Part shown: positions 1 to 64,000 of the stretch, piece after piece
How the letters are laid out: the number at the start of each line of letters is the position of its first letter
Numbering within the stretch: the first letter of the stretch is position 1
Assembly (NCBI RefSeq): GCF_024320785.1
Contig: NZ_JANDBC010000002.1
Span: forward strand, 434,001 to 498,000
Length of the DNA: 64,000 nucleotides
DNA from: Gracilimonas sediminicola
GTDB lineage: Bacteria > Bacteroidota > Rhodothermia > Balneolales > Balneolaceae
Direction of reading: 5' to 3'
Translations under genes and position numbers: made by a program
Notes under the pieces: generated by a model
What the model was told of the DNA's origin: nothing
Seen by the model: the letters and a program-made list of their open reading frames with translations, nothing else
The model's database searches: none

Positions 1-1415
1 GAATTACCTCCTTTGTTCTTAGCTTACTTATACTTTTGGTTTTTCAGGGTTGTTCAAATCAATATGTTGATGATATTGACCGGGGATCGGGCTATAATTA
101 TCAGCCCGGTTTGCCGGAGCTAAGGCTGGCAACTTCCGGCCAGATCACTGAATCAAACACTCCCAAAATCATTGTTTCCGGAAATGTTGTGTATGGCAGC
201 CTGGTCTATTCCCAAAAAGACAGTGTATTTGAAGCGAGCATCCTGGTAGAAATCCTGATCAGAAGTACCTCTGATAAAAATGAACCTCCTAAAAGAAGAG
301 AATTTGTTCAAACGGTAAGAAGAGCAGACCAAAGCATCATTAACAACCAGGAAGTGTTTCGGTTTGAAGAGTCATTCACCGTTTCTCCCGGCACATACGA
401 AATTCAAACCATGGTAACGGATCAAAAGTCCGGCAAGAGCACCCTGCGAACCAGTAAAACCGAGCTCCCAGATCCTTCTGATAATATTTCCCACATCACG
501 GAAATCAGGATTTTGGGCAAAAATACGGATAGCTCACAGGAAAGCTTTAACCAGGCAACCACCTATGATATTCCTTCAAAGATAGATTCTTTGAAATTCG
601 TATTTCAGGTTACCAATAATAAGCCCGATGATCCTCTGGATATAGAATCACGGCTTCTTAAGTTCAAATCGGATACCACCATTGCACGGCCCATGCACTT
701 CAATAACTATTCGCCGTCCAGCATACAATACCGGGGTATCGAGTATGATGATTATGAGGTCATTCAAACCTCAACACGTACGCTTAACCAGACCGGCAGC
801 GTTTTAATCGAATTTGAATTTGTAAATCTTGACCGGGGAAATTACCGGCTCGAGGTTACTTCCAACAAAGGGGAAGAGAATGAACTTTATAAAGCCAGAG
901 ATTTCAGCATCAAGAGCCCCAACTACCCTTCTTTAAGAACAGCCAAAGAGCTGGCTCGACCTCTTGCCTATTTAATGGAGGAAAAAGAGTATGAAAAACT
1001 GATGGGCATTGAAGATCCGGAAAAAATGAAAAAAGCCATCGATCGGTTTTGGCTCTCCAATATCCAGAACTCCAATATGGCCCGGAATGTCATCACCATG
1101 TATTACGAACGCGTGGAGGAGGCCAACAAGCAATTTTCTAATTTTAAGGAAGGCTGGAAAACAGACCCGGGGATGATCTATATTTTATTTGGCCCGCCCT
1201 GGTACAGCGATAGCTTTTCAGATCAAATGGTTTGGTCTTATTCCTACAACCAAAACGATCCGGAAAAAACCTTTCTGTTTAATCAGTCTAAACTGAAATC
1301 AAAGTATTATCCTTTCTTTAACTACCTGCTTCAGCGCAATGGCTTTTATCACCAGGTACAATATCAGCAAATAAACCGCTGGCTGAATGGAAGTATTTTG
1401 ACTACTAACTTGTAA
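1..1415 (+). CDS. GWxTD domain lipoprotein, 5' end outside window
   Basis: The reading frame is open from the first bases of the window, so the true start lies upstream. The first in-frame residues form a hydrophobic stretch ending in a lipobox (LVFQGC), so the product should be an outer-membrane or periplasmic lipoprotein. The rest is mostly beta-rich. Near the C-terminus is the GWxTD signature (FKEGWKTDPGMIYILFGPP), which defines a domain common in Bacteroidota, Chlorobi and Balneolota but of unknown biochemical role. The protein is a clear paralogue of the next gene: they share LDIES, FSIKS, the GWKTDPGMIYILFGPP block and the spacing between them. The 34-bp gap to the next gene suggests co-transcription. 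The family call is firm; function is unknown. Confidence 0.85.
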   Translation, partial: ITSFVLSLLILLVFQGCSNQYVDDIDRGSGYNYQPGLPELRLATSGQITESNTPKIIVSGNVVYGSLVYSQKDSVFEASILVEILIRSTSDKNEPPKRREFVQTVRRADQSIINNQEVFRFEESFTVSPGTYEIQTMVTDQKSGKSTLRTSKTELPDPSDNISHITEIRILGKNTDSSQESFNQATTYDIPSKIDSLKFVFQVTNNKPDDPLDIESRLLKFKSDTTIARPMHFNNYSPSSIQYRGIEYDDYEVIQTSTRTLNQTGSVLIEFEFVNLDRGNYRLEVTSNKGEENELYKARDFSIKSPNYPSLRTAKELARPLAYLMEEKEYEKLMGIEDPEKMKKAIDRFWLSNIQNSNMARNVITMYYERVEEANKQFSNFKEGWKTDPGMIYILFGPPWYSDSFSDQMVWSYSYNQNDPEKTFLFNQSKLKSKYYPFFNYLLQRNGFYHQVQYQQINRWLNGSILTTNL

Positions 1416-1449
1416 TTCTTGAATTTTTGAAGCCCCATATCCTCATATT

Positions 1450-2889
1450 ATGAATTCAACCAGCCCACATAACTCCTTTCGATACCAACTTAAGAGTATT
1501 TTGGGTTGTTTGATGTGTTGCGCTGTCTTTGTTTCATGTTCATCAAGCTATTCCGGGAAAGCTGACATAGGCAATAATACTGTTCCTGAATTGGGGCTGC
1601 CGTACATTACCGTCACTACTTCATCCAATGTAACTGAAACGGGCCAAACCCAAGCCCTTGTATATATCTCAATATTTGAAAACAGCCTGATATTCAAAAA
1701 CCAGCGTGACTCCCTGGTAAGCCGTATCTCTATTAGCCTTGATATAATTAGAGAAAATGATAACGCTGAAATAAGTAAAACGTATCAGATTTTATTAGGA
1801 AAAGATCCGGATACCAAGTATTACGAGCAGAATACAATTTACCGACGTTTCCAATATGACCTGCCTCCGGGTGAATATAATGTTAAAGTTGGAATTACTG
1901 ACCTGCATTCCGGAAAGCAAACTACCAAAGGTAATGATCTGTACGTGCCTGACCCGAATGCAAGATCTGTGTCTATCAGCAATGTACGGTTCTATGAAAA
2001 GCCTTCCCCTGAGGAAAATTTTCTTGCAGTAAACAGATATAATGTCAACACCGGCTTTGACTCACTCAAATTCACTTTCCAGGTCACCAATGGCAAAGCA
2101 AGTGAGTTACTGGATATAGAGTCTAAACTAATTCGCTTCGAAGCAGATACAAAACCTGCCCGGTCTATGAGTGAGCGCTCCTTAAGAAGATCGAGTATAG
2201 AATATAAAGGTCTGGATTTTACAGACAGAAATGTTGTTCAATCTAATGCACGCAAGCTTGAGGCTATGGGAAGTGTTACTATAGAGAACAGTTTTACCGA
2301 CTTAAGCAAAGGAAACTACCGATTCGAAGTAAAAGTAGAGACTTCCTCCGGAGAAACCTTTTTTGAGGTTCGTGACTTCTCTATAAAGAGCAAAAACTTC
2401 CCCTCGTTAAAATCGCCAAAAGAATTAGCTGAACCCCTTATATATATAATGAGAGAAAATGAGTACAACGAACTCCTGAAAATCGGTTCTGAAGACTCCT
2501 TAAAATCAGCCATAGATGAATACTGGCTTAGCAATATAAAAAATGTACCGAAGACCAGAAGAATTCTTCAACTCTATTATGAGCGAGTTGAACAGGCAAA
2601 TATTCAATTTTCAAATTTTAAGGAAGGTTGGAAAACAGATCCCGGAATGATCTATATCTTATTTGGCCCACCTTTGTATATAGACAGTGGATTTGGTGAA
2701 ATGACCTGGTTCTATGAATTCGACAGTGGCAATCGAACCCCACGCATCTTTTTTGAGGACAAGCGCTATGGTAACACCAAGTTTCCATTTGAGAACTTCA
2801 TACTCAAAAGGTCTTCAGATTTGTTCAATTTGCAGTACCGCCAAATACAAGCCTGGCGAGACGGTTCTATTCTATATCTAAGCCAATAA
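1450..2889 (+). CDS. GWxTD domain lipoprotein (second paralogue)
   Basis: This 479-residue protein starts at ATG 1450 with a signal peptide and lipobox (VFVSC, Cys about 30). A beta-rich central part is followed by a C-terminal GWxTD domain with the block FKEGWKTDPGMIYILFGPP. Similarity to the preceding gene runs along the whole length, so the pair is a tandem duplication. GWxTD proteins are predicted to be cell-surface or periplasmic; no enzyme activity is established for them. Both genes lie directly upstream of a SusC/SusD pair on the same strand, with a 152-bp gap that probably carries a separate promoter. A link to the SusCD system is possible but is only inferred from position. Confidence 0.85.
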   Translation: MNSTSPHNSFRYQLKSILGCLMCCAVFVSCSSSYSGKADIGNNTVPELGLPYITVTTSSNVTETGQTQALVYISIFENSLIFKNQRDSLVSRISISLDIIRENDNAEISKTYQILLGKDPDTKYYEQNTIYRRFQYDLPPGEYNVKVGITDLHSGKQTTKGNDLYVPDPNARSVSISNVRFYEKPSPEENFLAVNRYNVNTGFDSLKFTFQVTNGKASELLDIESKLIRFEADTKPARSMSERSLRRSSIEYKGLDFTDRNVVQSNARKLEAMGSVTIENSFTDLSKGNYRFEVKVETSSGETFFEVRDFSIKSKNFPSLKSPKELAEPLIYIMRENEYNELLKIGSEDSLKSAIDEYWLSNIKNVPKTRRILQLYYERVEQANIQFSNFKEGWKTDPGMIYILFGPPLYIDSGFGEMTWFYEFDSGNRTPRIFFEDKRYGNTKFPFENFILKRSSDLFNLQYRQIQAWRDGSILYLSQ

Positions 2890-3041
2890 TAAGGTTATAG
2901 AGAGTTAACATTTCAGTAATTTCTGTTTTGTTTTTAATACCCAATCTTTTGATATTGAGTTTTAATTGATATTAAGGTGTTTAGATTGAGTAATCGATCG
3001 TTTCACTTTGTATCTATCCTATAACTAAAATCAAAGCTACT

Positions 3042-6029
3042 ATGTTTAAAAAGCTACTATTCATGGCATTCGCCATGTTTTTGTCTGTTTGTGCGTATGC
3101 GCAAACCGGGACAATTACAGGTGAAGTCACCGATGCTGAAACTGGTGAAGCCCTCATTGGTGCAACCGTATATATTGAATCTATTCAAAAAGGTGCCCAA
3201 ACAGACATTGATGGTATGTACACTATCAGCAGTGTACCTGCCGGCACATATACTATTAACATTTCTTACGTTGGATACGAATCTTTTACTTCTGAAGTAC
3301 AAGTCGGATCCGGAACGGTAACTCTGGACGCTCAACTAAGTGTAGACCTCGTGGGTCTGGATGAGGTTGTGGTAACAGGTTTTGGTACTATCGACCGAGC
3401 CTCTTTCTCCGGTACTGTTTCTTCCGTAAGTTCTGATCAACTTGAAAACGTACCTGTTGCTTCTATTGACGGTGCGCTTCAAGGGAAAGCAGCCGGTGTT
3501 CAAATTACAGCAAGTTCTGGTACTCCAGGTGCTGTACAAGACATCCGAATTCGCGGAATCAGTTCTATTAACGCCGGAACAGACCCACTATTTGTAATTG
3601 ATGGTGTGCCCGTTATTTCCGGAAACATCAGTACAAACGGCGCTACCAGTAGTCTTGGATTCCTGTCTACGCTTAACAGCTCCGACATCGAATCTATCAC
3701 AGTATTGAAAGATGCTGCTTCTACTGCTCCTTATGGTGCCCGAGGTACTAACGGTGTAATTGTTATCACCACCAAAGAAGGCCGCAGAGGAAGTACAACC
3801 TATTCTGTTTCTGCCCAGCGTGGTTACAACAACAAAGCTGTAAATGGACCAGACCCACTTAATGCTGAGCAATGGGATGAAATTTACCAGCAAGCATATG
3901 GAGCTGCTTCTCCTTGGGACGGCCAAACCAATAGCAATTGGGAAAAAGCTGCAACCAACGAAAACGCGCTTCAGCAAGAGTATTCTCTTTCTGCACGTGG
4001 TGGTAACGACGTAACCAACTTCTATGCTTCCGGTAGTATTTTTGACCAGGAAGGTACCACTGTTGGTACAGAAATTAACCGTGCAACCGGTAAATTCGAC
4101 ATTACTCACCGATTGGATGAAAGAGTAAGAATTAACAACCGTACAACCGGTTCTTTTGTTGAGCAAGATGGTATTCTTGAAGGTGCTGGTTACTTCGGTA
4201 GCCCGGTTCTGGCTAAGTATTTCATGCTCCCTATCGATCCTGTTAGAAGCCCTGATGGTTCTTACAATATCGATAATCTGTCAAACGCTATTTACAATCC
4301 TCTTTACACTCAAGAGAACGATATTGACAGAAACAGAACAGCCAGAATTCTGAATAACACTCAGATTGATATTCAAATTCTTGAGAACCTTAAGTTCGGT
4401 TCTAAGTTTGCTATCGATTACCTGGTAAGTGAAGAGAAAAACTACAACAACATCTTTTACGGTGATTCTGACGATGAAAGCGGTCGTGTTGATGACTACT
4501 GGTTACGTAACTTTAACTATGTATTCCAGAATAACATTACCTACAATTTCACGCCTAACGTAGATAACTCTTTCGTATTTAAGCTATTCTCTGAAATTCA
4601 GAAGAATAGCCGATACGAAGTTGGTGGTTCAGGTGAAGGTATTGCCGCACCGGGACTCATTAACCTTGCTACAACAGCAAACCCTGTTGCTGCATTTTCT
4701 GAGTCAAGCGACTGGGCTGTAGCCTCGTTCACAGGTCTTGTGAATTATGGTTGGTCAGACAAGATCTTTGCAGATGGTAGCATCCGTTATGAAGGAAACT
4801 CCCGATTTGGTGAAGACTACCGATGGGGTACTTTCTACTCTATTGGACTTGCTTATGTGTTAAGTGAGGAAGACTTCATCCAGGATTTAGGCTTTATTGA
4901 CTTCCTGAAAGTAAGAGCTTCTTACGGACTGACTGGTAACTCAGCGGTAGGTCTTAATAACTACCAGGCAACCGTTAACTACGAAGGTTCTTATTACGGT
5001 AGCCCAGCTATCCAAACAGACAACCTTGGTAATAACAAGTTGTCTTGGGAGAAAGCCAATTCTTATGACTTAGGTCTGGAATTTGAATTAGTTGACAAAG
5101 TATCAGGTTCTGTAACCTACTTCAGAAAGAACAGTTATGACCTGCTATTTAACGTACCTCTTTCACGTACGACGGGTCACAACAGCCAAACTCAGAACAT
5201 TGGTGAATTATACAACCAAGGTTTAGAGATTGAAGCTAACGTTGATGTTGTAAGAACAAGAGACTTTGCATGGAATATTGGTGGTAACCTGACTTTACTT
5301 GAAAATGAAGTTACCAAGTTGCCAGCTGATGCCAATGGCGAAGACATCGAAATTACTACCAGCACCAGATACAGAGCTGTTGAAGGGTTTGCCGTAGATT
5401 CATGGTACATGCGTGGATGGGCCGGTGTAGATCCTGCTAATGGTGATCCTCTATGGTACACCGACGGAACCAAGTCAGCTACTACCAACGATTACAATTC
5501 AGCTGAAGCCTTCTCTCAAGGTGCCAACGCACAACCAACTACTTTTGGTGGGGTTAATACCCGCGTAGATGTTAAGAACTTCTATGTAAGTGCTGATCTG
5601 TATTACAGCTTTGGAAACAAAGTTTATGACACATGGGCGTTTATTAATTCTTCTGACGGCCGTTTCACATTCTTGTACAACCAGTATGCCTCTCAGTACG
5701 ACCGATGGCAACAACCGGGTGATGAGGCGTTAAACCCTCGCCCAACTTCTGGTAATGCAAGACTTACTGCTGCTACCTCTTCACGATTCCTCTATGACGG
5801 AGATTACCTCCGACTGAGAAATCTTAATGTTGGGTACAACATCCCCTCAAGAGCTTTACAGCAGATCGGTCTTAAATCAGCTACGGTATATTTCTTAGGC
5901 CAAAACCTATGGACTCATACCTTTGACGATTTATTAGAATTTGATCCTGAAGTTAGAGCTGATGGATTCTTAGATCTAAACGCGGCGCCATTAAAGTCCC
6001 TGACTTTTGGTATCAAAGCTAACTTTTAA
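3042..6029 (+). CDS. SusC/RagA-type TonB-dependent outer-membrane transporter
   Basis: This 995-residue outer-membrane transporter begins with a signal peptide ending in SVCAYAQ. A carboxypeptidase-regulatory-like domain follows at about residues 25-105 (ending near YVGYES), then the SusC-type linker LDEVVVTGFGT and a TonB plug domain. Family landmarks are IRGISSINAGTDPLFVIDG and GARGTNGVIVITTKEG. The remainder is the 22-strand barrel, ending in aromatic Phe. Such proteins form a lidded pore with a SusD lipoprotein and import oligosaccharides or peptides using TonB energy. The SusD partner begins 11 bp downstream. No sugar-degrading enzymes lie alongside, so the substrate cannot be inferred. 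Confidence 0.95.
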   Translation: MFKKLLFMAFAMFLSVCAYAQTGTITGEVTDAETGEALIGATVYIESIQKGAQTDIDGMYTISSVPAGTYTINISYVGYESFTSEVQVGSGTVTLDAQLSVDLVGLDEVVVTGFGTIDRASFSGTVSSVSSDQLENVPVASIDGALQGKAAGVQITASSGTPGAVQDIRIRGISSINAGTDPLFVIDGVPVISGNISTNGATSSLGFLSTLNSSDIESITVLKDAASTAPYGARGTNGVIVITTKEGRRGSTTYSVSAQRGYNNKAVNGPDPLNAEQWDEIYQQAYGAASPWDGQTNSNWEKAATNENALQQEYSLSARGGNDVTNFYASGSIFDQEGTTVGTEINRATGKFDITHRLDERVRINNRTTGSFVEQDGILEGAGYFGSPVLAKYFMLPIDPVRSPDGSYNIDNLSNAIYNPLYTQENDIDRNRTARILNNTQIDIQILENLKFGSKFAIDYLVSEEKNYNNIFYGDSDDESGRVDDYWLRNFNYVFQNNITYNFTPNVDNSFVFKLFSEIQKNSRYEVGGSGEGIAAPGLINLATTANPVAAFSESSDWAVASFTGLVNYGWSDKIFADGSIRYEGNSRFGEDYRWGTFYSIGLAYVLSEEDFIQDLGFIDFLKVRASYGLTGNSAVGLNNYQATVNYEGSYYGSPAIQTDNLGNNKLSWEKANSYDLGLEFELVDKVSGSVTYFRKNSYDLLFNVPLSRTTGHNSQTQNIGELYNQGLEIEANVDVVRTRDFAWNIGGNLTLLENEVTKLPADANGEDIEITTSTRYRAVEGFAVDSWYMRGWAGVDPANGDPLWYTDGTKSATTNDYNSAEAFSQGANAQPTTFGGVNTRVDVKNFYVSADLYYSFGNKVYDTWAFINSSDGRFTFLYNQYASQYDRWQQPGDEALNPRPTSGNARLTAATSSRFLYDGDYLRLRNLNVGYNIPSRALQQIGLKSATVYFLGQNLWTHTFDDLLEFDPEVRADGFLDLNAAPLKSLTFGIKANF

Positions 6030-6040
6030 AAACTACCATA

Positions 6041-7426
6041 ATGAATATTTTGAATAAATTATTAACAATACTTTTTGTGGCAGTTTTGTTTACAGGATGT
6101 AACGATTTTCTTACACCTTCTGTAGATCAAGCAAAAGAAACTGCCGACGCAATCAACACTCCCGATGACCTGCAAGCCATGGTTTACGGAGCACTTGATG
6201 ATATGAATGGAACCGACCTGTACGGTCGTGACTGGATCGTTGCTAACGAAGTGAGATCTGATAACATGTGGAGTTCTTCCGCTTCTAACCGATTTGGAGC
6301 TCCAAGCCAGCATGTTTATACAACTAATAATGGTTATGCTCTAAGCTTCTGGGATACTCCTTATGAAGCCATTGCCAATGCAAACATTGCAATCAATGCT
6401 GAGCTTGAGTCATCTCCTGAAGTAGATCACATCAAAGGACAGGCCTACTTCTTACGTGCCCTGTTACACTTTGACCTTGTACGTACTTTCGGGCAGCAGC
6501 ACGCTGGCGGTACCGCCGGTGTTCCTATCATTACTACTTATAATGAAGGAAACCTGCTTCCTGCAAGAGCAACTGTTCAAGAAGTCTATGATGCTGTAAT
6601 CAGTGACCTCGAAACCGCAGAAGATCTGATTGATCCATCTATTGCCGGTGATGTTACTGTACCTACTTACTGGGCAATTAAAGCCCTGCAATCACGAGTA
6701 TTATTAACTACTGGTGATTACCCAGGTGCAATTGCAGCAGCAGATGATGTAATTGACAACGGACCATTTACTATTCCAGCAGATTCAACTGCACTCGCAG
6801 CTGCCTGGGCTACTGATGAGTCATCAAATAGTATTTTTGAGCTCGGTTATACACCAACGAATAATGCTGGTAATAACAGTATTGCCCGAATCTATCAAAA
6901 CACCAACTACGGTGATGTTGAGATGAATCAGGCGACGTATGACCTCTATGCTACAGATGACTACCGATTTGGTTTAGTAGCTGTAGAAGATGTAAGCGGA
7001 GACAACCAGTACCGTTTAGTTGGAAAATATCCTGACGAAATCAACGGTGATGATAACATCCGTATGCTTCGTATAGAAGAAGTTATTCTGAACAAAGCCG
7101 AAGCTCAGGCTCGCAACAACGCCACAGGTCTTGAAATTGCGACTACCTTGAACCAATTAGCTGATAACCGTTACCCGGTATCACCTTATGTTGGTACAGC
7201 TTCATTAGCTGATGTACTTCTTGAAAGACGTCTTGAACTACTTGGAGAAGGAGACTACTTCCATACCCAGATGAGAGACGAACAAGACATTGCTCCTGAT
7301 GAAGATCCGGGAGGATTTCAAACACTGGTTTATCCTGACTTCCGTTCAGCATTCCCAATCCCACAAGTTGAGATGGATGCGAACTCAAGCATGGTTCAAA
7401 ACACAGGTTATCAAGGAAACAACTAA
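6041..7426 (+). CDS. SusD/RagB-type surface lipoprotein
   Basis: This 461-residue protein has a lipoprotein signal (VLFTGC, Cys about 20) followed by NDFLTPS, a very common N-terminal feature of the SusD family. Helical TPR-like segments are visible (GQAYFLRALLHFDLVRTFG, LQSRVLLTTGDYPGAIAAAD), as is the C-terminal RRLELLGEGDYF region typical of SusD_RagB proteins. It should sit on the cell surface as the lid and ligand-binding partner of the SusC-like pore 11 bp upstream. The two genes form an operon closed by a strong terminator just downstream. Confidence 0.94.
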   Translation: MNILNKLLTILFVAVLFTGCNDFLTPSVDQAKETADAINTPDDLQAMVYGALDDMNGTDLYGRDWIVANEVRSDNMWSSSASNRFGAPSQHVYTTNNGYALSFWDTPYEAIANANIAINAELESSPEVDHIKGQAYFLRALLHFDLVRTFGQQHAGGTAGVPIITTYNEGNLLPARATVQEVYDAVISDLETAEDLIDPSIAGDVTVPTYWAIKALQSRVLLTTGDYPGAIAAADDVIDNGPFTIPADSTALAAAWATDESSNSIFELGYTPTNNAGNNSIARIYQNTNYGDVEMNQATYDLYATDDYRFGLVAVEDVSGDNQYRLVGKYPDEINGDDNIRMLRIEEVILNKAEAQARNNATGLEIATTLNQLADNRYPVSPYVGTASLADVLLERRLELLGEGDYFHTQMRDEQDIAPDEDPGGFQTLVYPDFRSAFPIPQVEMDANSSMVQNTGYQGNN

Positions 7427-7451
7427 TAGTTAAATTAGTTTACATTTCTTT

Positions 7452-7484
7452 AAAGCCCTCACTTCGGTGAGGGCTTTTTTTTTG
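7452..7484 (+). terminator. Rho-independent terminator after susCD
   Basis: A stem of AAAGCCCTCAC and GTGAGGGCTTT closed by a TTCG tetraloop is followed by a run of T. It lies 25 bp after the SusD stop codon and ends the plus-strand susCD transcript. Confidence 0.93.
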
Positions 7485-7679
7485 ATCTATATCTTCTTTA
7501 TCTGTCAGTGCAATTAGTATTCACTTCCAACTTCTTCCTGCCCTGTATAACCCCGGTTTAGAAAAGTGAGGGTAAGCTAATATTGCTTTTCCTGATTTCT
7601 CATATACTTAGAAGGTACTTTTTTTTGATCAGCAGACTATCGGCTTGCTCCTGATCTTTCAAATCTAAAAAACCCTTTT

Positions 7680-8351
7680 TCAAAACTTGAGTACAATAGA
7701 AACCTTCTGAACTCCCAAAGCCACATGTTGATATCCCACTCGGAAATATAAATACTCCCAATTCAGAAATAGCCCCTTTTCCCCTGGAGTCTGTTTTCCG
7801 ACTTCCAGATATGGAGCCACTTCCAACCCCGGTGTTAACATCTTAAAGTCATCAAATGTATAAGTTGGGCGTTGCCAACTATCATCAGCGTTTTGTCTGG
7901 CTTGTATTCCCGAATAACGGTCAACCTTCACCGTAACACGACCGCCGACATTTACTTTTATTCGTTTGGTTTTCTTTACGCGCGTGGCCTGCTTTCGATA
8001 TGTTAAACCGAGGGAATATAGCTTCTGAATTTCCACTGCTTTATCTGCAGGTTCTTTGTCAGGACCGTTGATGTTGTAATACGGGTGCATAAACCCCCTA
8101 TAAATAGAGATGTGATAATTATCCTTACCCTTATATTTCCCTACATCAATACCTGTCAGAACCGTTCCTTGCAGGTGAAATGTGAAAAATCCATCCGCAA
8201 TTAATCCCAGGTTATTATTTGCCATCACATCATATGCTCCATGAACAGAGGCATAGTAACCTGTAGGAGTATTATCCTGTGCTTGAATAATACCAGGGGT
8301 TGAAAACAGCAATACTGAGCTGAAGAATGAAATAGCTATTATTTTATACAT
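7680..8351 (-). CDS. Exported beta-rich protein of unknown function
   Basis: This 223-residue protein has a signal peptide (hydrophobic segment, then GIIQAQ) and alternating polar and hydrophobic stretches. It ends in VSIVLKF; a terminal aromatic residue is typical of small outer-membrane barrels. I do not recognise a named family. Its start codon lies one base after the stop codon of the PQQ-type lipoprotein gene upstream, so it is probably translated from the same mRNA. A role at the outer membrane is inferred from the signal and C-terminus only. Confidence 0.7.
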   Translation of the reverse strand: MYKIIAISFFSSVLLFSTPGIIQAQDNTPTGYYASVHGAYDVMANNNLGLIADGFFTFHLQGTVLTGIDVGKYKGKDNYHISIYRGFMHPYYNINGPDKEPADKAVEIQKLYSLGLTYRKQATRVKKTKRIKVNVGGRVTVKVDRYSGIQARQNADDSWQRPTYTFDDFKMLTPGLEVAPYLEVGKQTPGEKGLFLNWEYLYFRVGYQHVALGVQKVSIVLKF

Positions 8352-8352
8352 A

Positions 8353-9477
8353 TCAATCCTCCCTTAGGTGCCACGGCTGGTAGGCTACCAGTTTGGAGCT
8401 GGTTTGAACTAATAGTTTATTCTCAGAAACAGTCAGGTGCCAGATGTAACCCCCGCCTTCCGGTCCTTGTTGCTCGTGTACCAAGTCCCCAGTTTCGACG
8501 TCCAGAACAAAAATACTCCCATGGTCGGAATGATAGACATAGCCTTCCAGATACTCCTGTTGTACAAAGGCAGAACCCTCCCAGCTATATTCCCAAGCTA
8601 ACTCGCCAGTACTTTTATCCAATGCAAAAAGTCTCGCATCTCCTGCGAAAAACAGATGCTTAGGGCCAATAGTAAAATTCCGGGTCCATTTGCCTGAGTC
8701 ATCGGTAATAAATTCCCAAATGATCGCCCCTGTTTTGGCATCCAAAGCCACAAATACATTCCGGGGAGAATTACCGGCAGCCCCAGCATATACTACTCCA
8801 TCTTCTACGATAGGAGCAGCATAAACAAATCCACTATTCTCCGTATTATAGGCCCACAGGCTGTCGCCGGTATTAGCGTCTAAAGAAGTTATGCGGCCGA
8901 AGCTAAGCCCCCCGTGTACTGTTTTAGCTTGCCCTGCAAATAATTTCTGACTATTGCTTCCAACATGTGCTACCGGCATTCCCAGATTTTTTATGTATTC
9001 AACACCTCCATTTACATTAACTGTGTACAATTGACTGCCCAAACCGACAATGGCATAGCCATTATTAAATATAGCATGTGTGCCAATCTTGAAAACCGTC
9101 AAAGGAGAATCTATCGGTACTGTCCATAAACGATCTCCAGTACTTTTGTTCCAAGCAATTAACTCATCAAAGTGATTTGTAAAAAGCTGATTCTCATTCT
9201 CTAAAAGTTTAGCCCCCGCCAATAAATACACCCCAAAGTCTTCTTTTTGCCAAATCAAAGTTCCATTCTCAACCGATAATGCTGTAATATGAGCATCACC
9301 ACTCATTACAACCATTCCATTATTCGTTACTAATGGAGGGTGGTTAGGTGCATCAACATGTTCATAGGAATATTCCCATAATTGAGGAAGGACAGGATCT
9401 TCATTCTTGGGTTTATCACTCGTTGTAAAACAAGATTGAGTAAAAAATATCAGGAAAACGAATTTTAAATATTTCAT
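8353..9477 (-). CDS. PQQ-type beta-propeller lipoprotein (paralogue 3)
   Basis: ATG 9477 is preferred over the longer frame because MKYLKFVFLIFF followed by TQSC is a complete lipoprotein signal. The mature protein consists of repeated blades with the PQQ/BamB-like pattern, such as LDANTGDSLWAYNTENSG, LDAKTGAIIWEF and LDKSTGELAWEYSW, expected to close into a beta-propeller. BamB-like propellers can be scaffolds or enzymes; no quinone-ligand set is evident, so no enzyme is claimed. Two further paralogues follow upstream (9526-10644 and 11057-12172), and all three end in nearly the same AYxPWHLRxD tail. It is probably anchored in the outer membrane facing the periplasm or the surface. Confidence 0.85.
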   Translation of the reverse strand: MKYLKFVFLIFFTQSCFTTSDKPKNEDPVLPQLWEYSYEHVDAPNHPPLVTNNGMVVMSGDAHITALSVENGTLIWQKEDFGVYLLAGAKLLENENQLFTNHFDELIAWNKSTGDRLWTVPIDSPLTVFKIGTHAIFNNGYAIVGLGSQLYTVNVNGGVEYIKNLGMPVAHVGSNSQKLFAGQAKTVHGGLSFGRITSLDANTGDSLWAYNTENSGFVYAAPIVEDGVVYAGAAGNSPRNVFVALDAKTGAIIWEFITDDSGKWTRNFTIGPKHLFFAGDARLFALDKSTGELAWEYSWEGSAFVQQEYLEGYVYHSDHGSIFVLDVETGDLVHEQQGPEGGGYIWHLTVSENKLLVQTSSKLVAYQPWHLRED

Positions 9478-9525
9478 AGCCGTAAAATTAACCTCTCTCA
9501 AATAGGAATTATTTTTTTATACACC

Positions 9526-10644
9526 TCAATCTTCTCTTAAGTGCCAGGGTTGGTAGGCGATCAGTTGACGGCTGGTTTGGGCAAAAATCTTATCCGTTGA
9601 AGCGGCTACATGCCAAAAGTAGGTGCCATCCGGGACAGATTCCTTATGTACAACCTTTCCAGTATTATCATTTATTACTAACATTTCCTTGTCACGAACA
9701 TGATATACAAAACCTTCTAAGTATATCGGCTTATTGAAGTCACTTCCCTCCCATTCTACCCTCCAATCAATATTACCAGTTTCTTTATCTAATGCCGCCA
9801 GGCTGCCACTTGTATTTACATAATAATAGTCTGGACCCAGAGCAGAGTTAAATGTGTATACCTCTTGAGTCTGTCGCCAAATTTCTTCCCCGGTTTCTGC
9901 ATTTAAAGCAATAGCTATTTCACCTGGAGAGTTACCATTAGTGCTAGCATATAGCATACCGTTTTCTAAAATAGGTGCTACCCAGGTAAAACCTCCCTGA
10001 TCTGTTTCAAAAGACCATAGGCTGTCTCCAGTTTGTGCATTATAACAAACAATTTTACCTCTAGTTAAAGCGCCTGTAATCGTTTTAAATTGTCCCAAAT
10101 AAAGCCTATTACCTTCATATCCCACTCCATTTGTTACAAATGGAATATCTATTGTAAATTCAATTCCACCATCCTTATTCAGTACGTATACGTCTAAGGT
10201 GTCTCCAACTAAAGCATAACCGTAATCCGTAACTTTATTTCGACCCCTATCAAATAATACAATATCATCCTCTGCACCTATTGAAAAAATCTTTTCACCT
10301 GTATTTACATCCCAAGCTTTGAATTCTCTCCATTCAGCTGATAGAATTCTATTCTCATCTGAAAGAATAGAAACAGTATTCGAAGCCCGTTCTTTTGGAG
10401 CTTCATTTTCCCATAATAATCTTCCTGTGGATATATCTAACATTTTTAGACCAATTGCCCCTGTGTATATTAAAAATCTATCTTTAACAACTTTTGGTAC
10501 AGCTGAAGGAGCATCGATTATTTCATATTCATGAATCCAAAGTGTGCTCAATCCCTGTTCTTTTTCGATATTTCCAGTACTATTTTTACATGAAATCATT
10601 ACCATAATTAGGACTATTTTTGAAATACAATTTCTGAGTTTCAT
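9526..10644 (-). CDS. PQQ-type beta-propeller lipoprotein (paralogue 2)
   Basis: This 372-residue lipoprotein (signal ending VMISC) is built from PQQ/BamB-like blades, for example YNAQTGDSLWSFETDQGG, LNAETGEEIWRQ and LDKETGNIDWRVEW. It is closer to the 11057-12172 paralogue than to the 8353-9477 one: the C-terminal blocks HVAASTDKIFAQTSRQLIAY and PWHLRED are almost identical. It lies directly downstream of a truncated lipase-like fragment, repeating the lipase-plus-propeller order seen at 11057-13607. That order suggests a two-gene cassette was duplicated. Specific function unknown. Confidence 0.86.
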   Translation of the reverse strand: MKLRNCISKIVLIMVMISCKNSTGNIEKEQGLSTLWIHEYEIIDAPSAVPKVVKDRFLIYTGAIGLKMLDISTGRLLWENEAPKERASNTVSILSDENRILSAEWREFKAWDVNTGEKIFSIGAEDDIVLFDRGRNKVTDYGYALVGDTLDVYVLNKDGGIEFTIDIPFVTNGVGYEGNRLYLGQFKTITGALTRGKIVCYNAQTGDSLWSFETDQGGFTWVAPILENGMLYASTNGNSPGEIAIALNAETGEEIWRQTQEVYTFNSALGPDYYYVNTSGSLAALDKETGNIDWRVEWEGSDFNKPIYLEGFVYHVRDKEMLVINDNTGKVVHKESVPDGTYFWHVAASTDKIFAQTSRQLIAYQPWHLRED

Positions 10645-10700
10645 AGTTCGAAAAATTTATAGCCAGAATAGATATCTATTCTGGCTATTTTGGTTAATAA

Positions 10701-11060
10701 TTAAAAGTTGCGAAGTAAATCAGAAAGCCAAGTTTCCGTTCTTTTCATTGCTGGGTTTTCACTACCCTTCGCAAAAACAATACTGCCATCACTTCTTTTT
10801 AGGGTATAAGCTCTATCATAATTACGAAGTTCAAAATGGTTGTAGCCTCCATCCTCGTCAGTGTCATTCATATAAAAATTATGAGTACTTTCAAGATTAT
10901 CTCCCTCACTCCAAACAACACTATTTATATTTACTACCCAATCACTCTTGTCAGGCAACTTAACTTCTTGGGTTACATAGCGAATCTCCCCATCAGGATT
11001 TTGAGAACAATCTTCAACAAATGACTGAATGTTGAATTGTCCGGGAAATTTTTCACTCAA
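10701..11060 (-). pseudogene. C-terminal remnant of a second lipase-like gene
   Basis: This 119-residue frame has no signal peptide and only a TTG start (11060), which overlaps the stop of the upstream propeller gene; an in-frame stop lies directly before it. Its whole length matches the C-terminus of the lipase-like protein encoded at 12229-13269: FPGQF, DCSQNPxGE, the GGYNHFELRNY block and NPAM all align. In alpha/beta lipases a His near this position can be the catalytic His, and NHFELRNY could hold it. The N-terminal hydrolase core is missing, so this is most simply a truncated duplicate fused to the end of the propeller gene. Translation by coupling is possible but unproven. Confidence 0.7.
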
Positions 11061-12172
11061 TCACTCCTTAAATGCCACGGCTCGTAGGCAATAAGCTGCC
11101 GGCTGGTTTGTGCAAAGATCTTATTGGAGGAAGCCGCTACATGCCAGATAGCAGTTCCATCCGGGGTAGGCTCACGGTGTACTACTTCACCTGTTTCATC
11201 ATTTATGACCTTAATTTCGGAGTAATCTGTAAAATAGACATACCCTTCCAAGTATACAGGCTTAGTGGAAGCTGTCCCCAGCCATTCCTCCCTCCATTTG
11301 AGTTGACCGGTCTGTTTATCTAATGCGGCCAGTGAGCCACCCGTATTTACATAATAATGCAGCGGGCCTAAAGCAGAATTGCGAGTAAAAATATAATCGG
11401 ACTCAAAGCGCCAAATCAGCTCTCCAGTTTCCGCATCTAACGCCACAGCTTCATTTTTTGGAGAATTGCCAAAGGTACTGGCAAACAGAATTTTGTCTTC
11501 TATAAAAATTGATTCATTAAAACCCCCATTCTCTGTTGTATAAACCCATAAGCTATCTCCAGATTGGGAATCAAATGCTCTTAGCTTACCTAAAGTAAGA
11601 GCACCATTAATTGTCTTTGATTGTCCTAAATAAACATTTTTATTTGCATAACCCAAGGCCAACGAACCAAAATCAACATCTATGTTAAACCGTGTTTTTC
11701 CTGACGAATCAAAAATATAAGCATCTAAAGTGTCGCCAATAAGTGCAAAGCCATTGTCAACGACTGAATTCCTTCCACGTGAAAAAACAGATACCTGATC
11801 TTGTTTATTAATCTCTAAGATTTTTTCGCCTATTCTCACGTCCCATCCTAACACTTTATTCTTATGGGCAGATACAATTCTATCATCTGTGTACAGCAAT
11901 ACTTTTGTATTTAATGCATTTTCACCATCAACTTCGCCTGACCATTTCATTTCTCCATCTGAAACTCTTACTGCTCTTATACTTACCTCTCCAGTAAAAA
12001 CTATTACCGAATCATCAATTATCAGCGGTTGAGCCGAAGGAGAGTCAATAATATTTGTATCTTTTTCCCACAGGATTTTTAATTCCACATCCTTCTCTTC
12101 AATCTTAGCTGGATTTTCTCCAAAACAAGAACTTATGAAGAAGAGGATAATTACTAATTCTAAAGCTTTCAT
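11057..12172 (-). CDS. PQQ-type beta-propeller lipoprotein (paralogue 1)
   Basis: This 371-residue lipoprotein (signal ending LFFISSC) carries several PQQ/BamB-like blades such as FDSQSGDSLWVYTTENGG, LDAETGELIWRFESD and LDKQTGQLKWREEW. It ends in AYEPWHLRSD. It shares most positions with its neighbour at 9526-10644, indicating recent tandem duplication. It follows the broken lipase-like gene by 56 bp. An anchored scaffold or binding role is likely for BamB-like propellers; no catalytic site is visible. Confidence 0.86.
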   Translation of the reverse strand: MKALELVIILFFISSCFGENPAKIEEKDVELKILWEKDTNIIDSPSAQPLIIDDSVIVFTGEVSIRAVRVSDGEMKWSGEVDGENALNTKVLLYTDDRIVSAHKNKVLGWDVRIGEKILEINKQDQVSVFSRGRNSVVDNGFALIGDTLDAYIFDSSGKTRFNIDVDFGSLALGYANKNVYLGQSKTINGALTLGKLRAFDSQSGDSLWVYTTENGGFNESIFIEDKILFASTFGNSPKNEAVALDAETGELIWRFESDYIFTRNSALGPLHYYVNTGGSLAALDKQTGQLKWREEWLGTASTKPVYLEGYVYFTDYSEIKVINDETGEVVHREPTPDGTAIWHVAASSNKIFAQTSRQLIAYEPWHLRSD

Positions 12173-12228
12173 AATTTTTGATTAGAATGAGGCAAGAGTG
12201 AATCACTCTTGCCTAAATTATTGTTTTA

Positions 12229-13395
12229 TTAATTCGATGAACTTCCAAATCTATCAATTATCCAGTCTCTCACCTCGTCCATTGCAGGATTTGGGTCTCC
12301 GGCTTTGAATACAACAAGACCATTTTCTTTCAACTTATATTGCCTTGCATAGTTACGTAATTCAAAGTGGTTATATCCACCCTGATCTAATCCATCAGCA
12401 TTTAAGTGTACATCCTTCATGTAGATATTATTGAGATCATCAAAAGTGTCATTTGAATGCCACAATGCATTGTGAATATTTACGACCCCATCGTTCTTAT
12501 CTGCTATATATTGGTAGTAAGTTGTATTTCGAAACTCACCTTCTGGGTTTTGTGAGCAGTCATCATCAAATGATCGAGTACTAAATTGGCCTGGAAATCT
12601 CCCTCCACCATCGCTGCATGGCGGAATAAAGATCCGAACTGTATGACTTATCCTTCTGGTAGATTTTATAATTTCAGACCAGGTTTTACCAAGATCGTCG
12701 ATTTCCCTTTTCGCATCTTTCCACAAGCCTTTTCTATACTTTGCATCAATTACATCAGATTTGGATTCTTTACACTTGCTCAAATTATAAAAGTATCTAA
12801 TCTTACAGGCACTATATATTGTTTCATAACGATTTAGTAAGCGATCATAACTATTAACATGCCGCTTCACATATTGATTGTTTAACAAATCAACTTTTTT
12901 GAGCATACCATCTTCATCCTTTAGTTCATCATCTCCTTCAAATATTTGTCCTGCCATACGAATTGGTGCTTTGTCTTTTTCAGCACCTATGATGGAAAGA
13001 TAATTAGGTGGATGATTAGCTAAATCATTCTGAGAGTATTTGTTGATCTTGACAATCTCAGAACCATCTCGACCAATAAGTGCTTCAGCGTTCTCTTGCT
13101 CAACAACGGTAGCATAACCGAAAGCTGAGTCTTTAGCAGTCTCTAAATAGAATGGTATGGCATCAATTTGAGAGCCAAAATTGTTACCACCAAAAAGGTC
13201 ATATACCATTACACCTATATCTATATATGGTCTTGTATGCTTCAAAGCTTTTCTAAATGTGTCTTCCATAGTTTGGAATCTCTCCCTGACATCATCAGGA
13301 CTGACTTCTGTAGCTGGAGCACCCTGCGAAGGGCCACCTATAGAAACTACTGCAACAATATTGAACCCTGCAGATTTTAATTCAGGAGGGAATAT
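12229..13395 (-). pseudogene. Lipase-like alpha/beta hydrolase, C-terminal part, frame-broken
   Basis: The frame opens just after a TGA at 13396-13398 and runs to 12229; the first ATG is at 13269. The part before that ATG is clearly protein-like and contains NIVAVVSIGGPSQGAPA. This resembles the strand and loop (VxxIGxPHxG) that follow the nucleophile in triacylglycerol lipases. Further on are YLSIIGAEKDKAP and the C-terminal GGYNHFELRNY, a candidate catalytic His region. The N-terminal part of the same hydrolase lies immediately upstream in another frame (13377-13607). A conventional GHSxG nucleophile elbow is absent from both pieces, which suggests an internal out-of-frame deletion. The ATG at 13269 could still give a 346-residue product. 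Confidence 0.65.
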
Positions 13396-13607
13396 TCATC
13401 TTTTAGCTCTGGCGTTTCATAATCTACTGCAGCAAAGCCATCTATGATTTCGCCTTCCCAGTTTTCTGGCACTTCACTCACATCCGTCCACTTCTCTGAA
13501 CTTCCCTGAAATCCATGAATAAATACCCCAATTTTCTTTTGGGCATAAACATTTTCCAAAGCCAAGAGGCTAAGTACGAGTATTAATATGGTGTTTAAAT
13601 ATTTCAT
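13377..13607 (-). pseudogene. Lipase-like alpha/beta hydrolase, N-terminal fragment
   Basis: This 76-residue frame has a good signal peptide (MKYLNTILILVLSLLALENVYAQ) followed by GVFIHGFQGSSEKW, the HGxxG oxyanion-hole motif of alpha/beta-hydrolase lipases. The frame stops at TAA 13377, where the hydrolase continues in another frame overlapping it by about 19 bp (13377-13395). Both frames contain a PELK sequence at the junction, consistent with a deletion between two short similar sequences. It starts 11 bp after the lipoprotein gene upstream, so it was probably part of that operon. Alone it cannot fold as a hydrolase. Confidence 0.65.
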
Positions 13608-13618
13608 GATATCCCCAC

Positions 13619-14548
13619 TTATTTAATTACTTTTATATTCTCTCTATGCATAACGGTTCGCTGGGTTATGCCCCATTTACCGTTTATCACTCCATAGTCA
13701 TACTTCTCTGAATACGCCAACATCTGGGTGTTACCCACATTTTTATACATATTAAAAGACACAGACTCATATTCTCCATCGGACCTTAGAATTGCTGACC
13801 CAATAATATTTCCATTTCGCAGGTCCATTAGAAGCTGGTATGCAGCTAAACCATTTTCTTGAGCCTCAACAGGTGATTTTATGTTATACTTTGCATAAAA
13901 TTCATCCACTATACTAAATGAAATACCATCATTGGCAAGGCTCTCTATGTTACTTTGAATGGATTGTTCAACATCTGAGGTATCAGTTGTTGCGGATACC
14001 AATAATTCTAAAGAAGCAGGATCGACCCAGAATTCTTCTGGATCATAAGTGCTTTCATATTTCAGTTTTCCAGATTTGGTATATGATCTAACCTTTCCAT
14101 CTTTCACTTCAGTTTTCACCACAGGATCGTGATCAGCCGACTTCGCCGGCATAGTAGCTTTATGCTGATTGTATGCCTCCTCCGGCATATTCATCTCCCC
14201 GTCTCCTTCAAGAAACTCGGTAATCGATGTCATGTAACCTTCTTCATCGTAGGCTATTATTTCTCTTGTCTTCTCATAGTCGACAAGTAATTCACCGCCA
14301 TTAGATTGACTCTTGTTCAGCCCTGCACTTATTCCTTGTGGCCATAACCTGGAATAGGTGATCTCGGTTTGATCATAGACTTCCGCATATTTAACGTTAA
14401 TATTCAATCCTTCAATTGTTTGTCCCTGCTGAGAGGCTTCCTCAAAAGGACTATTAACCTGCTTACATGCATACGTAAGTACAATACTTGTCACGAACAG
14501 CACCACCAACATTCGTAACTGTTTAGTTGAGTTTAGATGTGTTTTCAT
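13619..14548 (-). CDS. Lipoprotein of unknown function
   Basis: This 309-residue protein has a lipoprotein signal ending LTYAC (Cys about 28). The mature part is hydrophilic and contains repeated statements of the type YDEEGYMTSITEF and VRSYTKSGKLKYESTYD, which resemble MORN/YD-like beta-hairpin strands. No catalytic motif is seen and I do not recognise the family. It lies between the T9SS metalloprotease and the lipase-like gene, 11 bp from the latter, so it probably shares a transcript with them and acts at the cell envelope. Confidence 0.7.
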   Translation of the reverse strand: MKTHLNSTKQLRMLVVLFVTSIVLTYACKQVNSPFEEASQQGQTIEGLNINVKYAEVYDQTEITYSRLWPQGISAGLNKSQSNGGELLVDYEKTREIIAYDEEGYMTSITEFLEGDGEMNMPEEAYNQHKATMPAKSADHDPVVKTEVKDGKVRSYTKSGKLKYESTYDPEEFWVDPASLELLVSATTDTSDVEQSIQSNIESLANDGISFSIVDEFYAKYNIKSPVEAQENGLAAYQLLMDLRNGNIIGSAILRSDGEYESVSFNMYKNVGNTQMLAYSEKYDYGVINGKWGITQRTVMHRENIKVIK

Positions 14549-14604
14549 TGTATTTTTGCTTTGCAGTTAATTCCATCAAGTAATTGATGGAGTTTTTGTT
14601 TACG

Positions 14605-14635
14605 GTGAGGGGTGGGGTCCAATCCCGCCCCTCAC
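14605..14635. other. Intercistronic GC-rich hairpin
   Basis: GTGAGGGG-T-GGG and CCC-G-CCCCTCAC form a long stem with one wobble and a 7-nt loop, between the metalloprotease stop and the next lipoprotein start. There is no T-run in the minus direction, so it is not a typical terminator for that transcript. It may be an mRNA stability element; this is inference. Confidence 0.5.
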
Positions 14636-14680
14636 TATTATTTATGGATTATTCCATATGCTCTTTGTTTATTTTTAAAT

Positions 14681-17326
14681 TCATTTAATAAGCATCATTC
14701 TTCCTGTGAATTTTTTAGTCACATTGCTTCTCTCTCTTTTTAATACAGCCTGAACAAAGTATACTCCGCTAGCCAGACCATTCAGAGTAATTTTCTGAGA
14801 ATGACTTCCTGCCTCAAATACCCTTAAAGGCACACTCTTCACTTTCCTTCCCAATACATCAGTCACTTCCCAGCCCACGATTGCTTTCTCAATCAGAGTA
14901 AAAGGAACATTGGTAGTTGGGTTAAATGGGTTAGGATAGTTATTACCCAGAATAAACCCATTTGGGATATCTATACTCCATTCCATCTCATCCCGATATG
15001 TAGTTTTACCGTCCTGAGATTTATAACTATTTATAAAGGTGTACTGGCCATCGACCATAACCGGAAATTCAAATACTGCTTCATCCGTTGTTAGAGCTGT
15101 TAGGTCTCCTGCTCTAAAGCTTCCATCTGGCATATGGGCAACCATTTTAATTGAGGTCGTATCAAAATGAAATACTGGTTGTACGTATATCTTTACATTA
15201 TCAAAGCTATACTCAACGTCATTAATAGAGGAAATCTCTTGAATCTTTACTTCAGGGAGAACCACTCCCACTTCAATTGCCGGGTTCCAATTGTTTAGAG
15301 ATTTTCCACCGATCTCATGATTTGATAATGACTCCCATCCATATTGGAGGTCAGATTCTTTAGAATAAAAAGTGGCATTTTCATTTCCACGGTCAAGACC
15401 AAATGCTATAAAATTCTCATCATCTGAATCATTACTGAGAATGACCATAAGTGTATCCTGTACATCAGATAAATCATCATAAAGCTCAAAAAAGGAGAAA
15501 GCCTCTTCAACCAATCTACCTGCCTCTCTCTTAACCTCAATGTTTACAGGCTTTGTTATTGGCTTGTCTGGCTTATCTCCTTTTACATTGTAAATGAGTA
15601 TTTCAAAATCCCTCTCTGTGTCTCCATCAACTCCTGACCCTTCAAGCTCCGATTTAAATAGTGTCCAAAGCTTTATCTGTTTAAGCCAATAAGTAGATTC
15701 TTCCGGCGGGATGATTACAGCAAGCTTTTCATTAATACCATCCAACATCAAATAAGAAGCGTTTTGGAAAAATATATCAGGAGTGAAGTCTCCATAACTC
15801 CATTGCAGTTCTATTCCAGAAAGTGAGCCATCCCCGAGAAGACTAAAAGATGAAATATCAGAAGATTGTTCCTCTCCAAAATTAGAAACAATGATATCTA
15901 TACTACCAAATTCAGCATCCGTGGATTCAACCTTAATAGAAGATGATCTGAGTTTCTTAACCTCTTTCTCATCTGTTCCGGGGTAACTGGAAATTGAACT
16001 AAGCCATACATTATTCTGAAATTCTTGTCCGGTACTAAAATCAAGTTTTTTAGCTAATGAATAGTGTAATGGTAAGTTCACTAATTGAGGCAATTGACCA
16101 CTTAATACACCTGGCAAAGTTTGAAATTTGATTGCAGTTTCTAAAAACTGATTTTGTCTTAACTCATGTTTATAACCAAGCGTCGGGTTTTGATTATTGT
16201 CATTAAGAAGTAATGCTAACCCCCAATTTTGAAATACTTCCTCAAATACAAGTTCAGACTCAGCTTCTATTACACTTTGGTACCCTTTGATTCCTACTTC
16301 TTGGTTCTGAACAAACTCCTTCAGGCTTAGAGCTCCTAATTGTTCAATCAGATAATGCGTCCATAAAGATGCCCTTGAGTAATCTGGTAACGGGTTATCA
16401 TAGTTCCAACTTGTAAGCTTTCTGTAGGGACTTTTTTGAAAGGCGTCCGTTGATCTTGGTTCAAATCCACAAATGATTTCAACTGCTTCCGAATACCCTT
16501 CATTTACAAATACCAATTCAGGAGTATTTCCTTCATACCCTGCATGTATTAGATGTTGGCTCTCATGTGCAAATGTTGATAATGCCCTTTCTAAATAAAT
16601 TTCACCGTCATACAATAGAGTTGGAAACAGGTCTAAATATACGATGTCCCTAAAATTCGAGTATTCAAACTCGAATAAATTAACCGGATCAAAAAACCCG
16701 GCTACATAACTACCTGTCTGTTGGAATTCGTCATGTATATCCAGTAACAGTACATCCAACTCTCCGTCACCGTCAACATTAGGGAACTCTCCCACGTATT
16801 CCTCTAATATCTCTATTATGCCTTTTGAAGAATCAACTGAAAGTCTTGGTGTTCCTTCATGCAAATAGGAATCAAAGCCATTGAGGATTTTTTCCAAATC
16901 GTTTGATTTGCTAAGCGCATCATTCGCAGACTTCTCTATCCATAAACTAATCCCATTTCTATTATAGGTCTTAACAAAGATCTCTGAATACCATTTTTGA
17001 CCCGATAACGATAATAAGTCCCGAACGAAAAAGCTTTTCTCCTCACCAATTCCATATGTATATCTTCTGCTCTTTTGCTTGGTAAGCTTTTGCTTTGCCC
17101 TATAAAACTTACTCCTAATATCTTGATAGTAACTATCAGCAATAAACTTAGATGTGATTTCTACTTTGTTAAAATCAGTGTGGCCATAGTCATGCCTTAC
17201 CTCTTTCACATTACCCTTAAAATCTACCGCTTGTGCAACAACATTTATTTTTAAAGTAATATGAAGAGAAACGATTACAATAAGCCCTATTATATGCTTC
17301 CTTCTCTTCCCCATTTCTCTGACCAA
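14681..17326 (-). CDS. T9SS-sorted HEXXH zinc metalloprotease
   Basis: This 881-residue exported protein has an N-terminal signal (to about residue 33). A metalloprotease domain spans roughly residues 100-420 with the zinc motif HESQH at 254-258; E276 in NEGYSE, 18 residues later, is a likely third ligand as in gluzincins. The closest arrangement I recognise is the M30 (hyicolysin-like) type, but the family call is tentative. The middle is beta-rich. The last about 85 residues form a type IX secretion sorting domain, starting GNNYPNPFNPTT and with VTDVLGRKV and LASGVYFVQ, so the protein should be exported by T9SS and displayed or released. It heads the run of minus-strand envelope genes. Confidence 0.85.
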   Translation of the reverse strand: MVREMGKRRKHIIGLIVIVSLHITLKINVVAQAVDFKGNVKEVRHDYGHTDFNKVEITSKFIADSYYQDIRSKFYRAKQKLTKQKSRRYTYGIGEEKSFFVRDLLSLSGQKWYSEIFVKTYNRNGISLWIEKSANDALSKSNDLEKILNGFDSYLHEGTPRLSVDSSKGIIEILEEYVGEFPNVDGDGELDVLLLDIHDEFQQTGSYVAGFFDPVNLFEFEYSNFRDIVYLDLFPTLLYDGEIYLERALSTFAHESQHLIHAGYEGNTPELVFVNEGYSEAVEIICGFEPRSTDAFQKSPYRKLTSWNYDNPLPDYSRASLWTHYLIEQLGALSLKEFVQNQEVGIKGYQSVIEAESELVFEEVFQNWGLALLLNDNNQNPTLGYKHELRQNQFLETAIKFQTLPGVLSGQLPQLVNLPLHYSLAKKLDFSTGQEFQNNVWLSSISSYPGTDEKEVKKLRSSSIKVESTDAEFGSIDIIVSNFGEEQSSDISSFSLLGDGSLSGIELQWSYGDFTPDIFFQNASYLMLDGINEKLAVIIPPEESTYWLKQIKLWTLFKSELEGSGVDGDTERDFEILIYNVKGDKPDKPITKPVNIEVKREAGRLVEEAFSFFELYDDLSDVQDTLMVILSNDSDDENFIAFGLDRGNENATFYSKESDLQYGWESLSNHEIGGKSLNNWNPAIEVGVVLPEVKIQEISSINDVEYSFDNVKIYVQPVFHFDTTSIKMVAHMPDGSFRAGDLTALTTDEAVFEFPVMVDGQYTFINSYKSQDGKTTYRDEMEWSIDIPNGFILGNNYPNPFNPTTNVPFTLIEKAIVGWEVTDVLGRKVKSVPLRVFEAGSHSQKITLNGLASGVYFVQAVLKRERSNVTKKFTGRMMLIK

Positions 17327-17722
17327 CTAATTGTGGTGTACAGGTAAGACCCCTAAAAAACTATTTTTACTTACCCCATTGTACCCAAGAGGAACCTGCT
17401 TCTCATTTGTTACACTTATTTTGAAATTTTTTTATTTCCCGTTTAAAACTCCTAAACGCATAAGCATAAAAACGATACCTGCTATTGAAGGAAAGTGAGT
17501 TTTTCTCATTCCTTTTTCGGCATTTTTGCTAAATGTATACTATCTTTTCGACCTCACATCTTTAGGGTGTGACCGGAGTATTGGTCAATCTATTTAGAAC
17601 TGTTTTAAATAGATGACATTCTGTCCTTTTTATTCAATTTAGAATGAAAAAATTGATAGATTTGCCCGGCCTAAGAACGGGAGCAATCCTGCTCTATACG
17701 TAAACTTAAATCAGCAATCTTT
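17327..17722. other. Divergent intergenic region
   Basis: These 396 bp separate the minus-strand metalloprotease from the plus-strand respiratory operon. No convincing gene is present. It should contain promoters for both directions; only one recognisable element was found, the TAnnTTTG match near 17657. Confidence 0.5.
17657..17664 (+). promoter_or_regulatory. Putative -7 element (TAnnTTTG) of the act-cox operon
   Basis: TAGATTTG matches the Bacteroidota primary-sigma -7 consensus TAnnTTTG and lies 59 bp before the actA start. No clear TTG -33 element is found at the expected distance, so the call is tentative. Confidence 0.4.
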
Positions 17723-18367
17723 ATGGCGCAGATTTTCCCCAAGTGGACAAATCAGGTTCCCCGAAAAATTTTAATTGGATTAATCGTGGTACTGAACGCA
17801 ATCATTTTTGGTGTTTGGTACTTCTTCTCTCCTGAATACACTGACGTTGGCTACGCTCCGGAACAACCCGTTCCTTATAGTCACAAATTACATGTGGATC
17901 AGCTTGGCCTCGACTGCCAGTACTGCCACACCAGTGTTTGGGATTCCAAGCAGGCTAACATTCCTGCCACACAAACCTGTATGAATTGTCACAATCAAAT
18001 TAAGACCGACAGCGATAAGCTGGCGCTGGTTCGTGAGAGCTGGGAAACCGGAAAAGCTATTGAATGGGTTCGCGTGCACAACCTGCCTGATTATGCTTAT
18101 TTCAATCACTCTGCCCATACTAATGTGGGCGTAGGCTGTGAAAGCTGCCACGGAAGAATTGATAAAATGGAAGTTGTTTACCAGACCGAGCCGCTTAGCA
18201 TGGGCTGGTGCCTGGATTGCCACCGTGAGCCGGAAAAGTATGTACGTCCCGTTGATGAAGTTACAACCATGGGTTACCAGGTTGAAAACCAGTTAGAAAT
18301 TGGCCGTGAGCTGGTAGATAAAAAGAATATTCATGCTCCAACTTATTGCCAGGGTTGCCATTACTAA
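17723..18367 (+). CDS. actA: Alternative complex III subunit A, pentaheme cytochrome c
   Basis: This 214-residue protein has one N-terminal membrane anchor (about 15-34) and five CxxCH haem-c sites, at C65-H69, C86-H90, C139-H143, C163-H167 and C209-H213. Together with histidines such as those in YSHKLHVD and YFNHSAH this is the ActA architecture. ActA is the periplasmic electron wire of alternative complex III, passing electrons from the quinol-oxidising core towards cytochrome c or the oxidase. The gene opens the six-gene act set, and its stop codon overlaps the actB start. Confidence 0.95.
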   Translation: MAQIFPKWTNQVPRKILIGLIVVLNAIIFGVWYFFSPEYTDVGYAPEQPVPYSHKLHVDQLGLDCQYCHTSVWDSKQANIPATQTCMNCHNQIKTDSDKLALVRESWETGKAIEWVRVHNLPDYAYFNHSAHTNVGVGCESCHGRIDKMEVVYQTEPLSMGWCLDCHREPEKYVRPVDEVTTMGYQVENQLEIGRELVDKKNIHAPTYCQGCHY

Positions 18368-21300
18368 TGAATGATTTAGAATCTACAGATCGACAGATGA
18401 GTGAAGAAGTGAAAGAAACTACGTATTGGAAGAGTTTAAACGAACTAGCCAATAATAAGGAATACCAGAAATTTGCCGAGCGCGAGTTTCCTGAGAACGC
18501 CACCGAACTTTCGGATGGTGTATCACGTCGTGGATTTTTACGTGTTATGGGAGCTTCCGTAGCTCTGGCCGGGCTCGCCGCTTGCCGCCGACCGGTTCAA
18601 AAAATCCTTCCTTATTCCAAGCAGCCTGAAGATGTAGTTCCCGGCGTACCTTTATATTATGCAACAGCAATGCCTGTTCAGGGCAACCTGGTTGGTTTGA
18701 TTGCTGAAAATCATGAAGGCCGGCCTACCAAGCTTGAAGGTAACGACATGCATCCTGCCAGCCGTGGCGGAACCAGTATTTTCAATCAGGCAGCCATTCT
18801 TGGGCTGTACGATCCTGATCGATCACGATCACCTTTACAAAATGGCGAGAAAGCAACCAAAGCTGACTTTGAAGCCTTCGCCAACTCTCATTTTGCGAAT
18901 ACCGGTCAGCGTATCGCTTTCATTTCTGAAGCAAATTCCTCTCCTACTTACAACAATATTAAGGAGCAGGCCCTTTCGAAATTCAATAATGCAACCTGGG
19001 TTACTTACGAGCCATTTGGCGAAGACAATGTATTAGAAGGTAACCGAATTGCTTTTGGCGGACGACTGAGAACCCATTACAATTTTGAGAATGCGGATGT
19101 CATCGTTTCTTTGAATGATGATTTCATGAGTTCAACGCATCCAAACAGTGTTGAATACGCCAAACAAGTTTCTTCCCGAAGAAAGGTGACCGATACAGAC
19201 GGTGAAATGAACCGTATTTATTCGGTGGAAGATTCTTTCTCACTCACCGGTTCTTATGCCGATCACCGACTGAGAGTTAAAGCCAGCCAAATAGAAGCCT
19301 TTACTTATGCGCTGGCTGCTGCACTTTCTACCCGAGTTAATGGATTGAGTGCTTTCAGCGGTTACTCCAACGAATTTTCTGATCACAAGTGGATTACAGC
19401 TCTTGCTGATGACTTGGCTGCCAACGCCGGACGTTCAGCACTTACACTGGGAAGCCAGCACAAACCTGAAGTGCACGCTGCGGTTGCCGCAATTAATAAC
19501 GCATTAGGAAACACCGGAAGTACGGTTCACTATTTAGAAGTACCACACCTTGATGATCAAAACAGTACTGAAGCTTTTGCCAATGTGGTTTCTGAAATGA
19601 AAGCCGGCAACATCGACACCGTTGTGATGGTGGGTGTGAACCCGGTATTCAACGCCCCGGCTAATCTTGACTTTGAAAACGCCCTCTCTAATGTTGAAAC
19701 CGTAGTCAATCTATCTGATTACGTTGATGAAACTTCCCTGAAATCTACCTGGCACGTAAACCGTGCACATTTCCTGGAAGCATGGGGAGACGGTTATTCT
19801 TATGGCGGAGCACGTTCAGTGATCCAGCCGCAAATCAGGCCTTTGCATGAAGGTTTAAGTGAAATTGAGTTTTTAAATACCATCGTATCCGGTTCTATTA
19901 CTGCCGGTTATGATCTTGTAAGAGACACCTTTCAGGGATACTACCGTTCCGGTTTTGATAACCGATGGACCAATATCCTGCATGACGGTATTGACACTAC
20001 CGGCAACTTTAACGAGGTAAATGTTCGGTTAACCTCCGGATTTACTTCCGCAATGAACCGCGCTACATCCAATGTTACTTCTACTTCCGGTATGGAAGTG
20101 GTTATTCGTCCTGATGCTACTTTGTACGACGGACGTTACGCCAACCTTGGATGGCTTCAGGAGCTTCCCGACCCAATGACGAAAGTTACCTGGGATAACG
20201 TGGCGCTTATGAGTCCTGCTACGGCAGAGAAACTCGGTATTGAAGAAGCCAGTGCCGGACAAGATGATTACGATGTTGTAGAAATTACTGTAAATGGCAA
20301 GAGCATTAATATTGTAGCCTGGATTCAGCCGGGACATGTTGATGATGCCATTACTTTAACCACCGGTTATGGACGGGAAGGAATTGGCCGGGTAGCCAGT
20401 TCCTATATTGATTACACCGCAGGTGGGGTGGATGTTTATCCGTTGAGAGGTACAGATAATATGCTGTATGCCTCAGCCAGCGTTTCCAAGACCGGTGACA
20501 CCTATGAAATTGCCTGTGTTCAGGATCACCACAGCCTTGAAGGACGAGATATGTATCGTCAAGCTTCGATTTCTGAATACAAAGACAATCCGGACTTTGC
20601 TTCCTTTGCCTCGGTTCACACCTATGAAGTGCCGGGAATGAAAGAAGCGGAAGAAATGGGCGAAGATCAGCCTATTTCTCTCTTTGACGAGCAAACCTAC
20701 CCCGATCATGAACCACAATGGGGAATGGCTATTGACCTGAACTCCTGTTTTGGTTGCGGTGTATGTGTAATCGCTTGTCAGTCGGAAAACAATATCCCTG
20801 TTATCGGGAAAAAAGAAGTGAAAATGGGCCGTGAAATGCACTGGATCCGTAATGACCGCTATTATGTGGGTGATGATCCGGATTCACCACAAGCGGTTCA
20901 CCAGCCGGTACCTTGTATGCATTGTGAGCTTGCCCCTTGTGAGCAGGTTTGCCCGGTTGCGGCAACTACCCACAGTGACGACGGCATGAACCAAATGACG
21001 TATAACCGCTGTATCGGAACCCGATACTGCGCCAATAACTGTCCTTATAAAGTTCGTCGATTCAACTTCTTCAACTATCCAAAAGAATACTTAACTACGG
21101 GCGACGATCCTGATATCATCCAAATGGCGATGAATCCGGAAGTAACCGTACGTTTCCGTGGTGTGATGGAGAAATGTACGTATTGCGCCCAGCGCGTGAA
21201 CCGTGCAAAAATTGAAGCCAAGAACAAAACCGGTTCTCCAAAACCGGCAGATGGCGCTGTTAAAACAGCTTGTCAGCAAGCATGTCCTGCCGATGCCATT

Positions 21301-21447
21301 TACTTTGGTGATTTAACCGACGATAACAGCGAAGTTGCGAAAATGAAGCGCAACGAACGAAACTTCCAGATGCTCGAGGAGCTTAACACGCGTCCAAGAA
21401 CATCTTATATGGCTAAACTTACGAATCCAAACCCTGCTTTGGCTTAA
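18367..21447 (+). CDS. actB: Alternative complex III subunit B (molybdopterin-like plus Fe-S)
   Basis: ATG 18367 overlaps the actA stop by one base and gives 1026 residues; the longer TTG frame lies inside actA. A Tat signal is present (SRRGFLRVMGAS, twin Arg at 54-55). The large N-terminal domain resembles molybdopterin oxidoreductases but in ACIII binds no Mo cofactor. The C-terminal domain is NrfC-like with ferredoxin cysteine clusters: CFGCGVCVIAC, CMHCELAPCEQVC, CIGTRYCANNC and CTYC with ACQQACP. These hold the iron-sulfur clusters that carry electrons from the quinol site to ActA/ActE. This fused form is the standard ActB. Confidence 0.95.
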   Translation: MNDLESTDRQMSEEVKETTYWKSLNELANNKEYQKFAEREFPENATELSDGVSRRGFLRVMGASVALAGLAACRRPVQKILPYSKQPEDVVPGVPLYYATAMPVQGNLVGLIAENHEGRPTKLEGNDMHPASRGGTSIFNQAAILGLYDPDRSRSPLQNGEKATKADFEAFANSHFANTGQRIAFISEANSSPTYNNIKEQALSKFNNATWVTYEPFGEDNVLEGNRIAFGGRLRTHYNFENADVIVSLNDDFMSSTHPNSVEYAKQVSSRRKVTDTDGEMNRIYSVEDSFSLTGSYADHRLRVKASQIEAFTYALAAALSTRVNGLSAFSGYSNEFSDHKWITALADDLAANAGRSALTLGSQHKPEVHAAVAAINNALGNTGSTVHYLEVPHLDDQNSTEAFANVVSEMKAGNIDTVVMVGVNPVFNAPANLDFENALSNVETVVNLSDYVDETSLKSTWHVNRAHFLEAWGDGYSYGGARSVIQPQIRPLHEGLSEIEFLNTIVSGSITAGYDLVRDTFQGYYRSGFDNRWTNILHDGIDTTGNFNEVNVRLTSGFTSAMNRATSNVTSTSGMEVVIRPDATLYDGRYANLGWLQELPDPMTKVTWDNVALMSPATAEKLGIEEASAGQDDYDVVEITVNGKSINIVAWIQPGHVDDAITLTTGYGREGIGRVASSYIDYTAGGVDVYPLRGTDNMLYASASVSKTGDTYEIACVQDHHSLEGRDMYRQASISEYKDNPDFASFASVHTYEVPGMKEAEEMGEDQPISLFDEQTYPDHEPQWGMAIDLNSCFGCGVCVIACQSENNIPVIGKKEVKMGREMHWIRNDRYYVGDDPDSPQAVHQPVPCMHCELAPCEQVCPVAATTHSDDGMNQMTYNRCIGTRYCANNCPYKVRRFNFFNYPKEYLTTGDDPDIIQMAMNPEVTVRFRGVMEKCTYCAQRVNRAKIEAKNKTGSPKPADGAVKTACQQACPADAIYFGDLTDDNSEVAKMKRNERNFQMLEELNTRPRTSYMAKLTNPNPALA

Positions 21448-21474
21448 GATATTAATCAGGAATACATCCAAAAC

Positions 21475-22902
21475 ATGAGTAAATACCAATACGTACCGGA
21501 ACCCGCTCTTGTAAAAGGCGACCATGACTTTTCGAGCCTTACGAGACTGATTACCGATATAAATTTACGCCCTACTCCAAAAGCATGGTACCTATGCATG
21601 ATTGCCGCAAACGGCCTGCTTTTTGTTATGGTTGCCGCCATTGGCTACCTGATCTGGGAAGGAACTGGAATTTGGGGACTTAACAATCCCGTTGGTTGGG
21701 GTTGGGCCATCATCAACTTTGTATGGTGGGTTGGTATTGGTCACGCCGGCACCTTGATTTCGGCGATTTTATTCCTCTTCCGGCAGGACTGGCGTACCGC
21801 TATTAACCGTTTTGCGGAGGCTATGACCATTTTTGCGGTAATGTGTGCCGGTGTATTCCCGGCTATTCACGTTGGTCGTATCTGGGTTATTTACTGGGTG
21901 TTCCCGGTTCCTAACTCTATGGCTATGTGGCCGAACTTCAACTCTCCCCTGCTTTGGGACGTGTTTGCGGTTTCCACCTACTTCACCGTTTCCCTGTTAT
22001 TCTGGTATGTAGGACTTGTTCCTGACCTTGCAACCATTCGTGATCGTGCAACCGACAAAATCAGAAAGGTTGTGTACGGAATTTTCTCTCTGGGATGGAC
22101 CGGCTCAAACCGCCACTGGTGGAATTACGAGAAAGCTTATATGATTTTGGCCGGTTTGGCTACTCCGCTGGTACTTTCGGTACACACCATTGTATCCTTT
22201 GACTTTGCCGTTTCCATGATTCCGGGATGGCACACTACCATTTTCCCTCCTTATTTTGTTGCCGGTGCTATTTTCTCCGGTTTTGCGATGGTACTTACCC
22301 TGATGATTGTTGCCCGCAAGATTTACGGAATGAAGGAAATCATGACGGATGATCACATGGAAAAAATGAATATTGTGATCCTGGTTACCGGTTCCATGGT
22401 AGGTTTTGCCTACATGATGGAGTTCTTTATCGCCTGGTACAGTGGCGTTGAATATGAAAAAGCTATTTTTCTGTTAAGAGCAACCGGTCCTTATGCTTGG
22501 GCATACTGGGCAATGATGACTTGCAATGTGTTGTCTCCTCAGTTCTTCTGGTCTAAGAAACTACGCCGCAACGTTGGCTTCACCTTCTTTATTTCTATTG
22601 TGGTGAACATCGGTATGTGGTTCGAACGATTTGTAATTACGGTAACTTCTCTGGCAAACGATTACCTGCCATCGAGCTGGGATTATTTTTCACCAACCAT
22701 TTGGGACGTATTAACTTACGTTGGAACATTTGGCCTGTTTTTCACCATGTTCCTCTTGTTCCTGCGCTTCCTGCCAATGGTTGCACTCGCAGAAATTAAA
22801 GCAGTGATTCCGCTGGCTGACCCTCACAATTACGATGAGGAAACCAAGGAATTTGAAGCCCCAAAAGTAGAAGTGCCGAAACCTCAAGCTGAGAAGGTTT
22901 AA
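21475..22902 (+). CDS. actC: Alternative complex III subunit C, NrfD-like quinol-binding protein
   Basis: This 475-residue polytopic protein has about ten membrane helices of the NrfD/PsrC type. Landmarks are [20 protein letters not shown] and [17 protein letters not shown]. ActC docks under ActB and contributes a quinol-oxidation site in the cytoplasmic membrane. It begins 27 bp after actB and is followed by actD within 4 bp, in the order seen for ACIII operons. A charged cytoplasmic tail ends the protein. Confidence 0.95.
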
Positions 22903-22906
22903 GATT

Positions 22907-23452
22907 ATGAGTACAACAGAAAAGAATAATTTATACGGCGTTATAGCTGAGTTCAGAAATCCCAAAGAGCTGATTGATGTTGCTAAAACAATGTCAAAAT
23001 CAGGGTTTAGCAAGTTCGACACCTTTAGCCCATTCCCCATTCACGGAATGGATAAGGCTATGAACCTGAAGAAATCGAAGCTTGGATGGATTGTACTTGG
23101 TCATGCCTGTATTGGTTTTTTTGGAGCACTGGCTATGATGTATTACATGGCTGTTGTTGATTATCCGATGAATATTAGTGGTAAGCCATTATTTAATGCC
23201 CCTGCATGGGTTCCCATCACTTTTGAATTGACAGTGCTTCTGTCTTCCTTCGGAGCTGTTTTCGGGATGTTTTTCCTGAACGGACTTCCGAAACTGAATA
23301 ATCCTCTGTTCAACGTTGAGCGATTTAAGAAAGCAACCGACGACGGCTTCTTTGCCTGCATTGAAGCTGAAGACGACATGTTTGATGCCGATAAGGTTAA
23401 AAAACTATTCGAAGAAGCCGGTGCTACTCACATTGAGGAAGTTTATGAATAA
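22907..23452 (+). CDS. actD: Alternative complex III subunit D (DUF3341)
   Basis: This 181-residue protein has a soluble N-terminal domain beginning LYGVIAEFRNPKELIDVAK, typical of DUF3341/ActD. Two membrane helices follow (about 63-85 and 102-125), then a short C-terminal domain with FFACIEAED and THIEEVYE. ActD is a structural subunit without cofactors next to ActC and ActF. Its 3' end overlaps the start of actE by 8 bp when ATG 23445 is used, suggesting translational coupling. Confidence 0.93.
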   Translation: MSTTEKNNLYGVIAEFRNPKELIDVAKTMSKSGFSKFDTFSPFPIHGMDKAMNLKKSKLGWIVLGHACIGFFGALAMMYYMAVVDYPMNISGKPLFNAPAWVPITFELTVLLSSFGAVFGMFFLNGLPKLNNPLFNVERFKKATDDGFFACIEAEDDMFDADKVKKLFEEAGATHIEEVYE

Positions 23453-24485
23453 AACGAATACTCAAATATCATTTCCAGGAATGAACATTAAAAGAATGTT
23501 TAAGGTTGCGGGCGTCTTTGCGCTCGGAGTCACTTTATCGGCCTGTCAGGGTCAGCTTTCTGAAAAGCCCCCTATTCACCCTAACATGAATATGGACCAG
23601 CAGCCGAGAGTAGAAGCACAGGAAGAAAATAACTTTTTTGCGGATGGTCGTGCCATGCGCCAGCCGGTGGACGGAACCGTTGCCCGTGGTTTGGCTAAAA
23701 CAGACCTTGCCTACTACGAAGGAATTGAAGAAAACGGTGATTTTATTGATTACATCCCGGTTGACCTGACCAAATCATTCCTTTACAGAGGTAAAGAACG
23801 CTACGAAATTTATTGTGCACCCTGCCACGGACAAACCGGTGCCGGGGATGGTATTATTATGGAAGGGAATTACGGATACGTTCCGGCACCTTCATACCAC
23901 GATCAAAGAGTAAGAGAATTATCTGACGGTGAGTTGTATTCCGCTATTTATAACGGCGTACGTACCATGCCTTCCTACTCCACTTTGGTTCCTGTTGAAG
24001 ACCGCTGGGCTATTGTAGCTTACATTCGCGCCTTACAGGAAAGCCAGAATATCAATGAGCAGGAAATTCGGGAATATCCGGTTGATGTAGATGCTATGCA
24101 GGCTGCCTTCGCAGATAAGCAAGCCCGTCAAGATTCCATTGCTGCGGCAAGCACACCTGAAGATGCCCCTGAGCCAACGGTAGATATGGGTAAAGAAGTA
24201 ATTACAGCGAATGGATGTGCTGCCTGCCACAACGAAGACGGAACACCCGGAGGCATTGGGCCAACTTGGGCCGGACTGTTTGGAAGTGAAGGTGAGGTAA
24301 TAACTGCTGACGGCGAGACAATCACCGTTACCAAAGATGAAGATTACATTCGCGAGTCCATCGTTGCTCCTGAAGCTGCAAAACCTGTTGATTATGCACA
24401 GGGTGTGATGGCTTCTTACAGCTACCTCGCCGACCATGAAATTGAGTCGATCGTGCTTTACATCAAAAATCTATCTGAAAACTAA
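23445..24485 (+). CDS. actE: Alternative complex III subunit E with an extra cytochrome c domain
   Basis: ATG 23445 overlaps actD by 8 bp; ATG 23481 is an alternative that gives a more compact lipoprotein signal (VTLSAC). There are two cytochrome c domains. The first is ActE-like with CAPCH at 124-128 and probable Met ligand in RTMPSYS. The second has CAACH at 258-262 and a probable Met in GVMASYS. The second domain closely resembles the C-terminal cytochrome domain of the CoxB encoded downstream (CxxCH, then IGPTWxGL, YIRESIxxP, ending YIKxL). ActE proteins are usually described as single-haem, so this is a two-domain form. It probably hands electrons to the caa3 oxidase. Confidence 0.9.
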   Translation: MNKTNTQISFPGMNIKRMFKVAGVFALGVTLSACQGQLSEKPPIHPNMNMDQQPRVEAQEENNFFADGRAMRQPVDGTVARGLAKTDLAYYEGIEENGDFIDYIPVDLTKSFLYRGKERYEIYCAPCHGQTGAGDGIIMEGNYGYVPAPSYHDQRVRELSDGELYSAIYNGVRTMPSYSTLVPVEDRWAIVAYIRALQESQNINEQEIREYPVDVDAMQAAFADKQARQDSIAAASTPEDAPEPTVDMGKEVITANGCAACHNEDGTPGGIGPTWAGLFGSEGEVITADGETITVTKDEDYIRESIVAPEAAKPVDYAQGVMASYSYLADHEIESIVLYIKNLSEN

Positions 24486-24510
24486 GAACTTTGCTTAATA
24501 CACTTACACA

Positions 24511-25707
24511 ATGAGTCATAAGCCTACAATAACAGATTCTTTACAATTTCCAGCCGACAGCAAAGTTCCTCGTGCCCTATTCGGTGTTGGTGCCGTTGGC
24601 CTGATTGCCAGCCTTGTTGGCTACTTTTTGGATGCCGACCAGTTTTTCTTCTCGTACCTGGTTAGCTTTGTCTTTTTTACCGGTATTGCTTTAGCCGCCC
24701 TTTTGATGGTCATGCTGCACCATATCACCCGATCTTCATGGGGGGTATTGGTTCGAAGAATATCGGAGTCGTTTACGGCCAACCTTTGGATATGGGCCAT
24801 ATTTGTGGTCCCTGTAATACTTGGGATTCATAATTTGTACCACTGGAGCCATGAAGATGCCGTTATGGCCGACAAAATTCTTAAAGGGAAATCAGCTTAC
24901 CTGAATACACCCTTCTTTATTGCCCGTCAGTTTATCTACTTTGCCATCTGGGGATATCTTGGTTATAAACTGCATAAGGTTTCCGTAGAGATGGATAAAA
25001 CCAATGACTGGGGATTAACCAGCTTGTTGCGCAAAGTAAGTGCCCCGGGTATTCCTTTGTTTGCTCTTTCTATTGCATTTGCCAGCTTCGACTGGTTGAT
25101 GTCGCTTGACCCTCACTGGTTTTCAACCATGTTTGGCGTGTACTTTTTCTCTATCAGTTTCCAGGCTTTTTGGCCTATTATGATTCTGCTGATTTTCTTT
25201 ATGCAGAGCAAGGGGATTTTGAAAAACACCATTCGACAGGTGCACATCTATGATCTTGGTGCCTGGTTCTTTGCGTTCACAGTATTCTATGCATACATCG
25301 CATTCAGTCAGTTTTTACTTATTTATTATGCAAACCTTCCGGAAGAAACCCTGTGGTATTTCCATCGGCTGGAAGGCAGCTGGAAATATATTGCTTACGG
25401 CTTGTTGATCTTCCGTTTTGCGCTACCATTCCTGGTACTTCTTAATCGCGAAGCCAAGAAGAATCGCACTATTTTAGGAATTGTATCGGCAATCGTATTA
25501 ATTATTCACTTTGCAGAAATCTACTGGATTGCCATGCCGGTATTATTTAAACATGGCATCCACTTCAGCTGGATGGACATTACTACTTTCCTTGGATTAG
25601 GAGGCATTTTCTTTGGACTGTTCTTTAACAAATTCAAGCAGCACGATATGGTGCCGAAGAATGATCCAAAACTGGAAGACTGCCTATCCAAATCGTATCA
25701 CCAATAA
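24511..25707 (+). CDS. actF: Alternative complex III subunit F, NrfD-like membrane protein
   Basis: This 398-residue polytopic membrane protein (about ten helices) is related to ActC and the NrfD family. Features include HNLYHWSHEDAVM and FASFDWLMSLDPHW, the latter common in ActF. In ACIII structures ActF is the second NrfD-like subunit and has been proposed to take part in proton translocation. It starts 26 bp after actE. Its C-terminal soluble tail is short and charged. Confidence 0.94.
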   Translation: MSHKPTITDSLQFPADSKVPRALFGVGAVGLIASLVGYFLDADQFFFSYLVSFVFFTGIALAALLMVMLHHITRSSWGVLVRRISESFTANLWIWAIFVVPVILGIHNLYHWSHEDAVMADKILKGKSAYLNTPFFIARQFIYFAIWGYLGYKLHKVSVEMDKTNDWGLTSLLRKVSAPGIPLFALSIAFASFDWLMSLDPHWFSTMFGVYFFSISFQAFWPIMILLIFFMQSKGILKNTIRQVHIYDLGAWFFAFTVFYAYIAFSQFLLIYYANLPEETLWYFHRLEGSWKYIAYGLLIFRFALPFLVLLNREAKKNRTILGIVSAIVLIIHFAEIYWIAMPVLFKHGIHFSWMDITTFLGLGGIFFGLFFNKFKQHDMVPKNDPKLEDCLSKSYHQ

Positions 25708-25719
25708 TCGAATTTACCG

Positions 25720-26250
25720 ATGTCAGAAAAGTATAGCTCAGAATTTAAAGCAAAAGTAGCACTCGAAGCTGTAGCTCAGGGGCGTTCTGTGATTGAGAAA
25801 ATTGCTCAAAAACATGACGTTTCAGAAGATGATATAATTGAGTGGGCTGCTCAGCTTCAGGATGAAGCTTCTCAGATTTTTACCACCGAAACGGCACATG
25901 CCGACGAGGACGTAAACGAGGAAGTTGACATCACAACTGAAAATGAAGAGTTTGCCGGTGCCGTAGAACACGGCGTGATGAGTGACACCCTCAACTATAA
26001 CAAGTTGATCTTCTGGTCTACCCTGGGAACCGCACTCGTTATTATTTTTGTTATCGGTTTAGTCTATTTTTCTCAATACAGCCTTTTTGAAGCCCAAAAA
26101 CAGGTATCAGCCCAAAGCGGTTATTCAGAAGTACAAGAATTAAAAGCTGAACAAGATCAAGAGCTGAATAGCTTTGGAGTGGTGGACCTTGAGGAAGGTA
26201 TTTACAGAATTCCTATTGACAGCGCTATTAGTAGAATAGCCACAGACTGA
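25720..26250 (+). CDS. HTH (transposase OrfA-like) fused to a membrane anchor, in the act-cox operon
   Basis: The 176 residues show three parts. Residues 1-50 (YSSEFKAKVALEAVAQGRSV, then IAQKHDVSEDDIIEWAAQL) match the helix-turn-helix of IS3/IS911 OrfA-type proteins. An acidic linker follows to about 90. A single membrane helix lies at about 96-117, and a periplasmic tail ends in GIYRIPIDSAISRIATD. No transposase catalytic part or inverted repeats are present. It sits 12 bp after actF and 11 bp before the SCO gene, so it is co-transcribed. A membrane-anchored regulator or an assembly factor with a re-used HTH fold are both possible. Confidence 0.8.
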   Translation: MSEKYSSEFKAKVALEAVAQGRSVIEKIAQKHDVSEDDIIEWAAQLQDEASQIFTTETAHADEDVNEEVDITTENEEFAGAVEHGVMSDTLNYNKLIFWSTLGTALVIIFVIGLVYFSQYSLFEAQKQVSAQSGYSEVQELKAEQDQELNSFGVVDLEEGIYRIPIDSAISRIATD

Positions 26251-26261
26251 CACCAACCATC

Positions 26262-27092
26262 ATGAGACGTTCTACACTGTTAGCAATTATCATGCTTGCA
26301 GTGTTTCTGACTTCACATTCTGCCCAAGCGCAGGTAAATCGTGAAACGCCGGATGCGCTGCAAGATCTCGGTATTGATGAGCATTTGGGAGACTACATCC
26401 CTCTTGATGCCAAGTTTGCAACCTCCGAAGGTGACAGTGTTGTGCTTGGTGATTTACTGGAGGAAGGAAAACCTGTTTTATTGAACCCGCTCTACTACGA
26501 ATGCCCGATGTTATGCGGGCTTGTGATAGACGGAGTGATTAATGTTGTTGATGAACTGGCCTGGAAGCCCGGTAAAGAATTTATTGTAATCTCGATCAGC
26601 ATTGACCCTGAGGAAAATGCTGAACTGGCAGCTAAGTCGAAAAAAAATTACCTGGCCGGTATGGACTCCACCACAAAAGCAGGGTGGCACTTCCTAACCG
26701 GAAAGAAAGATCAGATTGACAAAGTAATTGAAGCTGTTGGATTTGAATACAAAGAAATTGAGAAAACCGGAGAGTTTGCCCATAGTGCGGCAATCATGCT
26801 CCTGAGTCCACAAGGCAAGATTACCCGTTATTTGTACGGCATCTCCTACGACTCATTCAATGTTCGCAGTGCCTTGTATGAATCTGCGGACGGAACGATT
26901 GGTAACACCGTCGATAAACTTGTGATGTACTGTTATCAATACGATCCGGATTCCGGCAGTTATGCGCCGGTAGCAATTAATATTATGAAGCTTGGCGGCT
27001 TGGCTACACTGATAATTCTCGGTATATTCCTCGGCGTGCTTTGGCTTCGCGAAAAACGCAAAAAACCAACCTCAAAAACTGAATTTAACTAA
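26262..27092 (+). CDS. SCO1/SenC-family copper chaperone
   Basis: This 276-residue protein has a signal peptide (to about residue 24), a thioredoxin-fold SCO domain and a C-terminal membrane helix (about 245-262). The copper site is visible as CPMLC (C81, C85) and a downstream His in FAHSAAI (H174). SCO proteins load or reduce the CuA centre of cytochrome oxidase subunit II, and coxB follows directly, overlapping by one base. A C-terminal anchor instead of an N-terminal one is a common variant in this group. Confidence 0.93.
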   Translation: MRRSTLLAIIMLAVFLTSHSAQAQVNRETPDALQDLGIDEHLGDYIPLDAKFATSEGDSVVLGDLLEEGKPVLLNPLYYECPMLCGLVIDGVINVVDELAWKPGKEFIVISISIDPEENAELAAKSKKNYLAGMDSTTKAGWHFLTGKKDQIDKVIEAVGFEYKEIEKTGEFAHSAAIMLLSPQGKITRYLYGISYDSFNVRSALYESADGTIGNTVDKLVMYCYQYDPDSGSYAPVAINIMKLGGLATLIILGIFLGVLWLREKRKKPTSKTEFN

Positions 27093-28036
27093 TGGGCAGT
27101 TTATTCGATTTTATGCTCCCGGAGCTTAAATCTCCGATGACGGGAGCAAGTACCGATGCGCTGATGGCATTCATCCACATCGTCAGTTTTATCATTCTTG
27201 CCGGTGTCTCCATTGCAATGATCTATTTTGCAATTAAGTACAAGCGCAAATCAGAAAATGATAAAACACCGCTTATCACCCACAACAACACCCTGGAAAT
27301 TACCTGGTCGGTAATACCCCTTCTGCTGGTTTTTGTTGTTTTTGGATGGGGATACAAAGGATGGCTGAATCTCAAAACCGTACCGGATAACGCATATGAA
27401 ATTCAGGTTTCAGCCTACAAGTGGGGCTGGACTTTCAAATATGAAACCGGAGCACAGGTTGGTAACGAAGTTCATGTACCTGCAGGTCGGCCGGTTAAAT
27501 TGGTGATGCAATCTCAGGACGTACTACACTCCTTTTTTGTACCTGATTACCGAATCAAGCAAGACGTGCTGCCAAACCGATACACCTATGTTTGGTTCCA
27601 GGCTGAAGAAGCCGGTGAATCACAGGTTTTCTGTACCGAATATTGCGGTACCTCCCACTCTGATATGTTGGCTAAAGTAATTGTGCACACCGAAGAAGAC
27701 TTTAAAGCCTGGCTGGATGAGCAAGGAACCGGCGGTGGCGGAACTCCCGTGGAACGCGGTGAGCAACTTGCCACCTTACAAGGTTGTGTAAGCTGTCACT
27801 CTGTAGATGGATCTGATGGTATTGGACCTACCTGGCAGGGCCTGTGGGAGCAAGAACGTAATTTCGAAGACGGTTCTTCCGAAGTTGCCGATCAAAACTA
27901 TATCAGAGAATCCATTCTCGACCCCGGCAGCAAAATTGTTGAAGGATATCAAAACCAAATGGTTAGCTATGAGGGTCGCCTTAGTGACGACGACATCTCC
28001 GACATTATTGAATACATTAAAACGTTAGAAGAATAA
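27092..28036 (+). CDS. coxB: caa3 oxidase subunit II with fused cytochrome c
   Basis: This 314-residue protein has two N-terminal membrane helices and a cupredoxin domain with the CuA ligand set ([12 protein letters not shown], with an upstream His in VLHSFF). A C-terminal cytochrome c domain carries CVSCH (C232-H236) and a probable axial Met in NQMVSYEG. This makes the enzyme a caa3-type oxidase that receives electrons on its own cytochrome domain. That domain resembles the second domain of ActE encoded in the same operon. The gene overlaps the SCO stop codon by one base. Confidence 0.95.
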
Positions 28037-28037
28037 C

Positions 28038-29798
28038 ATGGCAACAACTGAAGTAACACCTTCCTCTTCAGGGAACGTACGAACATTAAAAGTTAAGCGG
28101 TTTAAGCCGTCCGAAGACCCTAAGAATACATACCTGACCGATGAAAAAGGTCTTTGGGCCTGGATGACGACAGTAGATCACAAGAAAATCGGACTTATGT
28201 ACCTGGGTTCGGTTGCCTTCTTCTTTCTGCTGGGTGGAGTGCTTGCTCTCTTATTAAGAACCGAGCTCCTGACCCCTGCAAAAACGTTCATCGAAGCCGA
28301 TACATACAACCAGTTCTTTACCCTGCACGGTGCCATTATGGTATTCTTTGTGCTGGTTCCCTCTATCCCGGCCGCATTAGGTAACTTTGTACTTCCCATG
28401 CAGCTTGGAGCCAAGGATGTAGCCTTCCCCCGGCTTAACCTCGCCAGTTTCTATATTTACGTGATTGGAGCCATCTTCACCTTTATTGCTTTAGCAAATA
28501 ATGGACTGGACACCGGCTGGACGTTCTACACACCCTACAGTACCACCTCTTCATCGAGTGTGATTTGGGTAACCTTGGGAGTCTTTATACTTGGTTTCTC
28601 CTCTATTTTAACCGGTACAAACTTTATTTCTACCATTCATAAGATGAGAGCTCCCGGTATTACCTGGGGCAAACTCCCATTGAATATCTGGGCGCTGTAT
28701 GCAACCAGTATCATTCAGGTATTAGCAACGCCCGTATTGGCGATCACGCTTTTACTGTTGACTATGGAGCGTTTCCTGGGAATCGGAATTTTTGACCCTG
28801 CTCTTGGCGGTGATCCCGTACTGTTCCAGCATTTCTTCTGGTTCTACTCACACCCTGCTGTATATATTATGATTGTCCCGGGTTTTGGAATCATTTCTGA
28901 AGTAATTACCACCTTTTCCAAGAAACACATCTTCGGGTACTGGGCGATTGCACTTTCGTCTCTTGCTATCGCATTTATTGGATTCCTCGTTTGGGGACAC
29001 CACATGTTTACCTCCGGTCAGTCTGCCGTGGCAACTACCGTATTTTCATTCCTGACTTTCCTCGTTGGTATTCCAACTGGTATTAAGATTCTAAACTGGA
29101 TCGCTACACTGTATAAGGGGTCAATCGAGATGAAGACTCCAATGCTTTATGTATTTATCTTCCTGTTCTTGTTCTCCATTGGAGGATTTACAGGGATTAT
29201 GCTTGGTGCTCTTTCAGCCGACATTCACCTGCACGACACATACTATGTGGTAGCTCACTTTCACTATGTAATGATGGGTGGAACCCTTATTGCTCTGTTG
29301 GCCGGACTCCACTACTGGTGGCCTAAGATGACCGGTAAGATGTACAATGAATTTCAGGCAAAAATCGGAGCCGTACTTATATTCGTCGGCTTCAACGTAA
29401 CCTTTCTCCCGCAGTTTATTATGGGATCACAAGGAATGCCGCGACGTTATTACAACTACATCGATCAGTTTACAATTTTCCATCAAACCTCAACCATTGG
29501 ATCATATATCCTTGGTGTTGGGTTTCTGCTTATCGCATATTACCTGATGAAGTCATTATTTACAGGTGAGAAAGCCGGATCTAACCCCTGGGGTAGTCGT
29601 GGACTGGAATGGCAGGCAACTTCACCGCCCGACTTCCACAACTTCGACCATACTCCGGTTATCATTAACGGACCATATGATTATCACAAACCGATGGAAG
29701 AATTCCAGCTTGGTCTTGCGGACTCTCATAACGGTCACGACCCAAGCCATGAGGCTGCAGAAGTGACTGCTGCCCGGAAGAAGGTAGAATCCAACTAA
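28038..29798 (+). CDS. coxA: caa3 oxidase subunit I, A2-type haem-copper oxidase
   Basis: This 586-residue, twelve-helix catalytic subunit starts two bases after coxB. Haem a ligand: His in [10 protein letters not shown]. CuB and cross-link site: Y270-S271-H272-P-A-V-Y276, then the pair H321-H322 in GHHMFTSG. Haem ligands also lie in [12 protein letters not shown]. The YSHPxVY form replaces the Glu of GHPEVY and marks the A2 subfamily, in which Tyr-Ser is thought to substitute for Glu in the D-channel, as reported for Rhodothermus marinus. It reduces O2 to water and pumps protons. Confidence 0.96.
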
Positions 29799-29833
29799 AA
29801 ATTTAAATTCAAACAACACAACTCGGGAAGTAA

Positions 29834-30484
29834 ATGGCGAATCATTCGACTTCACACCCCACGCATGTGCAGCATCACTTTGTTGACTCCGATCAGCAAT
29901 TTGACACCGCAAAAATGGGTATGTGGGTGTTCTTGGTAAACGAAATCCTATTCTTTGGCGGATTATTCTGTGCTTATATTATATATAGAGCATGGTATCC
30001 TGAACTTTTCACCGAAGCAGCCCTTGAGCTGAATACCTTTTGGGGAGCCGTAAACACGGTGGTTCTGATCGGTAGTAGTTTGACGGTAGCGATGGCTATA
30101 CGTTCCGTACAGAAAGACCAGATCAAAGGGCTTAAAATCAATCTCTTGATTACAATCGCTCTGGCTGTAGTGTTTATGGTGATTAAAGCTTTCGAGTATG
30201 CCCACAAATTTGAACTGGGAATCTTTCCGGGCGAATATTACACCTACGAAGGACTTGAACATGCTCAGGCAGCTATCTTCTTCAGCATCTATTACATGCT
30301 GACCGGCGTTCACGCCCTTCACGTAATCATCGGAATCGGGCTCATTTACTGGATTTACCTGCGTGCTAAGAAAGGAGAATTCAGCAGTGAATATTATACT
30401 CCTGTTGAGATCACCGGCCTGTACTGGCATTTGGTTGACCTCATCTGGATCTTCCTGTTTCCACTCCTCTATCTCATTGAATGA
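29834..30484 (+). CDS. coxC: Cytochrome c oxidase subunit III
   Basis: This 216-residue, five-helix protein is typical of bacterial subunit III. Landmarks are [19 protein letters not shown] near the N-terminus, [20 protein letters not shown], and the terminal [20 protein letters not shown]. It stabilises the catalytic core in the cytoplasmic membrane. The gene starts 35 bp after coxA and belongs to the same operon. The length is normal for the short (five-helix) form. Confidence 0.95.
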
Positions 30485-30530
30485 CAGAGATTGATATTAT
30501 CACCACCTAAGAACTTAGAATACAGATATT

Positions 30531-30848
30531 ATGAGCGCACATAATCACGAACATCACGTTTCTTCAGCAGGCCAGCTTTGGGCCGTTGGTACCGCATTGC
30601 TGATTTTGACTATCATTACCGTAGTACTGGCGAAATTTGTTGCCATTCCACCTCCCTTCGATGTAGTTACCGCCATGGCTGTTGCATTGGTAAAGGCATT
30701 TTTGGTAGCCGCATTTTTCATGAATCTGTATTGGGATGTTAAGTTCAACGCCATGCTGCTTATCATGGCCGTTTGTTTCTTTATACTGATGGTAGGCATT
30801 ACTTTGCTGGACACCATGTACAGAAACGATGTGGTTCCTTCTTTTTAG
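30531..30848 (+). CDS. Cytochrome c oxidase subunit IV (CyoD-like)
   Basis: This 105-residue protein has three predicted membrane helices (about 15-35, 42-63 and 73-94), the layout of prokaryotic oxidase subunit IV. Features include AMAVALVKAFLVAAFFMNLYWD. It has a His-rich N-terminus (HNHEHH). It is a small accessory subunit of the oxidase and the last gene of the operon; a terminator follows 25 bp later. Confidence 0.9.
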   Translation: MSAHNHEHHVSSAGQLWAVGTALLILTIITVVLAKFVAIPPPFDVVTAMAVALVKAFLVAAFFMNLYWDVKFNAMLLIMAVCFFILMVGITLLDTMYRNDVVPSF

Positions 30849-30873
30849 ATAACGGAACAGATTAAGAATTCTG

Positions 30874-30905
30874 AAGCCCCGTGCTAATCGCTCGGGGCTT
30901 TTTTT
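30874..30905 (+). terminator. Rho-independent terminator of the act-cox operon
   Basis: AAGCCCCG and CGGGGCTT form an 8-bp stem followed by a run of T. It lies 25 bp after the subunit IV stop and closes the roughly 13-kb respiratory operon. Confidence 0.92.
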
Positions 30906-30916
30906 ATGTTGTTTTT

Positions 30917-30960
30917 TTCCTGGCGTAGAGACACAAGATTTTGTGTCTCTACGCCAGGAA
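30917..30960. repeat. Perfect 20-bp inverted repeat, REP/MITE-like
   Basis: Two perfect 20-bp arms (30917-30936 and 30941-30960; left arm TTCCTGGCGTAGAGACACAA) are separated by GATT. There is no T-run after it, and a normal terminator already stands just upstream. The GTAGAGACnC...GnGTCTCTAC type of palindrome is, from memory, a dispersed element in several bacterial groups. Only one copy was noticed here. Confidence 0.85.
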
Positions 30961-31055
30961 CGTCACCAAATCCATTTAACCTTGTAAATAAAGGTAGCCC
31001 ATTCTGAATACTCTTCGCTGATTGTTATATTCGGATTCAACCAAAAACATTGTAC

Positions 31056-31931
31056 ATGAGCTTATCAAGAACCACCTTTGGATCCTTTGAATTATATACC
31101 ATCGAAACGGGAGACTTCCGCTTAGACGGCGGTGCTATGTTTGGCGTAGTTCCCAAAACGTTATGGTCGCGAGGGTTGCCGGCGGATGAGAAAAACCGCA
31201 TCCCCATGACCATGCGCTGCCTGCTTATAAAATCCAAAAACACCGGTAAGCTTTACCTTATTGACAACGGTGCCGGAACCAAGTTCAATGATAAAATGGA
31301 AGATATTTACCAGCTCGATTACAGCGTCAAGAACCTGGAGAACTCTTTTGAGCATCACGGGTTTTCTTTTGAGGATGTAACCGACATCATTTTTACACAC
31401 CTACATTTTGATCATTGCGGAGGCAGCAGCTTTTATAATGACGATGAAGAGCTGGAGTTAACCTTCCCGAATGCACAATATCATGTAGTGAAGAAGCACT
31501 GGGAAAATGCAACGAACCCCAATGCACGGGAAAAAGCCAGCTTTCTGCATGAAAACATCCAACCGCTTAAAGAATCCGGTAAGTTGAATCTGGTAGAAGA
31601 AAATCACGAATATGAAGCCGACCTTTCCGCCATTAATGTTGACGGGCATACCATTGGTCAACAGTTGCCGAAAATTGAATCTACTGAAGGGTCGATTGTT
31701 TTCGTAGCGGATTTATTGCCTACCCATGTCCACGTTCCCCTTCCCTGGGTAATGGGGTATGATATGTATCCGGTTCAAACGCTCAGTGAAAAAGATGCGT
31801 TTTTAAAACAGGCCGCGGAAAACAATTGGAACTTGTATTTAGAGCATGATGCCCATCAGGAAATCATCCGCATTGAGCACAATGACGGACGGTTCTCAGT
31901 AGCTGAAACCCTGACGCTGAATGACTTCTGA
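31056..31931 (+). CDS. MBL-fold metallo-hydrolase
   Basis: ATG 31056 is chosen over a TTG two codons upstream. The 291-residue protein has the metallo-beta-lactamase-fold zinc motif HLHFDH (H115, H117, D119, H120), a later His in VDGHTIGQQ, the Asp in VFVADLLPTH and a final His in LEHDAH. The size and layout resemble lactonase-like or N-acyl-homoserine-lactonase-related members, but substrate cannot be assigned. It has no signal peptide, so it is cytoplasmic. It stands alone between the oxidase operon and a DUF4175-like gene 60 bp downstream. Confidence 0.88.
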   Translation: MSLSRTTFGSFELYTIETGDFRLDGGAMFGVVPKTLWSRGLPADEKNRIPMTMRCLLIKSKNTGKLYLIDNGAGTKFNDKMEDIYQLDYSVKNLENSFEHHGFSFEDVTDIIFTHLHFDHCGGSSFYNDDEELELTFPNAQYHVVKKHWENATNPNAREKASFLHENIQPLKESGKLNLVEENHEYEADLSAINVDGHTIGQQLPKIESTEGSIVFVADLLPTHVHVPLPWVMGYDMYPVQTLSEKDAFLKQAAENNWNLYLEHDAHQEIIRIEHNDGRFSVAETLTLNDF

Positions 31932-31991
31932 CTGCAATAAATAGTCTTACAAGAAGTTTTTATCACACACTTCTCTTTCTTATAGTAGCAC

Positions 31992-34900
31992 ATGGCAAAT
32001 ACCGGCAAGCAAACATCCAGTCAAAAAGTTGAAACCCTCCTCAGGGAGGCTTATCAGTCTGTACAGTCTAAACAAAGGCTGAGTTTACTGCTACGATCTG
32101 CTTTGATTGTACTTGCCGGCTTTACCGCTTTTATTATCACCGAACATGTGTTTTACCTCTCCGTTGCTTCCAAATCGGTAGTACTTGGCGTGTTAATTTC
32201 AGCCGCAGCTTTTTCTTTATGGAAAGGCTTAAGCAGCTCAAATCCAGCCAGTTTCAGGGAGTTTTACCGCGAATTTAGCCGGGAAAGCAACTTACCGGAA
32301 CTTAAGGACACCCTCGATTTAGAAAAATCATCGTCAGGAAACCGAGCGCTGGTAGATGCCGCTATTCTTCAAAACCTGGGTAAAATTGAAACTCAACGGC
32401 TTCAGAATACTTTAACCGAATACACAAAGAGTTCTGACAGTCATAAAAGTTATTCGCGGTTATTCACACTTTCTATCGCCACGCTGGCAGTACTTGGAAT
32501 CACTGCCTTTAATTTCAATGCTGCAACTCAGCGATCTTTTACGTTTTGGGAATCCTACTCCAAGCCCAATCCTTTTCTATATACCGTTTCCCCGGGTGAT
32601 GTGACCGTTGAACAGGGAAGTCCGTTTCAGGTAGAGGTTCAATTCACCGGTGATCTAATTCCGAGAGACGTAAGTTTGCGTATAAAAACATCGGTTGAGG
32701 AAGAGTTCAGAACGCGGGCTATGGAGGCCTCCGGCACCTACTTCCGGTCAATTCCTCAGGATTTGAACAACAAGATGCAGTACTACGTGGAGATGGATGG
32801 CTACCAAAGTGAGCTGTTTACCGCCGATGTGCAATTGCGTCCACGTTTCAGTGAACTACAGGCCACTGTTATACCGCCGAAATACACCGAGCTTGATTCA
32901 TCCATTATTTCCTATCCTATTTCTCAGCTCAGGGCGTATGAAGGTTCAACCGTTAAGCTGTCCGGTTCGCTTAATAAAATGGCATCTTACTTGCAGATGT
33001 ACACATCTACCGAGCTCTTGGATTTATTTGTGGAACAAGACAGTACCTTTAGCTATGAAATTGAGGTATCTCGTCCCGACACCCTTCGCTTTCACATTGA
33101 AGATGAAAGCGGACTTACCAATCAGAATCCATTTCAAATCATTGTAGTACCACAGGCTGATGAATATCCCCTGGTGGAATTGCTGGAACCGGAAGAATCC
33201 ATTCAACAAGTAAACCCCACTGAGCTGGAACTTTTATATCGGGCAACCGACGACTTTGGTTTGACTTCAGCCAACCTCAATTATGAACTCAGGCGAGCTT
33301 ATGTGGAAGAGCCTGTCACCGGCTCCCTCCCTCTGAAAAAGCCACAAGAAGGTGCTCTTCAACCCTATGTTTGGGACCTTCAACCCTTTGAATTAAAACC
33401 GCAGGATGAACTTACCTTCTGGATTTCTGCAAGTGATAATGACCGGTACAACGGCTTTAAATCTTCGAATTCCCAAAAGCTGAAGCTGACCGTCCCCTCT
33501 ATGGTAGATTACTTTGAAGACGTGGATAAAAAGGAAGACGATGTGGAATCCGAACTCGAAGATATCTCAAAGTCTTTTGAGGAAACCCAGCGTCAGTACG
33601 AGGAATTCAAAGAAAGAATGAAAGACAATCCAGAGAATACCGGCTACGAGGAAAAGCGGGAACTGGAGCAGGTTCAGAAACAGCAGGAGGAAGTTCAAAA
33701 GAAAATTGATGAACTGAATAAGAAGTTTGAAGAGCTCAAAGAGGAGATGAGCAGGGACAATATGCTTTCAGAGGAAACTCAGAAAGCCTACGACGAGCTC
33801 CAAAAACTGATGGAGGAGATTGATGATCCTGCCTTTCGTGAAGCCATGGAGAAACTGCAGGAACAACTGGGACAAATGAACCCGGAGCAGCTTCGGCAAG
33901 CGATGGAAAATCTCGAGTTTAATGAGGAATTATATCGGGAACGACTGGAACGGACCGTCGAACTTTTCAAGCAACTGAAGCTCAATTCCGATCTTGATAA
34001 GCTGGCGAAGTCCTTCGAAGACATGGCCCGGAAAGAAGAAGAACGAGCTCAGAAAGAGGAAACAGACCCGGGTATATCAGCCCAAAACCGAGAGCAGCAA
34101 CTGGAGCAATCCTTAAAAGAAAATGAGAAGCTTAAAAACCAGGTGGATTCTCTTTCTAACAACACCTCTGCCAAGAATGAAAAAGCTGTTAGTGAATTTC
34201 AGGAAGAAACCCGGCAGGAACTGGAACAACTAAGTGATGATTTAAAGGAAGAAATTGAGTCCGGGGACCAATCAGGAGAACAAGGAGAACAAGGAGAACA
34301 AGGAGAACAGAATACGGATCAAAATTCTCAAAGCCAGCAGGACAATCAGAATCAACAGAACAACCGGCAACAGAAATATGAGCAGTTGGCCAAGAATACC
34401 CGAAGCATGATGCAGAACATGGGCCAGCAGCAGATGAACATTAACATTGCCGGTTTGCAGTACGTCTTATATTCTCTGCTGAATTTATCCCTTGAACAGG
34501 AAGATTTAACCACCCTTGCTTCAGCCACTGAAAACCGAAGTCAGGCCTATGTGAGCTATGCCCGCAACCAGCGAAATGTGGAGGAGATATTTAAATCCGT
34601 CTCTGATTCCCTGTTTCAACTTTCAGCTGAAATACCCCAGTTCTCCAATCAAATTAACCGCAAAAAACTGGAGGTTGAGAAACGACTGCAGCGATCTCTG
34701 GAGCAAATGTCGGAGCGAAACCGAAGTCAGTCGTCGGTAGCTTCCCGCCAGGCTTTGGGAGGTATAAATGATATTTCTTTTATGATTGCAAACCTGCTTG
34801 AGCAGCTTCAGAACTCCCAAAGCGGTGGTGGCGGAGGTGGAATGAGTATGCAGCAAATGATGGAGCAGCTCCAGCAATCCGGACAAATGCAGCAGCAGCT

Positions 34901-35411
34901 AAACCAACAGCTTCAGGATATCATTAACGACATGCAGGGAGAGCGGCTCAATCAAAACCAGATGGAGCGATTGAACCAGATTGCCAAGCAACAAAACCGA
35001 ATTCGCAAACAACTCCAGGAGCTGCAACAGCAAGGCGAGATGGACGGAGATCGCATTGGCAGCGAGCTTGAACGTATGATTGAAGACATGGAGGATACCA
35101 TCAACGATCTACGAGGCGGTTCCGCAGATCCTACCATGGTGGAGAGGCAGCAAAATATTTTATCACGCATGTTGCAGGCCGAGCAAGCTATGCAGGAACG
35201 GGGCGAGGAAGAAAAACGGGAAGGCAATCTGGCACAGGAGTTTGAACAATCCCGTCCTCCTGAAATGACGCTTGAGGAGCTTCAAAAAGAAATCAGAAAT
35301 CGTCTGAACGACCCGAACTTCACCAAATACTCCCCGGACTATCAACGACTGATTGAAAACTATTTCGAGCTGCTAAAAAGCCTTCAGGAACAGCAAGAAA
35401 GTATCAACTGA
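31992..35411 (+). CDS. DUF4175-like membrane protein with long coiled coil
   Basis: This 1139-residue protein has two N-terminal membrane helices (about 36-55 and 60-77) and a third hydrophobic segment at about 155-172. A beta-rich periplasmic part follows to about 500. A very long Glu/Gln/Lys-rich coiled coil runs from about 515, broken by a Gly-Glu-Gln repeat and a Gln/Asn tract (about 755-800). This layout fits the DUF4175 family of Bacteroidota, often found near Bat/VWA genes; a BatA-like gene lies about 1.8 kb downstream on the other strand. The biochemical role is unknown. Two composite repeats follow directly after the stop. Confidence 0.8.
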   Translation: MANTGKQTSSQKVETLLREAYQSVQSKQRLSLLLRSALIVLAGFTAFIITEHVFYLSVASKSVVLGVLISAAAFSLWKGLSSSNPASFREFYREFSRESNLPELKDTLDLEKSSSGNRALVDAAILQNLGKIETQRLQNTLTEYTKSSDSHKSYSRLFTLSIATLAVLGITAFNFNAATQRSFTFWESYSKPNPFLYTVSPGDVTVEQGSPFQVEVQFTGDLIPRDVSLRIKTSVEEEFRTRAMEASGTYFRSIPQDLNNKMQYYVEMDGYQSELFTADVQLRPRFSELQATVIPPKYTELDSSIISYPISQLRAYEGSTVKLSGSLNKMASYLQMYTSTELLDLFVEQDSTFSYEIEVSRPDTLRFHIEDESGLTNQNPFQIIVVPQADEYPLVELLEPEESIQQVNPTELELLYRATDDFGLTSANLNYELRRAYVEEPVTGSLPLKKPQEGALQPYVWDLQPFELKPQDELTFWISASDNDRYNGFKSSNSQKLKLTVPSMVDYFEDVDKKEDDVESELEDISKSFEETQRQYEEFKERMKDNPENTGYEEKRELEQVQKQQEEVQKKIDELNKKFEELKEEMSRDNMLSEETQKAYDELQKLMEEIDDPAFREAMEKLQEQLGQMNPEQLRQAMENLEFNEELYRERLERTVELFKQLKLNSDLDKLAKSFEDMARKEEERAQKEETDPGISAQNREQQLEQSLKENEKLKNQVDSLSNNTSAKNEKAVSEFQEETRQELEQLSDDLKEEIESGDQSGEQGEQGEQGEQNTDQNSQSQQDNQNQQNNRQQKYEQLAKNTRSMMQNMGQQQMNINIAGLQYVLYSLLNLSLEQEDLTTLASATENRSQAYVSYARNQRNVEEIFKSVSDSLFQLSAEIPQFSNQINRKKLEVEKRLQRSLEQMSERNRSQSSVASRQALGGINDISFMIANLLEQLQNSQSGGGGGGMSMQQMMEQLQQSGQMQQQLNQQLQDIINDMQGERLNQNQMERLNQIAKQQNRIRKQLQELQQQGEMDGDRIGSELERMIEDMEDTINDLRGGSADPTMVERQQNILSRMLQAEQAMQERGEEEKREGNLAQEFEQSRPPEMTLEELQKEIRNRLNDPNFTKYSPDYQRLIENYFELLKSLQEQQESIN
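34275..34310 (+). repeat. In-frame 9-bp tandem repeat encoding Gly-Glu-Gln
   Basis: The unit GGAGAACAA is repeated four times with the last base changed, inside the coiled-coil gene. It encodes GEQ repeats, so copy changes would preserve the frame and only lengthen the linker. Confidence 0.9.
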
Positions 35412-35425
35412 ATGCTGCCCTTCAT

Positions 35426-35622
35426 TTGAACCATGATTTACAAGATTAACCGGTTTTCCTTGATTACCCTATTAATCCTACCAATCCTTAAATCTCAAAA
35501 ATCATGGTTCAAAACCCGAATCCCATTCCGCTATTCTCTGCAAAACCCAGTAAAAATCTTACTAAGGAGTCCTTTCCCCTTACCAAGGGGAAAGATAGAA
35601 AGGGGTCTGCTTGTCATGGCAT
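35426..35622 (+). repeat. Composite repeat copy A
   Basis: The left module (35426-35513) begins TTGAACCATGATTTACAAG and ends ATCATGGTTCAA, giving terminal inverted arms. A spacer of about 50 bp follows, then a right module with the palindrome TTTCCCCTT-ACC-AAGGGGAAA at 35573-35593 and GGGGTCTG. It lies between the DUF4175-like gene and copy B. Confidence 0.88.
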
Positions 35623-35647
35623 AACCTTTTGATTCAACCACCATGCA

Positions 35648-35847
35648 TTAGAACCATGATTTACAAGATTAACCGGATTTTCCTTGATTACCCCTATTCA
35701 ATCCTAAGAATCCTTAAATCCCAAAAATCATGGTTCAAAGCACGAATCCCTTTCTTCTAAACTCAGCTAAACCCAGCAAAATTTTACTAAAGCGTCCTTT
35801 CCCCTTACCAAGGGGAAAGACAGATAGGGGTCTGCTTGCCAAGGCTA
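35648..35847 (+). repeat. Composite repeat copy B
   Basis: This is a full copy in tandem with copy A at a period of about 222 bp and with the same orientation. It ends a few bases before the stop of the HAD gene on the other strand. Left arm GAACCATGATTTACAAGATT, right arm CATGGTTCAA, then the palindromic CCCCTTACCAAGGGG module. Confidence 0.88.
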
Positions 35848-35860
35848 CCAAGTTTAAGCT

Positions 35861-36616
35861 TCAAGCAGAAACCAGACTCTTATTATAAGCTATAATCTCT
35901 TCATAAGTTTCCAGGACGCCTTCGGTTGTTTCTTTGGTGACGTAGTCAACAGCGTCCTTTACAAACGACTTGGCGTTTAATGGAGCAAATGATTTTCCAA
36001 CAATTTCCAAGCCCGGCATATCTCCGCTGCTATCACCGATGTAGGCGACTTCATTCAGGTCAATTTCAAGAAGTTCACAGAGTAAGCGAATACCCACGCC
36101 TTTGTTGGCTTTTTTCAGAATGATGTTAACCGAAATATCGGTAGCGTGAACTTCAAACATTGGGTATCGCTCAGGCACATAATTCAGCACTTCCTGATGC
36201 ATGAGGGCGACCTTTGAAGGGTCAGGATTCACCAACCCCACGTCTGTGTACTTGGCAAATTCCGGATAGGTGCCTTTGTAATTCTTGACCAACGTACCGT
36301 TTATCCAGTCCTGGATTTCTGCAACGGCTGCTTTGGCTTCATCATTAAAATGAGGGTTCCATGTAATTTCATTAGTGTTGAAATCATACATTCCCCCTCC
36401 GCTTTCAAAAACCATAGGGATGTTCACGTCCAGCCACTGGGCAACGCATTCTACATAAGGGAACGGACGACCGGAGCAGATGGTCAGAGCCGGAATTTCC
36501 TCCACTTCTCTGCTACGCTGATTTAGTTCTTTAATCTTAGTTACCGCCTCCCAGTTTGGACTTACAAAGGGATGAGAAATACAGCCGTCTAAATCGGTGA
36601 TGAATAGCTTAATCAT
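35861..36616 (-). CDS. HAD-superfamily hydrolase (Cof/phosphoglycolate-phosphatase-like)
   Basis: This 251-residue cytoplasmic protein carries HAD motif I (FITDLDGCIS, nucleophile D8 and D10) and motif II in TICSGRPF. The C-terminal GIRLLCELL supplies a motif III region, and motif IV is YIGDSSGDMPGLE. The inserted cap between motifs II and III is of type IIB, as in Cof-like sugar phosphatases and archaeal phosphoglycolate phosphatases. The substrate is not determinable. The gene is convergent with the DUF4175-like gene, with two composite repeats between them. Confidence 0.88.
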   Translation of the reverse strand: MIKLFITDLDGCISHPFVSPNWEAVTKIKELNQRSREVEEIPALTICSGRPFPYVECVAQWLDVNIPMVFESGGGMYDFNTNEITWNPHFNDEAKAAVAEIQDWINGTLVKNYKGTYPEFAKYTDVGLVNPDPSKVALMHQEVLNYVPERYPMFEVHATDISVNIILKKANKGVGIRLLCELLEIDLNEVAYIGDSSGDMPGLEIVGKSFAPLNAKSFVKDAVDYVTKETTEGVLETYEEIIAYNKSLVSA

Positions 36617-36666
36617 GAAATAAAATAGATAAGTGTGAGTAAGATTAAATTAAGGGTACATAAGAA

Positions 36667-37170
36667 TTACCGGCCAAAGTCATCTTCAAGCCGGACGATA
36701 TCGTCTTCATCCGAGGGATTTTCTGCATCCACATGCTGCCATATTTCTGCGATAATCCCCCATTTGTCAAGGCCAACTAATCGGTGGCGTTCGCCCTTTT
36801 CAAGGGTTATCAGGTCTCCTGACTTATATTCAAGCACTTCTCCCTGTTCATCCGACTTACTTCGAACTATACCTACAGGGCCTTCAACTACCTGCCACAT
36901 TTCAGCCCGGCGATGATGATACTGCCAGGAAAGTCTTTTACCAGGTTCCACCAAAAGAATCTTGGGGCTTAGTTTGCCGGAGATATTCACATCACTCATC
37001 TCAACGTCATCATCAAAATAGGTATCGATAAATTTTTGAGCCTGATCCTCATCAATAACAAAAAAACCACCCCAGGGACGATTCAAGTCATGAGCTTTTA
37101 TCTCAAACCCCTGTTCTTCCAATTTCTTTTTCGTCTTGTTGAATAGCTGTTCTTTCTTTGTTGAACTCAT
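36667..37170 (-). CDS. Cupin-domain protein (phosphomannose isomerase II-like)
   Basis: ATG 37170 gives 167 residues and begins 10 bp after the VWA gene; the longer frame would run into that gene. The cupin motif is clear: LSWQYHHRRAEMWQVVEGPV (His pair and Glu as metal ligands) and later GERHRLVG. This matches the small mannose-6-phosphate isomerase type II cupins, which isomerise or epimerise sugars or bind them. With the polysaccharide genes 1.5 kb away a sugar-related role is plausible, but that is inference. Confidence 0.82.
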   Translation of the reverse strand: MSSTKKEQLFNKTKKKLEEQGFEIKAHDLNRPWGGFFVIDEDQAQKFIDTYFDDDVEMSDVNISGKLSPKILLVEPGKRLSWQYHHRRAEMWQVVEGPVGIVRSKSDEQGEVLEYKSGDLITLEKGERHRLVGLDKWGIIAEIWQHVDAENPSDEDDIVRLEDDFGR

Positions 37171-37180
37171 TTTAAAACTA

Positions 37181-38206
37181 TCATTTATCATTTGAAGAAG
37201 AATAAGAGGGAACCAGCACATAGATGCATAAAAATAAAAGTGCCAATGCTCCCATCCACTGGTACTGGTTTTTGTAATCGGCGTACTCCTGACTGGCAAA
37301 TTCCCCCTTCTCCAATTCATCCATCCGTGCAAGAAAGGAGTCAATACCATCATTCCCCCGCTCTATGGAGTAATACTCTCCGTGTCCGGCGTTTGCGATA
37401 CTTCTGAGTATTTGAGGCTGAAGCTCGGTGGTGACCACCCTCCCATCATTATCCCTTTTATATCCAATTAACTCCCCGGTTCCTTCCTCGTAAAGAGGAA
37501 TGGTGGTTCCGTCTGTGGTTCCAACACCCAGAGTATATACCGAAATATCTTCCTGAACCAATGCGTTCAAAGCCTCATCATACGACTGGCCATGATCTTC
37601 CCCATCCGAAATGATAAGCAGCACCTTAGCCGCTTCCGTCGCATTTTCTTCCAGAGCATTAAACGCTTGCAGTGCCGTTTCCATAGCTGATTTGAAATCG
37701 GTAGCTGAACTCGGCATTTGTTCAGTATCGGCAATATCCAGGAAAAGACGAAGAGCAGAATAGTCCAGCGTCATCGGGCTTTGAAGATAAGCTTCACCGG
37801 TAAAAACAATCAGCCCGACACGGTCACCACGAAGTCGTTCAATCAGCCGGTTGATTTCAAATTTGGCTTTTTCCAGTCGGCTCGGGCGGACGTCCTCCGC
37901 ATTCATACTGGCTGAAAGATCCAGAGCCACCAGCATATCTATTCCCTGGCGTTTTACTTCCCGAACTTCGGTTCCGATTTTAGGTCCGGCCAGTGCTGCG
38001 ATCAAAAAGAACATTCCTGCCAGCATGGAGATATTTTTCAGCCGGTTTCCCAAAGGCCAAAATCCTTTTCGGAGTGTAGAAAATAATTCACTGCTGAAAT
38101 ACTGTTTCTTCCAGTTGCGCACCCTTCGGGATTGCCACCACATCAATGCAATGAGGGCAGGAATCAATACAAGAAGCCATAAAAATAAAGGTTGTTCCCA
38201 GATCAT
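37181..38206 (-). CDS. BatA-like von Willebrand A domain membrane protein
   Basis: This 341-residue protein has two N-terminal membrane helices (about 7-24 and 59-75), a VWA domain with an intact metal site (DLSAS at 96-100, a Thr in SATD, and SDGEDHG), and a C-terminal helix (about 313-332). This is the Bacteroides aerotolerance BatA/BatB arrangement. These proteins are often encoded with MoxR, DUF58 and TPR partners, none of which is present here. Their role in envelope stress or complex assembly is not resolved. The cupin gene follows within 10 bp. Confidence 0.87.
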   Translation of the reverse strand: MIWEQPLFLWLLVLIPALIALMWWQSRRVRNWKKQYFSSELFSTLRKGFWPLGNRLKNISMLAGMFFLIAALAGPKIGTEVREVKRQGIDMLVALDLSASMNAEDVRPSRLEKAKFEINRLIERLRGDRVGLIVFTGEAYLQSPMTLDYSALRLFLDIADTEQMPSSATDFKSAMETALQAFNALEENATEAAKVLLIISDGEDHGQSYDEALNALVQEDISVYTLGVGTTDGTTIPLYEEGTGELIGYKRDNDGRVVTTELQPQILRSIANAGHGEYYSIERGNDGIDSFLARMDELEKGEFASQEYADYKNQYQWMGALALLFLCIYVLVPSYSSSNDK

Positions 38207-38301
38207 AGATTCAAACTTTTAGGCTCCTAAGATAGAGATTTCAAAGCGTTTGTTGCAGTAATAAAATTATAAAAAGTTGAGGGCCTGTAAGGCTGCTCTT
38301 C

Positions 38302-38488
38302 TTTGAACCTTGATTTACATGATTAACTGGATTTCCTTGATAACCCCAATCAATCCTGCCCATCCTTAAATCCAAAAATCATGGTTCATACACGAATCGC
38401 ATTCTTTTATACTTAGCAAAATCTTACTAAGGCGTCCTTTCCCCTTACCAAGGGGAAAGACAGATAGGGGTCTGTATGTAGTGGCACT
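38302..38488 (+). repeat. Composite repeat copy C
   Basis: Left module 38302-38389 (TTTGAACCTTGATTTACATG to CATGGTTCA), then the right module with CCCCTTACCAAGGGG and GGGGTCTGTATGTAGTGGCA. It lies upstream of the BatA-like gene and is tandem with copy D. Confidence 0.87.
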
Positions 38489-38512
38489 GGCACCTAATCC
38501 TACCATCACATT

Positions 38513-38712
38513 TTTGAACCATGATTTACATGATTAACCGGATTTCCTTGATTACCCCAAGCAATCCTGCCAACCCTTAAATCCAAAAAATCAAGTTTCA
38601 AAACACGAATCCCATTATTCTATACTCAGCTATAACCAGCGAAATCTTACAATAGCGTCCTTCCCCTTCTTAAAAGGGGAAAGACAGATAGGGGTCTGCT
38701 TGCCAAGGCTAC
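38513..38712 (+). repeat. Composite repeat copy D
   Basis: This full copy lies about 212 bp after copy C. Its right module is slightly degraded (CCCCTTCTTAAAAGGGG). It ends two bases before the stop of the aminotransferase gene on the other strand. Confidence 0.86.
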
Positions 38713-38714
38713 CT

Positions 38715-39950
38715 TTACTTTTTCACCGCACCACTCACAACCTCAACCACCTTCTCAATCTCTTCCTCTTTTAGTTCCGGAAAAATGGGGATTGAAATGG
38801 CTTGTTTGGTGGCACAATGAGAAACCGGGCAATCTTTCGGCTGATATCCCAGGTAAGCAAAACACTCCTGCTCGTGAAGGGAAACCGGATAATATACCGA
38901 GTGACCAATATTATGTTCTGATAAAGCCTTTGCTATTTGATCTCTATTACTGGATCGAATAGTGTACTGATGGTAAATATGCCGGCCATTGTTCTCTTTT
39001 GAACCGGTTGTTTCTATCGGGGTGATGATTTTATTCGGGTTGAGTGAACACCCGCTGCCCCCCATTTCCACACAACTTTTCGAGCAATCTCCCAATTCAC
39101 CGGAAACACCTGCCTCTTCAAAAAGCCGGTTATATCGATGAGCAATTTCTCTTCTTCGTTCCGACCATTCATCCAGATATTTGAGTTTTACGGAAAGAAC
39201 GGCGGCCTGTATTGTATCCAACCGACTGTTGATGCCCACTAAACTATGGTGATACTTCGGTTTGGCTCCATGAAGTCGAAGGATATCCAGTTTTTCAGCA
39301 AGCTTCTCGTTTTTCACAGTGACAAGTCCCGCATCTCCAAAAGCCCCCAGATTTTTACTGGGGAAAAAACTAAAACATCCGAAATCACCCACACTTCCTG
39401 CCCGCCTACCTTTATATTCAGCTCCGATAGCCTGGGCGGCATCTTCAATTACCGTAAGATTATATTCTTCGGCGATATTCATGATCGGATCCATATCCGC
39501 CATTTGTCCGTACAGGTGTACCGGGATAATGGCCTTAATCTTTTCCCGATCCGGATTCAGTTTTTTAAAGACCGGATGCTCTCCTTCCATAAAGCGCCGT
39601 ACCTGCTTCGGGTCCAGGTTATACGAATCCTTCTCGATATCCAGAAAAACCGGGATACCTCCAATCCTTGAAATAGCACCGGCCGTGGCAAAAAAAGTAA
39701 ACGGCGAGGTTAACACATAATCGCCGGGCTGCAAGTCGATGGCCATAAGGGCCAGCAGCAAGGCATCTGAACCTGAAGCACAACCATACGCATGATTAGC
39801 CTTACAGTATGCCCCTACTTCATCCTCAAATTCTTTGACTTCATCCCCCATGATGAAATATTGGCTTTCCAGCACCTCATCGATAGCCGTTTTAATCTCC
39901 CCTTTAATAGAGTCATATTGCCGATTTAAATCAAGTAAAGGTATAGACAT
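38715..39950 (-). CDS. DegT/DnrJ/EryC1/StrS sugar aminotransferase (WlbC/WbpE-like)
   Basis: This 411-residue PLP enzyme has the family hallmarks: ASGSDALLLAL for cofactor binding, VIEDAAQAIGAEY with the cofactor-holding Asp, and FFPSKNLGAFGD with Lys199 as Schiff-base Lys. It most resembles enzymes that aminate a 3-keto-hexuronate nucleotide sugar (WlbC/WbpE). The gene directly follows a WlbA-like dehydrogenase (6-bp gap), which would supply that keto sugar. An insert at about residues 285-310 with Cys at 289, 293 and 301 is unusual for the family. Confidence 0.87.
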   Translation of the reverse strand: MSIPLLDLNRQYDSIKGEIKTAIDEVLESQYFIMGDEVKEFEDEVGAYCKANHAYGCASGSDALLLALMAIDLQPGDYVLTSPFTFFATAGAISRIGGIPVFLDIEKDSYNLDPKQVRRFMEGEHPVFKKLNPDREKIKAIIPVHLYGQMADMDPIMNIAEEYNLTVIEDAAQAIGAEYKGRRAGSVGDFGCFSFFPSKNLGAFGDAGLVTVKNEKLAEKLDILRLHGAKPKYHHSLVGINSRLDTIQAAVLSVKLKYLDEWSERRREIAHRYNRLFEEAGVSGELGDCSKSCVEMGGSGCSLNPNKIITPIETTGSKENNGRHIYHQYTIRSSNRDQIAKALSEHNIGHSVYYPVSLHEQECFAYLGYQPKDCPVSHCATKQAISIPIFPELKEEEIEKVVEVVSGAVKK

Positions 39951-39956
39951 GACGTA

Positions 39957-40979
39957 TTATCCCTGAGCCGCTTTATAAATTTGTTCAATGATACTTACTA
40001 CTTTCATTCCTTCAAAGGCATTGGCCGTGGCTTCGCTTTTGCCGTTCAGCGTTTCCACCACGTTTTCAATCACATAATGATGGTTGGCTGCACTTCCTTT
40101 AAAGGGTCCGTAGTCGTTAGGTGGATTAGTTTTGGCCAGCTCCGGCATTTCATAATCTTCAATATGGCAATATTCCACCTCATTCATATACTGACCTCCA
40201 ACTTTGAAGCTTCCCTTTGTACCAATTACGGTGATACTGCTTTCCATATTTTTATCCCAGCAGGAAGTGGAATAATTGATGCTACCCATCCCTCCCTTCA
40301 CAAACTCAAACTGGGCAAAACCGGAATCATCAAAGTCTTTCAGGTTAGGATGAGTGAAGTTTTTAATAATCGATTTTGGCTGTTTAATATCCCCGAATAC
40401 CCAATACATCAAATCCACAAAATGACTGAACTGTGTAAATAAAGCTCCGCCGTCCAGATCTTTAGTTCCGCGCCAGCTGTTGTCTCCGTAATACCGTTCA
40501 TCCCGGTTCCAATAGCAGTTCACCTGAACCATCAGCACATCGCCAATCCTTTTTTCTTCAATCACTTTCTTCATCCATGCTGAGGGCGGGCTATATCGGT
40601 TCTGCTTAACTACAAACACTCTTTTTCCTGAAGCCTCTTGAGCTCCTATCACATCCAGGCAACCCTCCTTAGATAAACCCATCGGTTTTTCAATTACCAC
40701 ATGATAGCCGGCATTCAAGAGCTTCACCGCATATTCAGTATGAAAACCATTGGGTGTACAAATACAGACCACATCACTTTCACCGCTATCTTCTCTCAGA
40801 AAAGAGGAAACTGAATCATGTTGTACAGCCTCAATCCCAAGCTCTGAAGCTCCCTCCATTTGCTTGGCAACTGTATCTGTAATCGAAATTAACCGGCTAT
40901 GTTCATATTCATGAATTATTTTGGCATGACGTTTACCAATTCTGCCGAATCCAATAACTGAAAAGCTTATTTCTTTCAT
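39957..40979 (-). CDS. Gfo/Idh/MocA oxidoreductase (WlbA/WbpB-like)
   Basis: This 340-residue protein has an N-terminal Rossmann fold (VIGFGRIGKRHAK) and the EKP motif (E97-K98-P99) typical of Gfo/Idh/MocA dehydrogenases, followed by YRWN-like tracts (YWNRDERYYGDNSWRG). The sequence and its pairing with a WlbC/WbpE-like aminotransferase suggest UDP-N-acetylglucosaminuronate 3-dehydrogenase. In that pathway UDP-GlcNAc is first oxidised by a WbpA-like dehydrogenase; one is encoded at 47598-48929. The acetyltransferase of the pathway is not in the window. Confidence 0.86.
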   Translation of the reverse strand: MKEISFSVIGFGRIGKRHAKIIHEYEHSRLISITDTVAKQMEGASELGIEAVQHDSVSSFLREDSGESDVVCICTPNGFHTEYAVKLLNAGYHVVIEKPMGLSKEGCLDVIGAQEASGKRVFVVKQNRYSPPSAWMKKVIEEKRIGDVLMVQVNCYWNRDERYYGDNSWRGTKDLDGGALFTQFSHFVDLMYWVFGDIKQPKSIIKNFTHPNLKDFDDSGFAQFEFVKGGMGSINYSTSCWDKNMESSITVIGTKGSFKVGGQYMNEVEYCHIEDYEMPELAKTNPPNDYGPFKGSAANHHYVIENVVETLNGKSEATANAFEGMKVVSIIEQIYKAAQG

Positions 40980-41110
40980 AAAATCATTTTGGAATTAATG
41001 CATTCGAAGGTAACGAAATTGTTGAATTCAAACCATCTGAGAAACTATACTATCAAAGCTATTATTCTGTACTTGATGATTTATTTCTTACCTGCCCGAG
41101 TACTTTTATT

Positions 41111-41166
41111 GGAGTCCTTTCCCCTTATCAAGGGGAAAGACAGATAGGGGTCTGTATGTATTGGCA
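41111..41166 (+). repeat. Composite repeat copy E (right module only)
   Basis: Only the right part is present: GGAGTCCTTTCCCCTTATCA followed by AGGGGAAAGACAGATAGGGG and the trailing TCTGTATGTATTGGCA. The left module is missing. It is in tandem with copies F and G, in the divergent region upstream of both the WlbA-like gene and the SLBB export gene. Confidence 0.83.
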
Positions 41167-41192
41167 CGGTCACCTAATTCAACCATCAAATT

Positions 41193-41386
41193 TTGAACCA
41201 TGATTTGCAGGATTATCGGATTTCCTTGATTACCTCAATCAATCCTAAGAATCCTTAAATCCCGAAAACCAAGGTTCAATACACGAATCCCTTTCCTCTA
41301 AACTCAGCTTAAACCGGTAAATTCTTACTAATGCGTCCTTTCCCCTTACCAAGGGGAAAGACAGATAGGGTCTGTATGTATCGGCA
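41193..41386 (+). repeat. Composite repeat copy F
   Basis: This full copy has left arm TTGAACCATGATTTGCAGG, right arm AAGGTTCAA and a right module with CCCCTTACCAAGGGG. One G of the GGGGTCTG tail is missing. The linkers after E and F (CACCTAATTC plus ACCATCA) match each other, so E-F-G are tandem units. Confidence 0.87.
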
Positions 41387-41412
41387 CAGTCACCTAATTC
41401 TACCATCACATT

Positions 41413-41605
41413 TTGAACCATGATTTGCACGATTATCGGATTTCCTTGATTACCCTAAACAATCCTAAGAATCCTTAAATCCCGAAAATCAAGGTTCAAA
41501 GTGAATCACGCCACCGGAAGACATTGCTTGAACTACATGACACTCATTAAGGCGTCCTTTCCCCTTACCAAGGGGAAAGACAGAAAGGGGTCTGCCCGCT
41601 AAGGC
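41413..41605 (+). repeat. Composite repeat copy G
   Basis: The left module is close to copy F, but the spacer after AAGGTTCAA is unrelated to those of A-F (GTGAATCACGCCACCGGAAG). The right module is intact (CCCCTTACCAAGGGG). The spacer can therefore change while the two modules stay. Confidence 0.86.
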
Positions 41606-41760
41606 TCAAACTCTAATTCCCAACAATATCTTCTTCCTGATTCAGCACCCCGCTTTATTATATAGTCATTGATTTTGTTCTTTTTAATGTTACTCTTTCA
41701 TCCAAAAAACCTTATCATTAAGGCTCTTAAACATTCCCCATTTAAAGGACATTATCTTAC

Positions 41761-44211
41761 ATGTTAAAGCGTATTATTACACTCCTGTTTGTAGCTTTAA
41801 TAACTATATCAGCACAGGCACAAAACTTCGGCATTGATTTTGAAAACATCAGAGTTGACGACTTAAGCAATCAGCAGGTCATGCAGCTCTACGAACGTAT
41901 GCAGGAACGAGGACTTACGATTTCAGAAGTTGAGTCTTTGGCACTTGCACGTGGAATGAATCCTTCTGAGGTGAGCAAACTCCGGTCAAAGATTAACAGT
42001 GTTCGATCTTCTATGAGCGGATTGAATCAAGAGTCGGAAGCTTCCAATCAAGGGCGACTAAGATCCGGAAACTCATCTAAAAACTTAACAAATCGTTCGC
42101 AGGGGCTGAGGCCTGACACTCTCGATGTACTCTTAGATTCCACCGAAAGAGATACTTCTGACGTATTTGGATCGGATATCTTTTCCAGCCAAAGCATCAC
42201 TTTTGAACCTTCATTGAATATCCCCACCCCAAAAAATTATACGCTGGGACCCGGAGATGAACTTTTTATTGATATTTGGGGTGCTTCTGAAACCACCTAT
42301 CAGCTGGTAATAAGTCCTGAAGGCTCCATTCAGATAAGCAATGTAGGGCCAATCGTAGTCAGTGGCCTCACCGTTGAAGAAGCCAAAGAACGACTGGTGA
42401 GTAAACTGGCTACTATTTATTCCGGCCTGAAAGGTCCTGATAAAACCACCTACATGCAGGTGACCCTGGGGGATATCCGAAGTATAAAAGTCAGTATAGT
42501 CGGAGAAGTTAAAGCTCCCGGCACCTATACACTCAGTTCTCTTTCTTCTGTATTTAACGCCCTTTATGCGGCGGGTGGACCTAATAAAGACGGAAGTTAT
42601 CGCTCCATTAAAGTACTGCGTGATGGCAACGTCTACCAGAACGTTGATTTGTACAAGTTTTTGGTATCCGGTGACCTTTCGGACAACATCATTCTCAAAG
42701 ATCAGGACATCATTAAGGTGAACCCTTATGTAAACCGCATTACAGTAAAAGGTGAAACCAAAAATGTCGGACTTTTTGAAACTCTTGAGGGAGAAACATT
42801 CAATGACCTACTGGAATATGCCGGAGGATTCAATCAGTTTGCCTACAAGAAAAGAGTGAAGCTGGAGCGTAAAACCGACACGGAAAAACGAATTGTGGAC
42901 ATCGCCTATCCGGAGAATGGAAATACCGTACTTCGATCCGGAGACATCGTAACGGTTGGAAGAATTCTGGACCGATTTGAAAATAAAGTAACGATTAAAG
43001 GACCTGTTTTCCGTCCCGGAGAGTACCAGCTGGAAGAAAATCCTACTCTGAGCAAGCTCATTGAAAATGCGGAAGGTCTGATGGGGGATGCCTTTATGGA
43101 GCGCGCAGTGATTTACCGTACTCAAAAAGATTACAGCATTGAAGCTATCCCGGTGAACCTGAACCATCTAATGAATGATACTTCGTCGTCAGAAATAACT
43201 CTGGTTAAAGATGATGTAGTACAGATTTCATCCATATTTGATTTAAGAGAACTGAGAACGGTTAAAATCAGTGGCTCTGTCCTTAACCCGGATACGTATA
43301 AATATGTTGAGAACAGTTCTCTGAAGGATCTGATTTACCAGGCAAACGGGTTCAAAGAAGAAGCCGCTCCCTATAATATTGAGATTGCCCGCCGTATTCC
43401 AGACACCGGATCTGGTGAAATGACCAACCAGATCGCCGAAATCATTACGGTTAACATTGAAAACGGACTGGCTTACGATGAAAAACTGGATGAAGTAGAA
43501 TTGCAGCCCTTTGATCAGGTTTTTGTCCGAAAATCACCTTCCTATGAAGTTCAGCAAACGGTTCAGATAACCGGTGAGGTTCTGTATCCGGGAGAATACA
43601 CCATCAGCAGCCGGAATTTCAGGCTTAGCGACCTGATTGAAAAAAGCGGTGGGCCAACCGGTTTTGCTTATGTCGAAGGAGCTTCGTTAACAAGGAATTA
43701 CGGCAGTGGCACGGAAGACTTATCCATTAACTTGGAAGATTCCGTTACTACTCAACAGGTTGAATCCCTCTCTCAGGTGGGTATCCAACTTCAGGAAGCC
43801 CTCAATAATCCGAATTCGGAATATGACCTGTTGCTCCAGCCAGGCGATGTAATTGAAATACCTAAGCGTTTACAAACGGTACAAATTCGGGGCGAGGTAC
43901 TGTACCCTATAAATGCCCGCTATGAAGATCGTCGTTCTTTCAGAAGTTATATCAGTGCTGCCGGTGGCTTCACCGAACAGGCGAATACAAAGAAAGCATA
44001 TATCGTTTATGCCAACGGAGAAGTAGATCGCACTAAGAAATTCCTGTTCTTTAAGTCATACCCAAAAGTTAAGCCGGGATCGGTACTTATCATTCCTCCT
44101 AAGGAGCAGCGAGAGCGTCTTTCTCCACAAGAGCGTATTGCCATATTCTCAACCATCGTTTCCATGGCGGCTATTGTTACCAATACCATTTTCCAGATTC
44201 GACGGAATTGA
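41761..44211 (+). CDS. Polysaccharide export outer-membrane protein with six SLBB repeats (Wza-like)
   Basis: This 816-residue protein has a signal peptide (to about 20, ISAQAQ) and a polysaccharide-export domain starting about 155 (YTLGPGDELFIDIWGASE). Six SLBB-type repeats follow at about 247, 330, 411, 502, 602 and 708, with landmarks such as VGEVKAPGTYTL, GPVFRPGEYQL and TGEVLYPGEYTI. A C-terminal membrane segment (about 792-812) ends in QIRRN. It would form the periplasm-to-outer-membrane channel for polysaccharide. It differs from E. coli Wza in its larger number of SLBB domains. A co-polymerase (Wzc/Wzz) is not in the window. Confidence 0.9.
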   Translation: MLKRIITLLFVALITISAQAQNFGIDFENIRVDDLSNQQVMQLYERMQERGLTISEVESLALARGMNPSEVSKLRSKINSVRSSMSGLNQESEASNQGRLRSGNSSKNLTNRSQGLRPDTLDVLLDSTERDTSDVFGSDIFSSQSITFEPSLNIPTPKNYTLGPGDELFIDIWGASETTYQLVISPEGSIQISNVGPIVVSGLTVEEAKERLVSKLATIYSGLKGPDKTTYMQVTLGDIRSIKVSIVGEVKAPGTYTLSSLSSVFNALYAAGGPNKDGSYRSIKVLRDGNVYQNVDLYKFLVSGDLSDNIILKDQDIIKVNPYVNRITVKGETKNVGLFETLEGETFNDLLEYAGGFNQFAYKKRVKLERKTDTEKRIVDIAYPENGNTVLRSGDIVTVGRILDRFENKVTIKGPVFRPGEYQLEENPTLSKLIENAEGLMGDAFMERAVIYRTQKDYSIEAIPVNLNHLMNDTSSSEITLVKDDVVQISSIFDLRELRTVKISGSVLNPDTYKYVENSSLKDLIYQANGFKEEAAPYNIEIARRIPDTGSGEMTNQIAEIITVNIENGLAYDEKLDEVELQPFDQVFVRKSPSYEVQQTVQITGEVLYPGEYTISSRNFRLSDLIEKSGGPTGFAYVEGASLTRNYGSGTEDLSINLEDSVTTQQVESLSQVGIQLQEALNNPNSEYDLLLQPGDVIEIPKRLQTVQIRGEVLYPINARYEDRRSFRSYISAAGGFTEQANTKKAYIVYANGEVDRTKKFLFFKSYPKVKPGSVLIIPPKEQRERLSPQERIAIFSTIVSMAAIVTNTIFQIRRN

Positions 44212-44870
44212 TTAATAAGTCATCGCGGGCGTAGCCCTCGATCTTAAATTATTAATACAAACTAATTCATATTAGCGAAGGGCTGAACCCCTTCGCTTGT
44301 TTACTGGAAGATAACCAAGTCTTTTAAACACCCGTCATCCCGTACCTGACTGCAATATTTTTTTGTCCCGCACATTGATGTGGGATCTTGTTGCTTGAAA
44401 GGACCATAACATTTATGTATATCCCAATCCTTCTTAAGGAGTGACTTACTTACGTGGCCTACTTCTCCTCTTAGCATTTGAACCCTGATTTGTGAGATTA
44501 ATAGATTTCCTTGATTACTCCTACTCTACCCTGCCAATCCGTTAATCATAAAAACCATGGTTCAAAGTAATGCACTTTCCACATCAACTTCCCAGAAACA
44601 ACCAATGAATCTTACCAAGGCGTCCTTTGCCCTTCACAAAAGGGGAAAGACAGAAAGGGGTCTGTATGTGATGGCAACGATATTGTAAACTAACTCGATT
44701 TATGAAGATTCTTCACTCCGCTTACGCTTCGTTCAGAATGACAGGTGTGGTTAAGAACACTCTTATGCTGCTATCGCAGCAATGCCTTTCAGGCATGTTT
44801 GTTAACCTTACCCATATAAACAACTTCAACATTGAATGTTGAATGTTCACTATTCAATGTTCTATACCCC
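44212..44870. other. 659-bp convergent intergenic region rich in repeats
   Basis: No gene is seen. It contains the hairpin GCGAAGGG-CTGAAC-CCCTTCGC (44275-44296), composite repeat copy H and a segment with ATGCTGCTATCGCAGCAATG. It also contains an inverted repeat AACATTGAAT/ATTCAATGTT (44828-44861) close to the dehydrogenase stop. Several of these pieces recur at 46670-47300. Confidence 0.75.
44478..44676 (+). repeat. Composite repeat copy H
   Basis: Left module TTGAACCCTGATTTGTGAG to CATGGTTCAA, then a different spacer (GTAATGCACTTTCC...) shared with copy I, then the right module with CGTCCTTTGCCC, AAAAGGGGAAAGACAG and GGGGTCTGTATGTGATGGCA. Confidence 0.85.
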
Positions 44871-46052
44871 CTAATCTGTCCCAAACAAGTCTCGGGTGTA
44901 AACCTTTTCTTTCACGTCCCGGATCTCATCCACCATCCGGTTGGCCACAATCACTTCGGAAATTCTCTTGAATTCATCCAAATCTCTGATCACCCGTGAG
45001 TGATAAAACTCATCTTCTTCCAGGTAGGGCTCGTAAACAACCACTTCAATTCCCTTCGCTTTGATTCTCTTCATAATCCCCTGAACCGCACTTTGCCTGA
45101 AATTATCCGAGCCTTGCTTCATGACCAAGCGGTACACCCCCACAATTTTAGGATCATTCTTCCAGATTTGGCGGGCTACGAAGTCCTTACGGGTTGAATT
45201 GGCATCCACAATAGCGCGAACCAGGTTATTAGGCACATCCTCAAAGTTAGCCAGCAACTGTTTGGTATCCTTAGGCAGGCAATATCCTCCATATCCGAAA
45301 GAAGGATTGTTATAATGGTCTCCAATTCGTGGATCCAGTCCAACCCCCTCTATGACCTGGGCTGTACTCAGATCATGCGTCTCACAATAGGAATCCAGCT
45401 CATTAAAATAAGCCACACGCATGGCCAGGTAAGTATTGGAGAAAAGTTTAATGGCCTCAGCTTCGGTATTGTCGGTAAAGAGAACCGGAATTTCATCGTT
45501 ATCTTTGGCCGCTCCTTCAATCAGTAAGTAAGCAAACACCCTTGCTCGTTCCGACTGCTCTCCAACCACAACGCGTGATGGATATAAATTATCGTGAAGG
45601 GCTTTGCCTTCCCTCAAAAATTCAGGTGAAAACAGAATATTATCTGTTCCGAATATCTTCTTGACCTCCATAACAAATCCCACCGGAATTGTTGATTTGA
45701 TTACCATAACGGCATCCGGGTTTATCTGCAATACATCCTTTATTACTGCCTCTACCGACTTAGTATTAAACTCATTGGTCTCCGGGTCATAGTCCGTTGG
45801 AGTTGCAATAATGATATACTCCGCACCCTTGTAAGCTTCTTTGGGATTCAAGGTTGCCGTTAAGCTTAAATCATCTCTCTCAGAAAAGAACCGTTCAATA
45901 TCTTTATCTGCTATTGGAGATTTACGTTTATTAATAAGTTCTACCTTTTCCTCATCGACATCTAAGGCAACCACTTCATGATTTTGTGATAACAACACTG
46001 CAAGTGAAAGGCCAACATAACCGGTACCGGCAACAGCAATCTTCATGTTCAA
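44871..46052 (-). CDS. UDP-glucose/GDP-mannose-type 6-dehydrogenase
   Basis: This 393-residue enzyme has an N-terminal Rossmann motif ([15 protein letters not shown]) and the central [10 protein letters not shown] and [12 protein letters not shown]. The catalytic Cys258 is in [13 protein letters not shown]. These features match UDP-glucose 6-dehydrogenase, which oxidises UDP-glucose to UDP-glucuronate for surface polysaccharide. Start ATG 46052 is used; ATG 46046 is equally possible. The gene lies alone between repeat-rich regions. Confidence 0.9.
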
Positions 46053-46168
46053 TATTTTTCTGATTTATGATAAGGCCACAAATATAGAAGTTTTATGACT
46101 TTCAAACTTATACTAAACTTGGTATTGTCTGTGGCACATAAAAACACTTGAGGTGAAATTGTTAATCT

Positions 46169-46681
46169 ATGAAAGCTGAAAAGTACCTGATTAAGGCCGT
46201 TCTGATTGCAGCATATATGCTTTTTCATATATACCTTCTCCGGCCGGTACGTACAGCAGTTTTTCAATATCAGGTTGATGAAAAACTGGTTGAGTCGGTT
46301 CAAGAAAGTCAATACCTATCCTTTCAAAAGCTGGATACCCGCCTGGCTGTTTTTGAATATTCAGAAGGGAATTCCGAGAAGTTGTTCTTTTACAAAGTCC
46401 CCTTTGGTTCTTTCTTTTTCCTGGGGATGATCGGACTTATTTTGATTGGAGCAGACAAAAAGTTTTTCATTGTTTTGATGTCTGCTCATAGTGTTATCCT
46501 GATCTCTGCCTCATTTGTTCTTATGATAGATATAGATCAAAACCTCATTGCTCTCCATATCCTGGATTTTCTCTCAACCTACCTTGCTCCTTTATCTGCT
46601 CTTGGTGTTATCCCGCTTTCGCTGTTTTATAAAAAAAATAATTATTCATCCTACGTTCAGAACTCATTAGCGAAGGGCTGA
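46169..46681 (+). CDS. Small integral membrane protein, function unknown
   Basis: This 170-residue protein has a signal-anchor (about 8-25) and three further hydrophobic segments (about 84-96, 101-122 and 130-152). I do not recognise the family. It diverges from the UDP-glucose dehydrogenase gene (116-bp gap). Its last codons (NSLAKG and stop) are encoded by the GCGAAGGGCTGA repeat found at three places in this region. The original C-terminus may therefore have been replaced by repeat insertion. Confidence 0.65.
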   Translation: MKAEKYLIKAVLIAAYMLFHIYLLRPVRTAVFQYQVDEKLVESVQESQYLSFQKLDTRLAVFEYSEGNSEKLFFYKVPFGSFFFLGMIGLILIGADKKFFIVLMSAHSVILISASFVLMIDIDQNLIALHILDFLSTYLAPLSALGVIPLSLFYKKNNYSSYVQNSLAKG

Positions 46682-47013
46682 ACCCCTTCGCTTGTTTACT
46701 GGAAAACTGACTTCCATTTTTCAACAATCACCCCATCACCCCGGCATCACGTACCTGCCTACCGGCAGGCACGCGTAGCGGAGATACGGGATCTCCATAA
46801 TCGACATCAATCCCCAATCAAGGAGATCGCGGTTCTGGGACCGCGATGACATAAAATAGAGCTGTCATCCCCCTGCGTATGCCGGTATCTGCTTCTCAAA
46901 AAGGATGAGTACGTTAATGCCCATCCCAATTCGATTCCTCGATCTCACTTTCCGATAATCGGGACACTTTCGCAAGGAGACTTACTTAAGTGGCCTACTT
47001 CTCCTCTTAGCAT

Positions 47014-47213
47014 CTGAACCATGATTTGTGGGAATAATGGATTTCATTGATTACTCCTACTCTATCCTGCCAATCCGTTAATCATAAAAGTCATGGTTCA
47101 AAGTAATGCACTTTCCATATCAACTTCCCAGTAACAACCAATGAATCTTACCAAGGCGTCCTTTCCCCTTCACCAAAGGGGAAAGACAGAAAGGGGTCTG
47201 TATGTGATGGCAA
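47014..47213 (+). repeat. Composite repeat copy I
   Basis: This is nearly the same as copy H, including the spacer and the upstream flank TGGCCTACTTCTCCTCTTAG. Left arm CTGAACCATGATTTGTGGG, right arm CATGGTTCAA; the right module has CCCCTTCACCAAAGGGG and GGGGTCTGTATGTGATGGCA. Confidence 0.86.
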
Positions 47214-47384
47214 GGCCGTTTTTCGTCAACTCGATTCTGGAAGAATGACAAGGATGGTTAATAACATTCTTATGCTGCTATCGCAGCAATGCCTTCATGC
47301 ATAAGAGTCATTCTGAGGGTACTCCCGAAGAATCTTAACAAGCTTAAACAAACGCACTGTTTATTGGTCATCGTGAAGATCCTT

Positions 47385-47595
47385 CTACCGAGCATTCGGG
47401 GTCAGGACGACTCATTGGCGTTGATTGGATCAGTTGCCATATGAGGGAGATTGCCGCGTCGTTACACATCCCAAGCCAATATTCTGCATCGCAGGCTCCT
47501 CGCAAAGACAGCCTTTTTATAGAATAATAGAAAAGGCAACCAAGCCTATTTAAAGCTTAGAACCACTAACACCTCACCCCTAAAACCTAACACCT
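47385..47595. repeat. Duplicated intergenic block, copy 1
   Basis: It shares with 49165-49383 the sequence landmarks GTTGATTGGAT, GGGAGATTGC, CGTCGTTA, ATCCCAAG, TATTTAAAGCTTAGAAC and CCCCTAAAACCTAACACCT in the same order. It ends at the stop of the WbpA-like gene. Confidence 0.8.
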
Positions 47596-47597
47596 CG

Positions 47598-48929
47598 CTA
47601 AGCTTTAAAAATATGTTTCTCGTCCTTAGGCTTCACTCCCTTCATGGCATTCCGTGTATCAATGATACAATCATTCCATTCGGAAAGTTCTGAGTAATCT
47701 ATACCAGAGTGATTGGTAGAAATGATCACAGCATCAAACTCAGAAACGATTTCCTTGTTCCATTCTATGGATTGATGTCCGGTCCATTCGGCATGTTCGC
47801 GCGTGGGTAGTACTTCAGGAATAAACGGATCATAATAAGATACTTCAGCCCCCACCTTTTTTAGTAAGTCAAAAATCTTGAAGGTAGGTGATTCCCGCAT
47901 GTCATCTACATCAGGTTTGTAGGCCAGACCAATGACCAGCACCTTACTTCCGTTCATTGCTTTTTTATGAGCATTCAACGCCAGCATGGTGCGGTCGATT
48001 ACATACTGGGGCATAGTTGTATTAACCTCACCGGCAAGCTCAATAAACCGTGTGTGCTTTTCAAACTCACGGGCCTTCCAGGTCAGGTAAAAAGGATCGA
48101 TGGGGATACAGTGGCCGCCTAATCCCGGTCCGGGAGTAAATTTCATAAACCCAAAAGGTTTGGTTCCTGCTGCGTCCAACACTTCATGAACATCTATGCC
48201 CATAGACTCATAAACTACCTTAAGCTCATTTACCAAGGCAATATTAACCGACCGAAATATATTCTCAGTTAGTTTTGTTGCCTCAGCAGTCTTACAATCA
48301 GTTACCGGCACTGTTTGAACAATAGCCGTATCATACATAGCCGTAGCTAGTTGCAGGGCTTCTTCCCCATGGCCACCTACTACTTTCGGAATTTTAGCCG
48401 TATTAAAATTCGGGTTGCCCGGATCTTCTCGCTCAGGGCTATAAGCCACGTAAAAATCCTCTCCCGCTTTAAGCCCTGAGTTTTTTTCCAGAATAGGAAT
48501 CATCAATTCCTCGGTAGTGCCCGGCCAGGTAGTGGATTCCAAAATCACCAGCTGTCCCTTTTTCAGGTACTTGGATACGGTATCCGTAGTCTGTTCCACA
48601 TAACTCATATCCGGTTCCCGATGATGATCAAGTGGTGTTGGTACACATAAAAGAACAGCATCCGCTTCATCAAGATGGGAGAAATCGGTCGTAGCCTCAC
48701 AGCGATCGGATTTAGATAGCATTTCCATCATCTCTGACCCAAGGTGTTTGATGTAGGGAATTCCATTTTTCAGTTTATCTACCTTCTGCTGGTCTATGTC
48801 ATACCCAATTACCGGGAGACCCGCCTGATGAAAGGTCCACATTAAAGGTAACCCTACATACCCCAAACCAATGATTCCAACTCTGTATTCTTTGTCTTCA
48901 ATTTTTTGAAGCAAGTTGCTTAAGCCCAT
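47598..48929 (-). CDS. UDP-N-acetylglucosamine 6-dehydrogenase (WbpA-like)
   Basis: This 443-residue nucleotide-sugar dehydrogenase has a Rossmann motif GIIGLGYVGLPLMWTF, LESTTWPGTTEELM and SPEREDPGN. The catalytic Cys274 is in PGPGLGGHCIPIDPFYLTWK, the pattern of the WbpA branch that oxidises UDP-GlcNAc to UDP-N-acetylglucosaminuronate. It would feed the WlbA/WlbC-like pair at 38715-40979. The gene is bounded on both sides by the duplicated intergenic blocks. Confidence 0.9.
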   Translation of the reverse strand: MGLSNLLQKIEDKEYRVGIIGLGYVGLPLMWTFHQAGLPVIGYDIDQQKVDKLKNGIPYIKHLGSEMMEMLSKSDRCEATTDFSHLDEADAVLLCVPTPLDHHREPDMSYVEQTTDTVSKYLKKGQLVILESTTWPGTTEELMIPILEKNSGLKAGEDFYVAYSPEREDPGNPNFNTAKIPKVVGGHGEEALQLATAMYDTAIVQTVPVTDCKTAEATKLTENIFRSVNIALVNELKVVYESMGIDVHEVLDAAGTKPFGFMKFTPGPGLGGHCIPIDPFYLTWKAREFEKHTRFIELAGEVNTTMPQYVIDRTMLALNAHKKAMNGSKVLVIGLAYKPDVDDMRESPTFKIFDLLKKVGAEVSYYDPFIPEVLPTREHAEWTGHQSIEWNKEIVSEFDAVIISTNHSGIDYSELSEWNDCIIDTRNAMKGVKPKDEKHIFKA

Positions 48930-49383
48930 TTTAGTAATTTCTTTTACTGACTTTAATTTTAAGACAAATAATGTACAGAGATTTCAATTCTTTAAGAAGC
49001 TGAATTAGTAAAGTATATTATTCCTTACCCACCTTCGCGAAGGGCTAAACCCCTTCGCTTGTGTACCAGATAACAGCTTTCCCCATCCAAAAAAAGTCAT
49101 TCTGAGTGGAAGCGAAGAACCTATGCCATGAGATGATTACCAAAAGGTTTTTGGCTAAGATCTTCCCCAGAGTATTCAGGTTCAGGATGACCCGGTGGCG
49201 TTGATTGGATTAGTTACCATATAAGGGAGATTGCTTCGTCGTTATTCATCCCAAGTCTGCATTCGGCAACACGGACTCCTCACAAAGACGGGCTTTTATT
49301 GGAGTAGAAAAGGATTTTAACGGATATTTAAAGCTTAGAACAACTAAAACCTTTCCCCTAAAACCTAACACCTAACACCTCTT
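48930..49383. other. 454-bp intergenic region with repeat fragments
   Basis: No gene is seen. It starts with a promoter-size AT-rich stretch, then a third copy of the hairpin GCGAAGGG-CTAAAC-CCCTTCGC (49036-49057), and GTCATTCTGAG. It ends in the second copy of the block also present at 47385-47595. Confidence 0.7.
49165..49383. repeat. Duplicated intergenic block, copy 2
   Basis: It contains the same ordered landmarks as 47385-47595 and likewise ends exactly at the stop of a minus-strand gene (the WbpM-like dehydratase). The shared placement suggests the block travelled with the 3' end or marks a recombination site. Confidence 0.8.
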
Positions 49384-51276
49384 CTAAGCTAACATATCCT
49401 CAGCTTCTTCCATCTTTTTATTAACCCCGTTCTTAAAACCGGAATAGGTAGGTACGAAGTTGTAAATAGCTTCTTTGATAAGTTCTTTTTTCCCGGTTTC
49501 AGCAACTTTCTTAAGCTCATTTAGACGTTGTTCAAGATTGTCTAACACACCATGCTTTCGGGCCATAAAGATCTTCTCGTGGCGAGTCATATCCGTGCCT
49601 TCTTCAGCGGTAAGTAGTTCTTCATATAATTTTTCTCCGGGACGAATGCCAGTATGCTCAATCTTAACATCCAAATCAGGTTCAAAGCCACTCAGTTTGA
49701 TGAGGTCGCGGGCCATTTGCTCGATATTAACCGGATCGCCCATATCCAATACATAGACTGCCCCATTATTATTAAGAGCACCAGCTTGTAATACTAGCTG
49801 TGAAGCTTCGGGGATGGTCATGAAGTAACGCACCATGTCGGGGTGAGTCACGGTCACAGGACCGCCTTTACGAATCTGATCTTTGAAAATTGGAATCACA
49901 CTGCCCCGGCTACCAAGTACATTACCAAAACGTACAGAAACAAAAATCTCACCGTTGTTAGCCTGACTCGAACCCCATTCCACAATATGTTCTGCAATAC
50001 GCTTGCTGGCCCCCATGACTGAAGTCGGGTTCACTGCTTTATCAGTGGAAATGTTTACAAAGTGAGACACATGATGTTCAACGGAAAGGTTAACAAGGTT
50101 TCGTGTTCCCATCACATTATTGAAAATAGCCTGAGATGGGTTTTCTTCCATTAAAGGTACATGTTTATGTGCAGCGGCATGAAATACTACTTCCGGTTGC
50201 TCATTTTCGAAAATCTTATCAAGAGTCGTAAGGTCACGGACATCACAAATACGGATACAGTAATCCAGTTCTGGTATTTCATTATCAATTTCTCGTACCA
50301 GTTGGTGAATACTATTTTCCCCTCTTCCCAGCAGAATTACATGCTTGGGATTGAATCTTGAAATCTGTCTTACAATTTCGGAACCTATAGAACCTCCCGC
50401 CCCTGTAACCAGGACACGCTTGCCTTCTATGTAAGATCGAATTTCCTGTGTTTCAAGCTGAATGGGTTTACGGCGAAGTAAATCCTCCACATCTACATTT
50501 CGAATCTGACTGATTGAAACTTTTCCACTTAATAAATCATATAATGGAGGAATAATTCTATAACTGGCATTAGTTTGACGTGATTTCTCTACAACTCTTC
50601 GAATAACTTCACCCGATTCTGATGGCATGGCTATGATAATTTCATCAATGTTCAACCTGCGAACAATATTCGGAATATCAAACACAGTTCCTTTAACCGG
50701 GATCCCCAGTAACTTTTGATTCCGCTTTGAAAGGTCATCGTCCACAAAAGCCACCGGCTGCATTTGGGCATCCTTATTTTTGAGCATTTCTTTTGCAACC
50801 ATCATTCCACTTTCACCAGCACCGGCTATTAATATGCGGCGAGTTTCACCGTTATTTTTAATACGTGGTATTCTATACTTGATAAAAAAGCGGGTACCAG
50901 CTCGAAGAGAAGTAAGGGCAAGAATAGATAAAAAGAACTCAATAATGGGAATGGATAACGGAACATTGACAACAGAATTCCCCAGCAACACAATCATAGT
51001 ATAGGGAACCGTCAAAATAGAAACCATTGCCACAATATGGAAAACATCATTGAAGCCGGTATTTCTCCAGGACTGTCTATAGCTGCCCATGTAGTAAATG
51101 AGTGCGGCTTTAACTATAAAAAGAATGCCTGTGGCTTGAAAAGCTGTTGTAAGATATCCTCCTAAATCTCCATCCAGTCGCAATAAAAATGCCAGAAGTG
51201 TGATTCCGGTCCATGTAGCTACATCTGCAACCCCTTTAAAAAAGCTTTTGTGCTCGAATAATTTATTTTTCATCAT
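49384..51276 (-). CDS. WbpM/PglF-like membrane nucleotide-sugar 4,6-dehydratase
   Basis: This 630-residue protein has four N-terminal membrane helices (about 20-130), a first nucleotide-binding domain (AGAGESG at 151-157), and a C-terminal dehydratase domain with TGAGGSIGSE (291-300). Landmarks of the WbpM/CapD family are AAAHKHVPLMEENP and STDKAVNPTSVMGASK, in which Met replaces the SDR catalytic Tyr. It converts UDP-GlcNAc to the 4-keto-6-deoxy sugar for a later aminotransferase. The next gene upstream is the initiating sugar transferase, about 270 bp away. Confidence 0.92.
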   Translation of the reverse strand: MMKNKLFEHKSFFKGVADVATWTGITLLAFLLRLDGDLGGYLTTAFQATGILFIVKAALIYYMGSYRQSWRNTGFNDVFHIVAMVSILTVPYTMIVLLGNSVVNVPLSIPIIEFFLSILALTSLRAGTRFFIKYRIPRIKNNGETRRILIAGAGESGMMVAKEMLKNKDAQMQPVAFVDDDLSKRNQKLLGIPVKGTVFDIPNIVRRLNIDEIIIAMPSESGEVIRRVVEKSRQTNASYRIIPPLYDLLSGKVSISQIRNVDVEDLLRRKPIQLETQEIRSYIEGKRVLVTGAGGSIGSEIVRQISRFNPKHVILLGRGENSIHQLVREIDNEIPELDYCIRICDVRDLTTLDKIFENEQPEVVFHAAAHKHVPLMEENPSQAIFNNVMGTRNLVNLSVEHHVSHFVNISTDKAVNPTSVMGASKRIAEHIVEWGSSQANNGEIFVSVRFGNVLGSRGSVIPIFKDQIRKGGPVTVTHPDMVRYFMTIPEASQLVLQAGALNNNGAVYVLDMGDPVNIEQMARDLIKLSGFEPDLDVKIEHTGIRPGEKLYEELLTAEEGTDMTRHEKIFMARKHGVLDNLEQRLNELKKVAETGKKELIKEAIYNFVPTYSGFKNGVNKKMEEAEDMLA

Positions 51277-51549
51277 CCATAATTGTATTCTACTCTTTTA
51301 CCCTCGAGAGACACAATAATACAAATAATATTGTAAAAAAGAATTAAAGAGTTTTAACCCGCTGATCTTTAGTTATTTAGTGTAGTACCAACCTTCTCGT
51401 GCCATGGTTCTCTTGCACCCATCTTTTAAGATATTACTTGCACTTAATAAGCACTATCATACCAAATTTACATCTTATAATTAGTCAAATAGACAATTAA
51501 GTTTGCTTTCAAATTAATACTTTATGCGCACCACTAAGAGGTTATCTGA

Positions 51550-52209
51550 CTATAAACTTATATAGTATTTCTTTTTTAGTTCTTCATATTCTATTGGATA
51601 ATTAAATTGTTTTTTACCAAAGGCAATTTTAACAATTGTTGAAATTGTCTTTAAACAGATTTTCAGATCATAAATAATGTTTTTTTTATCTGCATAAAGA
51701 ACATCAACCCCTACTTTAACTTTAAGTATTTTATCCAGATAAATTTCTTCGGCATTATCTCCTTCTATCAATTCTTCCAAATGAGTATAATTAAATAAAC
51801 TTCCGGGACTTGCTAAACCAGGCTTAACTTTTAATGACTTTCTCAAAAAATCATCATAGTAATTTTCTACAATCTCTACATTTTCAGGTCTTGGCCCAAT
51901 AAAAGCCATGTCTCCTTTTAAGATATTTAAAAGCTGAGGAAGCTCATCTAGCTTTGTTTTTCTGATCAATTTACCAAAACCGAATATTCTATCATCATTC
52001 TTGGAAGTTATCTTTGAACCGGCTTTAGAGTTTTTCATAGACCTAAATTTATAGATGGTAAATACTTCACCGCCTTTACCTACTCTTAGAGCTTTAAATA
52101 AAACTGAACCAGGGTCACTTATATATATACAAATAGAAACGATAAGTAATAAAGGAGAAAGAAAAAGAATAAGTGTTAAAGCAAGTATAAATCTAATCGA
52201 CTTTACCAT
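51550..52209 (-). CDS. Initiating sugar-phosphate transferase (PglC-like)
   Basis: This 219-residue protein has one N-terminal hydrophobic hairpin (about 5-30) and the monotopic phosphoglycosyl transferase core. Landmarks are YKFRSM, RKTKLDELPQLLNILKGDMA, FIGPRP, and VKPGLASPGSLFNY. It transfers a sugar-1-phosphate to undecaprenyl phosphate to start the O-unit; the small size fits PglC/WecP-like enzymes, not the large WbaP type. It overlaps the end of the PIG-L gene by 17 bp, so the two are translationally coupled. Confidence 0.92.
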   Translation of the reverse strand: MVKSIRFILALTLILFLSPLLLIVSICIYISDPGSVLFKALRVGKGGEVFTIYKFRSMKNSKAGSKITSKNDDRIFGFGKLIRKTKLDELPQLLNILKGDMAFIGPRPENVEIVENYYDDFLRKSLKVKPGLASPGSLFNYTHLEELIEGDNAEEIYLDKILKVKVGVDVLYADKKNIIYDLKICLKTISTIVKIAFGKKQFNYPIEYEELKKKYYISL

Positions 52210-52867
52210 TTCTCAGGGTCCTTCGAATTGTCATAAATGTTTCCGCTGACTCCATTAGACACTGATTACCCCATGCATAGGCTTTGTTTCTCAGTGCTTC
52301 AAGAGATCTTGGATGCGGGTATTCCCTCAACTCGGTTTTATACTCACCCATAGCTTTAATTTTAATATCCAGAGTAGAAGAAATATCTATCCAGGTGTCG
52401 GGCACAAAATTTCGGGGATAGCCCCATTCAGTTGAAGATGCCGTATCAAAAGCATAAACAACTTCTATAAATTCTTCAGTTGGTCTTGTTGCTACTAATA
52501 TAGCTTCAAATAGTATTTTGTGATCCTGATTCACATCTCCTCCATATTGGCAGTAAACGATATTTGGCTCTACTTCTCTAATTATTCCTAATATCGGATC
52601 AATTAGGTCAGTAAGAACTATAGTTTCCAGCTTTTGATCTGGAAATTTTAGCGATCTTACATCTTGGACACCTAATACCTCAGCCGCTTTATAAATTTGA
52701 CCCTGATGTTCCTGAGTTTTGTCATTGTATCTTAAAGAATCCCCTTCACAGACTATCACTGAGGTTACGTGATCACCTTTTTCGGTATGCAATGCTACTA
52801 CACCACCACAACCTAATATTTCATCATCGGGATGTGCAGCAATTACTAAGACTTTATTCTTATCCAT
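52193..52867 (-). CDS. PIG-L family N-acetyl-sugar deacetylase
   Basis: ATG 52867 gives 224 residues and places AAHPDDEILGCGG at the N-terminus, as is usual; the longer frame lies inside the formyltransferase gene. AHPDDE (H12-D14-D15) supplies the zinc ligands and catalytic Asp, and DHKILFEA adds a further His. PIG-L enzymes remove acetyl groups from N-acetylamino sugars. The gene overlaps the formyltransferase stop by 8 bp. The pairing suggests deacetylation and formylation in one pathway. Confidence 0.89.
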   Translation of the reverse strand: MDKNKVLVIAAHPDDEILGCGGVVALHTEKGDHVTSVIVCEGDSLRYNDKTQEHQGQIYKAAEVLGVQDVRSLKFPDQKLETIVLTDLIDPILGIIREVEPNIVYCQYGGDVNQDHKILFEAILVATRPTEEFIEVVYAFDTASSTEWGYPRNFVPDTWIDISSTLDIKIKAMGEYKTELREYPHPRSLEALRNKAYAWGNQCLMESAETFMTIRRTLRNGKVD

Positions 52868-53822
52868 TAATATTAACTCCTTTGGGAAATTTTTTATGTA
52901 AGGATTCGCCTTTAAAAATCTCTCCTTCAAGTTCTACTTCATGAAAAACAATTGAACCATCCTCTAACTTAACTCTAATACCACAAAGTTCTTCTGCAAA
53001 TGAATATATATGCTCTATTATATCACCCACACGAAACTTCTTCTCCATGATTGCCTTTAAATCAGTGTTTGGGGAAAATGAGGCTTTCCAGACTATAAAT
53101 TTTTGGTTATTAAAAACAAAATAAGCTCCTGGGTAAGGCTTTGTTAGTGCTCGGATAAAATCATACAAGACTTGAGAATTTGTATTAAAATTTACTTTTC
53201 CATCCTCTGGCCTTCTTCTTGGTAAAAGATCAGAATCATCATGTTTTTGCGCCTTCCCAATTCTTCCATTTTTCAGAATGTCTGCTAAATTTGATTCTAC
53301 CATTTCTTTATTGGATTTAGCCACCTTGAGATAAAGTGTCTCACATGAGTCATACTGATTTATTTCAAATGACTTTTGATCAATTATTTTTCCACTGTCA
53401 ACCCCACTATCAAGCCACATTAACGTATTTCCGGTTTCATCTAAGCCATTGATCAACGCCCAATTTATCGGAGCACTACCACGATACTTTGGTAAAAGTG
53501 AAGCATGAGCACCTATTACTCCTATTGTAGGTATGTCAAGTGTCTCTTGATCCAATATTTGCCCCCATCCTAATACCATCAAAATATCCGGTTCAAGTTT
53601 TTTAATTAAGGCTTTTGTTTCTTGATCATTTATGTGATTACATTCAAAATATTTGACGGATAATTCTTCACATAAGGTCTTATAATTATATGTACCACTT
53701 TTATTCATGCTTGACGAGTCCGCAAGCGATAAGCAGCCTGCTAATTCAACTCTATCATTTTTTTTTAGAAAATTAAGTGTTTCAACCCCTTCTCTGTGAA
53801 AACTCACGAACAGTACTCTCAT
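52860..53822 (-). CDS. Sugar N-formyltransferase-like protein with altered catalytic Asn
   Basis: This 320-residue protein resembles methionyl-tRNA and sugar formyltransferases: HASLLPKYRGSAPINWAL, TGNTLMWLDSGVDSGKI, and a C-terminal OB-like part. The catalytic triad is Asn-His-Asp in Fmt and ArnA (NxHxSLLP...D). Here His106 and Asp142 are kept, but the Asn position is Gly104. It should move a formyl group from N10-formyl-tetrahydrofolate to an amino sugar, if active. It sits between the aminotransferase and PIG-L genes with overlaps on both sides. Confidence 0.85.
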   Translation of the reverse strand: MRVLFVSFHREGVETLNFLKKNDRVELAGCLSLADSSSMNKSGTYNYKTLCEELSVKYFECNHINDQETKALIKKLEPDILMVLGWGQILDQETLDIPTIGVIGAHASLLPKYRGSAPINWALINGLDETGNTLMWLDSGVDSGKIIDQKSFEINQYDSCETLYLKVAKSNKEMVESNLADILKNGRIGKAQKHDDSDLLPRRRPEDGKVNFNTNSQVLYDFIRALTKPYPGAYFVFNNQKFIVWKASFSPNTDLKAIMEKKFRVGDIIEHIYSFAEELCGIRVKLEDGSIVFHEVELEGEIFKGESLHKKFPKGVNING

Positions 53823-55024
53823 TTTTCAACAACTGTTTTGTATCCTTCTTCTATCGTCTTACAAACAAAAAGAGCTTGCTCCTCTGACAACTGAGGGTAA
53901 ATTGGTAAACTAATCTCTTGTCGATATAGTTTTAATGCATTTTCGTGCGAATGAATATTTTTCATGTCTTTAAAATACGTCAATAAAGGCAGTGGTTGAA
54001 AATGCACATTAACTGAAACTTCTTGTTTTGCCGCATAATCAATTATGGCATCTCTTTCTGTTTCAGTTACTTTTAATCTCACCGGATAAAGATGGTAACT
54101 TGATTCGATTTTAGAATCATACTCAGGAGCAGACGCCCATTCCTTTGCCTCAAAAAAAGTATTATAAATTGAATATATAGATTTTCGCTTATCTAAAAGC
54201 TCATCATATTGTTCAAATTGACCTAATGCTAAAGCTGCATTTAAATCAGGCATGTTACATTTCATTCCTGGTTCTACAATATCATATTTCCAGTTACCAC
54301 CTTTGGATTTTGTAAAAGCATCTTTCGTCTGCCCATTAAGTGAAAACCTTCTCAACTCTCCATACAATTGTTCATTTTCAAAAGGTCTAGGCAAATTTAA
54401 AGCGATAATTCCGCCTTCGGCAGAAGTAACATTTTTTACAGCATGAAGTGAAAAAATGGTGATATCACACAATGCACCGGAATACTTATTGTCAAATTTG
54501 GCCCCTAAAGAATGAGCCGCATCGCTTAGTATTAAAATTCTGCCTAGATCTTTTTGCTTTTTGTTTCGAGGCCTAAATTTTTTAATTATATCCTTCTCTT
54601 CAACAAGCCTGTTTAAAGATTCATAGTCTGCTGTAATACCTGCGATATCAACAGGCATAATAATTTTTGTCTTTTCTGAAATTACCTCTTTAACTGCCTT
54701 TTCATCTATCGTAAAATCATCTTTGACATCAACCATTACAGGTACTCCTCCAGCATGTATTACTGCAAGAGCTGTTGCTGCATATGTATAGGCGGGAATT
54801 ATTACTTCATCTCCTTCTTCAATACCCCACCATTTCATGAATAATATTGCACCAGAAGTCCATGAGTTCACTCCCAAACATGCAGGAATATCATATTTCT
54901 TTGCAATGCTTTCTTCCAATAATTTTGTTTTTGGTCCGGTGGTTATCCATCCAGATTCTAATACATCACTAACATGTTTTTTAACAATGGAGTCTATGAA
55001 GGGAGGAGAGAAATCTACTTTCAT
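53819..55024 (-). CDS. DegT/DnrJ/EryC1/StrS sugar aminotransferase
   Basis: This 401-residue PLP enzyme has GVNSWTSGAILFMKW near the N-terminus, LSDAAHSLGAKFDN with the cofactor Asp, and FSLHAVKNVTSAEGG with Schiff-base Lys197. Such enzymes aminate 4-keto-6-deoxy nucleotide sugars (or 3-keto). A WbpM-like dehydratase encoded about 2.5 kb downstream could make the keto sugar. Its stop overlaps the formyltransferase start by 4 bp, consistent with the amine being the substrate for formylation. Confidence 0.9.
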   Translation of the reverse strand: MKVDFSPPFIDSIVKKHVSDVLESGWITTGPKTKLLEESIAKKYDIPACLGVNSWTSGAILFMKWWGIEEGDEVIIPAYTYAATALAVIHAGGVPVMVDVKDDFTIDEKAVKEVISEKTKIIMPVDIAGITADYESLNRLVEEKDIIKKFRPRNKKQKDLGRILILSDAAHSLGAKFDNKYSGALCDITIFSLHAVKNVTSAEGGIIALNLPRPFENEQLYGELRRFSLNGQTKDAFTKSKGGNWKYDIVEPGMKCNMPDLNAALALGQFEQYDELLDKRKSIYSIYNTFFEAKEWASAPEYDSKIESSYHLYPVRLKVTETERDAIIDYAAKQEVSVNVHFQPLPLLTYFKDMKNIHSHENALKLYRQEISLPIYPQLSEEQALFVCKTIEEGYKTVVEK

Positions 55025-55866
55025 GAAATTTCAGTTATTTTGTGCTGTGAATCTTTAATGATATCACTAATTAACTCTATTTGTTCTTTGGTGAAAGTAC
55101 CTTTGTACTTTCCTTTATTCTTATCAGTTATCTTTTCGTAATTAATTTTGTCCTTGTTAAAGTCTTCGTTAATAAAGGTGAGAATTTTTAAAAATTCATC
55201 AGAGGGTTTTTCTACTATGTTCTCGTAAGTAACAACCGTTTTTTGCCCAACGGGAATTTGATCATAAGCCAGTAACATAGAATCAACACAATACTTCCAC
55301 TGAGTAGCAACTTTTACTTCTAATTTTTCATTTTCCGATAGCTCGTTCAAATCAGGTACATCTACTCCCCAATAATAGTTATCATTATTTTGACCTTTTA
55401 AGTATCTGGTTATGTATGAAAATCCATATCTCAAAAGGATATCAACTGGCACAGTTTTAGCTTTTTCAAATAAATACTTTTTTCCCGGCACTTTATCCCA
55501 TTGCCTTATAACTGATTCAATGGTATCTAAACCATTTCTGAATAAAAAAATAAATTTTGCTTCCGGAAAATTTTTATAGATGTAGGGAACCCGAACTGTG
55601 TTACCGACTGTTTTTTCAATAAGATAGTTATTCCCCGACCTGAACTTTTCTAGGTATTCCTTTATGTAGGTATTTATCTTTGAATCGTAATCTTTTGTAG
55701 TTAAAACATCCCCTTCCTTATTATAATTACCATACTTCCAAATATAATTAATATCGTATGGTACTTTATTAATTTCTGGATGTGAAGCTATTACATCCCT
55801 AATAATCTTAGTTCCCGATCTGGCAGGTCCAATTAGAAAAATATTTTTACCACTATAGTCTTTCAA
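55021..55866 (-). CDS. Sulfotransferase family protein
   Basis: This 281-residue protein has an N-terminal PAPS-binding loop (IFLIGPARSGTKIIRDVI, about 9-26), VPYIYKNFPEAKFIFLFRNG with the 3'-phosphate-binding Arg/Ser region, and TVVTYENIVEKP. It fits the Sulfotransfer_3-type enzymes that sulfate carbohydrates. In this cluster it probably puts sulfate on a sugar of the repeat unit, a modification seen in marine polysaccharides. It overlaps the aminotransferase start by 4 bp and the WbuB-like gene by 14 bp. Confidence 0.87.
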   Translation of the reverse strand: MKDYSGKNIFLIGPARSGTKIIRDVIASHPEINKVPYDINYIWKYGNYNKEGDVLTTKDYDSKINTYIKEYLEKFRSGNNYLIEKTVGNTVRVPYIYKNFPEAKFIFLFRNGLDTIESVIRQWDKVPGKKYLFEKAKTVPVDILLRYGFSYITRYLKGQNNDNYYWGVDVPDLNELSENEKLEVKVATQWKYCVDSMLLAYDQIPVGQKTVVTYENIVEKPSDEFLKILTFINEDFNKDKINYEKITDKNKGKYKGTFTKEQIELISDIIKDSQHKITEIS

Positions 55867-57058
55867 TCATTCCCTCCCACTTTAATAGTGTGTTTTGCTC
55901 ACTAAAGATCTTACGTGCATTTTTTTTGATATAATCTCTATCAAAATCATACTTTAATGCTTTTTCAATTGAAGATCCTAAATTCTCTTCTTGGTTATAA
56001 TCATAATTAACTCCAAAGTTGTTTTCTACCACTAATTTACTAATCCTACTTTTCGTGGAAGAAAAAGTACAAATTGGTAAACCTTCGACTAAGTATGAAA
56101 TAATTTTACTTGGAAAAGCCACATTTTCAATGCCTTCAATTACCGGTGCGATACCTAGATCACAATTCAAATATATTTCTGGCAATAACGATTGATCAAT
56201 ATATCCTGTGAAAAATACATTTTCTGATCCAAACTTACTTTCCAGTCTATTTTTTTCACTTCCCTCCCCAACCATTAACAGACTGCAAGAATTTTTATTC
56301 AGTAAATTTTGTATTTCAGTTAAAGTAAATTCAAGATTTTGATATCTACCAACGTTACCCGTAAAAACAATAATGTTTTCGTGCAGCTCTAAGAATGATT
56401 TTATTTTTACTGGCAATTCAGAGGAGACTTCACCTGAACTATTATTAAAGTTAAAATTATTGATAACCTTGATATTATCACCTTTAATACCTCTTTTACT
56501 TATTAAAAATTGCTCCATATCCTCGCTTAAAACAATAACCTTTTCTGCATCTTTCATCACTTTAGAATCTAACCAAGTTGCAATTTTTAAGAAAAGCTTG
56601 TTAACTGATTTATTATTGTATTTTAAAATTTCTGGATAAATATCTTGGCAGTGATACACATACTTTAATCCTCGCATTTTACAAGCCAATCTTACAAAAC
56701 CTGAAATTAGCAAGGGTGGTGTTGTCGCAACCTGAACTAAATCGTATTCCTTTTTCCCTTTCTTAATTATGTGTCCAAAAACCAAGAGAGAAAATAGTAT
56801 TGAGTTAATTAGCCTTAACAATACATTCCTATCCATCTCCGGTAACATTTTATGCCTTCTTACTTCATACCTATTCAATACCTCTCTTTTACTACATTTT
56901 TTTTCTTCACTGCCATAGTAAGATGGACATGTGGTAAGTATTTTAACCTGATGCTTTTCTGAAATATAATCTGCTATCTTTTTTAACAGTTTAGCATAGG
57001 TTGGAGTATCCGGATAAAAATACCGGTGAACAATCAGAACTCTTTTACGATGCATCAC
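55853..57058 (-). CDS. GT4-family glycosyltransferase (WbuB-like)
   Basis: This 401-residue GT-B enzyme has an N-terminal acceptor domain with VHRYFYPDTPTYAKLLKKIA and YHCQDIYPEIL, and a C-terminal donor domain with VFTGNVGRYQNLEF and GEGSEKNRLE. The N-terminal signature matches WbuB, which moves L-FucNAc in Escherichia coli O-antigens. The three genes immediately upstream make UDP-L-FucNAc, so a FucNAc transferase is the best reading. It overlaps the epimerase gene by 4 bp. Confidence 0.89.
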   Translation of the reverse strand: MMHRKRVLIVHRYFYPDTPTYAKLLKKIADYISEKHQVKILTTCPSYYGSEEKKCSKREVLNRYEVRRHKMLPEMDRNVLLRLINSILFSLLVFGHIIKKGKKEYDLVQVATTPPLLISGFVRLACKMRGLKYVYHCQDIYPEILKYNNKSVNKLFLKIATWLDSKVMKDAEKVIVLSEDMEQFLISKRGIKGDNIKVINNFNFNNSSGEVSSELPVKIKSFLELHENIIVFTGNVGRYQNLEFTLTEIQNLLNKNSCSLLMVGEGSEKNRLESKFGSENVFFTGYIDQSLLPEIYLNCDLGIAPVIEGIENVAFPSKIISYLVEGLPICTFSSTKSRISKLVVENNFGVNYDYNQEENLGSSIEKALKYDFDRDYIKKNARKIFSEQNTLLKWEGMIERL

Positions 57059-58185
57059 TTACTCCAAACTACTCTATTCACATAGTCTGTGTAACTCAAT
57101 AATATTCTAATAATCTTATCAGAAACATTTGGCATGGAGTAATCTGATACTAATCTGAACTCACGCTGCGTTCGGCTTTGAGAACTAAGCTGCTCCAATG
57201 CCTGCATAATCCGTTCCGTTTTTAAGCCCACCATCATAACCGATGCTTCTTCCATGGCTTCCGGGCGTTCATGAGCTTCCCTGATATTTAAAGCAGGGAA
57301 ATTAAGTATAGATGATTCCTCCGAGATAGTCCCGCTATCAGATAAAACTGCAAAGGCATTCTTTTGAAGAGCATTATAATCACTGAAACCTAACGGTTTC
57401 ATGAATTGTACCAGCTTGTGAGCCTTTACCTTTTTCTCTTCCAGCATATTCCTTGTTCTGGGATGCGTGGACACAATGATAGGATATGCATATTTCTCTG
57501 CGATCTGATCCAGGGAATCGATCAACCCTTTAAAGTTTTTCTCACTGCTGATATTTTCCTCACGATGAGCCGAAACCACAAAATATTTGTGTTTTTCCAG
57601 ATCCAATCTTTTTAGTACATCTGAATTATCGATCTTCGACATAAAGTGATGAAGCACTTCATACATGGGTGAACCAGTTTTGATAACCTGATCAGCGGGC
57701 AAGCCTTCCCGAAGTAAATACTCTCTTGCAATAGAACTGTACGTTAAATTGATGTCTGAAATATGATCCACGATCTTCCTATTGGTCTCTTCCGGCACCC
57801 GCTGATCAAAACAACGGTTACCAGCTTCCATATGAAAGATGGGAATTTTTCTTTTATTAGCCGGAATGGCACACAGACAACTGTTCGTGTCCCCAAGCAC
57901 CAAAAATGCATCGGGTTGAACTTCATCAAGAATGGGGTCGATCTTTATAAGGATATTCCCGATCGTTTCCGTGGCATTACTTCCGGCTGCTTCCAGAAAA
58001 TGATCCGGCTTTCTCAATTCCAGATCTTCAAAAAATATTTGATTTAATTCGTAATCGTAGTTTTGTCCGGTATGTACGAGGGTGTGGTCTATAGCAGGTG
58101 ATTCGTCTAGTTTAGCCAGCACTCTTGAAAGGCGAATGATTTCGGGGCGAGTACCGACAACGGTAAGTACTTTTAATTTCTTCAT
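57055..58185 (-). CDS. UDP-L-FucNAc synthase, UDP-GlcNAc 2-epimerase family (CapG/FnlC-like)
   Basis: This 376-residue enzyme of the WecB fold has TVVGTRPEIIRLSRV, HTGQNYDYELNQIFFEDL, LVLGDTNSCLCA and HMEAGNRCFDQRVPEETNRK. The latter is the specific signature of the FnlC/WbjD/CapG branch, which epimerises C-2 of the reduced intermediate to UDP-L-FucNAc. It follows the CapF-like gene by 12 bp, so CapE-F-G are in pathway order on the transcript. Confidence 0.93.
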   Translation of the reverse strand: MKKLKVLTVVGTRPEIIRLSRVLAKLDESPAIDHTLVHTGQNYDYELNQIFFEDLELRKPDHFLEAAGSNATETIGNILIKIDPILDEVQPDAFLVLGDTNSCLCAIPANKRKIPIFHMEAGNRCFDQRVPEETNRKIVDHISDINLTYSSIAREYLLREGLPADQVIKTGSPMYEVLHHFMSKIDNSDVLKRLDLEKHKYFVVSAHREENISSEKNFKGLIDSLDQIAEKYAYPIIVSTHPRTRNMLEEKKVKAHKLVQFMKPLGFSDYNALQKNAFAVLSDSGTISEESSILNFPALNIREAHERPEAMEEASVMMVGLKTERIMQALEQLSSQSRTQREFRLVSDYSMPNVSDKIIRILLSYTDYVNRVVWSK

Positions 58186-58197
58186 TTAGTAAAGGTA

Positions 58198-59319
58198 TTA
58201 AACTTCTTCGTAATAAGTGTCTGCATCGTCAGGATCATAAGTTTCATTGATCCAGAAAATGGTATATAATTCATCATCTCCTATATTGGAGATGTTATGG
58301 GTAAACCAAATAGGCATATCCACATACCCCGGTTGATCTCCATCCAATTCATAGGAATACACCTTATCAGTTCCGATCAATCTAAGCTCTATTTGAGCCT
58401 TCCCTTTTATTACTGCAAAACGCTCGATCTTTCGGGTATGATAGTGGTTACCCCTTGTGATTCCCGGAACGGTCGTTGAAAATGAGGCCTGTCCCCCAAT
58501 ACCCAATCGAATGATCTCCACAAAAGCACCCCGGTCATCTGAATGCTTGGTTAGGTGAACCGGAAAATGTTCATCCATATCAATGTAGCATCGGAAGGTG
58601 TTGAATAGATTTAAACTGAAGGTATCTTCTAGTTCAGGAATTTCACCTTTTTCAAAATAGGTTTTCTTAAACTCTGACAGCAGTTCTAATATTTCAGACA
58701 CTTTTACTGTGGTATCCGCAGGAACGAGATGATTTGAATCATCTGTTTTCTGCCCTATACTATCTATGATCTTTTCTACCAGGCTACCTACGTAGATCAG
58801 ATCCAATTCACCGTCTTTATGGATCTCTGGCTGTTCGCCATGCGTGAGCTGATGACAAAATGTAGCCACCACAGAATTATAAAATGGCTTGCCAAATGGG
58901 CCATATACGTTAGGAATAACCAAACCGGTAAACACTGCATCTTCTTCTGTAGCCCACTTTGCTAATACCTCTCTGCCCTCTTTCTTGGACTGTCCATACA
59001 AATTATCCCGCTCTTCCTGAGTAGACGAGGACATCAAAATATGTGGGGTGGAATTCGTATTCCGGCAGGCTGTGATCAGTTTTTGCACCAATTCAATATT
59101 TGTATCATAAATGACCTGAGGATCTTCGTGGCGATTCATGGCAGCCAAATGAACAATGGTGTCACACGATTTCACAAAACTGTTCAGTTCATCTTCATCA
59201 TCAAAAAAGCTTTTCTTAAACGGTACCACTTTAAACTTACCGGGAAATATGTTTAAAGTTCTAAGTAAATGTTGCCCAATAAAACCGTTCTGACCTGAAA
59301 TTCCAACTTTTATCATCAT
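58198..59319 (-). CDS. Bifunctional epimerase/reductase (CapF/FnlB-like)
   Basis: This 373-residue protein joins an N-terminal short-chain reductase domain (VGISGQNGFIGQHLLRTL, LMSSSTQEERDNLYGQSK with the YxxxK pair) to a C-terminal cupin from about 255. The cupin has GITRGNHYHTRKIERFAVI, with metal-binding His, and VDMPIWFTHNISN. This is the CapF/WbjC architecture: the cupin epimerises C-3 and the reductase reduces C-4 with NADPH. It overlaps the CapE-like gene by 4 bp. Confidence 0.94.
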   Translation of the reverse strand: MMIKVGISGQNGFIGQHLLRTLNIFPGKFKVVPFKKSFFDDEDELNSFVKSCDTIVHLAAMNRHEDPQVIYDTNIELVQKLITACRNTNSTPHILMSSSTQEERDNLYGQSKKEGREVLAKWATEEDAVFTGLVIPNVYGPFGKPFYNSVVATFCHQLTHGEQPEIHKDGELDLIYVGSLVEKIIDSIGQKTDDSNHLVPADTTVKVSEILELLSEFKKTYFEKGEIPELEDTFSLNLFNTFRCYIDMDEHFPVHLTKHSDDRGAFVEIIRLGIGGQASFSTTVPGITRGNHYHTRKIERFAVIKGKAQIELRLIGTDKVYSYELDGDQPGYVDMPIWFTHNISNIGDDELYTIFWINETYDPDDADTYYEEV

Positions 59320-60329
59320 CCCAAATTTTTCACGTCTTCTTGAATAGAATTTAATTTTAAAAGGAGCTTTTTGATCCCTTCTACACCCTGACGATCCGTA
59401 TTATGTGAGTTGTAGTCTTCGATCTCCGAAATATGTTCATCCCCTTCCGTAAAATATTTTCCATAATTCAGGTCACGGTTATCGGCCGGAATACGGAAAA
59501 AATCTCCCATATCCTCTGCTTTCATCATTTCTTCCCGTGTACAAAGCGTTTCGAAAAGCTTTTCCCCATGGCGTGTACCGATAATTTTGGTTTCTACATC
59601 TGAATTATATAATTCCTTTAAAGCCTGGGCTAAATCTCCGATGGTACCGGCGGGTGCCTTATTGATAAACAAGTCTCCAGGATTCCCATTCTCGAAAGCA
59701 AATAACACTAATTCCACTGCTTCTTCCAACGACATAAGAAAACGGGTCATTTTTGGATCAGTTATGGTTAACGGGTCTCTGTTTTTGATCTGATTAACAA
59801 ACAACGGAATTACTGAACCACGGGAAGCCATTACATTCCCATATCTTGTAAGACATACCGTAGTATGCCGGAGGTTTCTTGATGCGGCCACAGCTACCTT
59901 TTCCATCATCGCTTTTGAAATACCCATTGCATTAATGGGGTAAGCTGCTTTATCGGTACTTAAACAAATTACTTTTTCTACTTCATTATTCTCTGCAGCA
60001 TCAATTACATTTTGTGTACCCATTACATTGGTTTTTACGGCTTCCAAAGGAAAAAACTCACAAGAGGGAACTTGCTTTAAGGCCGCTGCATGGAATACAT
60101 AATCGACCCCTCGCATAGCTTTTTCGATACTGTCATAATTTCTAACATCACCTATATAGAATCTGAGCTTATCATTATTTAAGCTTTTCCTCATATCATC
60201 TTGTTTTTTTTCATCCCGTGAAAAAATACGAATCTCTGAGAAATCAGTAGTATTTAAAAACCTGTTAAGCACTGCGTTTCCAAATGAACCCGTTCCTCCT
60301 GTAATTAGTAGAGTTGAATCTTTTTTCAT
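59316..60329 (-). CDS. UDP-GlcNAc 4,6-dehydratase/5-epimerase (CapE/FnlA-like)
   Basis: This 337-residue SDR enzyme has LLITGGTGSFGNAVLNRFL, IFSRDEKKQDDMR, HAAALKQVPSCEFFPLEAVK and LSTDKAAYPINAMGISKAMME, where Met replaces the usual Tyr. The CEFFPLEAVKTNV form separates it from PseB-type enzymes. It begins UDP-L-FucNAc synthesis from UDP-GlcNAc. It starts one base into the stop codon of the GT2 gene upstream, so the genes are tightly coupled. Confidence 0.94.
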   Translation of the reverse strand: MKKDSTLLITGGTGSFGNAVLNRFLNTTDFSEIRIFSRDEKKQDDMRKSLNNDKLRFYIGDVRNYDSIEKAMRGVDYVFHAAALKQVPSCEFFPLEAVKTNVMGTQNVIDAAENNEVEKVICLSTDKAAYPINAMGISKAMMEKVAVAASRNLRHTTVCLTRYGNVMASRGSVIPLFVNQIKNRDPLTITDPKMTRFLMSLEEAVELVLFAFENGNPGDLFINKAPAGTIGDLAQALKELYNSDVETKIIGTRHGEKLFETLCTREEMMKAEDMGDFFRIPADNRDLNYGKYFTEGDEHISEIEDYNSHNTDRQGVEGIKKLLLKLNSIQEDVKNLG

Positions 60330-61108
60330 TATAAAAATCGTCTGTGTTGTTTGTAGCTTTTCTTTGACCAGTTAAATTTTTTCCTATTATTCACTTTTGC
60401 TAAAGATACCGATTCATCATGATAAATTTTTAAGTCAGGATCATAAATAGTTTTTCCACCATTTGATTTTATTTGATTACTTAAAAAAGCTTCTTCTCCA
60501 TTTAAAAATGGTGGTGTATCAAGTATTTTAGCCTGAGAAAAGAAGTGATTAGTTAAAATATAAAAGGATCCATTTCCCATGTGTATCTCACCGGAATATT
60601 CGTATGGTTTATTGTTCTTTTGAATATTCTTCCTGAATAGCATACTAAGTATTTTCGCTAAATGGTATGAAGAGTAGTATATATCAAGCTTCAGTTTTTT
60701 AAAAAAACTATACGGCTTGAGTACATGAGGATTTTGATGAATACCACTTCGATTTATTATATCAGGTGAAATACAATAAACAGAATTTTTATAATTTTTA
60801 TTTTCAATTATTGAAATGATATCATTTCTAAATTCGATATCATTATTCCCAATAAAAATATAATCAAATAAAGTTGGCTCGATTTTTTTTAAGACATAAT
60901 TAATTGACTGAAAGTACCCAATATTATCTATGTTATGCACTTGTAACTTTATACTCTCATACTCTCCATAATCATCAAAACCATCAAAATTATTTATAAT
61001 ATGAATATCAATTGGATGTTTATAATTTGAAATACTCTTCAATAATTTGATAGAATATTCTTTTGAATTATGATCCACAAATATTCCACAGAACTTATTT
61101 TCTACCAT
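60329..61108 (-). CDS. GT2-like glycosyltransferase
   Basis: This 259-residue protein resembles family 2 glycosyltransferases. An N-terminal VDHNSKEYSIKLLKSI, the NIGYFQSINYVLKK segment (as in NxGfaxgnN of rhamnosyltransferases), FIGNNDIEF in place of a DxD, and MGNGSFYILTNHFF with FLNGEEAFL near the end are visible. It would add one sugar of the O-unit. Sequence is rich in Asn, Ile, Lys and the DNA is A+T-rich, unlike the CapE-G genes before it. Confidence 0.84.
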   Translation of the reverse strand: MVENKFCGIFVDHNSKEYSIKLLKSISNYKHPIDIHIINNFDGFDDYGEYESIKLQVHNIDNIGYFQSINYVLKKIEPTLFDYIFIGNNDIEFRNDIISIIENKNYKNSVYCISPDIINRSGIHQNPHVLKPYSFFKKLKLDIYYSSYHLAKILSMLFRKNIQKNNKPYEYSGEIHMGNGSFYILTNHFFSQAKILDTPPFLNGEEAFLSNQIKSNGGKTIYDPDLKIYHDESVSLAKVNNRKKFNWSKKSYKQHRRFL

Positions 61109-62355
61109 TTAATCCTTTCTCTTAATAAGAACATTAAAATTATTATTGGTCCTATCACTGATGAAACCCAAACCATGTTAGAATTTAAAAAAGAAGAGTA
61201 CGAATAACTGAACATCATATACCAAGCCACAGTTCTTATTAATACTTTATGCTTATAACTTGTAGTAAAAATAATATTTAAAATATACCCTAATACATTG
61301 AAGTATACTAGAGAACCAAGTATTCCAATATCCTGTATTATAGCTCGAAAATGAGTGTAAATATTTGATTTGACATATTCATTTTCGAATGAAACCGCAT
61401 ACATTCCTTCATGAGGAATGTTTCCCTCATAACCAAATAAATTGTAGATAGACTTAAAAGTGTAAAAGAAAAGACTATCTTCATTTTTTAAGTAATTCAT
61501 TTTATGATCAAGCCCAATTTGGCTTTTAAAAAAGTCGTCAAAAGCGAATAAGTGACCCGAAGAATATGACCTTATTCCCTTTATTAAGTAATTATACAGA
61601 GCATCCCCCCCTAAAGAATTAGCCCTAGATATAAATGCGACTATTACAATTGCAAGTATAAAAACAAACGATCCAATAGCAATATATATAGTCTTCTTAG
61701 TTATTTTTAACTTCTCTCCTTTCTCATACTGCACAAGAATAAAACCAGCTATATACAGAACAATACTAACAAATATAAACCCCTTATTTCCAAATATAAT
61801 GAAATACATTAAAGAGGGTATTAGATAATAATATGAAAACTTTTTCTTCTTAGTTATCCCATATATATATCCTGAAAGGAATGAATTTGGATATATAAAT
61901 ATAGTTGAAACCACTGAAAAAATACTCCTATCTAATGTTTCAGCATATTTGGCTGCTACTAATGTACTAGTCACTTCAAATGGAGCTCGTATATAATCAA
62001 ACAATGTATACCCATTAAAATATAAATGAATAATAATGAACACTATAGAAATGTTTATCAATAAAACATTTGCCCGCATTAAATATTTGATTTTAAGAAA
62101 AGCCTTTTTCTTGATCTTAATTTTCGGAAAAATTATAGAGGGCAACACAAACAAGAAGTTGCATAGTAATATATATATCGAAGTATAAAATGAAATACTA
62201 TAATTTAGCACTAAAAGTAGTGGAATTATAGTTGTTAATGACCATATGATTAAATAGAATGAAAATGGATTAAATAAAGTCTTATGCCTTTGATACAAAA
62301 CCATAATCAAAGGAAAGTGCAAAGAAAAAATAAATATGTTAATTATCTTAACCAC
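61102..62355 (-). CDS. O-unit polymerase candidate (Wzy)
   Basis: This 417-residue protein is almost wholly hydrophobic, with about ten to eleven helices and a large periplasmic loop around residues 250-330. In that loop are GGDALYNYLIKGIRSYSSG and IPHEGMYAVSFENEYVKS, the kind of loop seen in Wzy/oligosaccharide repeat unit polymerases. No close family can be named. It sits between a glycosyltransferase and a flippase-like gene, overlapping both. The base composition is A+T-rich. Confidence 0.78.
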   Translation of the reverse strand: MVKIINIFIFSLHFPLIMVLYQRHKTLFNPFSFYLIIWSLTTIIPLLLVLNYSISFYTSIYILLCNFLFVLPSIIFPKIKIKKKAFLKIKYLMRANVLLINISIVFIIIHLYFNGYTLFDYIRAPFEVTSTLVAAKYAETLDRSIFSVVSTIFIYPNSFLSGYIYGITKKKKFSYYYLIPSLMYFIIFGNKGFIFVSIVLYIAGFILVQYEKGEKLKITKKTIYIAIGSFVFILAIVIVAFISRANSLGGDALYNYLIKGIRSYSSGHLFAFDDFFKSQIGLDHKMNYLKNEDSLFFYTFKSIYNLFGYEGNIPHEGMYAVSFENEYVKSNIYTHFRAIIQDIGILGSLVYFNVLGYILNIIFTTSYKHKVLIRTVAWYMMFSYSYSSFLNSNMVWVSSVIGPIIILMFLLRERIKW

Positions 62356-63512
62356 TTAGAGCCTCTATTCAGCAATAAAGATAATGTTATCTCTGGAACT
62401 ACATATGCTAAAACAATAAAGATAAATGTAGTTTTTGAGAAAAAATAAATAATGCTTAATCCAGTTATGCCAGATAATATAATTGTTGTAGTAGTAAAGA
62501 AGGCAGTATTACTTATAGATATTTTTATATAATTATATAAACTAAAATAAATTAAACTACTACAGGCTAGGACATAGAATAACTCCATCAACTCTAAAAA
62601 CTGCAGATTATATAATGCAATAACTAGCAATAAGAAAAGCCCATGTGCTAAAACGTGTATGCTTATATTTCTTAATAAATATTGCCTCAAATTCTTCACT
62701 TCCAGTTTGTGGTAATTATTAAGTATTACCTGATTTAAAGGTCTTATTCCCGAAACCAACATCCTTATCATCTTATCGATTAGATTATATAACTCAATCT
62801 TAGAGGCTCCTACACCAAGCATATTCATTAACGGTATATTCAATTCTTTAATGAATACACTAGAAGTGTATATTGGGAAAAATTTTAAATTCTTTTTTAA
62901 GTAATAAAGCAATGATAATATGCTGATTTTACTTCTAATATGTTTGAAGAAGAAGTAGGTACTCACAACAAACATTCCTGAATAATAGAATGCTAAAAAC
63001 TCAATATTCTTTGTATCAAACACAATAGAAAGGGTAACTACAGCTGAAACTACGAAAGAAAAAAAATACTTATTTGCTATTGACTTGAGCTTATCAGCAC
63101 TCAAGTAGTAATAAGCGTTGATAAAGATGAATGATAGAATCTTCAGTAAGAATAATACAATTAAATGAATCCTTGGATTTTGGAGCAAATAGATCAACAC
63201 TATCAGCCCCGGTATTAGAAGCCCTAACCTTATAACTGTTATACTTGTTGCAACTTTTTTTTTAGCCTCAATTTTTAGCTTTTGGTTTATATATTCCAAC
63301 CCTTTTATTTCAAAACCAAAATTTACAAGTATAGTTAATAGGACAAAATAAACATCAACTAATATAATTTCCTTAATCAATACTACATCAAAATCTATCC
63401 TTAAATAAGAATACATTAATAGTGATGACACACCATTGATTGATTGAATTTTCGCATTATCAATAGCCTGATTATTAGTTAAATAAGCTACTAAATCTTT
63501 TATTTTTTTCAT
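62343..63512 (-). CDS. O-unit flippase candidate (Wzx-like)
   Basis: ATG 63512 gives 389 residues; a start 15 bp upstream is also possible. The protein is hydrophobic with about ten to eleven helices, and an amphipathic N-terminus with SINGVSSLLMYSYLRIDFD fits MOP/MATE-like polysaccharide flippases. It is shorter than many Wzx proteins, so the call is made on topology and position. It overlaps the RfbC gene by about 38 bp and the Wzy gene by 13 bp, so all three are coupled. Confidence 0.76.
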   Translation of the reverse strand: MKKIKDLVAYLTNNQAIDNAKIQSINGVSSLLMYSYLRIDFDVVLIKEIILVDVYFVLLTILVNFGFEIKGLEYINQKLKIEAKKKVATSITVIRLGLLIPGLIVLIYLLQNPRIHLIVLFLLKILSFIFINAYYYLSADKLKSIANKYFFSFVVSAVVTLSIVFDTKNIEFLAFYYSGMFVVSTYFFFKHIRSKISILSLLYYLKKNLKFFPIYTSSVFIKELNIPLMNMLGVGASKIELYNLIDKMIRMLVSGIRPLNQVILNNYHKLEVKNLRQYLLRNISIHVLAHGLFLLLVIALYNLQFLELMELFYVLACSSLIYFSLYNYIKISISNTAFFTTTTIILSGITGLSIIYFFSKTTFIFIVLAYVVPEITLSLLLNRGSKWLR

Positions 63513-64000
63513 CCTTATCAGATACAATATACTTATTTAAATCAGGCCATTTAATTTTCAAATCCTTACAACGATAATGCAATCCTTCTTCATCGTCTGG
63601 GTAATAATAGTCAGTACATTTATAATTAAAATCAGCTACTTCTGACAACACACAAAAACCATGTGCAAACCCAGGTGGTATATACATTTGTAAATGATTA
63701 CTTTCACTTAATTCTTCTGCATGCCATTGGCCAAATGTAGGCGACTCTTTTCTAATATCAACAGCTACATCAAACACTTTCCCCGATCTGACACTGACTA
63801 ATTTCCCTTGGGGATGTTCTTTTTGAAAATGTAAACCCCTTAGCACACCTCTTGTTGAACGAGACCAATTATCCTGCACAAAATCTTCTTTTATGCCTAT
63901 ATCTTTGTAACGTTTTCTCTGCCATGTTTCTAAAAAGAACCCACGCTCATCTTTAAAAATTCTTGGCTTTATTACTAATAAACCCGGCAACGGTTTTTTA
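63475..64000 (-). CDS. rfbC: dTDP-4-dehydrorhamnose 3,5-epimerase, 5' end outside window
   Basis: The frame is open to the right edge (…KKPLPGLLVIKPRIF), so the true start lies outside. The cupin-type RmlC signatures are clear: DERGFFLETW, FVQDNWSRSTRGVLRGLHFQ with the catalytic His, PQGKLVSVRSGKVFDVAVDI, and YIPPGFAHGFCVLSE. It makes dTDP-4-keto-L-rhamnose. The partners RfbA, B and D are not in the window and may lie to the right. Confidence 0.93.
   Translation of the reverse strand, partial: KKPLPGLLVIKPRIFKDERGFFLETWQRKRYKDIGIKEDFVQDNWSRSTRGVLRGLHFQKEHPQGKLVSVRSGKVFDVAVDIRKESPTFGQWHAEELSESNHLQMYIPPGFAHGFCVLSEVADFNYKCTDYYYPDDEEGLHYRCKDLKIKWPDLNKYIVSDKDEKNKRFSSLFN

Follow-up and report, generated by a model that had tools for sequence, protein, structure and literature searches.

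The stretch of Gracilimonas sediminicola DNA analyzed here, 64,000 nucleotides in length and referred to below as the window, encodes at positions 25720..26250 (+ strand) a protein of 176 aa with an ATG start that, judged by homology and synteny, is an orthologue of ActG, a subunit of alternative complex III (ACIII), extended at its N-terminus by a domesticated helix-turn-helix (HTH) domain. We consider the orthology of the transmembrane (TM) helix and tail to ActG very probable from the sequence comparisons described below, and we give about an even chance to a reading in which the added HTH, probably non-DNA-binding, is used as a docking or self-association module. In the open-licence literature we found no paper on an ActG with a helix-turn-helix (searched together with alternative complex III), and none on alternative complex III in Balneolaceae or Balneolales; the HTH-bearing version of this known ACIII subunit is new.

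Operon slot and ActG core

The preliminary description of this DNA had the ORF locked between actF and sco with gaps of 11–12 bp, and this placement is correct both in the window and across the order. The upstream neighbor actF (24511..25707, +; PDB 6f0k_F, the R. marinus ActF, E 5.3e-104) has its stop at 25707, 12 nt before the ORF, and the ATG of sco (26262..27092, +; SCO1/SenC, E 2.8e-11) lies 11 nt beyond it at 26262. The next gene, coxB (27092..28036, +), is of the caa3 type, since Pfam identifies a fused cytochrome c domain in its product. Searching the order with the whole protein gave a match at E ≤ 0.01 in 115 of 128 genomes; one of these holds an OrfA-like ORF alone (G084) and another a 39-aa fragment at the edge of its contig (G036), and from the remaining 113 genomes we extracted 114 loci. 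All 114 have actF upstream and 113 have sco downstream, the single exception (L102) being a locus whose contig stops before that point. Across these order loci the HTH ORF was found in no orfB or insertion-sequence context, its neighbors being actF and sco instead. Outside the order, the ActG match lay between actF and either sco or coxB in 20 of 20 class loci, which were picked among the stronger matches of a class-wide search with the core profile A1. An ORF of 881 aa (window 14681-17326, −) adjoins the act operon on the opposite strand; its C-terminus resembles what we take to be a secretion-sorting domain.

Several comparisons point to ActG as the identity of the TM helix and tail. Profile A1, built from 46 sequences of the order, matched 220 of 244 class genomes, and its match in the Rhodothermus-like genome G168 had an E of 1.8e-18; the ActF of that genome (locus L180) aligns almost residue-for-residue with R. 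marinus 6f0k_F (E 4.5e-273). In a sample of 296 genomes from the phylum, 82 matched at E ≤ 0.001, 72 of these in this class. The match to PDB 8k9e_G, a chain named ActG and presumably that of Chloroflexus aurantiacus, was modest (E 0.19 with A1 and 0.0037 with the broader profile A4) and fell on the conserved signature, the A1 alignment covering LNSyG...G..IPID.A. Designed repeat proteins (6een_B, 6een_A and 4ozs_A) outscored 8k9e_G in the PDB search with A4; viewing of the alignments showed the scores of 6een_B and 6een_A to be the sum of eight matches of 2–3 bits each. A PDB search with the single window protein gave no match at E ≤ 10, and Pfam scans of the 46 core sequences returned scattered matches, with no family found in more than 4 of the 46 members at E ≤ 0.01.

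The ActG signature of the window protein, LNSFGVVDLEEGIYRIPIDSAI (26164..26229, +; residues 149-170), aligns with 8k9e_G and would be periplasmic; in consensus notation it is LNSfGvvD..eg.YrIPID.A. The motif IYRIPIDSAI, with which the tail had been said to end, is indeed present but lies only near the end, as the protein closes with ...IYRIPIDSAISRIATD. The core of the single TM helix (26008..26064, +; residues 97-115) is the best hydrophobic stretch of the protein and falls within a model helix spanning residues 93-151. The best 19-residue hydropathy was at least 1.93 in 113 of 113 aligned rows, which indicates a single TM helix, and the model has one long helix. Counts of K/R were higher on the N-terminal than on the C-terminal side in 66 of the 113 rows, equal in 34 and lower in 13, a weak positive-inside bias that is absent in the 14 FN3-type proteins described below (5, 5 and 4, respectively, N>C, equal and N<C). 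This bias and the long hydrophilic N-terminus suggest an N-in topology in which the HTH faces the cytoplasm; the ActG tail would then lie in the periplasm, with the TM helix and tail sitting with ACIII in Gracilimonas.

Among the subunits of ACIII, ActG is the one understood least. R. marinus ActG is reported to co-purify with ACIII and to be seen by mass spectrometry, yet without density (PMC5928083), and in Melioribacter actG is reported as not found (PMC3534657). The window protein shares with the ActG of R. marinus and 8k9e_G its place in the act cluster, a single TM helix and the C-terminal L.s.G...G..(r)IPID.A signature, but differs in its N-terminal HTH and acidic linker; L180 and L182, the Rhodothermus-like loci, lack both, as does 8k9e_G, judged by its chain length of 112. 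Some genomes hold two actG loci, namely G057 (L102 and L103, plus a piece on contig C52) and G150 (profile matches on contigs C197 and C188).

Fold and DNA-facing residues of the N-terminal domain

The architecture first proposed for the protein, an OrfA-like HTH followed by an acidic linker, one membrane helix and a tail, was borne out. Pfam assigns residues 3-52 (25726..25875, +) to HTH_Tnp_1 (PF01527) with 29.9 bits against a curated cut-off of 24.1 (E 6.6e-7), and the structure model and fold alignment agree with this assignment; the linker occupies residues 53-84 (25876..25971, +) and contains 11 D/E and no K/R, and the helix runs from residue 97. When HTH-bearing homologues were scanned singly, HTH_Tnp_1 was found at E ≤ 0.01 in 33 of 51, with 18 falling short. 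A chance HTH match is ruled out by the Pfam score of the window protein together with these 33 homologues. The NCBIfam families IS66 TnpA (E 1e-5) and, more weakly, IS3 transposase (E 0.0013) were matched with scores below their cut-offs, and no NCBIfam family exceeded its cut-off in the five proteins tried. In the genome of the window, ActG itself is the single protein that scores above the PF01527 cut-off, and two further matches are weak. Recent insertion-sequence debris was likewise considered and is ruled out, the fusion being kept in 72 rows of the alignment.

Structure prediction, which had been put forward as a check on the HTH, yielded a model with the expected fold. The AlphaFold model (51 sequences) has a mean pLDDT of 72.3 and a pTM of 0.29, with block values of 83-87 for residues 11-50 and only 58 for residues 51-60; its N-terminal domain consists of helices at residues 7-20, 22-32 and 36-58. 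With this model as the query, Foldseek found nothing in the PDB at E ≤ 0.001. VIA-align of residues 1-62 returned HTH-like folds, among them 2rn7 (TnpE; Z 6.6, rmsd 3.0, 54 aligned), although many unrelated HTH and homeodomain rows tie with 2rn7 and a Z of about 6 cannot discriminate between HTH folds.

We then compared the ActG HTHs with 26 OrfA-type HTHs of the same order, a non-random sample drawn from the 30 best-scoring loci, 4 of which were left out because of stops in the excised stretch. In the recognition-helix region around Trp42 (25828..25866, +; approximately residues 37-49), most positions that are basic in OrfA-type domains are acidic or neutral in the window protein. K/R occurs at Trp+1 in 0 of 72 ActG HTHs versus 22 of 26 OrfA-type domains, and D/E at Trp+3 in 51 of 72 versus 5 of 26; K/R at Trp+2 has a similar frequency in the two sets (26/72 and 8/26), so part of the ActG family retains a basic residue there. 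The median net charge was −3 (−8 to 3) for the ActG domains compared with +2 (−1 to 4) for OrfA-type domains, and −2 (−5 to 2) compared with +2 (0 to 5) for the recognition helix, with the caveat that the p-values of these charge comparisons ignore relatedness. Packing positions are kept, with Trp42 in 70 of 72 rows and I/V/L at Trp-3 and Trp-8 in all 72; Lys10 and Ala17 are each found in 70 of 72. Several exposed positions of the recognition helix vary, whereas core positions are fixed.

Values of dN/dS for the HTH in four groups were 0.11, 0.33, 0.08 and 0.23; the TM helix and tail gave 0.11, 0.16, 0.07 and 0.12, approximately half the HTH value in two of the four. The groups contained 6, 11, 5 and 16 pairs, with dS high in places, and the first comprised eight rows of the window's genus and G091. 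Taken together, the residue and dN/dS data suggest that the fold is constrained and the OrfA-type DNA surface is not, the HTH being somewhat looser in two groups. The alignments thus show a domain that has kept its HTH core and, as far as residue identities can indicate, has lost the OrfA-type DNA-contact residues. It resembles HTH_Tnp_1, IS3 OrfA and IS66 TnpA in having an HTH with a conserved Trp and a Pfam score above the cut-off, but differs from IS3 OrfA and IS66 TnpA in its apparent lack of the DNA-contact residues, its fusion to a membrane subunit and its retention across a family.

Gain and loss at the ActG N-terminus

The distribution of the HTH was assessed on an alignment of 113 rows from 112 genomes (G057 is represented twice and L120 was dropped), a row being counted as HTH-bearing when 45 or more of its residues fall in the HTH block; by this measure the domain is present in 72 rows and absent in 41. 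A search for the same fusion in relatives had been suggested, and it is found in 72 of the 84 rows of the window's own family f1 but in none of the 29 rows of the sister families f2-f5. Family f1 (Gracilimonas and kin) is taken here as Balneolaceae; locus L003 places in Balneolaceae, Balneolota, and the named Gracilimonas-type loci L002 and L003 have 75% and 70% identity to the window protein. The culturable relative Gracilimonas mengyeensis DSM 21985 also bears the HTH. The f1 rows that lack the HTH are G021, G027, G033, G035, G038, G039, G040, G074, G081, G082, G085 and G086. The preliminary description had named homologues in the same operons without the HTH part as evidence that would count against it, and the 41 rows are homologues of this kind. 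They include two congeners, G021 and G027, in which a DNA alignment shows the start and approximately 12 HTH codons followed by a 126-column in-frame gap that extends into the linker. This gap is a deletion scar and marks one loss of the HTH, and these natural deletions are a ready comparison for the role of the domain.

In a FastTree phylogeny of ActF and Sco, with 15 class rows as the outgroup, the f1 branch has a support of 100 and the HTH label needs 5 changes, although change counts on a tree cannot separate gain from loss. The tree suggests a probable single gain of the HTH, close to the base of f1, with several later losses; if a single gain is assumed, three or more losses are required, and the HTH is therefore dispensable. 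Several independent gains are not favored. The HTH tree is poorly resolved (63 columns, with 12 of 96 inner branches starred); in it, the rows nearest to G031 and G032, which are nested among HTH-less rows, are ActG HTHs and not OrfA, and this favors losses over regain.

Elsewhere in the class, a different domain is found at the same terminus. Among the 20 loci examined from other orders of the class, 14 carry an N-terminal domain of approximately 100 residues in place of the HTH (set A3, including L173, L172, L166, L179, L181, L183 and eight more), and the remaining six, among them both Rhodothermus-type loci (L180 and L182, family f16), have no such domain. The model of the first A3 row is a beta sandwich at residues 11-100 with block pLDDT of 88-93, and Foldseek with this model returned FN3 domains (best E 8.6e-6, with 131 matches at E ≤ 0.001). 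Pfam fn3 was marginal on these extensions (one of five proteins, E 0.043), and the FN3-like assignment is made on the basis of the model and Foldseek. The presence of two unrelated small domains at one end of ActG suggests that this is a place for accessory contacts, and the acquisition of at least two such domains provides a testable handle on the role of ActG.

Possible roles of the HTH domain

The explanation that we favor is that approximately 60 residues resembling IS3-OrfA/IS66-TnpA-type transposase proteins were added to the N-terminus of ActG, which would be anchored to ACIII through its TM helix and tail, and that the HTH would serve for docking or self-association on the cytoplasmic face of ACIII, in the manner of RodZ. 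The retention of the core together with the loss of DNA-contact residues makes a small protein-docking or self-association domain the most likely identity of the HTH. The cytoplasmic HTH of RodZ is reported to make contacts with MreB and with itself and not with DNA (PMC6946637), and RodZ shares with the window protein the order of a cytoplasmic HTH, one TM helix and a periplasmic tail. RodZ, however, has an XRE-family HTH, a basic linker and a role in cell shape (PMC6946637); Pfam places the window domain in HTH_Tnp_1 and not in the XRE/Cro type, and no homology between the two proteins is demonstrated. By analogy, the HTH of the window ActG may be used for protein contacts as in RodZ. It is thus likely that the DNA-binding fold of a transposase was recruited here into an energy-converting complex after loss of its DNA face, and the earlier suggestion of an exapted assembly factor survives in the form of a respiratory subunit to which an accessory module has been added.

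One may postulate alternative scenarios. The HTH may be a neutral passenger, an old in-frame fusion that is harmless and has no selected function; its repeated loss, its absence from 29 of 29 sister-family rows and the drift of many exposed residues agree with this, but 72 of 84 family rows retain it, its core is fixed (Lys10, Ala17 and Trp42 each in 70 of 72), and its dN/dS of 0.08–0.33 is close to the low value of the TM helix and tail in two of the four groups. We regard a passenger as unlikely on these grounds. A role in biogenesis only, in which the HTH has no lasting partner and sets either the assembly of ACIII-caa3 or how ActG is translated, inserted or kept in stoichiometry, would fit a gene that adjoins sco and cox genes, and also the finding that other class families have an unrelated FN3-like domain in this position; such a role would not need a specific fold, yet the core is conserved, and we consider it distinctly improbable.

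The preliminary description had also raised the possibility of a redox-linked membrane regulator, but a reading of the whole protein as a novel DNA-binding regulator is not supported. A membrane-tethered regulator of the ToxR/CadC kind, in which ActG senses the periplasmic redox or assembly state and its cytoplasmic HTH binds DNA, is consistent with the architecture (HTH, one TM helix and tail), with the match to the DNA-binding family HTH_Tnp_1, with the HTH fold of the predicted model and with the 26 of 72 rows that have K/R at Trp+2. The known subunit ActG accounts for the TM helix and tail, however, and the OrfA-type DNA-facing residues are mostly neutral or acidic, with K/R at Trp+1 in 0 of 72 rows, D/E at Trp+3 in 51 of 72 and a median domain charge of −3 compared with +2 for the 26 OrfA-type domains; moreover, exposed recognition-helix positions vary over a fixed core, and the HTH has been lost while the operon stays. 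The residue and charge evidence disfavors this reading, which we set aside as the leading one and judge to be very unlikely. The one-component regulators ToxR and CadC have a like domain order and a winged HTH, Trans_reg_C, whereas none of the nine Pfam families that match the window protein at E ≤ 1 is Trans_reg_C. The likeness is one of domain order; the window protein differs in having an HTH_Tnp_1 domain that has not kept the OrfA-type DNA face.

A broader version of the docking reading, to which we assign only a slim chance, treats the N-terminal cytoplasmic end of ActG as a plug-in site for unrelated interaction domains (the transposase HTH in Balneolaceae, the FN3-like domain in other class families) that tie the ACIII-caa3 supercomplex to cytoplasmic partners specific to each lineage. 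For Balneolaceae, one candidate partner would be a soluble protein with the same domesticated HTH, for example an HTH-PAS sensor kinase, and the respiratory complex would in that case be part of a signalling assembly. Any link of HTH-PAS kinases to ActG is speculation.

Similar HTH-like domains were seen elsewhere in the genomes searched. A sensor kinase in G034 (L216:2552-4534, +) has a similar N-terminal HTH fused to a PAS kinase, with PAS, HisKA_2 and HATPase_c over the Pfam cut-offs and HTH_28 and HTH_Tnp_1 under them, and a kinase in G074 (L217:971-2950, −) is of like build, judged by eye. The HTH profile A5 gave 1.4e-10 for G074 and 2.1e-12 for the best OrfA-type ORF; L216 is a member of A5, which biases the score it obtains. 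These two HTH-kinase fusions were the only ones seen among the A5 matches, which came from 92 genomes. Two apparently identical ORFs of 723 aa in G040 (L218:2287-4458, −, and L221:2471-4642, −), RecQ-like by eye, each have a weak HTH_Tnp_1-like stretch; they lie near opposite ends of one 3.75-Mb contig, and the pair is either a duplication or the product of overlapping contig ends.
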